From contig JAKAQV010000002.1 in the NCBI GenBank assembly GCA_021819565.1, forward strand, positions 1 to 37,483: a DNA stretch of 37,483 nucleotides, written 5' to 3'. A program made the position numbers and the translations under genes. The stretch comes from a bacterium. Its GTDB lineage: Bacteria; Elusimicrobiota; Elusimicrobia; UBA1565; UBA9628. Of this stretch, positions 1 to 37,483 are shown piece after piece. Under the pieces are notes generated by a model. The model had not been told where the DNA came from. It saw nothing but the letters and a program-made list of their open reading frames with translations, and searched no databases. The first letter of the stretch is position 1, and each line of letters opens with the position of its first letter.

Positions 1-528
1 ATCATAAATAAAGGGTTCTCCTCCCGTGAAATAGAAGCGCCTGACTCCGAGATCGAAAGCTTCGTCAATCGCTTTTAAATAAAAGTCTTTGCTCTCTCCT
101 TTCTCGCCGTGGGGGTCGGAGGAAACCAGGCAATGAGAACAGGACAGATTGCAGGTTTGAAGAAGATGTATCCAAAACTCTTTCAATTTTCCCATCTTTA
201 AATGTCGTGCGCGTCCTTCATAAGGGGGGCGATTGAAGGGCTTTGGGGAAATAATTTCTTTTCTTTCGGCTTCGCGCAAAAAAGAGTGGATGTCCCGCCA
301 GGTTTTTCCATAGTCCAAGCCGGTTTTTTGGGAGTAAAGCCTTAAAATTTCAGAGACTGGATTTTTCCCATCGATAAGATCCAAAATATTTTTCCCTCGC
401 TCATCGGTCGAGACCCAGTTTGGAGAATCAGGGTCAAGGGCGAAATAAAGCCCGTCTTTTTGCCAGCAGTGAAGCTCTGGCTTGTAAAAAATCGTGTCGG
501 CTTTGATTTCAATGAGTTGTGTTTCCAT
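1..528 (-). CDS. Radical SAM protein with N-terminal PqqD-like domain (partial)
   Basis: The first 176 codons of a gene that runs off the left edge. Residues about 10-95 look like a PqqD/RiPP-recognition-type winged-helix region. They are followed by the radical SAM cluster motif CNLSCSHC (Cys126, Cys130, Cys133, the CX3CX2C that binds the 4Fe-4S cluster) and the SAM-binding GGEP at 169-172. The family uses S-adenosylmethionine and a reduced iron-sulfur cluster for radical chemistry; the N-terminal domain suggests peptide modification of the PqqE/SPASM kind, but the C-terminal half is missing. ATG at 528 is supported by AGGAG 8 nt upstream. It lies 19 nt behind the PiT gene on the same strand, so the two are probably co-transcribed. 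The substrate is unknown, and no precursor peptide is visible on this side. Confidence 0.8.
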   Translation of the reverse strand, partial: METQLIEIKADTIFYKPELHCWQKDGLYFALDPDSPNWVSTDERGKNILDLIDGKNPVSEILRLYSQKTGLDYGKTWRDIHSFLREAERKEIISPKPFNRPPYEGRARHLKMGKLKEFWIHLLQTCNLSCSHCLVSSDPHGEKGESKDFYLKAIDEAFDLGVRRFYFTGGEPFIYD

Positions 529-547
529 GTATTTTCTCCTGTATTCC

Positions 548-1534
548 TTATTTTAATTTTTTAAAAGCCCAATAAGCCGCCATGCCCATCATCCCGGAGA
601 CTGGCAATGTAATGACCCATGCCGCTAATATCTCGCCCACCGTTTTCCAATCGATGGTCTTTTCTCCGTTGCGGAGGCCGATTCCCATGATGCCGCCGCT
701 GGCGACATGAGTTGTCGACATAGGCCAACCTGCGATTGCACCTATGATGACCAACATGGATGTCGCGAGATTGGCGGCAAAACCTTCCAGATGGTCCATT
801 TGTGTAATCTTCTCGGCGAGTGTTTTCGTCACCTGTAGACCCATGGCGATTGCTCCCGAGGCCATTGCGGTGGCTAGAATCAGAAAAAACCACTTTGGCG
901 CGATATGAGTTTGAGGGTCGAGGATATAGTAGAAGATAAACCCGAAGGCGGCGATTTTTGGAGTATCGTTGAGCCCACGCGCGAAGCCGCTTGACATCGC
1001 GCTCATCCAATGCGCCCAGTGACAGTTGAGACAATATTTTTTGCGGCAGAGCCAAAACAATCCCTGAAAGATCAAACGGGCCGCGACAAAAGCGGCGATG
1101 GGGGAAACAAGGAGCGGCAGGACCACATTTCGCGTTAGACTTGACCAGAAGACGTTGCGAAAGCCAAAGGCGTAGACGCCAGTCAAAATGACGCTGCCTA
1201 CGATGGCGTGAGTGGTAGAGACTGGAAGTCCGATTTTCGTCGCCATCAGAATCCAGAGAATGGCTCCGGCGAGAACCGCTAAGGCGAAAATTTCGTTGAT
1301 TTTAATATGCGGAGACAGCATTCCTCTGGTGAAAAGGAGAGTCATCTTGACGGCCCAGGCGGAAGCGAGGATCGCTCCCGCGGCAGTACTCAGGGCGACA
1401 AGGATCACGGCCCTCTTGTAACTTGACTCACCGCTTCCGACCAAGGTGGCGATGGACTTTGATATATCGTTGGCGCCGTTGACGAAAGCGAGAGCTGCCG
1501 CGCCAGTTATTCCTAGAAGCGTGGTCAAGTCCAT
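548..1534 (-). CDS. PiT-family inorganic phosphate transporter
   Basis: A 328-residue polytopic membrane protein for low-affinity cation-coupled phosphate uptake. The PiT signature occurs twice, as expected of the family's internal duplication: GANDISKS near residue 20, then GLPVSTTHAIVG in the N-half and GWPMSTTHVASGG in the C-half. PiT proteins carry metal-phosphate complexes, so they can also move divalent metals. I chose ATG at 1534 because the family's N-terminal helix and GAND motif begin just after it; GTG at 1540 is an alternative. No Shine-Dalgarno is seen. The ECF-like promoter at 1546-1574 would start transcription within a few bases of the ATG, so the message may be nearly leaderless. 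The radical SAM gene follows. The divergent neighbour is the ECF sigma gene. Confidence 0.88.
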   Translation of the reverse strand: MDLTTLLGITGAAALAFVNGANDISKSIATLVGSGESSYKRAVILVALSTAAGAILASAWAVKMTLLFTRGMLSPHIKINEIFALAVLAGAILWILMATKIGLPVSTTHAIVGSVILTGVYAFGFRNVFWSSLTRNVVLPLLVSPIAAFVAARLIFQGLFWLCRKKYCLNCHWAHWMSAMSSGFARGLNDTPKIAAFGFIFYYILDPQTHIAPKWFFLILATAMASGAIAMGLQVTKTLAEKITQMDHLEGFAANLATSMLVIIGAIAGWPMSTTHVASGGIMGIGLRNGEKTIDWKTVGEILAAWVITLPVSGMMGMAAYWAFKKLK

Positions 1535-1545
1535 GGTCACACAAG

Positions 1546-1574
1546 TAAGTCGGACAAATTTGTAAAATGTTACA
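1546..1574 (-). promoter_or_regulatory. Candidate ECF-type promoter for the PiT gene
   Basis: Read on the minus strand: TGTAAC at 1574-1569, 17 nt, then GACTTA at 1551-1546; the match to the bufA upstream site extends to TGTAACATTT-N13-GACTTA. GTAAC-type -35 boxes and CGA/GAC-type -10 boxes at 16-17 nt spacing are typical of ECF sigma factors. The site lies beside an ECF sigma gene. That it acts as a promoter is inferred. Confidence 0.6.
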
Positions 1575-1575
1575 A
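1560..1575. repeat. Inverted repeat TTGTAA-N4-TTACAA in the sigma/PiT divergent spacer
   Basis: A perfect 6-bp inverted repeat with a 4-nt centre lies in the 45-nt spacer between the two divergent start codons. It overlaps the candidate -35 box of the PiT promoter. It could be an operator, or the symmetry could be incidental to the -35 box. Confidence 0.45.
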
Positions 1576-1579
1576 CCCT

Positions 1580-2170
1580 ATGCCAACCGATATCTCTAAA
1601 GACGATATCCGGGCTCTCAAGGAGGGCCGGGACGGCGCGATGGCAGAATTGGTCAACTCCCATACTCAGACGCTTTTGGCCGTGAGTTTTGCCATGGGGT
1701 TTTCCCAAGCCGACGCCGAGGAACTCGCACAGGAAACCTTCGCGGCCTTCTTAAGTGCGCTTGATCGCTTTGAAGGGCGATCCCAAATTAAGACCTATCT
1801 TGTCGGAATCCTTTATAATAAGGCCGCGGATTTCCGCCGAAAAAGCTATCGCGAGGAAAGCCTTGACAAAATTCAAGATGACTTTGAAAAGCGTTTTAAC
1901 GAGAGCGGCCTGTGGTCTCGCCCTCCCTTGGGCCCAGAGGAAAGCGTCTTGACCGGAGAGATCAAGGAATTGATCGCGCAATGTGCCGAGGGCTTGACCT
2001 TAAGCCAAAAAACGGCGTTTTTCCTTCGGGAATCGGAGGGAGAGTCCTCCGAGGATATCTGTAACATTTTGGGCGTTTCCTATACCAATTTACGGGTGCT
2101 TCTCTACAGAGCCCGCATCAAGCTGCGGGAGTGCCTGGAAAAGAAATGGGAAAGCGGGAAACATGATTAA
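1580..2170 (+). CDS. ECF-family RNA polymerase sigma factor
   Basis: A 196-residue sigma-70 family protein with only the two ECF domains. Region 2 lies at about 25-95, including the ADAEELAQETFAAFL helix and the SQIKTYLVGILYNKAADFRR segment. Region 4 lies at about 125-190, with a helix-turn-helix around EDICNILGVSYTNLRVLLYRAR. It redirects RNA polymerase to a small stress regulon. It overlaps the zinc-finger anti-sigma gene by 8 nt, the usual pairing. ATG at 1580 gives a normal N-terminus but has no Shine-Dalgarno; the start may be leaderless. The likely targets, from the shared motif, are the PiT and bufA promoters. Caulobacter SigF, another ECF factor, is known to control bufferin genes, which supports this reading. 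Confidence 0.85.
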   Translation: MPTDISKDDIRALKEGRDGAMAELVNSHTQTLLAVSFAMGFSQADAEELAQETFAAFLSALDRFEGRSQIKTYLVGILYNKAADFRRKSYREESLDKIQDDFEKRFNESGLWSRPPLGPEESVLTGEIKELIAQCAEGLTLSQKTAFFLRESEGESSEDICNILGVSYTNLRVLLYRARIKLRECLEKKWESGKHD

Positions 2171-2414
2171 ACGCCTGATGCCGTCTTGTCGGGAGGTGTC
2201 CGAGAAAGTTCTTGTCGGAGAACTTTTCAATGCGCCCTTACTTCAGCGCGGGCTTTTGCGCCTGCATTTGATGTTATGCGAGCATTGCCGGCGCTTTTCG
2301 CGGCAATTAGAGATGATTTCTAAAACGGTAGAAGAAATAGCTCGGCCCCAGCTTGACCCGCGCGTAGTTAAAGCCGCCAAGCGTCGTATTCTGGAACATC
2401 TCAAACCGAAATGA
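2163..2414 (+). CDS. Zinc-finger (zf-HC2 type) anti-sigma factor
   Basis: An 83-residue protein with Cys9 and the ZAS-type signature His35-X3-Cys39-X2-Cys42, which in this family binds zinc and clamps the partner ECF sigma until a thiol-oxidising or metal signal releases it. No transmembrane segment follows the zinc finger, so it looks like a soluble, cytoplasmic, RsrA/ChrR-like form. It overlaps the sigma gene by 8 nt and the redoxin gene by 4 nt (ATGA), so the three are translationally coupled. The adjacent thiol-active redoxin suggests that thiol state or a soft metal is the signal; that is inference. Confidence 0.75.
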   Translation: MIKRLMPSCREVSEKVLVGELFNAPLLQRGLLRLHLMLCEHCRRFSRQLEMISKTVEEIARPQLDPRVVKAAKRRILEHLKPK

Positions 2415-2914
2415 AAAAACTTTTTTGGAAAACTTTTATTCGCGCGAGGTTTTTGTTTCATCCCTATCAAGGCGTCAAACTTGGAGAGGCCATTCCAGAC
2501 TTTACCTTGCGCGACTTAAAAGGGCGGCCTTACACCTTGTCCTCTTATTTTCTTCAGAAATCCGTCGTCTTATGGTTTACCAATCTGTGTTCTACTTGTC
2601 AGGAAAGGATCGGTTTTTTGCAGAATATTTATCAATCGAACCGCGAACATCTCGAGGTGTTGGCGATTTCAACCTTGGGCACGGATCAAAGCGCGCCGGA
2701 GCGGGTTTTGAGGGATCATCGTTTTGATTTTCCTTTGCTCTCAGACCCTGCGGACTGGCTGGGAAAAACCTTGGGCTTGGCTCATCCGGGCGGCGCCTGC
2801 CCCATGTACAACGTGTTGATCTTGGACAAAAAAGGCGGGGCTACCTTCAAACATCACCTTTCCGCCGTCAGCGACGAAAAATTCCTGGAAGCCGTGAAAG
2901 CGTCGGTTGTGTGA
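2411..2914 (+). CDS. AhpC/TSA-TlpA-like redoxin
   Basis: A 167-residue thioredoxin-fold protein. PDFTLRDLKGRPYTLSSY at 29-46 is the typical redoxin opening, followed by the active-site region WFTNLCSTCQE with Cys60 and Cys63 (CXXC). A further Cys lies in GGACPMYN near 128. No convincing signal peptide is visible; the N-terminus is basic and aromatic. The CXXC spacing favours a thiol-disulfide reductase over a one-Cys peroxiredoxin, though a bacterioferritin-comigratory-like peroxidase is possible. It is the third gene of the sigma/anti-sigma operon, starting in an ATGA overlap. It may consume the oxidant or reset the anti-sigma thiols. Confidence 0.7.
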   Translation: MKKLFWKTFIRARFLFHPYQGVKLGEAIPDFTLRDLKGRPYTLSSYFLQKSVVLWFTNLCSTCQERIGFLQNIYQSNREHLEVLAISTLGTDQSAPERVLRDHRFDFPLLSDPADWLGKTLGLAHPGGACPMYNVLILDKKGGATFKHHLSAVSDEKFLEAVKASVV

Positions 2915-3014
2915 ACTACTCATTTCGCGGCAAAATTTTCCGCTTGATCCATCCATAGTTTCTGGCGCCTTGGGGCGGGAAATTGGCGGTGAAGTCCATG
3001 CGCAGGGGTTGAGA

Positions 3015-3848
3015 CTATGGAAAAACTAACCGCTTTAGAACTCCCGAGGAAATCCAATCGCGAATCCAGACTTGGATAGCGCCGGGCTTGACCTGGAACT
3101 TGCGGGAATTCTCGAGGAAATCGCAGAGATTTCCCAAAGAAGCGCCGCCGCGGAGTCTCTTGAGGGCCGTAGATTCCTCAAGCCCAAGAGCCCGAACCTG
3201 GACCCATTGATGATCGCGGACAATCAAAAGAGAACGCTCGCTTTTTTTAATTTTGAGGCTTCTCTTTTTGGCTCTCGCCAGCATTCGTTCATTCCACAGA
3301 CGATCGACGTCCCAATCGAGTTCAATAAATCGTACGCTGGGGTCAAGAATAAATCTCGCCTTCGGCCAGGATTTTTCCGGAATTTGGCGCAGCGACTCTA
3401 GGTTTAAGGGGGAAAGCCTGTCGCGATAAAGGCACGAGAGAACTTCCCATTCCAATCGGGATAAATCGGCGAGGAAGCCAAACTTTCTATTGAGAGGATG
3501 CCGGGATACAAATTTCGGCAAGCGCTCGCCGATAAGGGAAATATTTTTAAAGCGGGAGGGGTGGTCCTTGAGATAATCCGCGATCAGATGGCGAAAATTT
3601 TTATCGCCTAAGAACTCTTTAAGCGTTGGGAAGTCAGAACCCAATGATTCGAGTATGCGCAGGAAATAAGCGTCGCAATAAACGCCGAGGCGTTCCCGCG
3701 CCGAAACCGCGGAGGTTTCAGCGAGAAAATGAGGCAGAAATTGAACCGATGGATTCGACAAAGCGTTGTTGACGCCTCCAGAGTCGGTTAGAATCTTTTG
3801 CAGGCTTTCCTGTAGTTTAGACCAGGGCGGCGCAATCTCGCTTGCCAA
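3015..3848 (-). CDS. bufC: BufC/HvfC-type (DUF2063) partner protein
   Basis: A 277-residue protein with the DUF2063 'putative DNA-binding domain' N-terminus (about 8-95: repeated helices including ERLGVYCDAYFLRILESLGSDFP). The C-terminal part resembles the HvfC/BufC partners of MNIO enzymes. In characterised systems this partner presents the precursor peptide to the DUF692 enzyme and is not a DNA-binding regulator. It starts with TTG at 3848, supported by AGGAGG 7 nt upstream, and overlaps bufB by 32 nt, so the two are translationally coupled. Identification rests on family resemblance plus the precursor-MNIO-partner order. Confidence 0.8.
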   Translation of the reverse strand: MASEIAPPWSKLQESLQKILTDSGGVNNALSNPSVQFLPHFLAETSAVSARERLGVYCDAYFLRILESLGSDFPTLKEFLGDKNFRHLIADYLKDHPSRFKNISLIGERLPKFVSRHPLNRKFGFLADLSRLEWEVLSCLYRDRLSPLNLESLRQIPEKSWPKARFILDPSVRFIELDWDVDRLWNERMLARAKKRSLKIKKSERSLLIVRDHQWVQVRALGLEESTALKRLRGGASLGNLCDFLENSRKFQVKPGAIQVWIRDWISSGVLKRLVFP

Positions 3849-4716
3849 GAATTTTCCTCCTTATTTTTTCGGCGCGCGCGGCCTCTTTTTCAAGGACGCC
3901 AAACGGCGGAATTTTGTCGTCCCACTCAATCAATGTCGGGACATCGCCAAACAGGCGCACGGCCTCGCCGTAGAGTTCCCAGACGGGATCCGACACCGGA
4001 TGATCGTGGGTGTCAATCAAAAGATTGCCGCAATGAGAATAACCAGCCAGATGCATTTGAATGACCCTGTCGGCGGGAATATTTCTCAGGTATTCAACGG
4101 GATCAAAGCCGTGGTTTTTCGCGCTGACATAAACATTGTTAATGTCTAAAAGAATGCCGCAGCCGGCTTGACGAGCGGCCTCGGCTAAAAACTCCCATTC
4201 CGGCATCTGGGAATGGCGAAACGCCAGATAGGTGGACGGGTTTTCCAAGGCGAAGGGCCGTCCCAAAATATCTTGAATCTGGGCGGCGCGAGAAGAAATT
4301 AAATTCAAGCCTTCCGCCGTATACGGCAAGGGCAATAGATCGTGGAGGTTTTGGCCCCTAACTCCGGTCCAACAAAGATGATCGGTGACATGGGGAGAGT
4401 CGATGCGGTCGGCCAGGCGTTTTAAGGCGTTTAAATAATTTTTATCAAGCGGGTCGGCCGAACCGATGTTGAGTGAAACCCCGTGAAGAACGATGGGATA
4501 ATTTCGCCGCGCTTCTTCCAAAATTTCCAGCGGCCTTCCTCCTTGATCGCCCCGCAGTCCCATATAGTTCTCGGAAATCACCTCAAACCAAGGGACGGCG
4601 GGGCGTCGGGACAGGACATGATCGTAATGAACCGAGCGCAGGCCGACTCCGACGCCGCAAACGATTTTTTTATCGCGGAATGCCTGGGCTTTGGTTTTGA
4701 TCCTATCCTGATTCAT
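3817..4716 (-). CDS. bufB: MNIO (DUF692) multinuclear non-heme iron enzyme, BufB-type
   Basis: A 299-residue TIM-barrel enzyme of the DUF692/MNIO family, related to MbnB and TglH. The expected metal-ligand and active-site blocks appear in order: VLHGVSLNIG, HVTDHLCW, ENPSTYLAF, DINNVYVS, MHLAGYS, DTHDHPV and LIEWDD. MNIOs use O2 and a di- or tri-iron centre to oxidise cysteines in a precursor peptide; for bufferins the reported product is thiooxazole, which binds copper. ATG at 4716 lies 5 nt after the bufA stop and has only a weak Shine-Dalgarno, implying translational coupling to bufA. Confidence 0.92.
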   Translation of the reverse strand: MNQDRIKTKAQAFRDKKIVCGVGVGLRSVHYDHVLSRRPAVPWFEVISENYMGLRGDQGGRPLEILEEARRNYPIVLHGVSLNIGSADPLDKNYLNALKRLADRIDSPHVTDHLCWTGVRGQNLHDLLPLPYTAEGLNLISSRAAQIQDILGRPFALENPSTYLAFRHSQMPEWEFLAEAARQAGCGILLDINNVYVSAKNHGFDPVEYLRNIPADRVIQMHLAGYSHCGNLLIDTHDHPVSDPVWELYGEAVRLFGDVPTLIEWDDKIPPFGVLEKEAARAEKIRRKILGKRDCAALV

Positions 4717-4721
4717 TAGGT

Positions 4722-5024
4722 CTATTGTCCGCTCATCTTTTTCATCGGCATGCTCATTTTTTTGACGGGTTTAAGGGAGCCGCCTTCTATGTTCTCGCAG
4801 GATTTCGCGGGCATGGCGAGCCACCCCTGCCCCTTGCAGCTGTTTTTGCCGGCGCACATATGTCCCTTGCCCATGCAGCTTGCGTGCCCCTTGCATTTGT
4901 TGACGCCGTAGCAGTGAACCAGCTTCGGCGCTTTTTTTGCCGCCGCCGGAACCGCCATCAACGCCGCTCCCATCAGCCCCGCGACCGCGGCGCTTAACAA
5001 CGCTTTGTTCTTTTTCTTGTCCAT
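4722..5024 (-). CDS. bufA: BufA2-type periplasmic bufferin metallophore precursor
   Basis: A 100-residue RiPP precursor. Residues 1-29 form a Sec signal (basic KKKNK, hydrophobic AAVAGLMGAALMAV, AAA cleavage region). The mature part carries six cysteines (38, 44, 50, 57, 63, 76) in the bufferin pattern CYGVNKCKGHASC...CAGKNSCKGQGW. Known bufferins are modified on Cys by BufB/BufC, exported, and chelate copper. Unusually the C-terminus is Met- and Lys-rich (Met90, 92, 94, 97), which could add soft-metal ligands. ATG is preceded by AAAGGAGG. It heads the bufABC set and has its own candidate ECF promoter at 5086-5114. Its position downstream of mer genes suggests a soft-metal role beyond copper (inference). 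Confidence 0.88.
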   Translation of the reverse strand: MDKKKNKALLSAAVAGLMGAALMAVPAAAKKAPKLVHCYGVNKCKGHASCMGKGHMCAGKNSCKGQGWLAMPAKSCENIEGGSLKPVKKMSMPMKKMSGQ

Positions 5025-5085
5025 TGATCCTCCTTTATTTTTTATTTTAGGATTTTAAGCTAAGCTCAAGATGTCCAGCTTAAGA

Positions 5086-5114
5086 TAAGTCTGTTCTGAT
5101 CCTCAAATGTTACA
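5086..5114 (-). promoter_or_regulatory. Candidate ECF-type promoter for bufABC
   Basis: On the minus strand TGTAAC (5114-5109), 17 nt, GACTTA (5091-5086), identical in sequence and spacing to the site upstream of the PiT gene, and sharing four further bases after the -35 box. The start of transcription would fall near 5078, leaving a leader of about 55 nt before the bufA ATG. The 150-nt gap between the glutaredoxin-like gene and bufA contains no other gene that I can support. Confidence 0.62.
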
Positions 5115-5174
5115 GTTTCCGCGTTGATTTTTGGTTTCTCGGAAATATTCATCACGGAATTTTCTCCGTTGCGC

Positions 5175-5453
5175 TTAGCAACACTTCCTGCCGATCCCTG
5201 CGGCTTCAAGTTCGTCTGTTTTGACCGCATCTTGGCGGCAGCAGTCAAGCAACTGGCCGTTGACGACGATGGCCGGAAGCCTCGTGATGCCGTATTCTTC
5301 GGCTTTGTTGCGGCATTCATCGGTCTTGCAGCCCTTGTTGAGGTCGTAGACCACGACCTCGCAGTTGGGGCAGGAAGCGGCGTTGACCTTTTTGACCGCG
5401 TCCTCGCAGACAGAACATCCCGCCGTGAATATCTCAACCTTTCTTTTTTCCAT
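5175..5453 (-). CDS. Cys-rich glutaredoxin/thioredoxin-like protein
   Basis: A 92-residue small thioredoxin-fold protein. VEIFTAGCSVCEDA places Cys13 and Cys16 in the active-site CXXC, and RLPAIVVNGQ gives the cis-proline at about 60. It carries eight more cysteines: a second CXXC (28, 31), 42 and 47, vicinal 71-72 and a terminal pair 91-92. The terminal CC echoes the CC near the end of MerA, just upstream. Likely roles are thiol reduction or passing Hg(II) or another soft metal between carriers. It lies 21 nt after merA with a strong Shine-Dalgarno (AGGAGG), so it is the last mer-operon gene before the buf genes. Exact substrate unknown. Confidence 0.72.
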   Translation of the reverse strand: MEKRKVEIFTAGCSVCEDAVKKVNAASCPNCEVVVYDLNKGCKTDECRNKAEEYGITRLPAIVVNGQLLDCCRQDAVKTDELEAAGIGRKCC

Positions 5454-5474
5454 TTTTCCTTCCTCCTTTCGTTT

Positions 5475-6926
5475 TCATTCCGCGCAGCAGGAAAGTTTCG
5501 TCGCGTCTTTAAAGAATCCCTGAGCGCAAATTTTGAGGGCCTCGGATAAAGTCGGATAGACGTGCAGCGTGTCAGTCAAGTCTTTTGCCGTGGCGCCGAA
5601 TTTCAAGGCCATGACCGCCTCATGAATCAAGTCGCCGGCCTGAGCCCCGAGAATATGGACGCCCAAGAGTTTAAGGCTTTTCTCTTCGGCGACGATCTTA
5701 ATGAGTCCGCGTTCGTTGAGCATCACCTCGGCCCGTGGAATCCAGTGAAAATCAAGAACGCTGGTTCGGACCTTGAGGCCGCGCGCCTTGGCCTGTTCTT
5801 CTTTAAGACCCACCGAGGCGAGTTCCGGATCGGTGAAGATCGCGTAGGGAACGACATCGTAATTAATCTTTCGCTCGCAGCAGTCTTCAAGAGCGTTTTG
5901 AGCCGCCACCGCGCCTTGATAGGCGGCGGTATAGACGAATTGATAGGGCCCGACGCAATCGCCGGCGGCAAAGACGCCGTCAACCGATGTTCGCATCAGA
6001 TCATCGGTTTTGATGTATCCTCGCGGGTCCATGGCCACTCCAATGGCCTCAAGACCCATTTCCCGGGTATTGGGCCGCCGTCCAGTCGCTACAATCAGAG
6101 CCTCGGCAGAAAATTCTTTTTTTGCGTCGTTTGGCATTTCCGAGATGATGACGATTTTTTCTCCCTTCTGTTTTGCCGCGACTATCTTGGAACAAGTGCA
6201 AATGCCGATGTCCTCTTCTTTCAAATATTTCTCAAGGGCTTTGGATATTTCCGGCTCTTCCAAGGGAGCCACGCGCCCCATGATTTCATGAATGGAGACG
6301 TTCACTCCAAAGCGCGAAAACATTTGCGCGAGTTCCAGCCCCACCGCGTTGGCGCCCAAGACGATCATGGATTTTGGCAGTTTTTTAAGATTTAACGCCT
6401 CCGTGCTGGTGAGATAGGAGACATTGTTTAAGCCTTCAATGGGCGGAATAAAGGCGGAAGAACCCGTCGCGACGATGATTTTGCGCGCGTGAATTTCGGT
6501 TCCGCTGGCGTCAATTGTGTTGGGCGATTTGAGCTTCGCCCTCCGCGGGATAAAGCTGATGTTTTTATGATGGCGGAGAATATCCCAGTATTTGGCGTTT
6601 CGAGCCCAATCGAGAAGACTGTCTTTCTTTTTAATGAGGCTCGCGAAATCAAGAGAAGAGCGCTTGAGCGAAAACCCGGGAAAGGGGTTTGATTCGGCCA
6701 GATGATAAATCTCGGCCGCTCGTATGAGATGCTTGGAGGGCACGCATCCGCGGTTAAGGCAGGTTCCTCCAATGACGCCTTCCTCAATAATAGCCACCTT
6801 GGCGCCAAGTTCCGAGCCTTTGATGGCTGCGGCAAACGCTCCCGAGCCGCCACCGATGACGGCGAGGTCAAATTCCGTTTTGCCGTCCCAAAATTGACCG
6901 TTTTCGCTTCCGTTATTTTCTTTCAT
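5475..6926 (-). CDS. merA: Mercuric reductase (core form lacking NmerA)
   Basis: A 483-residue FAD-dependent disulfide oxidoreductase that reduces Hg(II) to Hg(0) with NADPH. It shows the FAD Rossmann motif VIGGGSGAFAA (22-32), the redox pair in GGTCLNRGCVPSK (Cys56, Cys61), an NAD(P)-binding segment (MIVLGANAVGLELAQMFSRFG), the second FAD motif (GVFAAGDC) and the dimer-interface domain. The C-terminal LSCCAE (Cys480, Cys481) is the vicinal pair that takes Hg(II) in MerA and is absent from ordinary lipoamide dehydrogenases. The N-terminal heavy-metal domain found in many MerA proteins is missing; here an HMA domain is fused to MerT instead. ATG at 6926 overlaps merTP by 14 nt and has AGGAG upstream. 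Confidence 0.93.
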   Translation of the reverse strand: MKENNGSENGQFWDGKTEFDLAVIGGGSGAFAAAIKGSELGAKVAIIEEGVIGGTCLNRGCVPSKHLIRAAEIYHLAESNPFPGFSLKRSSLDFASLIKKKDSLLDWARNAKYWDILRHHKNISFIPRRAKLKSPNTIDASGTEIHARKIIVATGSSAFIPPIEGLNNVSYLTSTEALNLKKLPKSMIVLGANAVGLELAQMFSRFGVNVSIHEIMGRVAPLEEPEISKALEKYLKEEDIGICTCSKIVAAKQKGEKIVIISEMPNDAKKEFSAEALIVATGRRPNTREMGLEAIGVAMDPRGYIKTDDLMRTSVDGVFAAGDCVGPYQFVYTAAYQGAVAAQNALEDCCERKINYDVVPYAIFTDPELASVGLKEEQAKARGLKVRTSVLDFHWIPRAEVMLNERGLIKIVAEEKSLKLLGVHILGAQAGDLIHEAVMALKFGATAKDLTDTLHVYPTLSEALKICAQGFFKDATKLSCCAE

Positions 6927-7560
6927 TGGATTCTCCTTTTGTAGATAAGTTTGCTGAAAAAATTTCGGCCTTATATCCTGATTTTGCCACGGCTCTGATA
7001 ATGTCTTGAGCGTTCACTTTTCCGTTGGTTTTGACCAGGGCCGTTCCCGCGTCAAAATTGATGTCGGCAAAATAAACCCCGTGGATTTTTTCGATGTTCT
7101 TTTTGATCATTAAGGTGCAGTCCTCGCAGTCCATTCCCGCGATTTTAAGATTGAGGGCTTGGGCGCCGGCGGGGATGGATGCCGCCGCATTCACTTTCCC
7201 CGCAAAGGCGCATTTCTCCAGCAGACAGGTTGACCATTTGGGAAAAGTCGCCAAGGCGAGGGCGAAAACGGCGACGATCCACAGACTCGTCTTCATCGTC
7301 CGGCTTCCGGAACTCATTTTGCAGCTTCCGTCCTCGCACTCAACCGGGCGTTGGCGGTAGGCTCGGTAAAACCCGAAGGCCAAGGCCGTGGCGGTTAGCC
7401 CCAGAAAGTAAGGCCGATAGCGAACCAGTTTGGCCGCAAAGCCAAGGCTGGTGAGTCCCAGGGTGATGGCGATGAGTGGCCCAATGCAGCAGACCGAGGC
7501 CAGGGCCGCCGACAAAAGCGCGGCGGCGCCCGTCCATTTTTCATTGTTTTTGTTTTCCAT
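6913..7560 (-). CDS. merT: Fused mercuric ion transporter MerTP
   Basis: A 215-residue inner-membrane protein: a MerT-like part with three hydrophobic helices (about 12-42, 50-66, 90-106) plus a C-terminal heavy-metal-associated domain (about 135-205) with GMDCEDC (Cys145, Cys148), equivalent to MerP. The first helix has the vicinal Cys24-Cys25 of MerT (ASVCCIGPL). Two more pairs, Cys75/Cys80 and Cys112/Cys117, lie in loops. It imports Hg(II) for reduction by MerA. It overlaps merR by 20 nt and merA by 14 nt, so the operon is tightly coupled. Confidence 0.88.
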   Translation of the reverse strand: MENKNNEKWTGAAALLSAALASVCCIGPLIAITLGLTSLGFAAKLVRYRPYFLGLTATALAFGFYRAYRQRPVECEDGSCKMSSGSRTMKTSLWIVAVFALALATFPKWSTCLLEKCAFAGKVNAAASIPAGAQALNLKIAGMDCEDCTLMIKKNIEKIHGVYFADINFDAGTALVKTNGKVNAQDIIRAVAKSGYKAEIFSANLSTKGESNERK

Positions 7561-7981
7561 GTTTTTCTCCTTTTATTTTTGAGTTGTCGAGGCTTTCTAA
7601 AATTGGGCAATCGGAGCTGATCTTTCTCGTCTTGCAGGCTTGCCTGAGACTTTCCAAGGTTTTCTCAATTGAGCGCAGGCCCAGGATTTTATCTTTGACG
7701 ACTTCTAGGCGGGCTTCGACCTCTTTTCTGACCTTCTCGCACTGATTGGGGCGCTTGACCCGGAGTTTGAGAAGGCGCGCGATTTCAGAGAGGGGAAATC
7801 CCAGCTCTTGGGCGTTTTTGATAAACCGCAGTCTTTGAACCGATTCCTCGCTATAGAGGCGATATCCCGCCTCCGTGCGCGCCTCGGCCGGCAATAGGCC
7901 GCGCCCTTCGTAATAGCGCAGGGTTTGGATATTGACGCCGGCTTTTTTCGCGGCTTGTCCGATGGTCAGGTTTGATTTCAT
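7541..7981 (-). CDS. merR: Mercury-responsive MerR transcriptional regulator
   Basis: A 146-residue MerR-family activator/repressor. The N-terminal winged helix (LTIGQAAKKAGVNIQTLRYYE) is followed by a dimerisation helix and three cysteines at 81, 116 and 125. Their spacing (35 then 9) matches the Hg-binding Cys82/117/126 of Tn501 MerR exactly, which marks it as a mercury sensor. I take ATG at 7981 (AGAGAGGA upstream); the longer reading from TTG at 8029 would start inside the promoter's -35 box. Unlike the divergent Tn501 layout, merR is the first gene of its own operon and so is autoregulated. Confidence 0.93.
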   Translation of the reverse strand: MKSNLTIGQAAKKAGVNIQTLRYYEGRGLLPAEARTEAGYRLYSEESVQRLRFIKNAQELGFPLSEIARLLKLRVKRPNQCEKVRKEVEARLEVVKDKILGLRSIEKTLESLRQACKTRKISSDCPILESLDNSKIKGEKHGKQKQ

Positions 7982-7997
7982 TTTGTCCTCTCTAAGT

Positions 7998-8029
7998 AGT
8001 ATAAACCCTATACCTAGGTATCGAGTCAA
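7998..8029 (-). promoter_or_regulatory. MerR-type promoter/operator of the mer operon
   Basis: On the minus strand: -35 TTGACT (8029-8024), a 20-bp spacer, -10 TATACT (8003-7998). Overlong 19-20 bp spacers are the hallmark of MerR-controlled promoters. The spacer holds a perfect 12-bp palindrome ATACCTAGGTAT (8010-8021), the expected MerR dimer site. The leader to the merR ATG would be only about 10 nt. Confidence 0.85.
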
Positions 8030-8043
8030 GGGCTATGGCAGTA

Positions 8044-8052
8044 TGTTATAAT
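8044..8052 (+). promoter_or_regulatory. Extended -10 promoter for prfC
   Basis: TGTTATAAT is a perfect extended -10 element (TGnTATAAT). No good -35 is visible; the -35 position would coincide with the -35 box of the divergent mer promoter (8024-8029). It is 82 nt upstream of prfC. Confidence 0.5.
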
Positions 8053-8107
8053 TTAATCGTGAATTCCTTCGTCGAAAAAATCCTATTCTCGCCCATTTTT
8101 TGGACTC

Positions 8108-8132
8108 GGCGTTTAATGCGAACGCCCTTTTT
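8108..8132 (+). terminator. Terminator-like hairpin in the prfC leader
   Basis: GGCGTT (8108-8113) pairs with AACGCC (8121-8126) across a 7-nt loop, followed by C and five T. It ends 2 nt before the prfC ATG. The short stem makes it a weak candidate; it may act as an attenuator or limit access to the start, since no Shine-Dalgarno is seen. Confidence 0.35.
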
Positions 8133-8134
8133 CC

Positions 8135-9742
8135 ATGATTGAGAAAGCTCACATTCTCAAGCGGCGCACCTTGGCCATTATCTCCCATCCCGACGCGGGA
8201 AAAACCACGCTCACGGAAAAACTCTTGCTTTACGGGGGGGCGGTTCAGCTCGCGGGTTCGGTCACGGCGCGCAAAAAAGAGCAAAGCACCGCTTCCGATT
8301 GGATGGAACTGGAAAAAAAACGCGGCATCTCGGTTAATTCGACAGTCCTTCAGTTTGAGTACGGCGGCTTTCATATCAATCTTCTCGACACCCCCGGCCA
8401 TAAAGATTTTTCCGAAGACACCTATCGCGTGTTGACGGCGGTTGACGCGGCCATCATGGTTTTAGACGCCGCCAAGGGTATTGAGAGTCAGACTCTTAAG
8501 CTTTTTGAGATCTGTCGCTTGCGCCAAATTCCTATTTTTACCTTTATCAACAAACTCGATCGCCCGACCATGGAGCCTTTGGCTTTGTTGGATCAGATCG
8601 ATCGCTCGCTTCAGATGCATCCCGTCCCGATGAATTGGCCATTGGGAACGGGCGACCGCTTTCGCGGGGTTTTTGATCGAAGGTCTCAATATATCCACCT
8701 TTTTGAGCGCGTCGCCAGCGGCGCTTTTCGGGCGCCGGTGACCGCGCTTGAGGCCTCCCAATCCGCGTTTGAAAGTTTTCTTGATCCCGAGACCGCGCAT
8801 AAGACCGAAGAAGAGCTGGCTCTGCTTGAAGGAGTGGGGGAAGCTTTTGACCTTTCTTCCGTTAAATCGGGAGATATGACCCCGGTTTTTTTTGGCAGCG
8901 CGATGAATAATTTCGGCATTCAGCTTTTATTGGACGGTTTTCTTGAATTGTCTTTCCCGCCGCGCCCGCAGCCGATTATTTCCGGAGTAGTCGAGCCGGA
9001 AGATCCGCGTTTTTCCGGGTTTGTCTTTAAGATTCAATCGAATATGGACCCTCGCCATCGCGATCAACTGGCTTTCGTTCGCGTTTGTTCCGGACGTTTT
9101 GAACGCAATATGCGCGTCATCCACGCTCAGACCGGGCAAAGCGTTCGCTTGTCCAGTTCTCACAAAGTGCTTGGCCGCGAACGCGAGACCATCGATGAGG
9201 CCTATGCCGGAGACGTGATCGGAATCGTCGGGCATGCCCAGTTTCGCGTGGGGGATACCTTAACCGAAGATGCTCAGATTCAATTTCAGCCCTTGCCGCG
9301 CTTTGCGCCTGAGCATTTCGCTTTTTTGCATGCGGTTAGCTCCGCGGATTTTAAGCGTTTTCGCGCCGGTCTTGAACACTTGCTTCAGGAAGGCGTGGTC
9401 CAATCGTTAGAGCTTTTAAACTCTCCGTCGCGGGTCCCTCTTTTGGGCGCGGTCGGGCCTCTGCAATTTGATGTTTTGCGTTACCGTCTTGAGTCTGAAT
9501 ATGGAGCGGGCTCTCGTCTTGAGCCTGCCCCATGGACGGTTATTCGTTGGATCGATGAGCCCAGCGTCGCCGCCATTAGCGAGGGGGATATTCCCAGCGG
9601 AGCGCGTTTGGCCAAGGATGCCGATGGGCGCATTACCATTCTTTTTCAGCAGGAATGGGACTGCCAATATTTCAGCGATCATCATCCCAAGGTCAAACTC
9701 TCCCGGCAACCGCCCGGAGCTGGCGCGGCCGTGCCTTTATAA
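8135..9742 (+). CDS. prfC: Peptide chain release factor 3 (RF3)
   Basis: A 535-residue translational GTPase that recycles RF1/RF2 from the ribosome after termination. G1 is SHPDAGKTT (17-25), G2 lies in KKRGISVNST, G3 is DTPGHKDF (85-92) and G4 is NKLD (139-142). The DWMELEKKRGISV stretch and the length are characteristic of RF3 rather than EF-G. ATG at 8135 lacks a Shine-Dalgarno but gives the standard family N-terminus. It is monocistronic, between the divergent mer promoter and the ATP synthase operon. A GCCTTTA/TAAAGGC palindrome spans its stop codon but has no good T-tract. Confidence 0.93.
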   Translation: MIEKAHILKRRTLAIISHPDAGKTTLTEKLLLYGGAVQLAGSVTARKKEQSTASDWMELEKKRGISVNSTVLQFEYGGFHINLLDTPGHKDFSEDTYRVLTAVDAAIMVLDAAKGIESQTLKLFEICRLRQIPIFTFINKLDRPTMEPLALLDQIDRSLQMHPVPMNWPLGTGDRFRGVFDRRSQYIHLFERVASGAFRAPVTALEASQSAFESFLDPETAHKTEEELALLEGVGEAFDLSSVKSGDMTPVFFGSAMNNFGIQLLLDGFLELSFPPRPQPIISGVVEPEDPRFSGFVFKIQSNMDPRHRDQLAFVRVCSGRFERNMRVIHAQTGQSVRLSSSHKVLGRERETIDEAYAGDVIGIVGHAQFRVGDTLTEDAQIQFQPLPRFAPEHFAFLHAVSSADFKRFRAGLEHLLQEGVVQSLELLNSPSRVPLLGAVGPLQFDVLRYRLESEYGAGSRLEPAPWTVIRWIDEPSVAAISEGDIPSGARLAKDADGRITILFQQEWDCQYFSDHHPKVKLSRQPPGAGAAVPL

Positions 9743-9775
9743 AGGCTTCCCTTTATTTGCGTTTCGAGGGAGCAT

Positions 9776-9805
9776 TTGATAAAATAGCTCACAGAGTGAT
9801 AAAAT
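9776..9805 (+). promoter_or_regulatory. Candidate promoter of the ATP synthase operon
   Basis: -35 TTGATA (9776-9781), 18-nt spacer, -10 TAAAAT (9800-9805), each 5/6 to consensus. Transcription would begin near 9812, at the 5' foot of the hairpin that displays the atpZ start codon, giving a leader of about 10 nt. The gap 9743-9821 holds nothing else apparent. Confidence 0.5.
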
Positions 9806-9810
9806 TTCCC

Positions 9811-9843
9811 CGCCGCTTTTTATGACAGAAGAAAAAAGCGGCG
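9811..9843 (+). promoter_or_regulatory. Hairpin with the atpZ start codon in its loop
   Basis: CGCCGCTTTTT (9811-9821) is perfectly complementary to AAAAAGCGGCG (9833-9843): an 11-bp stem with an 11-nt loop (9822-9832) that begins with the atpZ ATG. There is no Shine-Dalgarno upstream. The RNA fold is directly implied by the sequence; a role in initiation is inferred. Confidence 0.6.
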
Positions 9844-10031
9844 CTTGGTTTTTGGCTTTAAGCGGCGGGGTGGAGTTGGTCGTTTCGGTTTTAGGTTTAT
9901 CTTGGCTGGGTTGGTGGGCGGATAGGAAATTTAACTCTTATCCGTGGTTCTTAGTGTGTGGGACTTTTTTGGGAATGGCGGTCGGTATTTATGGAATTAT
10001 TCGGTCTTCAAGTAAAAAAAATGTTCCTTAA
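9822..10031 (+). CDS. atpZ: AtpZ-like small membrane protein of ATP synthase operon
   Basis: A 69-residue protein with two hydrophobic helices (about 8-30 and 40-60) around WWADRKFNSYPWFLVCGTFLGMAVGIYG, typical of the AtpZ family encoded at the head of atp operons. AtpZ proteins are linked to assembly of the c-ring and to Mg/Ca transport with AtpI. The start codon sits in a hairpin loop. It overlaps the next gene by 11 nt. Confidence 0.75.
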   Translation: MTEEKSGAWFLALSGGVELVVSVLGLSWLGWWADRKFNSYPWFLVCGTFLGMAVGIYGIIRSSSKKNVP

Positions 10032-10380
10032 AAACTCTTTGACGTCTTTGTCTGCGGGGATATTTGCCGTTTTTGTCATTTTTTGTATTTGGGGAAAAAA
10101 AGATATTCGCCTGTCTGCGGCGTTGGGGCTTTTTTGCGCGTGGGCCTTATCGAGCGTGAGTTTGTTTTTCTTGGAGAGAGTTTCTTCTTCGATGAAAAAG
10201 TTTTTTAAAGCGTGGCTTGGCGGCATTGTCGCCAGAGTGATTGTTTTGGCGTGCTTGATGGTCCTTTCTTGGCGCTGGGATATTTCTTCCCAAGCGGCTC
10301 TTCTTTTATCTTATTGCTTTGGCGTTCTTGCTTTCATCGCCATTGAATCTCGCTCTCTTTCCATCAAGGCGGCGCGATGA
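10021..10380 (+). CDS. atpI: AtpI-like ATP synthase assembly membrane protein
   Basis: A 119-residue, four-helix hydrophobic protein in the usual atpI position, between atpZ and atpB. No strong motif is visible; the assignment rests on size, topology and place. AtpI helps c-ring assembly. I choose ATG at 10021 over an upstream in-frame ATG at 9958, which would overlap most of atpZ. It ends in an ATGA overlap with atpB. Confidence 0.6.
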   Translation: MFLKNSLTSLSAGIFAVFVIFCIWGKKDIRLSAALGLFCAWALSSVSLFFLERVSSSMKKFFKAWLGGIVARVIVLACLMVLSWRWDISSQAALLLSYCFGVLAFIAIESRSLSIKAAR

Positions 10381-11138
10381 ATTTTGAGCCGATTCTCAAA
10401 CATCACCTGTTAGATCACACCTTGGTCCCCTTTTATGCGGGAGGAATTAATTTAGGGCTGACGCAACACCTCTTGATGATGTGGATTGTGTCAGCGATTT
10501 TAGTCTTTGCCGCGACGATGTCCGTTCGGGCCGAAGGCCGTTCCGGAATTTTTTTGCGTTCTGGAATTGAGTCTATCGTCCTTTATATTCGAGATGAAAT
10601 GATGCGCCCTATTTTTCATGAGGAGACTGATTATTATCTTCCTTATTTTCTAACCTTGTTTTTCTTTATCCTGGTCGCTAATTTTGCCGGCATGGTTCCC
10701 TATGCTTCCTCAATCATGGGAGATATTTCGGTGACGCTGGCTTTGTCGCTATGCACATTTATCTTGATTCAGTTCGCCGGCATTAAAGCTCAAGGTCTTA
10801 TTTCTTATTTAAAACATATCGTTCCCGGCGGCACTCCCTGGTGGCTGGTTCCGCTTCTTTTTGTCATCGAAATCTTTGGGCTCTGCGCGAAATGCGTCGC
10901 TCTCTGTATTCGTCTTTTCGCCAATATCGTCGCTGGCCATATGGTGGCTTTGGCTTGTTTGTCCCTGATTTTCATTTTTGCCCAGATGAATCATTATATA
11001 GGAATTGTCTCCGCTCCCTTTGCGGTGGGGTTGACCTTGTTTTCAAGTTTGTTAGACGTTCTTGTCGCGTTGCTCCAGGCGTATATTTTTACGATTTTGA
11101 CCGCTCTCTTTGTGGGCTTTGCCGTTCATCCCCATTAA
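10377..11138 (+). CDS. atpB: ATP synthase Fo subunit a
   Basis: A 253-residue membrane subunit forming the ion half-channels next to the c-ring. The essential arginine lies in the penultimate helix block ALCIRLFANIVAGHMV, and the GLTLFSSLLDVLVALLQAYIFTILTALF end is typical of subunit a. The start overlaps atpI by 4 nt. Length is normal. Confidence 0.93.
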   Translation: MNFEPILKHHLLDHTLVPFYAGGINLGLTQHLLMMWIVSAILVFAATMSVRAEGRSGIFLRSGIESIVLYIRDEMMRPIFHEETDYYLPYFLTLFFFILVANFAGMVPYASSIMGDISVTLALSLCTFILIQFAGIKAQGLISYLKHIVPGGTPWWLVPLLFVIEIFGLCAKCVALCIRLFANIVAGHMVALACLSLIFIFAQMNHYIGIVSAPFAVGLTLFSSLLDVLVALLQAYIFTILTALFVGFAVHPH

Positions 11139-11199
11139 GAAAGCGAGGTTGTAACGGCGATCCTTTGAGATGCGCCGAAAAGTTAGTGAGGAGGCGTTC

Positions 11200-11487
11200 A
11201 TGATTGGAGTAGGATTAGGATATATTGGCGCGGGTTTATGCGCGGGGCTTTGCGTTCTCGGCGCGGGCCTTGGAATCGGGAAGTTGGCGGCGGCGGCTCT
11301 TGAAGGCGTCGCTCGACAGCCGGAAGCGGCGGGTCCCATACAAACGCTCATGATTATTACGGCGGCTATGTGCGAAGGAATGGGGCTCTTGGCCTTGGTT
11401 ATCGCGTTCTTGGCCGTTTCTACGCTCAATAAAGGGATTCCGACGGCGGGAAGTTCTTCTCCGGCGTCAGTTCAGGCGTCGCATTAA
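11200..11487 (+). CDS. atpE: ATP synthase Fo subunit c
   Basis: A 95-residue two-helix proteolipid forming the rotor ring. Helix 1 has the GAGLGIG glycine repeat, the polar loop is the canonical ARQPEA, and helix 2 carries the ion-binding Glu in AAMCEGMGLL. The Na+ ligand set of Ilyobacter-type rings (Gln in helix 1, Ser after the Glu, Tyr four further on) is replaced by Ile, Gly and Leu, which argues for protons. I choose ATG at 11200 over 11170 because GAGGAGG lies 5 nt upstream and the family N-terminus begins here. The Ser/Ala-rich C-terminal extension (GTAGSSS-type tail) is longer than usual. Confidence 0.92.
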   Translation: MIGVGLGYIGAGLCAGLCVLGAGLGIGKLAAAALEGVARQPEAAGPIQTLMIITAAMCEGMGLLALVIAFLAVSTLNKGIPTAGSSSPASVQASH

Positions 11488-11498
11488 GGTAGAGATAT

Positions 11499-11531
11499 TT
11501 TCGGCGTCCGCCGTTAAGGCGGACGCCGAAA
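11499..11531 (+). promoter_or_regulatory. Strong intercistronic hairpin between atpE and atpF
   Basis: TTTCGGCGTCCGCC (11499-11512) pairs perfectly with 11518-11531 around a GTTAA loop: 14 bp, mostly G-C. No T-tract follows on either strand, so it is not a standard intrinsic terminator. It lies 11 nt after the atpE stop. A role in 3'-end stabilisation of an atpE-proximal transcript, helping to make many c subunits, is plausible but inferred. Confidence 0.75.
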
Positions 11532-11550
11532 GATGAGGAGATTTTAAGGC

Positions 11551-12054
11551 ATGGATCAATTGTTAAACCCGGAACCGGGGTTGGTTATCTGGACGATTGT
11601 CACTTTTTTAATTTTAGTCTATATTCTCAAAAAATTCGCTTGGGGGCCGCTCATTAAGGCCATTGAAGAGCGCGAGGCTCGAATCAAGGGAGATTTAGAT
11701 TCGGCGAGTAAGGCCAGAGAGGCGGCGCAGAAAGCGCAGTCCGATATTGAGGCCCAGATGGCGGGATTAGATCAAAAAGCGCGGCAAATGATAGATGAGG
11801 CCGCTAAACAGGCGGAATCCTTGCGGATGAAAATTCAACAGGAAGCGGAAACCCAAGCCCAAAGAATTAAAGAGAAAGCGATGGAAGAGTTGGGGCGAGA
11901 GAAAGAGCGTTTAAGTTCTGAGCTTCGCCGCGAAATATCCGGGCTTTCGCTTTTGGCCGCCGAAAAGATTTTGGGCCAATCTGTTAATGAGAACGTCCAA
12001 AAAAAGACGGTGGAGTCTTTTCTAGCGGATTTGAAAGTCGTCCAGGAAAAATAA
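11551..12054 (+). CDS. atpF: ATP synthase Fo subunit b
   Basis: A 167-residue peripheral-stalk subunit: one N-terminal membrane helix (about 9-27, GLVIWTIVTFLILVYILKK) followed by a long Ala/Glu/Lys/Gln-rich coiled coil (35-130) and a C-terminal segment that binds delta (SLLAAEKILGQSV). GAGGAG lies about 11 nt upstream. The stop is followed one base later by the TTG of atpH. Confidence 0.92.
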   Translation: MDQLLNPEPGLVIWTIVTFLILVYILKKFAWGPLIKAIEEREARIKGDLDSASKAREAAQKAQSDIEAQMAGLDQKARQMIDEAAKQAESLRMKIQQEAETQAQRIKEKAMEELGREKERLSSELRREISGLSLLAAEKILGQSVNENVQKKTVESFLADLKVVQEK

Positions 12055-12055
12055 A

Positions 12056-12595
12056 TTGAAGACAGACGATGCGGTAATCGCCGGGCGTTACGCGAAAGCC
12101 CTTTTTGAGGTGGCGGCTTCATCCAAACAGGAAGACCGGGTGAGCCAAGATTTGACGTCTTTGTCCCCGCTGCTCAAAAAATTAGAGAAGCGCATTAATT
12201 CTCCGGGTTTCTCCGTCGAACAGAAAAAGGCCCTTTTGTCGAAGTCTTTTAAAGGCGAGGTTTTAGACGTGACGTTGCGTTTTTTTCATCTCCTGGTTGA
12301 CAAAAGGCGCTTTTCTTTGTGGCCGCTCATTCAGGCTCATTATGAAGCGATTTATTCCGAGAGAAAAAATAAGGCGAAGGCCGATGTTTTTGTCTGGCGA
12401 GCCTTGGACGCTCAAACCCGGAAAAATTTAGAGGCCCAGTTGGCTCAATTTTCCGGCAAGCAGGTGGAGTTAAATATCAAAGAAGAGCCTAATCTCATCG
12501 GCGGCATCAAGGTTCGCTTGGGAGATTGGGTGATGGACTCGAGTTTGCGAGGGAGACTACAGCGCATGAAGGAGAGTTTTAATCATGGCAATTAA
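12056..12595 (+). CDS. atpH: ATP synthase F1 subunit delta
   Basis: A 179-residue stalk subunit joining b to the top of F1. The N-terminal helical domain starts [15 protein letters not shown], and the C-terminal part has the conserved [24 protein letters not shown]. It starts with TTG at 12056, supported by AGGAAA upstream and by the family N-terminus; no better start exists. It overlaps atpA by 11 nt. Confidence 0.92.
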
Positions 12596-14108
12596 ACCGG
12601 AAGAAATTACCGCCGTCATAAAAAAGGGAATTGAAGGCTTTGACGCCTTAACTGAGCTGAGCGAAGAGGGAGTAGTCTTGCAGGTAGGAGACGGAATCGC
12701 TCGTCTCTATGGCCTTGAGCGCGTGATGGCCGGAGAGCTTTTGGAATTTCCTCACCACGTGATGGGGATGGCCTTGAATTTGGAAAAAGAAAATGTCGGT
12801 TGCGTGCTTTTGGGTTCCGATGAGTTGGTCAACGAGGGCGATCCAGTTAAAAGGACCGGGCGCTTGATGTCTATTCCAACTGGAGATGCGATGATCGGCC
12901 GCGTCGTCAATCCTCTGGGAGAGCCCTTAGACGGAAAAGGGCCGATTAAGACCACGAATACGCGGCCCCTGGAAGTTGTCGCTCCGGGAGTCATTGACCG
13001 CGCTCCCGTGACCGAACCTCTTCAAACCGGTCTTAAAGCCATTGACTCGATGATTCCCATCGGTCGCGGTCAACGGGAATTGATTATTGGGGATCGCCAA
13101 ACCGGTAAAACCGCTATCGCCATTGACACGATTATCAATCAAAAAAACGCTCCGAATCGCCCTATCTGCATTTATGTCGCCATCGGACAAAAGCGCTCGA
13201 CTGTCGCTCAAGTCGTTCAAACTCTTGAGAATGCGGGGGCGATGGAATATTCTATCGTGGTCGCGGCCACAGCTTCCGATCCCGCGCCGCTTCTTTATAT
13301 CGCGCCCTATGCCGGTTGCGCCTTGGGAGAAGAGTTTTTGTGGCAGGGCCGCCATGTGCTAGTCATTTATGATGATTTGTCCAAGCATGCCCAAGCTTAT
13401 CGGCAATTGTCCCTTTTGTTGCGCCGCCCACCCGCCCGCGAGGCTTATCCCGGAGACGTTTTTTATCTCCATTCCCGGCTTTTAGAGAGGGCCTGTAAAC
13501 TTTCCGAAAAAAATGGCTCGGGCTCTTTAACGGCTCTGCCGATTATCGAAACCCAGGCCGGAGACGTGTCCGCTTATATTCCAACCAATGTCATCTCGAT
13601 TACCGACGGGCAAATTTATCTGGAAACCAGTCTCTTCTATTCCGGAGTTCGCCCGGCAGTCAACGTCGGTCTGTCGGTGTCTCGCGTGGGAGGCGCGGCG
13701 CAGACAAAGGCGATGAAACAGGTTGCGGGCCGATTGAGATTAGATCTCGCCCAATATAACGAGCTTGCGGCTTTCGCCCAATTCGGTTCCGATTTGGACA
13801 AGGCGGCCAAAGATCAATTGGCCCGGGGAGAACGATTGGTCGAACTCCTCAAGCAAAACCAGTATCAACCTCTTCCATTTGAAAGCCAGGTGTTGGTTAT
13901 CTTCGCCGGCGTCAACGGGCATTTAGATGATATCCCAACGCCTCATATTCGCCGTTTTGAGAACGAGTTCTTGGACTTTATCGCTCAAAAGCATGCGGAT
14001 ATCCCAAAAGCCCTGGTCGAAAAGAAAACAATGGATGATTCCCTCAAAGCGCGCTTGACAGAAATATTAAAAGACTTTAAAACGATGTTCCAAAGATCGC
14101 TCAAATGA
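12585..14108 (+). CDS. atpA: ATP synthase F1 subunit alpha
   Basis: A 507-residue non-catalytic nucleotide-binding subunit of the F1 hexamer. It has the Walker A motif GDRQTGKT (about 169-176), the DDLSKHA block and the alpha-subunit signature [17 protein letters not shown]. Length is normal. AAGGAGAG precedes the start. It ends in an ATGA overlap with a sugar-nucleotide epimerase gene instead of atpG, which is unusual. Confidence 0.97.
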
Positions 14109-15042
14109 GAATCTTAGTCACCGGCGCGGCGGGGTTTGTCGGCTCTAATATCGCGTTGCAATTGGAAAAAGAAAAACACGAGGTTGTCGCTATCGACGAT
14201 TTTTCATCCGGTAATTTCGAGAACTTGGCGGGGTTTAAGGGCGATTTAATCGCCGCTTCTATTTTTAAAGACCGCTCTTGGTGGCCCGAGCGCGTGGGAA
14301 AGGTGGATATGATCATCCACGAGGCCGCGATTACCGATACGACCGTCATGGATCAAAAGAAAATGATGGAGGAAAATGTCGAGGCCTTTCGCGAGATTTT
14401 GTCTTTTGCGTCCGAATTTAATGTGGAAAATATCGCCTACGCCTCTTCCGCCGCGGTTTATGGGGCGGGACCTCTTCCGATGAGAGAATCCGCGCCGCGC
14501 TTGCCGATGAACGTATACGGCTTTTCAAAGCAGATTATGGAAAACGTGGCGGCGCAATTCGTTAAAGAAAATCCGCAGATTAAAGTCGCCGGAGTCCGTT
14601 ATTTTAACGTCTTTGGCCCGGGAGAAAGCTTCAAAGGCAAGTTTGCCAGCATGATTTGGCAATTATCGCTACAGATGAAAGCGGGAAAGCGCCCGAGGAT
14701 TTTCGAGTTTGGAGAACAGTATCGGGATTTTATTTATATTAAGGATGTCGCCAACGCCACGATTCTTGCTGCCAAGTCCGCGCCCAATGGAGTTTATAAT
14801 GTCTGCACGGGGCAAAAGACGACCTTTAACCAAATTGTCTCCTATCTCAACCAGGTTTTAGGCACGAACCTTGAGCCCGATTACATTAAAAATCCCTATT
14901 CGTTCTATCAAAATGAAACCTTGGGCGATCCGACCTTGGCGGAAAAGGCTTTTGGTTTTAAAGTTCGCTATTCGATGGAAGCGGCGATTAAGGATTATTT
15001 TTCTTCCAATGCGGAAAAATCCAAAGTGGAGGCGAAGGTCTG

Positions 15043-15043
<1 letters not shown>
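14105..15043 (+). CDS. NAD-dependent epimerase, ADP-heptose-6-epimerase-like (HldD-like)
   Basis: A 312-residue extended short-chain dehydrogenase. It has the NAD motif [11 protein letters not shown] (5-15), catalytic Ser114/Ser115 and the Tyr138-X3-Lys142 pair in VYGFSK. Downstream blocks [20 protein letters not shown] and [14 protein letters not shown], and the [14 protein letters not shown] region, resemble ADP-L-glycero-D-manno-heptose-6-epimerase (HldD/RfaD), which supplies heptose for lipopolysaccharide core. A UDP-sugar 4-epimerase is the alternative. It is embedded in the ATP synthase operon, overlapping atpA by 4 nt and atpG by 1 nt (TGATG), so it must be co-expressed. Confidence 0.78.
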
Positions 15044-17431
<2,388 letters not shown>

Positions 17432-17435
17432 AAGC

Positions 17436-17852
17436 ATGGCTGAGAAAATCCTTGAAGTCGAGATGGTGACTCCTGAAAAGATTTCTTTTCGGGAACCGGC
17501 GGATTTTGTCGTCATTCCGGCTTTTCAAGGAGAGTTGGGCGTATTGCCGGATCACGCGCCTTCTTTGGTGCAGCTGAAAGTTGGAGAAGTGCGCGTGACC
17601 AAGGGTGGCCAGGTCCACCATTTCGCCATCTCGGGCGGTTTTGCCGAGATTAAAAAGAATAAGATTTCTCTTTTTGCGGAAACCGCTGAAATGGCCGATG
17701 AGATTGACGCCGAAAGGGCTCATCAAGCCTTTGAGAGGGCTAAGGCCGAAACTCTCAAACCCGGTCTTGATCCTCTGACCTTGGCGGGGGCCGAAGCCGC
17801 GATGAGAAGAGCGCAAATTCGCATCCAAGTGGCCTCGAAAAAATCCAGATAA
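17436..17852 (+). CDS. atpC: ATP synthase F1 subunit epsilon
   Basis: A 138-residue regulatory rotor subunit. The N-terminal beta-sandwich contains FVVIPAFQGELGVLPDHAPSLVQLKVGEV and HHFAISGGFAEI; a C-terminal helical hairpin (about 90-135) follows. Last gene of the operon, 4 nt after atpD. No clear terminator is seen in the 97-nt gap before the next gene. Confidence 0.93.
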   Translation: MAEKILEVEMVTPEKISFREPADFVVIPAFQGELGVLPDHAPSLVQLKVGEVRVTKGGQVHHFAISGGFAEIKKNKISLFAETAEMADEIDAERAHQAFERAKAETLKPGLDPLTLAGAEAAMRRAQIRIQVASKKSR

Positions 17853-17949
17853 GCGGCGTTGTCGCAGGTAGCGTCCTCAACTGCCTATTTCCTTGGGAGA
17901 AATGTTTTTAGGCTTTCATCGCGCTTTGTATTATTAGATAATAGAGACA

Positions 17950-19257
17950 GTGGATTTCTTAAAGTCTGTAGGAAACTCGGTAGAAGAATTTTCTCGCAGT
18001 TTCTTTTCTTTCTTTCTCCGTCCCAGTTTATCTGAACGCCTTCTGATTACCGGAGCCTTGGTTGGGACCGCCGCGGGATTTACTTCATATGTTTTTATCC
18101 GTTCAATTCATCTGTTAAGCCATTGGACGATAGAGCGCTTGCCGCAGCGCTTATCTTTCTGGCACGATGTCGGATACCTTTTTTTTCCGGCTTTGGGAGC
18201 TTTTCTAGGCTATATCTTGATTCGATTCTTGTGTCCGGAGGCGCGGGGACATGGGACCAATGTTCTCAACGTTTTGCCGGAAAAATCTCCTTGGCTAGCG
18301 GCGCGGGTCGCAAGTGTTAAGCTGATTGCCTCGGCTTTAACCATTGGCCTTGGAGGTTCTGCCGGTCAAGAAGGCCCCGTCATTCAAATCGGCGGGGCGA
18401 CGGCGTCTTTTTTGGGAAAATACTTAAGAGTTCCTGATGAAGATATTCGAGTTCTTATTGCCGCCGGCGCGGCCGCGGGTCTGGGAGCTTCTTTCGGAGC
18501 GCCCTTGGCCGCGGTTTTTTTCATTATGGAAGTCACCTTAAAAGATTTTGCCAGTTCGCTATTTTCCTCAATTGTCATCGCTTCGGTTTCCGGCGCCGTG
18601 ACCAGCCGCCTTTTGATGGGAGATGTAGACTTTGTCGTGGGTTTTAGCTATACCTGGAGTAAACCGTCGGATCTATTGGTTTACGCGTTGGTCGGGCTTT
18701 TGTGCGCTCCGCTTGGAATCTTATATAAAATGGCCGTTGAAAAAATGGAAAAACATTGCGAAGAAGGACAATCGTCTTTATCGCCATATTTTTTCCCGAT
18801 TCTGGGCGGGATATTGGTGGGAGAAATCGCCTTATTTTATCCTGAGGTGTTGGGAACGGGCAAGCAAGTCGTTGATGCCGCTTTTATGGGAGGCCTCAGC
18901 GGGTTTAGAATGGGGGTCGTGGCCTTCGCGAAAATCGCGGCGACGGCTCTGACCTTAGGGACCGGAGGATCCGGCGGGGCTTTTATGCCGGCGATTTTTA
19001 TCGGCGCGGCCGCCGGCGCGTCTTTAAGCGGAGTTTTGTCTCACCTGTTCGCGAAAGCCGCTCTCGCTCGCGGTTCTTTTGCCATCACCGGAATGGCGAG
19101 CGTGATTACGTCCTCATATCGGGCGCCGATGACCGGAATTATCATGGCTCTTGAGATGTCTCGCGATTATGGGATTGTCATGCCGGTGATGGCGGCCTGC
19201 GCCGTTTCATTTGTGGCCGTATCTGCGGTTGAACGCGGGTATGCGGCCAATCCATAA
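17950..19257 (+). CDS. ClC-family chloride channel/antiporter
   Basis: A 435-residue polytopic membrane protein without C-terminal CBS domains. It has the gate-glutamate motif GSAGQEGPVIQIGG (Glu141) and the third selectivity motif GGAFMPAIFIGAAAG. The first motif, normally GSGIP or GHGVP, reads GHGTN, so the proline is lost. With the gate Glu retained, Cl-/H+ exchange is more likely than a pure channel, but this is uncertain. The start is GTG at 17950 with only a weak ribosome-binding site; the first helix begins about 30 residues later. Confidence 0.85.
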   Translation: MDFLKSVGNSVEEFSRSFFSFFLRPSLSERLLITGALVGTAAGFTSYVFIRSIHLLSHWTIERLPQRLSFWHDVGYLFFPALGAFLGYILIRFLCPEARGHGTNVLNVLPEKSPWLAARVASVKLIASALTIGLGGSAGQEGPVIQIGGATASFLGKYLRVPDEDIRVLIAAGAAAGLGASFGAPLAAVFFIMEVTLKDFASSLFSSIVIASVSGAVTSRLLMGDVDFVVGFSYTWSKPSDLLVYALVGLLCAPLGILYKMAVEKMEKHCEEGQSSLSPYFFPILGGILVGEIALFYPEVLGTGKQVVDAAFMGGLSGFRMGVVAFAKIAATALTLGTGGSGGAFMPAIFIGAAAGASLSGVLSHLFAKAALARGSFAITGMASVITSSYRAPMTGIIMALEMSRDYGIVMPVMAACAVSFVAVSAVERGYAANP

Positions 19258-19321
19258 AATGTTATATTCCTCATAAGGGAAGGGCGCTTTTTCCCAAAAA
19301 TCAAATAAATAGGAGAATGGA

Positions 19322-19669
19322 ATGAAAAAAATAGCGGCAGTGGCGGCCTTGTCTTTAAGTTTAAGCCTTCCGGTGGTTTCTTTCGCTCAAAACGGGGCTA
19401 GCAATGGGGGAGGAAATCAACCCCCGATGCAGCAGATGGGAATGGGTCATGGAATGCAGGGTGGGAAAAAGCGCTGGGGCGGAAAAATGAAGTTTCCCGC
19501 CATTCGCAGATCTCTTATGATGCTCAAAAGAACGCGCATGGTTCTTCAGCATGGGCGGCCGGTTTTCGGCGGTCACAGGGCTCAGGCTATTCAGGCCGTT
19601 GATCAGGCGATTAGCCAATGCAAGGCGGCGCTTGAATACGCGCGGACCCATCATCCAAAACATAAATAG
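19322..19669 (+). CDS. Small secreted protein with Gly/Met/His/Gln-rich segment
   Basis: A 115-residue protein of unknown function. Residues 1-22 are a clear Sec signal ending VSFAQ. A low-complexity linker (25-55) has clustered Met, Gly, Gln and His (MQQMGMGHGMQGG). A helical C-terminal part follows, with GGHRAQAIQAVDQAISQCKAALEYA, a pattern I have seen in small secreted proteins of several environmental phyla. A periplasmic metal-binding role is possible from the Met/His residues, without direct support. TAGGAG precedes the ATG, and a strong terminator follows. Confidence 0.65.
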   Translation: MKKIAAVAALSLSLSLPVVSFAQNGASNGGGNQPPMQQMGMGHGMQGGKKRWGGKMKFPAIRRSLMMLKRTRMVLQHGRPVFGGHRAQAIQAVDQAISQCKAALEYARTHHPKHK

Positions 19670-19684
19670 CGAAACCTTTTCGCG

Positions 19685-19712
19685 GGCGGGCTCCTTTGAG
19701 CCCGCCTTTTTT
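19685..19712 (+). terminator. Intrinsic terminator
   Basis: GGCGGGCTC (19685-19693), CTTT loop, GAGCCCGCC (19698-19706), then six T. It ends the transcript of the small secreted protein. Confidence 0.9.
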
Positions 19713-19731
19713 ATGCCTCCGACGAATTTCC

Positions 19732-19759
19732 TTGACAAATCAAGTTGGATAGAGATAAA
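19732..19759 (+). promoter_or_regulatory. Promoter of the YfdX-like gene
   Basis: Perfect -35 TTGACA (19732-19737), a 16-nt spacer and -10 GATAAA (19754-19759). It lies immediately after the terminator and about 40 nt before the start codon. Confidence 0.6.
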
Positions 19760-19798
19760 TTGAAAAGAGATGGATAGGAATGAAAGGGGGAAATGTAA

Positions 19799-20764
19799 AT
19801 GACAAAAATAAAGTATTTGGCGGTTCTTGCCTGCGCGGGATTGGTTTCGACTAATCTCTTCGCGGCTGCTAAAAAACAAGGGAAAAAGAAAGATTCTTCG
19901 CGCATCAGCGCCTCGGTGTTTACAAAACCTGGGCCAAAATTAAGCTCAAAAGAAGCCCAGGCCTTGTCTTTAACGGCGGGAGAAATCATTCGCGAAACCG
20001 ATTTGTCTCGCCGGGATTTACAAGATGAAAATTTAAAAGGGGCGAAATCAGATATCAATAAGGCTTTGATCCTGGTTAAAATCGCGGAGCGCGCCGCTCC
20101 AAAGATGGTTTTAGAGACCAAGATTCACTCCGGAAATCTAAGCTTTACCGATAAAAGAGAGATTCCCAATTACATTATTCCGATCTATGATGAATTGGAA
20201 GATGTCTCCGTTTTGGCGCCGGTTTTTTCCGCGAAGGAACACGCGGAGAAAAGACAAGGGGTTTCTTCCGCAACTGGCCCCATGGGAATTGGGTTAGACG
20301 AAGAGATGCTTCAAACCAAGGTTTCTCTCGATGTTGGCCTCGCAAAATCCCAGTTGCTTAAGGCTCAAAAAGCCGTGGCCGCTCGGCAGATTAAAGTGGC
20401 GGATCGCGAGTTGGAACGCCTTGAGACTGACGTCATTTTTTCCTATTCACAAGAAGATCGCCCGCTTTTGACCGTCAGAGCGAACTTGATTCTCGCCAAA
20501 AAAGAGATCGAAGGATCTCATTACAAAGAGGCCCAGGCCGCCTTGGATCAGGCGCGTTCGGCTCTTGAGGAATATGCGAAATCGGCTTCTTCTTCGCGTT
20601 TAGGCGCCATTAACCAACTTGAAGATAAGATTAAGGATTTGGATTCGCAAGTTAAAGACGCGGAGGGAAAAAAGATTGCGTCTCCTAAAGACGTTCCGCC
20701 GGCTTTAAATAGCGCTCCAAAACATTTAGATCATTGGTGGAATAAGGTCAGAGGCTGGTTTTAG
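19799..20764 (+). CDS. Secreted YfdX-like protein
   Basis: A 321-residue exported protein. The signal peptide (1-23, ending LFAAA) is followed by a basic linker. The helical body has paired repeats: an N-terminal half with DLQDENLKGAKSDINKALILV and IPIYDELEDVSVLAP, and a C-terminal half with VADRELERLETDVIFSY and YKEAQAALDQARSALEEYA. This resembles the YfdX family, a stress-associated periplasmic protein of unclear function. It has a Shine-Dalgarno (AAGGGGG), its own promoter and its own terminator, so it is a monocistronic unit. Confidence 0.65.
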   Translation: MTKIKYLAVLACAGLVSTNLFAAAKKQGKKKDSSRISASVFTKPGPKLSSKEAQALSLTAGEIIRETDLSRRDLQDENLKGAKSDINKALILVKIAERAAPKMVLETKIHSGNLSFTDKREIPNYIIPIYDELEDVSVLAPVFSAKEHAEKRQGVSSATGPMGIGLDEEMLQTKVSLDVGLAKSQLLKAQKAVAARQIKVADRELERLETDVIFSYSQEDRPLLTVRANLILAKKEIEGSHYKEAQAALDQARSALEEYAKSASSSRLGAINQLEDKIKDLDSQVKDAEGKKIASPKDVPPALNSAPKHLDHWWNKVRGWF

Positions 20765-20773
20765 GCTTTACCC

Positions 20774-20811
20774 AAGAGCCCCTGTAAGTTTTTCTTACAG
20801 GGGCTCTTTTT
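20774..20811 (+). terminator. Intrinsic terminator abutting the rsmA start codon
   Basis: A 15-bp stem (20774-20788 with 20794-20808) around a TTTTT loop; the outer A-T pairs run into the T-tract 20807-20811. The rsmA ATG follows directly at 20812. The 3' arm contains AGGGG (20799-20803), the only Shine-Dalgarno-like sequence for rsmA. Confidence 0.88.
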
Positions 20812-21591
20812 ATGAGAAGACCCAAACTCGGCCAGCATTTTCTGACGAATTCTTCTGCCGCTTTGCGGATTGTCGATGCGGCGGGGCTCTCTGCTTCCGA
20901 TCAAGCTCTTGAGATCGGCCCCGGAAAGGGGGCTTTGACCACGGAAATTTTTAAGCGCGCGGGAAAAACCGTCGTCATCGAAAAAGACGATGCTCTAGCG
21001 CTAAGATTAGGCAGGATATTTCCAAACGCCTCGCGTTTTCTTGTTTTTAACCGTGATTTTTTGGATTTTGACCTGGCTAGCCTCGGCGACAAAAAATTTG
21101 TCGTTTTGTCGAATCTGCCATATGCCGTGGGAACCGCGATTTTACAAAAACTTTTAGCTTGGCCCAATTGGGATAAAGGCGTTTTTATGCTCCAAAAAGA
21201 GGTGGCCTTGCGCGTCGCCGCGTCCGCGGGCGCCGACTACGGGATTTTAAGCCTTTCTGTTTTTCTTCGCGCGGAGGCGGAAATTTTATTTGACGTGGGT
21301 CCCGAATCCTTTTCGCCGAGACCGGAGGTCTGGTCTTCCGTTATTCGCCTCAAACGCCGCGAGAAAAATATTTTATCGTCCGCGGAAGAAGACGTATTTT
21401 ACCGCGTCGCCAAAGCGGCGTTCGGGCAAAGACGCAAGATGGCCTTAAATCTTATCGCCGAAGCGTTTGGCGTTTCGCGCGCGGAGATGGAGCGTCATTT
21501 CGAGGATTTGGGCTTGGACTTTAAAAGCAGGGCCGAGAATATTTCTCCCCAGAATTACCTTAAACTTTCCCGCGCTTTATCTGCCAGCTAA
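20812..21591 (+). CDS. rsmA: 16S rRNA dimethyladenosine transferase
   Basis: A 259-residue SAM-dependent methyltransferase that dimethylates A1518 and A1519 of 16S rRNA. It has the standard N-terminus [11 protein letters not shown], the SAM motif [11 protein letters not shown], catalytic NLPY (about 101-104) and the C-terminal helical domain ([11 protein letters not shown]). ATG at 20812 is fixed by homology, so its ribosome-binding site must lie in the terminator stem. The last 15 nt overlap the end of the convergent phosphoketolase gene. Confidence 0.94.
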
Positions 21592-23958
21592 AACTCTACC
21601 GGGTTCCGCTTTCCACTTCCAATGGAGAATCTCCGGGAGATCTTCTCCATGTTCCCGGATGTAGCGCTTATGGAGAGAGAGTTTTTCCTGAAGAGTTCGG
21701 CGGATTTCCGCCGCATGGGGGCCGGGGTTGGGAATTCTTTCAAGGACATCCAGCGCCAAGTGAAAGCGGTCAATTTCATTTAAAACCGTCATATCAAAAG
21801 GAGTCGTTGTCGTTCCTTCTTCTTTGTATCCGCGGACATGAATTCGTTTGTTGTTTCGCTGATAAGTGAGGCGGTGGATGAGCCAGGGATAACCATGAAA
21901 AGCGAAGATAATGGGCTTGTCGGAAGTAAATATCCGGTTGAATTCTTCATCGCTGAGCCCATGTGGGTGTTCCGTTTCGGGCTCAAGGGTCATCAAATCG
22001 ACCACATTGACGACTCGGAAACTGAGTTGAGGCAAAAGTTCCTTGAGAATTTGAGCGGCGGCCAAGGTTTCAAGAGTCGGCACGTCACCGGCGCAGGCCA
22101 AAACGCAGTCGGGGTCCTCGAGATTTCCGTTTCCCGCCCAATCCCAAGCGCCAAGCCCCGCCTGGCAATGGGCGCGCGCTTGTTCCATGTTCAGCCATTG
22201 CGGGGATGGTTGTTTTCCGGCGACGATCACGTTGACATAATTGAGGCTTCTGAGACAATGATCGGCTACCGATAAAAGGGTATTGGCGTCTGGCGGAAGA
22301 TAAATGCGGACGATATCCGATTTCTTGTTGACGACATGGTCGAGAAAGCCCGGATCCTGGTGGCTAAACCCGTTATGATCTTGCCGCCAAACATGGGAGG
22401 TCAAAAGATAATTAAGAGAAGCGATCGGCCTTCTCCAGGGAAGATTTCTAGTGACCTTGAGCCATTTTGCATGTTGATTGAACATCGAGTCGACGATATG
22501 GATGAAAGCTTCATAGCAAGAGAAAAAACCGTGCCGGCCGGTGAGCAGGTATCCCTCGAGCCAGCCTTGGCAGAGATGCTCGCTTAAAACCTCCAAAACC
22601 CGTCCATCGGCGGAGAGATTCTCGTCGGTCTTGAAGATTTCCCCAAGAAATCCCCTCTTGGTTTCTTCAAAAACCGCGCTTAAGCGGTTAGAGGCCGTCT
22701 CATCGGGGCCAAAGATTCGGAAATTTTTCTCCTTGCGGTTTAACTTGAGGATATCTCTTAAAAACGCGCCTAATATTTTGGTTGCTTCCGCCTCTTTTTC
22801 TCCCGGGGCAGATAAAGGCACGGCATAGTTTTTAAAATCGGGCATCTTGAGATTTTTAAGCAGAACTCCGCCATTGGCGTAGGGGCTAGAACTCATTCGT
22901 TTCGTTTTTTGCGGCGCCAATTTTAAGATGGCGGATTTGATTTTCCCGTTGGAATCAAAGAGTTCCTCGGGTTTATAGCTTTTCATCCAATCTTCAAGCA
23001 AATGCAAATGCGCGGGCTTTTGCGCCAGTTCCGCGAGAGGCACTTGATGCGCGCGGAAGGTTCCTTCGATGGGAACTCCGTCGACTTGTTTGGGGCCAGT
23101 CCAGCCTTTGGGAGAACGCAAAATGATCATCGGCCAGAAAGGACGGCGAGGAGACTTTTGGCTTCGGGCGCGAAGTTGAATGCGCTTAATATCCGAAAAG
23201 GCTTTCTCCAAAGCTTGGGACATTTTCTGGTGCATTGGGTCAGGCTTATCGCCTTCGACGAAAACAGGGTCGTATCCGCAGCCTTTGAAAAAATTCTTTA
23301 ACTCTTGGCGGCTGATTCGGGCTAAGACCGTGGGGTTTGCGATTTTATATCCATTGAGATGGAGAATGGGAAGAACGGCTCCGTCTCGGGCCGGGTTTAG
23401 AAATTTGTTGGAATGCCAGCTTGTGGCTAAGGGGCCGGTTTCCGCTTCTCCGTCTCCAACCACGCAGGCGGCGATGAGCTTGGGGTTGTCAAAGACGGCG
23501 CCATAAGCGTGGGCCAGCGCATACCCCAATTCCCCGCCTTCATGGATGGAACCTGGGGTTTCCGGCGCGACATGGCTGGGAATTCCTCCCGGATAGGAAA
23601 ATTGGGTGAAAAGTTTTTTAAGGCCATTTTCATCTTGGGCGATTTCGGGATAGATTTCGGTGTAGGTTCCTTCCAGATAGGCGTTGGCGACGGCGGCGGG
23701 CCCGCCGTGTCCGGGACCGGCGATAAAAATAAGATCGAGCCCGGTTTTCTTAATCATCCGGTTTAAATGGGCGTAGATAAAATTAAGCCCCGGGGTCGTT
23801 CCCCAATGCCCGAGAAGACGCGGTTTGATATGTTCGATTTTAAGCGGCTCCTTGAGAAGCGGGTTGTCTCGCAGATAAATTTGTCCAACCGAGAGATAAT
23901 TGGCGGTTCTCCAATAGAGATTGAGATCCTTAATTTCCGCGGCTGAAAGGGCTTTCAT
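21577..23958 (-). CDS. xfp: Xylulose-5-phosphate/fructose-6-phosphate phosphoketolase
   Basis: A 793-residue thiamine-diphosphate enzyme that cleaves xylulose-5-P (and often fructose-6-P) with phosphate to acetyl-phosphate plus glyceraldehyde-3-P or erythrose-4-P. Family blocks: [54 protein letters not shown] and the ThDP-binding [14 protein letters not shown] use ATG at 23958 (GGAGGA 8 nt upstream), not TTG at 23973, which lies in that Shine-Dalgarno. Divergent from ackA, whose product converts the acetyl-phosphate to acetate and ATP. Confidence 0.95.
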
Positions 23959-23989
23959 AGTGGTTTCCTCCAATGTCTGTCTTTAATTT

Positions 23990-24018
23990 ACTTTATGATA
24001 ATAGGCGTGCAAGGTCAA
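23990..24018 (-). promoter_or_regulatory. Candidate xfp promoter
   Basis: On the minus strand TTGACC (24018-24013), 17-nt spacer, TAAAGT (23995-23990). The -35 is good and the -10 moderate. It lies in the 83-nt divergent spacer to ackA. Confidence 0.35.
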
Positions 24019-24041
24019 GTTTTTTTGGATATCATACTCTT

Positions 24042-25295
24042 ATGAATATCCTAGTCCTTAATTGCGGATCGTCTTCCGTGAAATTTCAGATTATCTCAAC
24101 CGACGCATCGCGCGCGGCCAAAAACCAAGATGAGTGTCTTGCAAAAGGCCTTGTTGAGCGAATTGGCGGCTTAGCTCTTATTTCTTTTGAAGCCGAGGGG
24201 CGGGCTTCTCTTAGAGAAGACGCGCCTATTCGCGATCATCGCGAAGCCATCAAGCGCATAGCTGCATGGCTGGAATCGCCGCAAGCGGCCATTAAAGGGG
24301 TTAATTCCTTGTCCGACATTAATGCGGTCGGCCATCGGGTGGTGCATGGGGGGGAAAAATTCAAGACCTCGATTCTGATAGACAAGACCGTCGAAGAGGG
24401 TATTACCGATTGCATGGACTTGGCGCCTCTTCATAATCCCGCGAACTTAAGGGGCATCCGCGCCGCTCGGGAGATTCTCGGCGCTTCCATTTCTCAAGTC
24501 GCGGTTTTTGATACCGCCTTTCACTCAACCATACCAGAGACTTCTTATCTTTACCCTATTCCTTATCACTTTTATCGGCGCTTGAAAATCAGGCGCTACG
24601 GATTTCACGGCATCTCTCATCAATACATCGCAATGCGATATCAGGCTCTCGCCGGGGTTTCGCCTCAAGAGACCGACATCATCAGCCTTCATTTGGGAAA
24701 CGGCAGTTCTGTGTGCGCAATCAAGGAAGGGAAATCTTTTGACACATCGATGGGGTTTACACCGCTGGAAGGTTTGGTGATGGGAACGCGCTCGGGGGAC
24801 ATAGACGCTTCGATTATCGAATATATTTCTCATAAAGAAGGCATGTCTATCGCTGAAATTATTTCGATGCTCAACCGCGAGTCGGGACTGCTGGGCATTT
24901 CCGGAATTACCTCGGATATGCGGGAACTCTTGGACGAGGAAAAAGAAAGTCGGGATCGCAGGGCTCATCTGGCCATCGATATTTTTTGTCTGCGCGCCCG
25001 GCGGTATATTGGGGCTTATTTGGCGGAGATGGGCGGGGCCAACGCGGTTGTTTTTACCGGCGGAATCGGGGAAAATTCTCCACAAATTCGGGAGAGAATA
25101 TGCGCGGGGCTGGATCCCTTGGGTCTTACGCTTGACCCGCAAAAAAATTTAATCGGATCTCCGCAAAAAGGAAATCTGATCTCAAGCCCTGATTCTCGAA
25201 TCAAGGCCTATGTGGTTGCCGCCAATGAGGAACTTTTGATCGCGCGCGAGGTTTTAAGGCTGACCAGCGCGACCCACGATGTTCAAAAAATGTAA
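24042..25295 (+). CDS. ackA: Acetate kinase
   Basis: A 417-residue ASKHA-fold kinase interconverting acetyl-phosphate + ADP and acetate + ATP. It has N-terminal MNILVLNCGSSSVKF, the first signature NAVGHRVVHGG, the catalytic RRYGFHGISHQY region, HLGNGSS phosphate loop and FTGGIGENS. I start at ATG 24042 because the family N-terminus begins here; an in-frame start at 23973 adds unrelated residues. Paired divergently with phosphoketolase: a phosphoketolase-acetate branch making ATP without phosphotransacetylase. Confidence 0.95.
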   Translation: MNILVLNCGSSSVKFQIISTDASRAAKNQDECLAKGLVERIGGLALISFEAEGRASLREDAPIRDHREAIKRIAAWLESPQAAIKGVNSLSDINAVGHRVVHGGEKFKTSILIDKTVEEGITDCMDLAPLHNPANLRGIRAAREILGASISQVAVFDTAFHSTIPETSYLYPIPYHFYRRLKIRRYGFHGISHQYIAMRYQALAGVSPQETDIISLHLGNGSSVCAIKEGKSFDTSMGFTPLEGLVMGTRSGDIDASIIEYISHKEGMSIAEIISMLNRESGLLGISGITSDMRELLDEEKESRDRRAHLAIDIFCLRARRYIGAYLAEMGGANAVVFTGGIGENSPQIRERICAGLDPLGLTLDPQKNLIGSPQKGNLISSPDSRIKAYVVAANEELLIAREVLRLTSATHDVQKM

Positions 25296-25340
25296 AATAG
25301 ACTGAGTAGCGAAAATAAATTTTATTTCCAGGAGAGATTC

Positions 25341-25907
25341 ATGATTACGACTTCGGACTTTAAGCAAGGCATTGTTTTTGAGGATGAGGGGCAATTTTGG
25401 CAGATTATTTCTTATCAGCAGCACCGGATGTCTCAATCCCGCTCCACCTATCGCGCGACGGTTCGCTCTCTGGCGAGCGGCAACGTTTTTGAAAAGTCCT
25501 ATCGCGAGGGAACTAAATTCCGCGATGTTCCTGTCGCCCGACGCGAAAAGCAATACATCTATGATGAAGGCTCTAACGCCGTTTTTATGGATATGGAAAC
25601 CTACGAGCAAGTGGCTTTCCCTAAGGAGCGCCTGGGAGATCAGGCTAAATTTCTCCAAGAAAATATGCAGGTCCTAGGCGTTTATGTCGATGAGAAATTG
25701 ACCGCCATTGAACTGCCGCCCAATGTGGTGTTGACCGTTGTTTCCACCGTTCCCGGCATCAAGGGAGATTCCGTTTCCAACATGATGAAGCCCGCGACTT
25801 TAGACACCGGCCTTGAGGTTCAGGTTCCTCTTTTCATCAAAGAAGGGGATCGAATTAAAGTGGATACTCGAACCAGTTCTTATATTGAGCGCGTGGCGAA
25901 AGAATAA
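25341..25907 (+). CDS. efp: Elongation factor P, diverged at the modification loop
   Basis: A 188-residue three-domain protein that binds between the ribosomal P and E sites to relieve stalling at proline runs. Domain I opens ITTSDFKQGIVFEDEGQFW; the C-terminal VPLFIKEGDRIKVDTRTSSYIERV is the standard EF-P end. The tip of the domain I loop, normally KPGKG (Lys34 in E. coli) or an Arg variant, reads RMSQS, so Gln32 occupies the modified position by ungapped alignment. It may work unmodified or with unknown chemistry. CAGGAGAG precedes ATG. A HAD gene follows after 21 nt. Confidence 0.92.
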   Translation: MITTSDFKQGIVFEDEGQFWQIISYQQHRMSQSRSTYRATVRSLASGNVFEKSYREGTKFRDVPVARREKQYIYDEGSNAVFMDMETYEQVAFPKERLGDQAKFLQENMQVLGVYVDEKLTAIELPPNVVLTVVSTVPGIKGDSVSNMMKPATLDTGLEVQVPLFIKEGDRIKVDTRTSSYIERVAKE

Positions 25908-25928
25908 CATAGAAGCTCCCAGCTTATT

Positions 25929-26618
25929 ATGATTCGCGCGGTTTTATTTGATTGCGACAATACCTTGACGGATTTCATGAAGACCAAGCGCGCGGCCGTT
26001 GACGCGGCGGTCGAAGGCATGATCGACGCCGGTCTTAAGGCCGATAAAAACACGATGGTTGAAAAAATCTTCGAGATTTATTGGAAAGACGGGGTTGAGG
26101 ATCAAAAGATTTTTGACAAGGTTCTTCTTAAAGAGTTTGGAAAAATTAATCCCAAGATTTTGGCCGCGGCCATTGTCGCCTATCGCCGCTCCAAGGCCGG
26201 TACGATGACCTTGTATCCGCATGTGGGACTTGCCTTGGCCGAACTCTTGAAAATGGGACTAAGAATGGTGGTCGTTTCCGACGCTCCCAAACTCGAGGTG
26301 TGGCTGAGAATCGTGGGGCTTGGGCTCCATCATCATTTTGAGGACGTGATTACCGGAGAAGAAAACGTCGCTAAAAAGCCGGCTCCCGAGCCTTTCCGCA
26401 AGGCGCTCAAGGTTCTTGGCACGAGCCCGCAGGAAACGATCATGGTGGGGGATTGGGCGGAAAGAGATATCGCCGGAGCCAAGGCCTTGGGGATTCGCAC
26501 TGCCTGGGCTAAATACGGAAACACCTTTGACACAAAAGAATCCGGGGCGGAGTTTGAGCTCTCGGATATTTACGATTTGGTTGATATTATCCGTCGGGAG
26601 AACTCCGTCCTTGTATGA
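25929..26618 (+). CDS. HAD-superfamily (subfamily IA) phosphatase
   Basis: A 229-residue hydrolase. Motif I is DCDNTLTD (8-15) with the nucleophile and acid/base aspartates; motif II Ser is in VVVSDAP; motif III Lys is in AKKPAPEPF; motif IV is GDWAERDIAGA. A helical cap lies between motifs I and II. Substrate unknown; phosphoglycolate or a nucleotide are typical for the group. It ends in an ATGA overlap with the protease gene. Confidence 0.85.
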   Translation: MIRAVLFDCDNTLTDFMKTKRAAVDAAVEGMIDAGLKADKNTMVEKIFEIYWKDGVEDQKIFDKVLLKEFGKINPKILAAAIVAYRRSKAGTMTLYPHVGLALAELLKMGLRMVVVSDAPKLEVWLRIVGLGLHHHFEDVITGEENVAKKPAPEPFRKALKVLGTSPQETIMVGDWAERDIAGAKALGIRTAWAKYGNTFDTKESGAEFELSDIYDLVDIIRRENSVLV

Positions 26619-28291
26619 GGAAAATCGCGCTCGCGATTTTCCTGTTGGTTCCCGTTTCGGCAAAAGCTCTTAAAGTCGAGAATTATTCTCCTTCTTCTTC
26701 GGCCAACGCGCGAAGTTCATCGCAGTCTCCGGTTTCTCAAGCAAAACCGATCTTGGTCGCCTCTGGGCGTTTGTGGGTCAAATTTGATCCGGCGTTTTCT
26801 CAAGCGCGGAGATTTTCTTTGCTGGCGACCTTGGGGTGTTCGGTCGCGCGGGATTATCCCAATATTGGCTGGACCTTGATTTCACTGCCCATTCAAATGA
26901 GCGTGGCTGACGGCATCAATCTTTTTCAGGGAAAGCCCGGCGTTCTCTCAGTCGATGTAGACCGCGCCTATAAGGCCAATTCAACCCCGACTCCCAACGA
27001 TCCGCTTTTTTCTTCGCAATATGCGCTCAGTCAAATAGACGCTCCCGGCGGATGGCAGTATGAGACTGGGCAAACTAGCACGGTTACCATCGCGATGATT
27101 GATACCGGCATTGATGGAACTGCTCAGCCCGATCTAGACGGAAAACTCTTAAATTCAGGCGGTTTTGAGAGTCAATTTTGCGATCCGGATACGACCGGGT
27201 CTCCCTGCGTTCCCGATTCTCCACCCATTTATGCCTGTAATCACGCGACTCGCACATCCGGTATTGCCGCGGCTGAAACCAATAACGGCTTGGATATTGC
27301 CGGGGTGTCCTGGGGCGCGAAACTGCTTTCCCTGCGGGTTTTTAATTCCGCGGATTGCACTCTCGATTGCAGCGACATCTTTCCTTTCGGCAACTCTTGT
27401 TCGACCGATGACGCGGCTATCGTTAATGCGATAGAATATGCCGTGTCTCTCGCGACTAATCCCAGGGTGGGCGGAAGAGTCGTCATCAATATGAGTCTCG
27501 GCGCGAGCGGCACGCCTTGTATCAATTCCGTTGATACCTCGACAAGCCCAACGGCGATGGCCGAGGCGATCGCGCTTTCAACAACAACGGGAATTCCGCT
27601 TGCGATTTCGGCGGGAAACGACGGGAGTTCGGTCAACGCTCCCGCCGACTGCGCGGGAACAACCGACAGCGGAGGGGTGATGCCGGTTGGCGCCGATGAT
27701 CAAAATAATCAGATCGCTTATTTCTCATCGAACGGCCCTGAGCTTGCCGCCAATGGCGTCGTCGCTCCCGGGGTCAATGATGTGACGACTGATGTCTCTA
27801 GTGGAACGACAAGTTCCGCGAGCGGCACTTCATTTTCCGCGCCTCATGTCGCGGGGCTCGCGGCGCTTCTTTTGTCCGCCCATCCTGCCGCGACCGCAGC
27901 CCAAGTTCAATATTGGATTCGCGGCGGGGCCGACAATATCGGAGCGGACGCCAATTATCAGGGCGCTGGCCGCATCAACGTTTTTAAAAGCTTAAGGCTG
28001 GCGCAAAACGGGACCTTGGCTAATTTTACGGGAGAGTCAAAGGCTATCGCTTTTCCCAATCCCTTTCGTCCGAATCAGGGAGAATTGTCTTTTTCTATTC
28101 CCGGCAGCGTCGCGGGAAGTAATCCCACAATCAAGATTTATACCGTCTCCGGGCAATTGGTCAATACCATTACGGGTTTAACCTGGGACGGGAGAAATTC
28201 TGGCGGGCAATTGGTCGCTTCGGGAACCTATATTTTTCTTGTCACGACCGGAGGTGGAAATACCAAGGGGCGCTTTTCGGTGATCCGTTGA
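26615..28291 (+). CDS. Secreted S8 (subtilisin-like) serine protease with FlgD-like C-terminal domain
   Basis: A 558-residue exported protease. Signal peptide 1-18 (ending AKA), prodomain-like segment about 45-120, and catalytic domain about 130-470 with Asp163 (MIDTGIDG), His210 (CNHATRTSGIAAA, replacing the usual HGTHVAG), oxyanion Asn in SAGNDG and Ser406 (GTSFSAPHVAGLAALL). The last 75 residues (AFPNPFRPNQG...ISGQL-like block, WDGRNSGGQLVASGTYIF) form a FlgD/por-secretion-like Ig domain often used as a sorting or anchoring tail. Cysteines near the His block suggest disulfides. Coupled by ATGA to the HAD gene. Confidence 0.9.
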   Translation: MRKIALAIFLLVPVSAKALKVENYSPSSSANARSSSQSPVSQAKPILVASGRLWVKFDPAFSQARRFSLLATLGCSVARDYPNIGWTLISLPIQMSVADGINLFQGKPGVLSVDVDRAYKANSTPTPNDPLFSSQYALSQIDAPGGWQYETGQTSTVTIAMIDTGIDGTAQPDLDGKLLNSGGFESQFCDPDTTGSPCVPDSPPIYACNHATRTSGIAAAETNNGLDIAGVSWGAKLLSLRVFNSADCTLDCSDIFPFGNSCSTDDAAIVNAIEYAVSLATNPRVGGRVVINMSLGASGTPCINSVDTSTSPTAMAEAIALSTTTGIPLAISAGNDGSSVNAPADCAGTTDSGGVMPVGADDQNNQIAYFSSNGPELAANGVVAPGVNDVTTDVSSGTTSSASGTSFSAPHVAGLAALLLSAHPAATAAQVQYWIRGGADNIGADANYQGAGRINVFKSLRLAQNGTLANFTGESKAIAFPNPFRPNQGELSFSIPGSVAGSNPTIKIYTVSGQLVNTITGLTWDGRNSGGQLVASGTYIFLVTTGGGNTKGRFSVIR

Positions 28292-28648
28292 ATGGACAAT
28301 CTCTTTTTGGTAGCTTTTAACAAAACGCGGGGGCTTAAGGTAGCCGAGAAGATCGTTAAGGCGGACACCTGGGAATCCCGCTCCCGCGGGCTCTTAGGCC
28401 GCAAGAGCCTTTCTCGCGAGGAAGGGATGTGGATTATTCCCTGCGCGATGATCCATATGTTTTTTATGAAGTTTGCCATTGACGCGGTTTTCATAGATAG
28501 GCAAAATAGAGTGGTGCGGATATTTAGAAAGCTGAAGCCTTGGCGCGCGACGCCTTGGGTTTGGGGCGCCTATAGCGTTTTAGAGTTGGCTGAGGGAGCG
28601 GCGGAACAAATTTCCAAAGGAGATGTTCTTGAGTTTAGGTCAAAATAA
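28292..28648 (+). CDS. DUF192 family protein
   Basis: A 118-residue protein of the DUF192 family, with the typical SRGLLGRKSL, MIHMFFMKFAIDAVFID, LKPWR and GAYSVLELAEG blocks. Most members are exported or lipoprotein-anchored; this one has no signal peptide. Function unknown. The ATG directly follows the protease stop. Confidence 0.85.
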   Translation: MDNLFLVAFNKTRGLKVAEKIVKADTWESRSRGLLGRKSLSREEGMWIIPCAMIHMFFMKFAIDAVFIDRQNRVVRIFRKLKPWRATPWVWGAYSVLELAEGAAEQISKGDVLEFRSK

Positions 28649-28672
28649 TTAAACCTGGAACTAAAAAACAAA

Positions 28673-30247
28673 ATGAGCGACGAATTAGCTTTTACCACCC
28701 CTTCCGGAATCGAGATCGAGCGTTATTACGGCCCGGAAAATGTTCCGTCCAAAGATTTGGGAAAAGCCGGGGAATATCCGTTTACGCGCGGAATTCAAAA
28801 GAATATGTACCGCGGGCGCCTGTGGACGATGCGGCAATACGCGGGGTTTGGGACCGCGAAGGAAACAAATCAGAGGTTTCGCTGGCTTTTAGAGGAAGGG
28901 CAAACCGGCCTTTCAACCGCGTTTGATCTTCCAACCCAGATGGGCTTTGACGCGGATGACCCCGTGTCAAAGGGAGAAGTCGGTCGCACCGGAGTTCATA
29001 TCGGGCATATCGAGGACATGGAGACCTTGTTTGATCAAATTCCTTTGGATCAGGTTTCAACTTCTCTGACGATCAACGCGACCGCCATCGTTTTACTGGC
29101 TTTTTACGCGGCGGTGGCTAAAAAAAGAGGCGTGGCCTTGTCGGCGCTTCGCGGAACTCTGCAAAACGATATCCTCAAAGAATTTCTCGCACGGGGAACC
29201 TATATTTATCCGCCACAGCCGTCTTTGCGGCTGGCCGCGGATGCGATGGAGTATTCATTTAAACACATTGCGCAATTCCATCCGATTTCAATTTCAGGCT
29301 ATCATATCCGGGAGGCGGGCTCCGACGCGGTTCAGGAATTGGCTTTTACCTTCGGCAATGCCGAGGTTTATTTGAAAGAAATGCTCTCTCGCGGAGTGTC
29401 GGCCGATCAATGCGGTGCAAGAATCGCTTTTTTCTTCGGATGCCACAATCATTTTCTGGAAGAAATCGCGAAATTTAGAGCGGCGCGGCGCATCTGGGCC
29501 AAAATGATGAAGGAAGATTACGGGGCCAAAGACCCCAAGGCGATGGCCTTGCGCTTTCATGTCCAAACCTGCGGCTCGACCTTGACTAGCCAGCAGCCGG
29601 AAAATAACGCGATTCGGGTCGCGCTTCAGGCAATGTCGGCGATTCTAGGCGGCGCGCAATCTTTGCATACTAACTCTTATGATGAGGCCTTGGGGCTACC
29701 AACCGAGGAATCGGCGCGGCTGGCCTTGAGAACGCAGCAGATTCTCGCTTATGAAACCGGAGTTCCGGATTCGGTCGATCCGGTCGGCGGGTCTTGGACC
29801 ATTGAGAAATTGACCGACGATATCGAGCGGCGCGTCCTTGAAAAGATTGCCGCTATCCGCGCCTCAAAGGGCATGCTGGCCTTGATTGAAAAAGGAGAGC
29901 CGCAAGCGGAAATCCATGAACGGGCCTATCAGTTCCAATCCGAGATCGAAAGCGGAAAACGCAAAATTGTCGGGGTCAACATCCTCAAAGAAGGCGGAGA
30001 AAACTCTGAAACGAAGATATTGAAAGTTTCCTTGAAATTGGAAAAAGAAGCCGTTCTCCGCCTCAAAAAATTCAAGAAAAACCGCAATCAGTCCGAAGTT
30101 GAGCGTTCTCTTAAAAATCTTGAAGGATCCGCCAGAGGAACAGAAAATCTCTTCCCATTAATTTTGTCTTGTGTCGAGAACCGCGCGACTTTGGGCGAAA
30201 TCTGTGGCGTATTGAGAACGGTCTTTGGAGAATACCATGGCGGTTAG
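28673..30247 (+). CDS. Methylmalonyl-CoA mutase, large (catalytic) subunit
   Basis: A 524-residue TIM-barrel subunit that, with the separate B12-binding subunit at 33102-33530, interconverts (R)-methylmalonyl-CoA and succinyl-CoA. Residues equivalent to the Propionibacterium enzyme's Tyr89, Arg207 and His244 are present as Tyr56 (MRQYAGFG), Arg174 (ARGTYIYPP) and His211 (ISISGYH), at constant offset 33. Tyr and Arg distinguish methylmalonyl-CoA from isobutyryl-CoA mutase (Phe/Gln). No fused B12 domain. First gene of the pathway operon; a weak Shine-Dalgarno (CTGGA) precedes it. The last 11 nt overlap the GspE-like gene. Confidence 0.93.
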   Translation: MSDELAFTTPSGIEIERYYGPENVPSKDLGKAGEYPFTRGIQKNMYRGRLWTMRQYAGFGTAKETNQRFRWLLEEGQTGLSTAFDLPTQMGFDADDPVSKGEVGRTGVHIGHIEDMETLFDQIPLDQVSTSLTINATAIVLLAFYAAVAKKRGVALSALRGTLQNDILKEFLARGTYIYPPQPSLRLAADAMEYSFKHIAQFHPISISGYHIREAGSDAVQELAFTFGNAEVYLKEMLSRGVSADQCGARIAFFFGCHNHFLEEIAKFRAARRIWAKMMKEDYGAKDPKAMALRFHVQTCGSTLTSQQPENNAIRVALQAMSAILGGAQSLHTNSYDEALGLPTEESARLALRTQQILAYETGVPDSVDPVGGSWTIEKLTDDIERRVLEKIAAIRASKGMLALIEKGEPQAEIHERAYQFQSEIESGKRKIVGVNILKEGGENSETKILKVSLKLEKEAVLRLKKFKKNRNQSEVERSLKNLEGSARGTENLFPLILSCVENRATLGEICGVLRTVFGEYHGG

Positions 30248-32033
30248 GGGTTTGGCGCGGAGAAAAAGCGCTTCTGAAATTTTGCTGGAAGCTAAACTCG
30301 TCGAAAACGGCAAAATTCAGGAGGCGGAAAAATTCGCTCAACTCAATAGAGTTTCTCTTTTGGACGCTTTTGTCGAAGGCGGGCTCGTGTCGAAAGACGT
30401 TTTGCTTGAGTTGGTGGCGAAGGAATGGCAGGTTAAAACCATCGATCTCGCTGGTGTCGAGTTGGATGAGGAGATTGTCAAAATTATTCCGGAGCCCGCG
30501 GCTCGGCGTTATAGGGCCGTTGCCTTTGCCAAAGAAGGTAAAACCCTTTCCCTTGCTATGGCCGATCCCTGGGATTTTTTCGCGGTCGAAGATATTGCTC
30601 TGCGATCGGGTTTTGAGGTTCTCGCCCACCTTGCCTTACCCCAAGATATTGTCCGGGCCTTTGAGAAAATTTACGGAAAGGTCGAAGCCGTCAACCGAAT
30701 GGTTGCCGAGATGGTCAATAAAGAAGTGGCGATTGAAAGCCCGGAAGGGTTTGGCTTTGAAGCGCCTAGATCCGATATCGCCGAGATTGATGCCGACGCT
30801 CCGGAAATCGAGAAAATTGTCAACGCGATTATTTTGACGGCGGTGTCGTTAAGGGCTTCCGATATTCATATCGAGCCTTTTGAGGATCCGGCGGGGAAAA
30901 GTTCGAAAATTCTTATTCGCTATCGCGTCGACGGGACCTTGGTTCCGGGGCCTTTTACCGTGCCGTGGAACTATCGAAACGCCATTTCCGCGAAAATTAA
31001 GATCATGACCAATTCAATGAACATCACCGAGCGCCGTGTTCCTCAATCGGGCCGGATTCAGGTGTTGGCCGAAGGACGTCCTTTGGAGTTTCGCGTTGAG
31101 ATGGTGCCCACGGTTTACGGCGAATCTTGCGTGATGCGCATATTGGATCGCAAAGCGGTTCAAGTGGACATCCAAAAAATGGGCTTTCTGCCGGAGACGC
31201 TGGAAAGATTCACCGGCATTTTAAAGGGAATTGGCGGTAAGAAAAATTACGGTCTTGTTTTGCTGAGCGGACCGACGGGATCGGGGAAATCGACCACTCT
31301 TTATGCCGCGCTCAATTACATTAATCGCCCGGATATCAAAATCTTAACCGCGGAAAACCCGGTTGAATATAATCTAGACGGTATTGTCCAAGTGCCCGTC
31401 AATCCGGATATTAAGTTGGGAGAAGGCAAGAAATTCGATTTTGCCTCGGCGTTGCGCTCGTTTTTGCGCTTGGACCCGGATGTCATCATGGTCGGAGAAA
31501 TTAGAGATGAAGAGACAGCCAAGATCGCCATGGAAGCGGCGATGACCGGCCACCTGGTTTTTTCGACCATTCACACCAATGATTCCATCGCCGCGATTTT
31601 GCGCTTAATTGAGATGGGAATTCCTTCTTTTATGGTCGCGACGACTATTAAAGCGGTTCTCGCTCAAAGGCTTTCTCGCCGCCTTTGCCCGGAGTGTAAA
31701 GCTCCCCACGCTCCGACTCCCGAAGAGATTCAGATATTTAAAGATCATAAAGTTGACTTGCCCTCAAATATCCAGCTTTATGGGACGCCTTCTTCTGGAT
31801 CCAAGTGCTCGGCTTGCAACAATTTGGGATTTAAAGGCCGTTTGGGGATTCATGAGCTTTTGCTTATGTCGGAAAATCTCCGTTCTTTAGCCCTGCGCGA
31901 GTCTCAGGCGGATTTAATTCGGCAAGAGGCCGTTAAAGAGGGGCTCAAAACCCTAGTGCAAGACGGTCTTGAAAAAGTCAAGGCGGGATTAACGACGGTC
32001 CGCGAGGTTTTAGGAGGGGTTGAGAATGGCTAA
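30237..32033 (+). CDS. GspE/PilB-family secretion or pilus assembly ATPase
   Basis: A 598-residue ATPase of type II secretion or type IV pilus systems. It has an N-terminal GspE domain (about 10-150), an Asp-box region (SDIHIEPFED), Walker A GPTGSGKST (about 345-353), Walker B DPDVIMVGEIRDEET, the His box (FSTIHTNDS) and a C-terminal zinc module with two CXXC pairs (LCPEC and KCSAC). ATG at 30237 follows GGAG; the in-frame TTG at 30225 is rejected because it contains that site. No other pilus or secretion genes are nearby. It sits between the mutase subunits, overlapping both neighbours. Confidence 0.9.
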   Translation: MAVRGLARRKSASEILLEAKLVENGKIQEAEKFAQLNRVSLLDAFVEGGLVSKDVLLELVAKEWQVKTIDLAGVELDEEIVKIIPEPAARRYRAVAFAKEGKTLSLAMADPWDFFAVEDIALRSGFEVLAHLALPQDIVRAFEKIYGKVEAVNRMVAEMVNKEVAIESPEGFGFEAPRSDIAEIDADAPEIEKIVNAIILTAVSLRASDIHIEPFEDPAGKSSKILIRYRVDGTLVPGPFTVPWNYRNAISAKIKIMTNSMNITERRVPQSGRIQVLAEGRPLEFRVEMVPTVYGESCVMRILDRKAVQVDIQKMGFLPETLERFTGILKGIGGKKNYGLVLLSGPTGSGKSTTLYAALNYINRPDIKILTAENPVEYNLDGIVQVPVNPDIKLGEGKKFDFASALRSFLRLDPDVIMVGEIRDEETAKIAMEAAMTGHLVFSTIHTNDSIAAILRLIEMGIPSFMVATTIKAVLAQRLSRRLCPECKAPHAPTPEEIQIFKDHKVDLPSNIQLYGTPSSGSKCSACNNLGFKGRLGIHELLLMSENLRSLALRESQADLIRQEAVKEGLKTLVQDGLEKVKAGLTTVREVLGGVENG

Positions 32034-33108
32034 AGGCATGGAAGCGGCCCCGGTTTTGGGAGCGGAGGTTTTTGAAATCGCCAGAAGCCTCAGCAGCGCG
32101 GCGGATTTGGATGATTTGCTTGAAAAAATCGGCAAGGCCGCGGAACGTTTGTCTAATTCAGAAGCTAGTTCCATCTTGCTTTTGACCGAAGACAAACAAA
32201 ATCTTTATTTTCGCGTCGCTTCCGGCGAAGGGGGCAGAGCCATTAAAACCATGACCCTCCCGGTGGGGCAAGGAATCGCGGGAACGGTGGCTCAAACGAA
32301 AAAACCCGAGTTGATTAACGACCCGAAATCGGATCTGCGGTTTTTAGGCCGTTTCGACAAGGCCTCCGGTTTTCAAACTCGTTCCCTTTTGTGCGTTCCA
32401 ATGCTTTTTCAAAACGAAATCGTCGGGGTGCTTGAGGTGTTAAACAAGCGCGAAGGCGCCTACGAAGAAAAAGATATCGAGATTCTTTCAAGCCTGGCTT
32501 CTTTGGCGTGTCTTTCGGTGATCAATACAAAAATCTTATCCGAGCAGAAAAACTTTTTCGCCAATATGCTTGAGATACTCATTTCTTGCATCGAAAGCGC
32601 GCGTCCCTCGATGTTTGGCCATCCCGAAAGATCCGCTCGCCTGGCCTGCGCGATTGGGCGGGAGTTGAACGTTCGCGGCCAGGATTATCGCGCGCTTTAT
32701 TACGCCGGTCTTTTGCACGATATGGGCTATATCGCGCTAAGGAATCCTCGGCTTTTGGAGTTATGGGGCGTTGAACGTCCGCTTGAGTCCATGCACCCGG
32801 AGTTTTCGGTTCGGATGCTAGAAGGCATTAAAATCCTTTCCGGCGCCATTCCCATCATCAGCCAGCATCATGAAAAATTCGACGGAACGGGGTTTCCGAG
32901 CGGAGCGAAAGGAGAAGAAATCTCCTTGGGCGCGAGAATTCTGGGTATGGTCGAAGCCGTTGAGGAGTCGCGCCAGGCCGGGGACAGCAAGGATGAAATT
33001 TATGTTCGCGCTCTTAAGCTCGCAAAAGAAGGCTCAGGAACGGCTTTTGATCCGAATGTCGTCGATGCGTTTATGCGTTTAATGGAAAATCCGGAGGAAG
33101 TATGGTGA
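32026..33108 (+). CDS. GAF domain plus degenerate HD-GYP-like protein
   Basis: A 360-residue soluble signalling protein. A GAF domain spans about 20-165 ([23 protein letters not shown] is its core) and an HD-GYP-like domain spans about 180-355. The HD pair is present ([10 protein letters not shown]) but the usual following Lys is Tyr, the GYP motif reads [13 protein letters not shown], and the usual ADxxDA metal-site segment is MVEAVEE. It may be a c-di-GMP binder or a weak phosphodiesterase. AGGAGG lies 8 nt upstream of ATG 32026. It overlaps the ATPase gene by 8 nt, so pilus or secretion control by c-di-GMP is plausible. Confidence 0.82.
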
Positions 33109-33530
33109 AATCAGAAAATATTCAAAAATCGAATTTGACTCCGCATCGGGTTTTAATCGCTAAGCCGGGTCTCGACGGCCACGACAGGGGAGCGAAGGTC
33201 ATCGTCCGAGCGCTTAGAGACGCGGGTTTTGAGGTGATCTACACCGGCATACGACAGACTCCGGAGATGATTGCCGATGCCGCTCTTCAAGAAGATGTGG
33301 GCGCGGTGGGCTTGTCTCTTCTGTCGGGGGCGCATATGACGCTTTTTCCTGAAGTCGTTCGTCTTTTAAAGGAAAAGGGTTTGGAAGATGTGATCGTCTT
33401 TGGAGGCGGCATCATTCCCGATGAAGACGTTTCCAAACTTAAAAAACAAGGCGTCGATCAGGTTTTTGGTCCCGGCACTCCGCTGTCTTCGATCGTCGGG
33501 TATTTGAGGGAGAGGCTTGAGAAAAAATAA
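33102..33530 (+). CDS. Methylmalonyl-CoA mutase, small B12-binding subunit
   Basis: A 142-residue cobalamin-binding flavodoxin-fold protein. [12 protein letters not shown] holds the DxHxxG motif whose His replaces dimethylbenzimidazole as the lower cobalt ligand; [10 protein letters not shown] and [11 protein letters not shown] are the other B12 pocket blocks. Partner of the large subunit at 28673-30247. It overlaps the HD-GYP-like gene by 7 nt and meaB by 14 nt. Confidence 0.94.
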
Positions 33531-34548
33531 CGACGTTGTTGCGGCCATTAAAGGCGTTAAGCGCGGAGATATCGCTTCGGTTTCACGGGCTTTGACCTTG
33601 GCGTCAGATGGACAGCCGGAGGCAGACGAAATCTTGCGGGCCTTTTTTCAAGAGTTGGGCCGTGCGCAAAAAATAGGGCTTTGCGGTCCGCCGGGAGTGG
33701 GGAAATCTTCCTTGGCTTCCCGTCTCATTTCTCTTTACCGCAAGCGAAATTTAAAAGTCGGGATGCTCGCGGTGGACCCCTCCAGCCCGATCTCGGGGGG
33801 TTCGTTTTTGGGAGATCGCCTGCGCATTCAAGAGCATGTCGGAGATAAAGGAGTGTTTATTCGCTCGATTGCCTCTCGCGGGATGGTCGGAGGCTTGTCC
33901 GATACTATCTTTTCTCAAATCCATGTTCTTGAGGCTTACGGCTGCGATAAAATTATCATCGAAACGGTTGGAATCGGGCAAGACGAGGTCGCAATCGCTC
34001 GCGCAGTCGACACGGTCGTTTATGTGACCACTCCCCAGTTGGGAGATGAAATTCAGGCGATGAAGGCCGGGGTCATGGAAGTGGGAGATTTGTTCGTGGT
34101 CAACAAGGCGGATTTGGAAGGAAAAGATAAGGCGGTCAGCGATATTCGCTCGGCTTTAGGCTTAGGCCGCTCAATGCCGCTCTCTGCCCAGGAACGCCTT
34201 CACCATCCGGTCGAGAAATCTTGGGGCGTTGTTTTGGAAGTCAAAGACCCCCAGGTTTGGGAACCTCCGGTTTTGGCGGTGTCGGCCCGCGACTCGCAAG
34301 GCCTTGAACTTTTGATTGAGCATCTGGACCGGCATGAAAAGCACCTCAAAGAAACTTCCCAAGGCAGAAATCGTCTAAAAAATCAATGCCGGGAGGAATT
34401 GTCTCTCTATGTCTCGCGGCGGCTTTACCGCGATTTTTTAAGCAAGGTCTCGGAAAAAGACATCGAAGGGCTTGTCGACCGCAAAGTCAATATCGTGGAT
34501 TTGGCTTCCGATATTTTAGGATTGGCCAGGGGCCAGATTCAAAAATGA
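33517..34548 (+). CDS. meaB: Methylmalonyl-CoA mutase-associated GTPase MeaB
   Basis: A 343-residue G3E-family GTPase that guards cofactor loading and protects the mutase. It has P-loop GPPGVGKSS (about 57-65), [26 protein letters not shown] and base-recognition NKADL. TTG start at 33517 is supported by GGGAGAGG upstream and overlaps the small subunit gene by 14 nt. It ends in an ATGA overlap with the epimerase. Confidence 0.93.
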
Positions 34549-34943
34549 AATTAGAGCATGTGGGTATTGCGGTTTCCTCGATTAAAGAGTCCGCCGCTTT
34601 TTACCGCGCCTCCCTGGGGCTTGAGATTTTTTCCGAAGAAGAAGTTCCCAGCCAAAAAGTGCGGGTGGCGTTTTTAAAAGCGGGAGAGACTTTCCTTGAG
34701 CTTCTGGAGGCGACCAGTCCCGACAGCGTGATTGCGCGTTTTATCGAGAAAAGAGGCGCGGGGCTTCATCACCTGGCTTTTGAGACTTTTAAAATTTCCG
34801 AGCAGATGGAGGAGTTGAAGAAATTGGGGTTTCCTTTAATCGATGAGCGTCCTCGAACGGGCGCGCGCGGGCACAAGGTTTGTTTCTTGAACCCCAAGGC
34901 AACCCAGAATGTTTTGATTGAACTTGTGGAGCCCCATGGATAG
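34545..34943 (+). CDS. mce: Methylmalonyl-CoA epimerase
   Basis: A 132-residue VOC-fold metalloenzyme converting (R)- and (S)-methylmalonyl-CoA. Metal-ligand blocks: LEHVGIAV (His5), FLELLEA, GLHHLAFE and IELVEP. I start at ATG 34545 (ATGA overlap with meaB), not at an earlier in-frame start that would lie deep within meaB. Overlaps the carboxylase gene by 8 nt. Confidence 0.93.
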   Translation: MKLEHVGIAVSSIKESAAFYRASLGLEIFSEEEVPSQKVRVAFLKAGETFLELLEATSPDSVIARFIEKRGAGLHHLAFETFKISEQMEELKKLGFPLIDERPRTGARGHKVCFLNPKATQNVLIELVEPHG

Positions 34944-36510
34944 CGAATTTATCGAAGATTCAAGAATTTCCCCTAAAACCAAGGCCTTGGCCGAACGCCA
35001 AAAGCGCGCGATGTCTGGAGGTGGGGCGGAAAGGGAAAAAGCGCATAAAGAAAAAGGCAAGTTGACGGCCAGGGAAAGGCTGGAACTTTTGCTTGACGAT
35101 GACTCTTTTGAGGAAATCGATTTATTGGTTGAAAAACGCGCCAGAGAATTTGGGCTTGATGCCAAATATTTTCCGGCCGATGGAGTGGTGACGGGGTTTG
35201 GCCGCATTCATGGCCGCCCAGTTTGCGTTTTTTCCCAAGATTTTACCGTCGCGGGCGGAACCTTGGGCTTAGCTCACGCGCGAAAGATTTGCAAGGTGAT
35301 GGATATCGCTTTAGAATCCGGCATTCCGGTCATTGGGCTTTGTGATTCCGGTGGAGCTCGGATCCAAGAAGGAGTCGAGGCCCTTGGCGGCTATGCGGAG
35401 ATTTTTTACCGAAATGTGCAATCTTCCGGCGTCATTCCCCAGATTTCTGCGATTTTAGGCCCTTGCGCCGGCGGCGCGGTGTATTCTCCGGCCCTGACGG
35501 ATTTTGTCTTCATGGTCGAGGGAATTAGCCATATGTTCATTACCGGGCCGGATGTCGTCAAATCGGCGACTGGGGAAGTTTGCGATTTTGAGACCCTAGG
35601 CGGCGCCGAAACCCATAGCCAGAAATCCGGAGTTGCCCATTTTGTCGCCGGCAGCGAGCAGGATTGCTTTCGCCAAATTCGCGAGCTTTTGGAATATCTC
35701 CCTCAAAACGCGGGAGAAAAGCCGCCTTCCGTGTTGCCCTCCGATGATCCAAACCGAACCAGCCCTTTTTTTGATGAAGTCGCCGAAATGGATCCCAAAA
35801 AGTCTTATTCAATTCATGAGGTGATTCGGGAGCTTGCGGACAGCCGGCAATTTATGGAAGTTCATCGTGGGTTTGCCCGAAACTTGGTGGTCGGCTTTAT
35901 TCGGCTTAACGGGGAAGTCGCCGGGCTTGTGGCCAATAATCCCGGCGTTTTGTCCGGTGCTCTGGATATTTCGGCCTCGGAAAAAGGCTCTCGTTTTGTC
36001 CGTTTTTGCGACGCCTTCGGGCTTCCGATTGTGACCTTGGTGGACGTGCCGGGCTATTGGCCGGGGATGGATCAGGAGCACGGCGGAATTATTCGGAGGG
36101 GGGCGAAACTTCTTTACGCTTATTGTGAGGCGACGGTTCCCAAGGTTACCGTCATTTTGCGCAAAGCTTATGGTGGGGCTTATGATGTGATGAGTTCTAA
36201 ACACATTCACGGCGATATTAATTTCGCGTGGCCTTCCGCTGAAATTGCGGTCATGGGGCCTCAAGGGGCGGTGGACATCCTGTTTAAAGATCAGATTAAA
36301 CGCGCTCCCGACCCGCTCAAAAAACGAGAAGAGCTTTTGAAGGCTTATCGGGACGAGTTTGCCTCTCCATACCAGGCGGCGAGCCGCGGATATGTCGATG
36401 AGGTCATTGTCGCCTCTGAAACTCGCTCTAAGGTCATTCGCGCTTTACGCTTTCTCAAAAATAAAAAAGTAGAAGGAGTCAAAAAGAAGCACGGCAATAT
36501 GCCGCTATAA
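34936..36510 (+). CDS. Propionyl-CoA carboxylase / methylmalonyl-CoA decarboxylase beta subunit
   Basis: A 524-residue carboxyltransferase that moves a carboxyl group between biotin and propionyl-CoA. The N-terminal [19 protein letters not shown], first oxyanion site (SGGARIQEG...[13 protein letters not shown]) and second site (YGGAYDVM) are conserved. No biotin carboxylase or biotin carrier gene is in the window; they may lie downstream. Carboxylase (assimilation) and decarboxylase (propionate formation) cannot be told apart here. ATG at 34936 has GGAG close upstream. Confidence 0.92.
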
Positions 36511-36536
36511 ACCCAGAAAAATTCAAGGAGATTAAA

Positions 36537-37466
36537 ATGAGAAAAAAGATGACGGTTGTCGGAGCGGGAAATGTCGGCGCGAGCCTTGCCCAGAGGCTGG
36601 CGGAAATGGAGCTTGGAGACGTGGTCCTTATCGATATTCCCCAGACGGAAGGAATGCCGGCGGGAAAGGCTCTTGATTTGATGGAATCTTCGCCCATCTA
36701 CGGATATGATTCTAAAATTCTCGGGACGACAAGCTACGAACAGAGCAAAAATTCCGACGTGGTTGTTATTACCGCCGGAGTTCCGAGAAAGCCCGGCATG
36801 AGCCGCGACGATCTTTTAAATATCAATGCGGGCATTGTCCAAAATGTGACCCAGGAGATCGTCAAATATTCCCCGAATTCCATTTTAATCATCGTTTCCA
36901 ATCCTTTGGATGCGATGTGTCAAGTGGCGCTTAAAACCTCGAAATTTCCGAAGAATCGCGTCATCGGAATGGCGGGAGCTCTGGATTCTGCCCGGATGCG
37001 CTTTTTCATCGCCGATGCCTTGAACGTTTCAGCGGAAAACGTTCACGCGATGGTTTTGGGCGGACATGGAGATACCATGGTTCCGATGCCGAGATTCTCG
37101 ACCGTGGCCGGGATTCCGGTTTCTGAATTTATTTCTAAAGAAAAACTGGAGGCCATCATTCAGAGAACTCGGGACGGCGGGGCTGAGATCGTAAAGCTTT
37201 TAAAGACCGGCTCTGCGTATTACGCGCCGTCGGCTTCCGCGGCGGAAATGGTCGAGGCGATTCTCAAAGATAAGCATAAGATTATTCCTTGCGCGGCCTA
37301 CCTTCAAGGAGAATATGGAATCGAGGGCGTTTTCGTCGGGGTTCCGGTGAAGCTTGGAAGCGGCGGCATTGAAGAGATTATTTCCCTTGAGTTAACCCAT
37401 GAGGAAAAAGCGGCGCTTCAAAAATCGGCTTCGGCGGTTAAAGACTTGGCGGCGGCCTTAAAATAA
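36537..37466 (+). CDS. mdh: Malate dehydrogenase (LDH-like type)
   Basis: A 309-residue NAD-dependent dehydrogenase interconverting malate and oxaloacetate. NAD motif [11 protein letters not shown] (8-18), substrate loop [14 protein letters not shown] with the Arg that selects malate where lactate enzymes have Gln, VSNPLDAM, and catalytic His in [16 protein letters not shown] precedes ATG. With the upstream genes it links succinyl-CoA/propionyl-CoA metabolism to C4 acids. Confidence 0.94.
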
Positions 37467-37483
37467 GTTGGCGTTCGGATGTT

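Follow-up and report, generated by a model that had tools for sequence, protein, structure and literature searches.

The window, a stretch of 37,483 nucleotides, belongs to a metagenome-assembled genome (MAG) of a member of the Elusimicrobiota (1,798,518 bases or 1.8 Mb; 81% complete). All members of this phylum found in the analysis are metagenome assemblies. Near one end of the window, genes for an ECF sigma factor, a putative anti-sigma factor and a redoxin lie between two operons on the opposite strand, with three promoter-like elements:

1..528, minus strand: radical SAM protein with an N-terminal PqqD-like domain, truncated by the window edge
548..1534, minus strand: PiT-type (PHO4) inorganic phosphate transporter (PF01384, 1.7e-61)
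1546..1574, minus strand: candidate ECF-dependent promoter of the PiT (and radical SAM) operon; -35 TGTAAC at 1574-1569, N18, -10 ACTTA at 1550-1546
1580..2170, plus strand: ECF sigma factor, 196 aa, region 2 and region 4 (PF04542 and PF08281, above cutoffs)
2060..2088, plus strand: promoter-like element in the region 4.2 codons of the ECF gene, under synonymous constraint; -35 TGTAAC at 2060-2065 (C161-N162), -10 position ACCAA at 2084-2088 (T169-N170)
2163..2414, plus strand: soluble putative zinc-binding (ZAS) anti-sigma factor, 83 aa (C9-X25-H35-X3-C39-X2-C42)
2411..2914, plus strand: redoxin/AhpC-TSA family protein (PF00578)
3015..3848, minus strand: bufC, DUF2063/HvfC-like partner protein (profile matches)
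3817..4716, minus strand: bufB, MNIO bufferin maturase (NF050167, 360.6 bits, cutoff 310)
4722..5024, minus strand: bufA, BufA2-family bufferin precursor (NF050166, 74.2 bits, cutoff 60)
5086..5114, minus strand: candidate ECF-dependent promoter of bufA-bufB-bufC; -35 TGTAAC at 5114-5109, -10 ACTTA at 5090-5086

The sigma factor consists of regions 2 and 4 only, is about 200 residues long and aligns with Escherichia coli sigma-E over nearly its full length. These are features of ECF (group IV) sigma factors, as is the two-part promoter with AA in the -35 and a fixed spacing that is found in sigma-bearing genomes. The best NCBIfam match, TIGR02943, falls below its cutoff, and the recognition helix reads TNLRVLLYRAR, with arginine at residue 172 (R172). 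Directly downstream, the anti-sigma protein carries the C/H-X23-26-H-X3-C-X2-C pattern of Neisseria-type ZAS proteins and scores 42.8 bits against the anti-sigma family NF052368, below the cutoff of 50; an ORF with a ZAS motif follows 55 of the 60 related ECF genes that were scored. The redoxin gene overlaps the 3' end of the anti-sigma gene, and the radical SAM gene lies 20 nt downstream of PiT. The BufA2 precursor and the MNIO maturase BufB both score above curated cutoffs, which places the cluster among Bufferin-2 operons; these likewise comprise a BufA2 precursor, an MNIO maturase and a partner protein (PMC12452194). The peptides made by such operons buffer copper. In a survey of bufferins, sigma-factor genes were reported for Buf1 clusters and not for Buf2 clusters (PMC12452194), whereas the BufA2 cluster described here lies beside an ECF sigma gene and is apparently driven by ECF sigma.

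The minus strand carries the same bipartite motif, TGTAACATTT-N13-GACTTA, at two places (1574-1546 and 5114-5086), as an earlier note on this DNA had reported, and these sites do flank the ECF gene (1580-2170, plus strand). A scan of the whole assembly with TGTAAC-N17-GACTTA, as that note had proposed, returned 2 exact matches, both inside the window, before PiT and bufA; the expectation for a 12-base pattern on both strands is about 0.2. Matches added by allowing one or two mismatches were background-like and fewer than those of a reversed control pattern. The PiT site leaves just 11 nt between its -10 and the ATG (1534), so that the PiT mRNA would be leaderless or near-leaderless. The bufA site lies 61 nt from the bufA ATG (5024), and an AGGAGG-type SD is present. 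Both sites also have ATTT after TGTAAC, which is conserved elsewhere just in part.

Fifty-seven related genomes were searched for comparison, 26 with the same ECF sigma factor and 31 without it. The conserved form of the motif is TGTAAC-N18-ACTYA, and 46 of its 49 matches fall in the ECF-carrying genomes; the motif was found in 19 of the 26 genomes with the ECF gene and in 3 of the 31 without it (Fisher p 1e-6). With the sixth base changed to G (TGTAAG) as a control, 2 matches remained. At loci encoding arginine at residue 172 (class R), and leaving out the intragenic site, a spacing of 18 gave 20 matches and every other spacing from 12 to 24 gave 0-1. The motif precedes PiT in other Elusimicrobiota loci (L081, L085, L106, L139, L150 and L158), is kept upstream of bufA in G004, G016 and G030, and stands before PMSR/SelR (MsrA/MsrB) genes in L098, L101, L123, L133 and L137. 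In a Bacteriovoracaceae MAG (L196) a TGTAAG variant stands before a BufA2 gene, and in another relative (L161) a redoxin-DUF547 gene has its own TGTAAC-N18-ACTCA site. Recurrent putative targets are genes for PiT, MsrA/MsrB, BufA, DoxX, redoxin, thioredoxin and DUF547.

Motif, spacing, specificity and predicted target genes are established by this comparison of sequences. The proposal that the motif is an ECF-type promoter of the adjacent sigma factor is supported, and the motif is conserved upstream of orthologous genes at a single spacing. Of the GAC-type -10 proposed at the same time, the bipartite ECF-type architecture stands and the GAC core does not, the conserved element being ACTYA, 18 nt past TGTAAC. 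The idea of one regulon is right in outline, with changes in detail. It holds for PiT and buf, which share the motif across relatives, and has to be modified for the sigma gene, which the motif precedes in 3 of 60 relatives; what would bring the anti-sigma and redoxin genes into it is a further promoter, unnoticed in the earlier note, that lies within the coding sequence of the sigma factor. A TGTAAC-type motif was also looked for upstream of the window's sigma gene and none was found. Autoregulation of sigma via an upstream motif copy was rejected, given the 3 of 60 genes. A search upstream of the sigma gene for a sigma-70 promoter gave nothing convincing; -10-like TAGAAT/TATAAT boxes upstream of the relatives' ECF genes were noticed by eye only.

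Residue 172 of the recognition helix is paired with the sixth base of the -35: arginine occurs with C in 30 of 31 cases, and glycine (class G loci) with G, T or A in 23 of 23. Intergenic sites with ACTYA in class G loci carry TGTAAG eight times and TGTAAC never. About five of five supported independent contrasts agree, and a phylogeny-aware test, comprising 5 pairs only, gave a sign-test p of 0.06. In a phylum-scale hold-out, three further ECF genes combined TGTAAC with LRV (two) and TGTAAG with FGV (one), although two of these appear to be near-duplicates of loci that were already in the comparison. Sigma-D of Corynebacterium glutamicum shares the GTAAC -35 and an Arg-Val at the corresponding helix positions, and its arginine contacts the G opposite that C, the fifth base of GTAAC; it differs in its -10 (GAT) and belongs to another family (PMC11588781). 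Residue 172 was placed by aligning the window's sigma factor with E. coli sigma-E.

The element inside the sigma gene lies with its -10 position 74 nt from the anti-sigma ATG. Synonymous constraint was assessed with 62 homologues of the ECF gene, and 60 related ECF genes were scored for ZAS and the motif; codon p-values are nominal, because the ECF sequences are related to one another. The codons of this site carry the strongest synonymous constraint of the ECF gene. Cys161 is encoded by TGT in 26 of 27 genes, where local codon usage predicts 7.5, and the control cysteines Cys135 and Cys185 use TGT in 4/30 and 4/31, respectively. Asn162 is AAC in 30/30 class R and AAT in 7/7 class G genes, and where Cys161 is lost its codon is CGT or GGT, by which GTAAC is kept. 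An unbiased scan of every codon ranked C161-TGT first among the outliers of class R and gave T169-ACT and C161-TGT as the two leading ones of class G. ACT at Thr169 is enriched in the two classes (17 against 3.7 expected and 16 against 4.5 expected); in class R it occupies the -10 position of 17 of 31 genes and is absent from 14. Of the 55 genes with a downstream ZAS gene, 51 have the internal site, against none of five without one (Fisher p 2e-5); four ZAS-linked ECF genes thus lack it. The window's own internal -10, ACCAA, is weaker than ACTYA, so the strength of this site is uncertain; an intergenic TGTAAC-N18-ACCAA site occurs in L106.

By analogy with sigH-rshA of C. glutamicum, we infer that the embedded site would act as a sigma-driven promoter of the anti-sigma gene and give negative feedback: here, too, a cognate motif lies within the sigma ORF and upstream of the anti-sigma gene, with the deviating -10 in the window. 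PrshA, located inside sigH, is sigma-dependent and transcribes only the anti-sigma gene rshA from a start 62-66 nt before it; a role in fast shutdown has been proposed, and sigH itself is read from other promoters, as is suggested here for the sigma gene (PMC3489674). The sigH system differs in its ECF family and its GGAAT/GTT promoters (PMC3489674). What the sequence comparison shows beyond sigH-rshA, in this Elusimicrobiota-Acidobacteriota-Bdellovibrionota family, is the deep conservation of the putative embedded promoter, its placement in region 4.2 and its covariation with the helix.

The ECF factor (1580-2170), a stress-response sigma, very probably reads TGTAAC-N18-AC(T/C)(C/T/A)A and has under its control a small redox/metal-damage regulon made up of PiT with the radical SAM gene, bufABC, and its own anti-sigma and redoxin genes. 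The ZAS anti-sigma factor would loosen when its thiols are oxidised or its zinc is displaced, on the model of MseR, RsrA and HrsE. The freed sigma factor would then fire the PiT and buf promoters and also the one within the region 4.2 codons of its own gene; this embedded promoter would yield anti-sigma and redoxin and no added sigma, so that the response would limit itself and shut off. More broadly, it is likely that an ECF family across several phyla embeds, in its -35-recognition codons, the promoter read by that region, and that specificity switches (TGTAAC to TGTAAG/T/A) have been concerted, have occurred several times and have always been accompanied by a downstream anti-sigma gene. A change in the helix residue would alter the DNA base required in the same gene, and sigma protein and embedded promoter would therefore be locked together.

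These results define a putative ECF regulon for the Elusimicrobiota and link BufA2 bufferins to a redox-type ECF/ZAS system. They also point to a clean natural instance of dual coding: the DNA-binding helix of a transcription factor overlaps, within one gene, the promoter that it reads, and the two co-vary. The pairing of one residue with one base (Arg with C, Gly with G/T/A) is testable and may serve ECF specificity prediction and the design of orthogonal ECF switches, and an anti-sigma promoter inside the sigma gene would, if true, amount to a built-in off-switch.

The intergenic motif could be a true ECF promoter and the intragenic TGTAAC a non-productive binding site (a sigma sink, pausing or a roadblock). 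Within the gene, conservation is weaker at the -10 position than at the -35 (17/31 class R genes have ACT), and there is published discussion of intragenic sigma sites that give no transcript yet bind RNAP, or that induce pausing (PMC10771440). This is nevertheless unlikely, as ACT at Thr169 is itself strongly enriched in both classes, presence of the site tracks the downstream anti-sigma gene (51/55 against 0/5), and PrshA in sigH, an experimentally proven equivalent, is productive (PMC3489674). It is very unlikely that the conserved codons reflect a protein or translation constraint (rare codons, or the motif CN-LGV-TN-RV) with a coincidental likeness to a promoter. The peptide C-[NK]-x-L-x-[VI] is conserved and the class R codon bias extends to L164 TTG, L171 TTA and V173 GTG, but amino-acid conservation cannot account for TGT over TGC, for AAC in one class and AAT in the other, or for CGT AAC and GGT AAC at the lost cysteine; the codons shift by the same base as the intergenic promoters do.

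The left window site overlaps an inverted repeat, TTGTAA-N4-TTACAA (1561-1576), as might be expected if both sites were repressor or activator operators and not sigma promoters. This palindrome is missing at the bufA site and in relatives, and was rejected as the central element because it is not conserved. An operator is highly improbable for a motif that is asymmetric and two-part, has a fixed spacing and orientation to genes, and follows the ECF gene in its presence and its sixth base. That this genome has merely two exact sites would fit chance likeness or functionless paralogous remnants, yet the motif is kept across genera and phyla at one spacing only, and this explanation, already refuted by the comparative data, is scarcely conceivable.

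Among known systems, kinship to Caulobacter SigF, which had been suggested, is not supported. SigF is likewise an ECF factor over DUF2282-DUF692-DUF2063 (bufferin) operons with a GTAACC -35; its promoter, however, is GTAACC-N16-CGAA, and its anti-sigma factor is NrsF, a DUF1109 protein with six TM helices (PMC3511200). With an 83-aa ZAS protein encoded downstream and the consensus TGTAAC-N18-ACTYA, anti-sigma type and promoter both differ, and membership of SigF/NrsF was rejected. Judged from its sequence features, the sigma factor is a ZAS-type system like Neisseria sigma-E/MseR. Neisseria meningitidis sigma-E (RpoE) is also an ECF factor with a small soluble ZAS anti-sigma directly downstream, and its regulon, comprising MsrA/MsrB and an operon with DoxX and DUF2063-type genes, is akin to the targets in the relatives (PMC2893595, PMC3240639). 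The msrA/msrB genes are motif targets in relatives and not in the window's genome, which has two exact sites only. Haemophilus influenzae RpoE2/HrsE shares a ZAS-type anti-sigma factor (67 aa), an msrAB target and a sigma gene that is hardly autoregulated; the available part of that report mentions neither a bufferin/PiT link nor an internal promoter (PMC7907618). The Neisseria promoter (-35 GTMAGBWTT, -10 CGTCTAAH; PMC2893595, PMC3240639) can be superimposed on TGTAA-N18/19-CTAA. In Neisseria, an upstream promoter drives positive autoregulation of the rpoE operon, whereas the sigma genes described here mostly lack the motif (3/60), and the present system differs further in the putative embedded promoter before the anti-sigma gene, PiT as a main target, C as the sixth -35 base and ACTYA as the -10.

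In a 1.8-Mb Elusimicrobiota MAG (195 contigs, 81% complete), the window corresponds to contig C181, and the genes relevant here are as follows.

1-528, minus strand: PqqD/radical SAM gene, divergent from the ECF group and in an apparent operon with PiT
548-1534: PiT, divergent from the ECF, anti-sigma and redoxin genes
1580-2170, plus strand: ECF sigma factor
2163-2414, plus strand: anti-sigma factor (83 aa) of the soluble zinc-binding (ZAS) type
2411-2914, plus strand: redoxin
5024-3015, minus strand: bufferin-2 operon bufA-bufB-bufC, with BufA2 and BufB above curated cutoffs

An earlier note placed TGTAAC-N17-GACTTA before PiT (1574-1546) and bufA (5114-5086), both on the minus strand. Both sites are exact in the sequence, and a scan of the whole assembly returned these two and no others. 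The -10 of the predicted PiT promoter lies only 11 nt from the PiT ATG, so the mRNA would be leaderless unless translation starts elsewhere. An inverted repeat, TTGTAA-N4-TTACAA (1561-1576), overlaps the -35 of this promoter, a short distance before the sigma start codon, and might couple the two divergent promoters; it was not conserved among the relatives inspected. Immediately preceding bufA on the minus strand is a mercury-type cluster (5175-8029) of thioredoxin-like, MerA-like reductase, MerT/HMA-like fusion and MerR genes.

Ortholog-level ECF genes (E < 1e-40) were found in 26 of 57 related genomes. Scanning all 57 with TGTAAC-N17-SACTYA yielded 49 matches, compared with 14 for the reversed control, and 46 of the 49 fell in the 26 ECF-bearing genomes. 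Matches occurred in 19/26 ECF-bearing genomes and 3/31 others (Fisher p about 1e-6), and changing the sixth base from C to G reduced them to two. At the named loci with ECF helix TNLRV (class R, with Arg at recognition-helix residue 172), with the intragenic ECF site set aside, ACTYA followed TGTAAC 20 times at a spacing of 18 and 0-1 times at every other spacing from 12 to 24. The motif tracks ECF-bearing genomes, favours a single spacing of 18 at class R loci, and is conserved in relatives.

The motif was directed at the sigma gene itself in only 3/60 relatives and away from it in 19/60. A further copy lies inside the ECF gene (2060-2088, plus strand, in the window), spelled by codons 161-170 of region 4.2, and [TCG]GTAAC occupies this position in 30/31 class R genes. 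Cys161 is encoded by TGT in 26/27 of these, compared with 7.5 predicted from local codon usage, while TGT accounts for just 4/30 and 4/31 at the other conserved cysteines. Genes with Arg or Gly instead of Cys161 use CGT or GGT, which retains GTAAC; Asn162 is AAC in 30/30. A codon-bias scan of every sufficiently conserved codon, made without prior choice, ranked C161-TGT first in class R (p 4e-15, a nominal value since the genes are related; control codons, however, are not conserved alike), with T169-ACT and N162-AAC within the top six. In class G (Gly172), T169-ACT and C161-TGT ranked highest. The biased triplets are the predicted -35 and -10 elements of the embedded motif. Class R also shows strong bias at L164 TTG, L171 TTA, R172 CGG and V173 GTG, in the region of the spacer and of the point where an embedded transcript would begin. 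In the window the intragenic -10 reads ACCAA, a variant that may work, though perhaps weakly, because it also occurs at an intergenic site: in relative G009 (L106:354-453), a tandem pair of TGTAAC-N18 sites, one with ACCAA and the other with ACTTA, lies before PiT at a distance of ~100 nt from each other.

In the window, 74 nt separate the intragenic -10 from the ZAS ATG. Of the class R and class G genes whose downstream sequence could be read, the element was present in 51/55 that have a ZAS gene next downstream and in 0/5 without one (Fisher p 2e-5), which suggests that it is retained only where an anti-sigma can be transcribed. One of these five is a class R paralog in G030, a genome that also holds an intact copy; this paralog (L084:853-1413) continues into a repeat-containing open frame, with TGCGGC in place of the lost internal promoter. 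A distinct ECF subfamily (helix GHLAVLL; L108, G021:C58, about 8570-10700) has its own ZAS gene and lies ~0.9 kb from a bufB gene; the internal TGTAA site is absent from this ECF gene.

Arg172 genes carry C as the sixth base of their intragenic -35 in 30/31 cases; Gly172 genes carry G, T or A there in 23/23. At Asn162 the difference is purely synonymous, AAC in class R versus AAT (7/7) in class G. Intergenic promoters obey the same rule, class G having eight TGTAAG-N18-ACTYA sites and no TGTAAC-N18-ACTYA. On a maximum-likelihood tree built with these columns dropped, residue 172 changed at least eight times; across five well-supported independent contrasts the base agreed in 4.8 on average and was never opposite (sign test p 0.06, the lowest attainable with five contrasts). 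Residue 172 aligns with an Arg of E. coli sigma-E, which we take to be Arg171. Judged by the Arg-Val pattern, it also corresponds to Arg170 of Corynebacterium glutamicum sigma-D. Modelling and mutagenesis of sigma-D indicate that Arg170 contacts the G base-paired to the C in GTAAC (PMC11588781), a contact that gives the Arg/C pairing a physical basis.

The system probably works as follows. Sigma, expressed basally from another promoter, would be held by the ZAS protein and, by analogy with MseR, HrsE and RsrA, released by thiol-oxidising or metal stress. Freed sigma would activate PiT with the radical SAM gene, the bufferins and, in other members, repair or redox genes; simultaneously the embedded promoter would drive anti-sigma and redoxin without sigma. 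Such a response would be expected to set in rapidly, stay within a limited amplitude and shut off soon. Embedded-promoter logic has been demonstrated experimentally for sigH-rshA of C. glutamicum (PMC3489674), which is alike in architecture but belongs to a different ECF family. No earlier report of an embedded promoter in the present family was found in the open-access literature, although prior reports are possible; as far as could be found, the architecture is known, and the ECF family, depth of conservation and helix-promoter overlap are new.

In relatives, the motif lies upstream of genes for PiT, MsrA, MsrAB fusions, bufA, DoxX, redoxin-DUF547 and DUF547, as well as DUF3179, YceI, an AhpD-like protein, MerR (TGTAAC-N18-ACTTA at L088), thioredoxin and ArsM-like proteins. 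In the other class R genomes with a BufA2-type gene recognised upstream of bufB (G004, G016 and G030), all have the motif before it. In a class G Bacteriovoracaceae MAG (L196:9559-9910), TGTAAG-N18-ACTTA precedes a BufA2 gene with an above-cutoff score; this gene is directly divergent from the class G ECF, an arrangement that carries the sigma-bufferin link into Bdellovibrionota.
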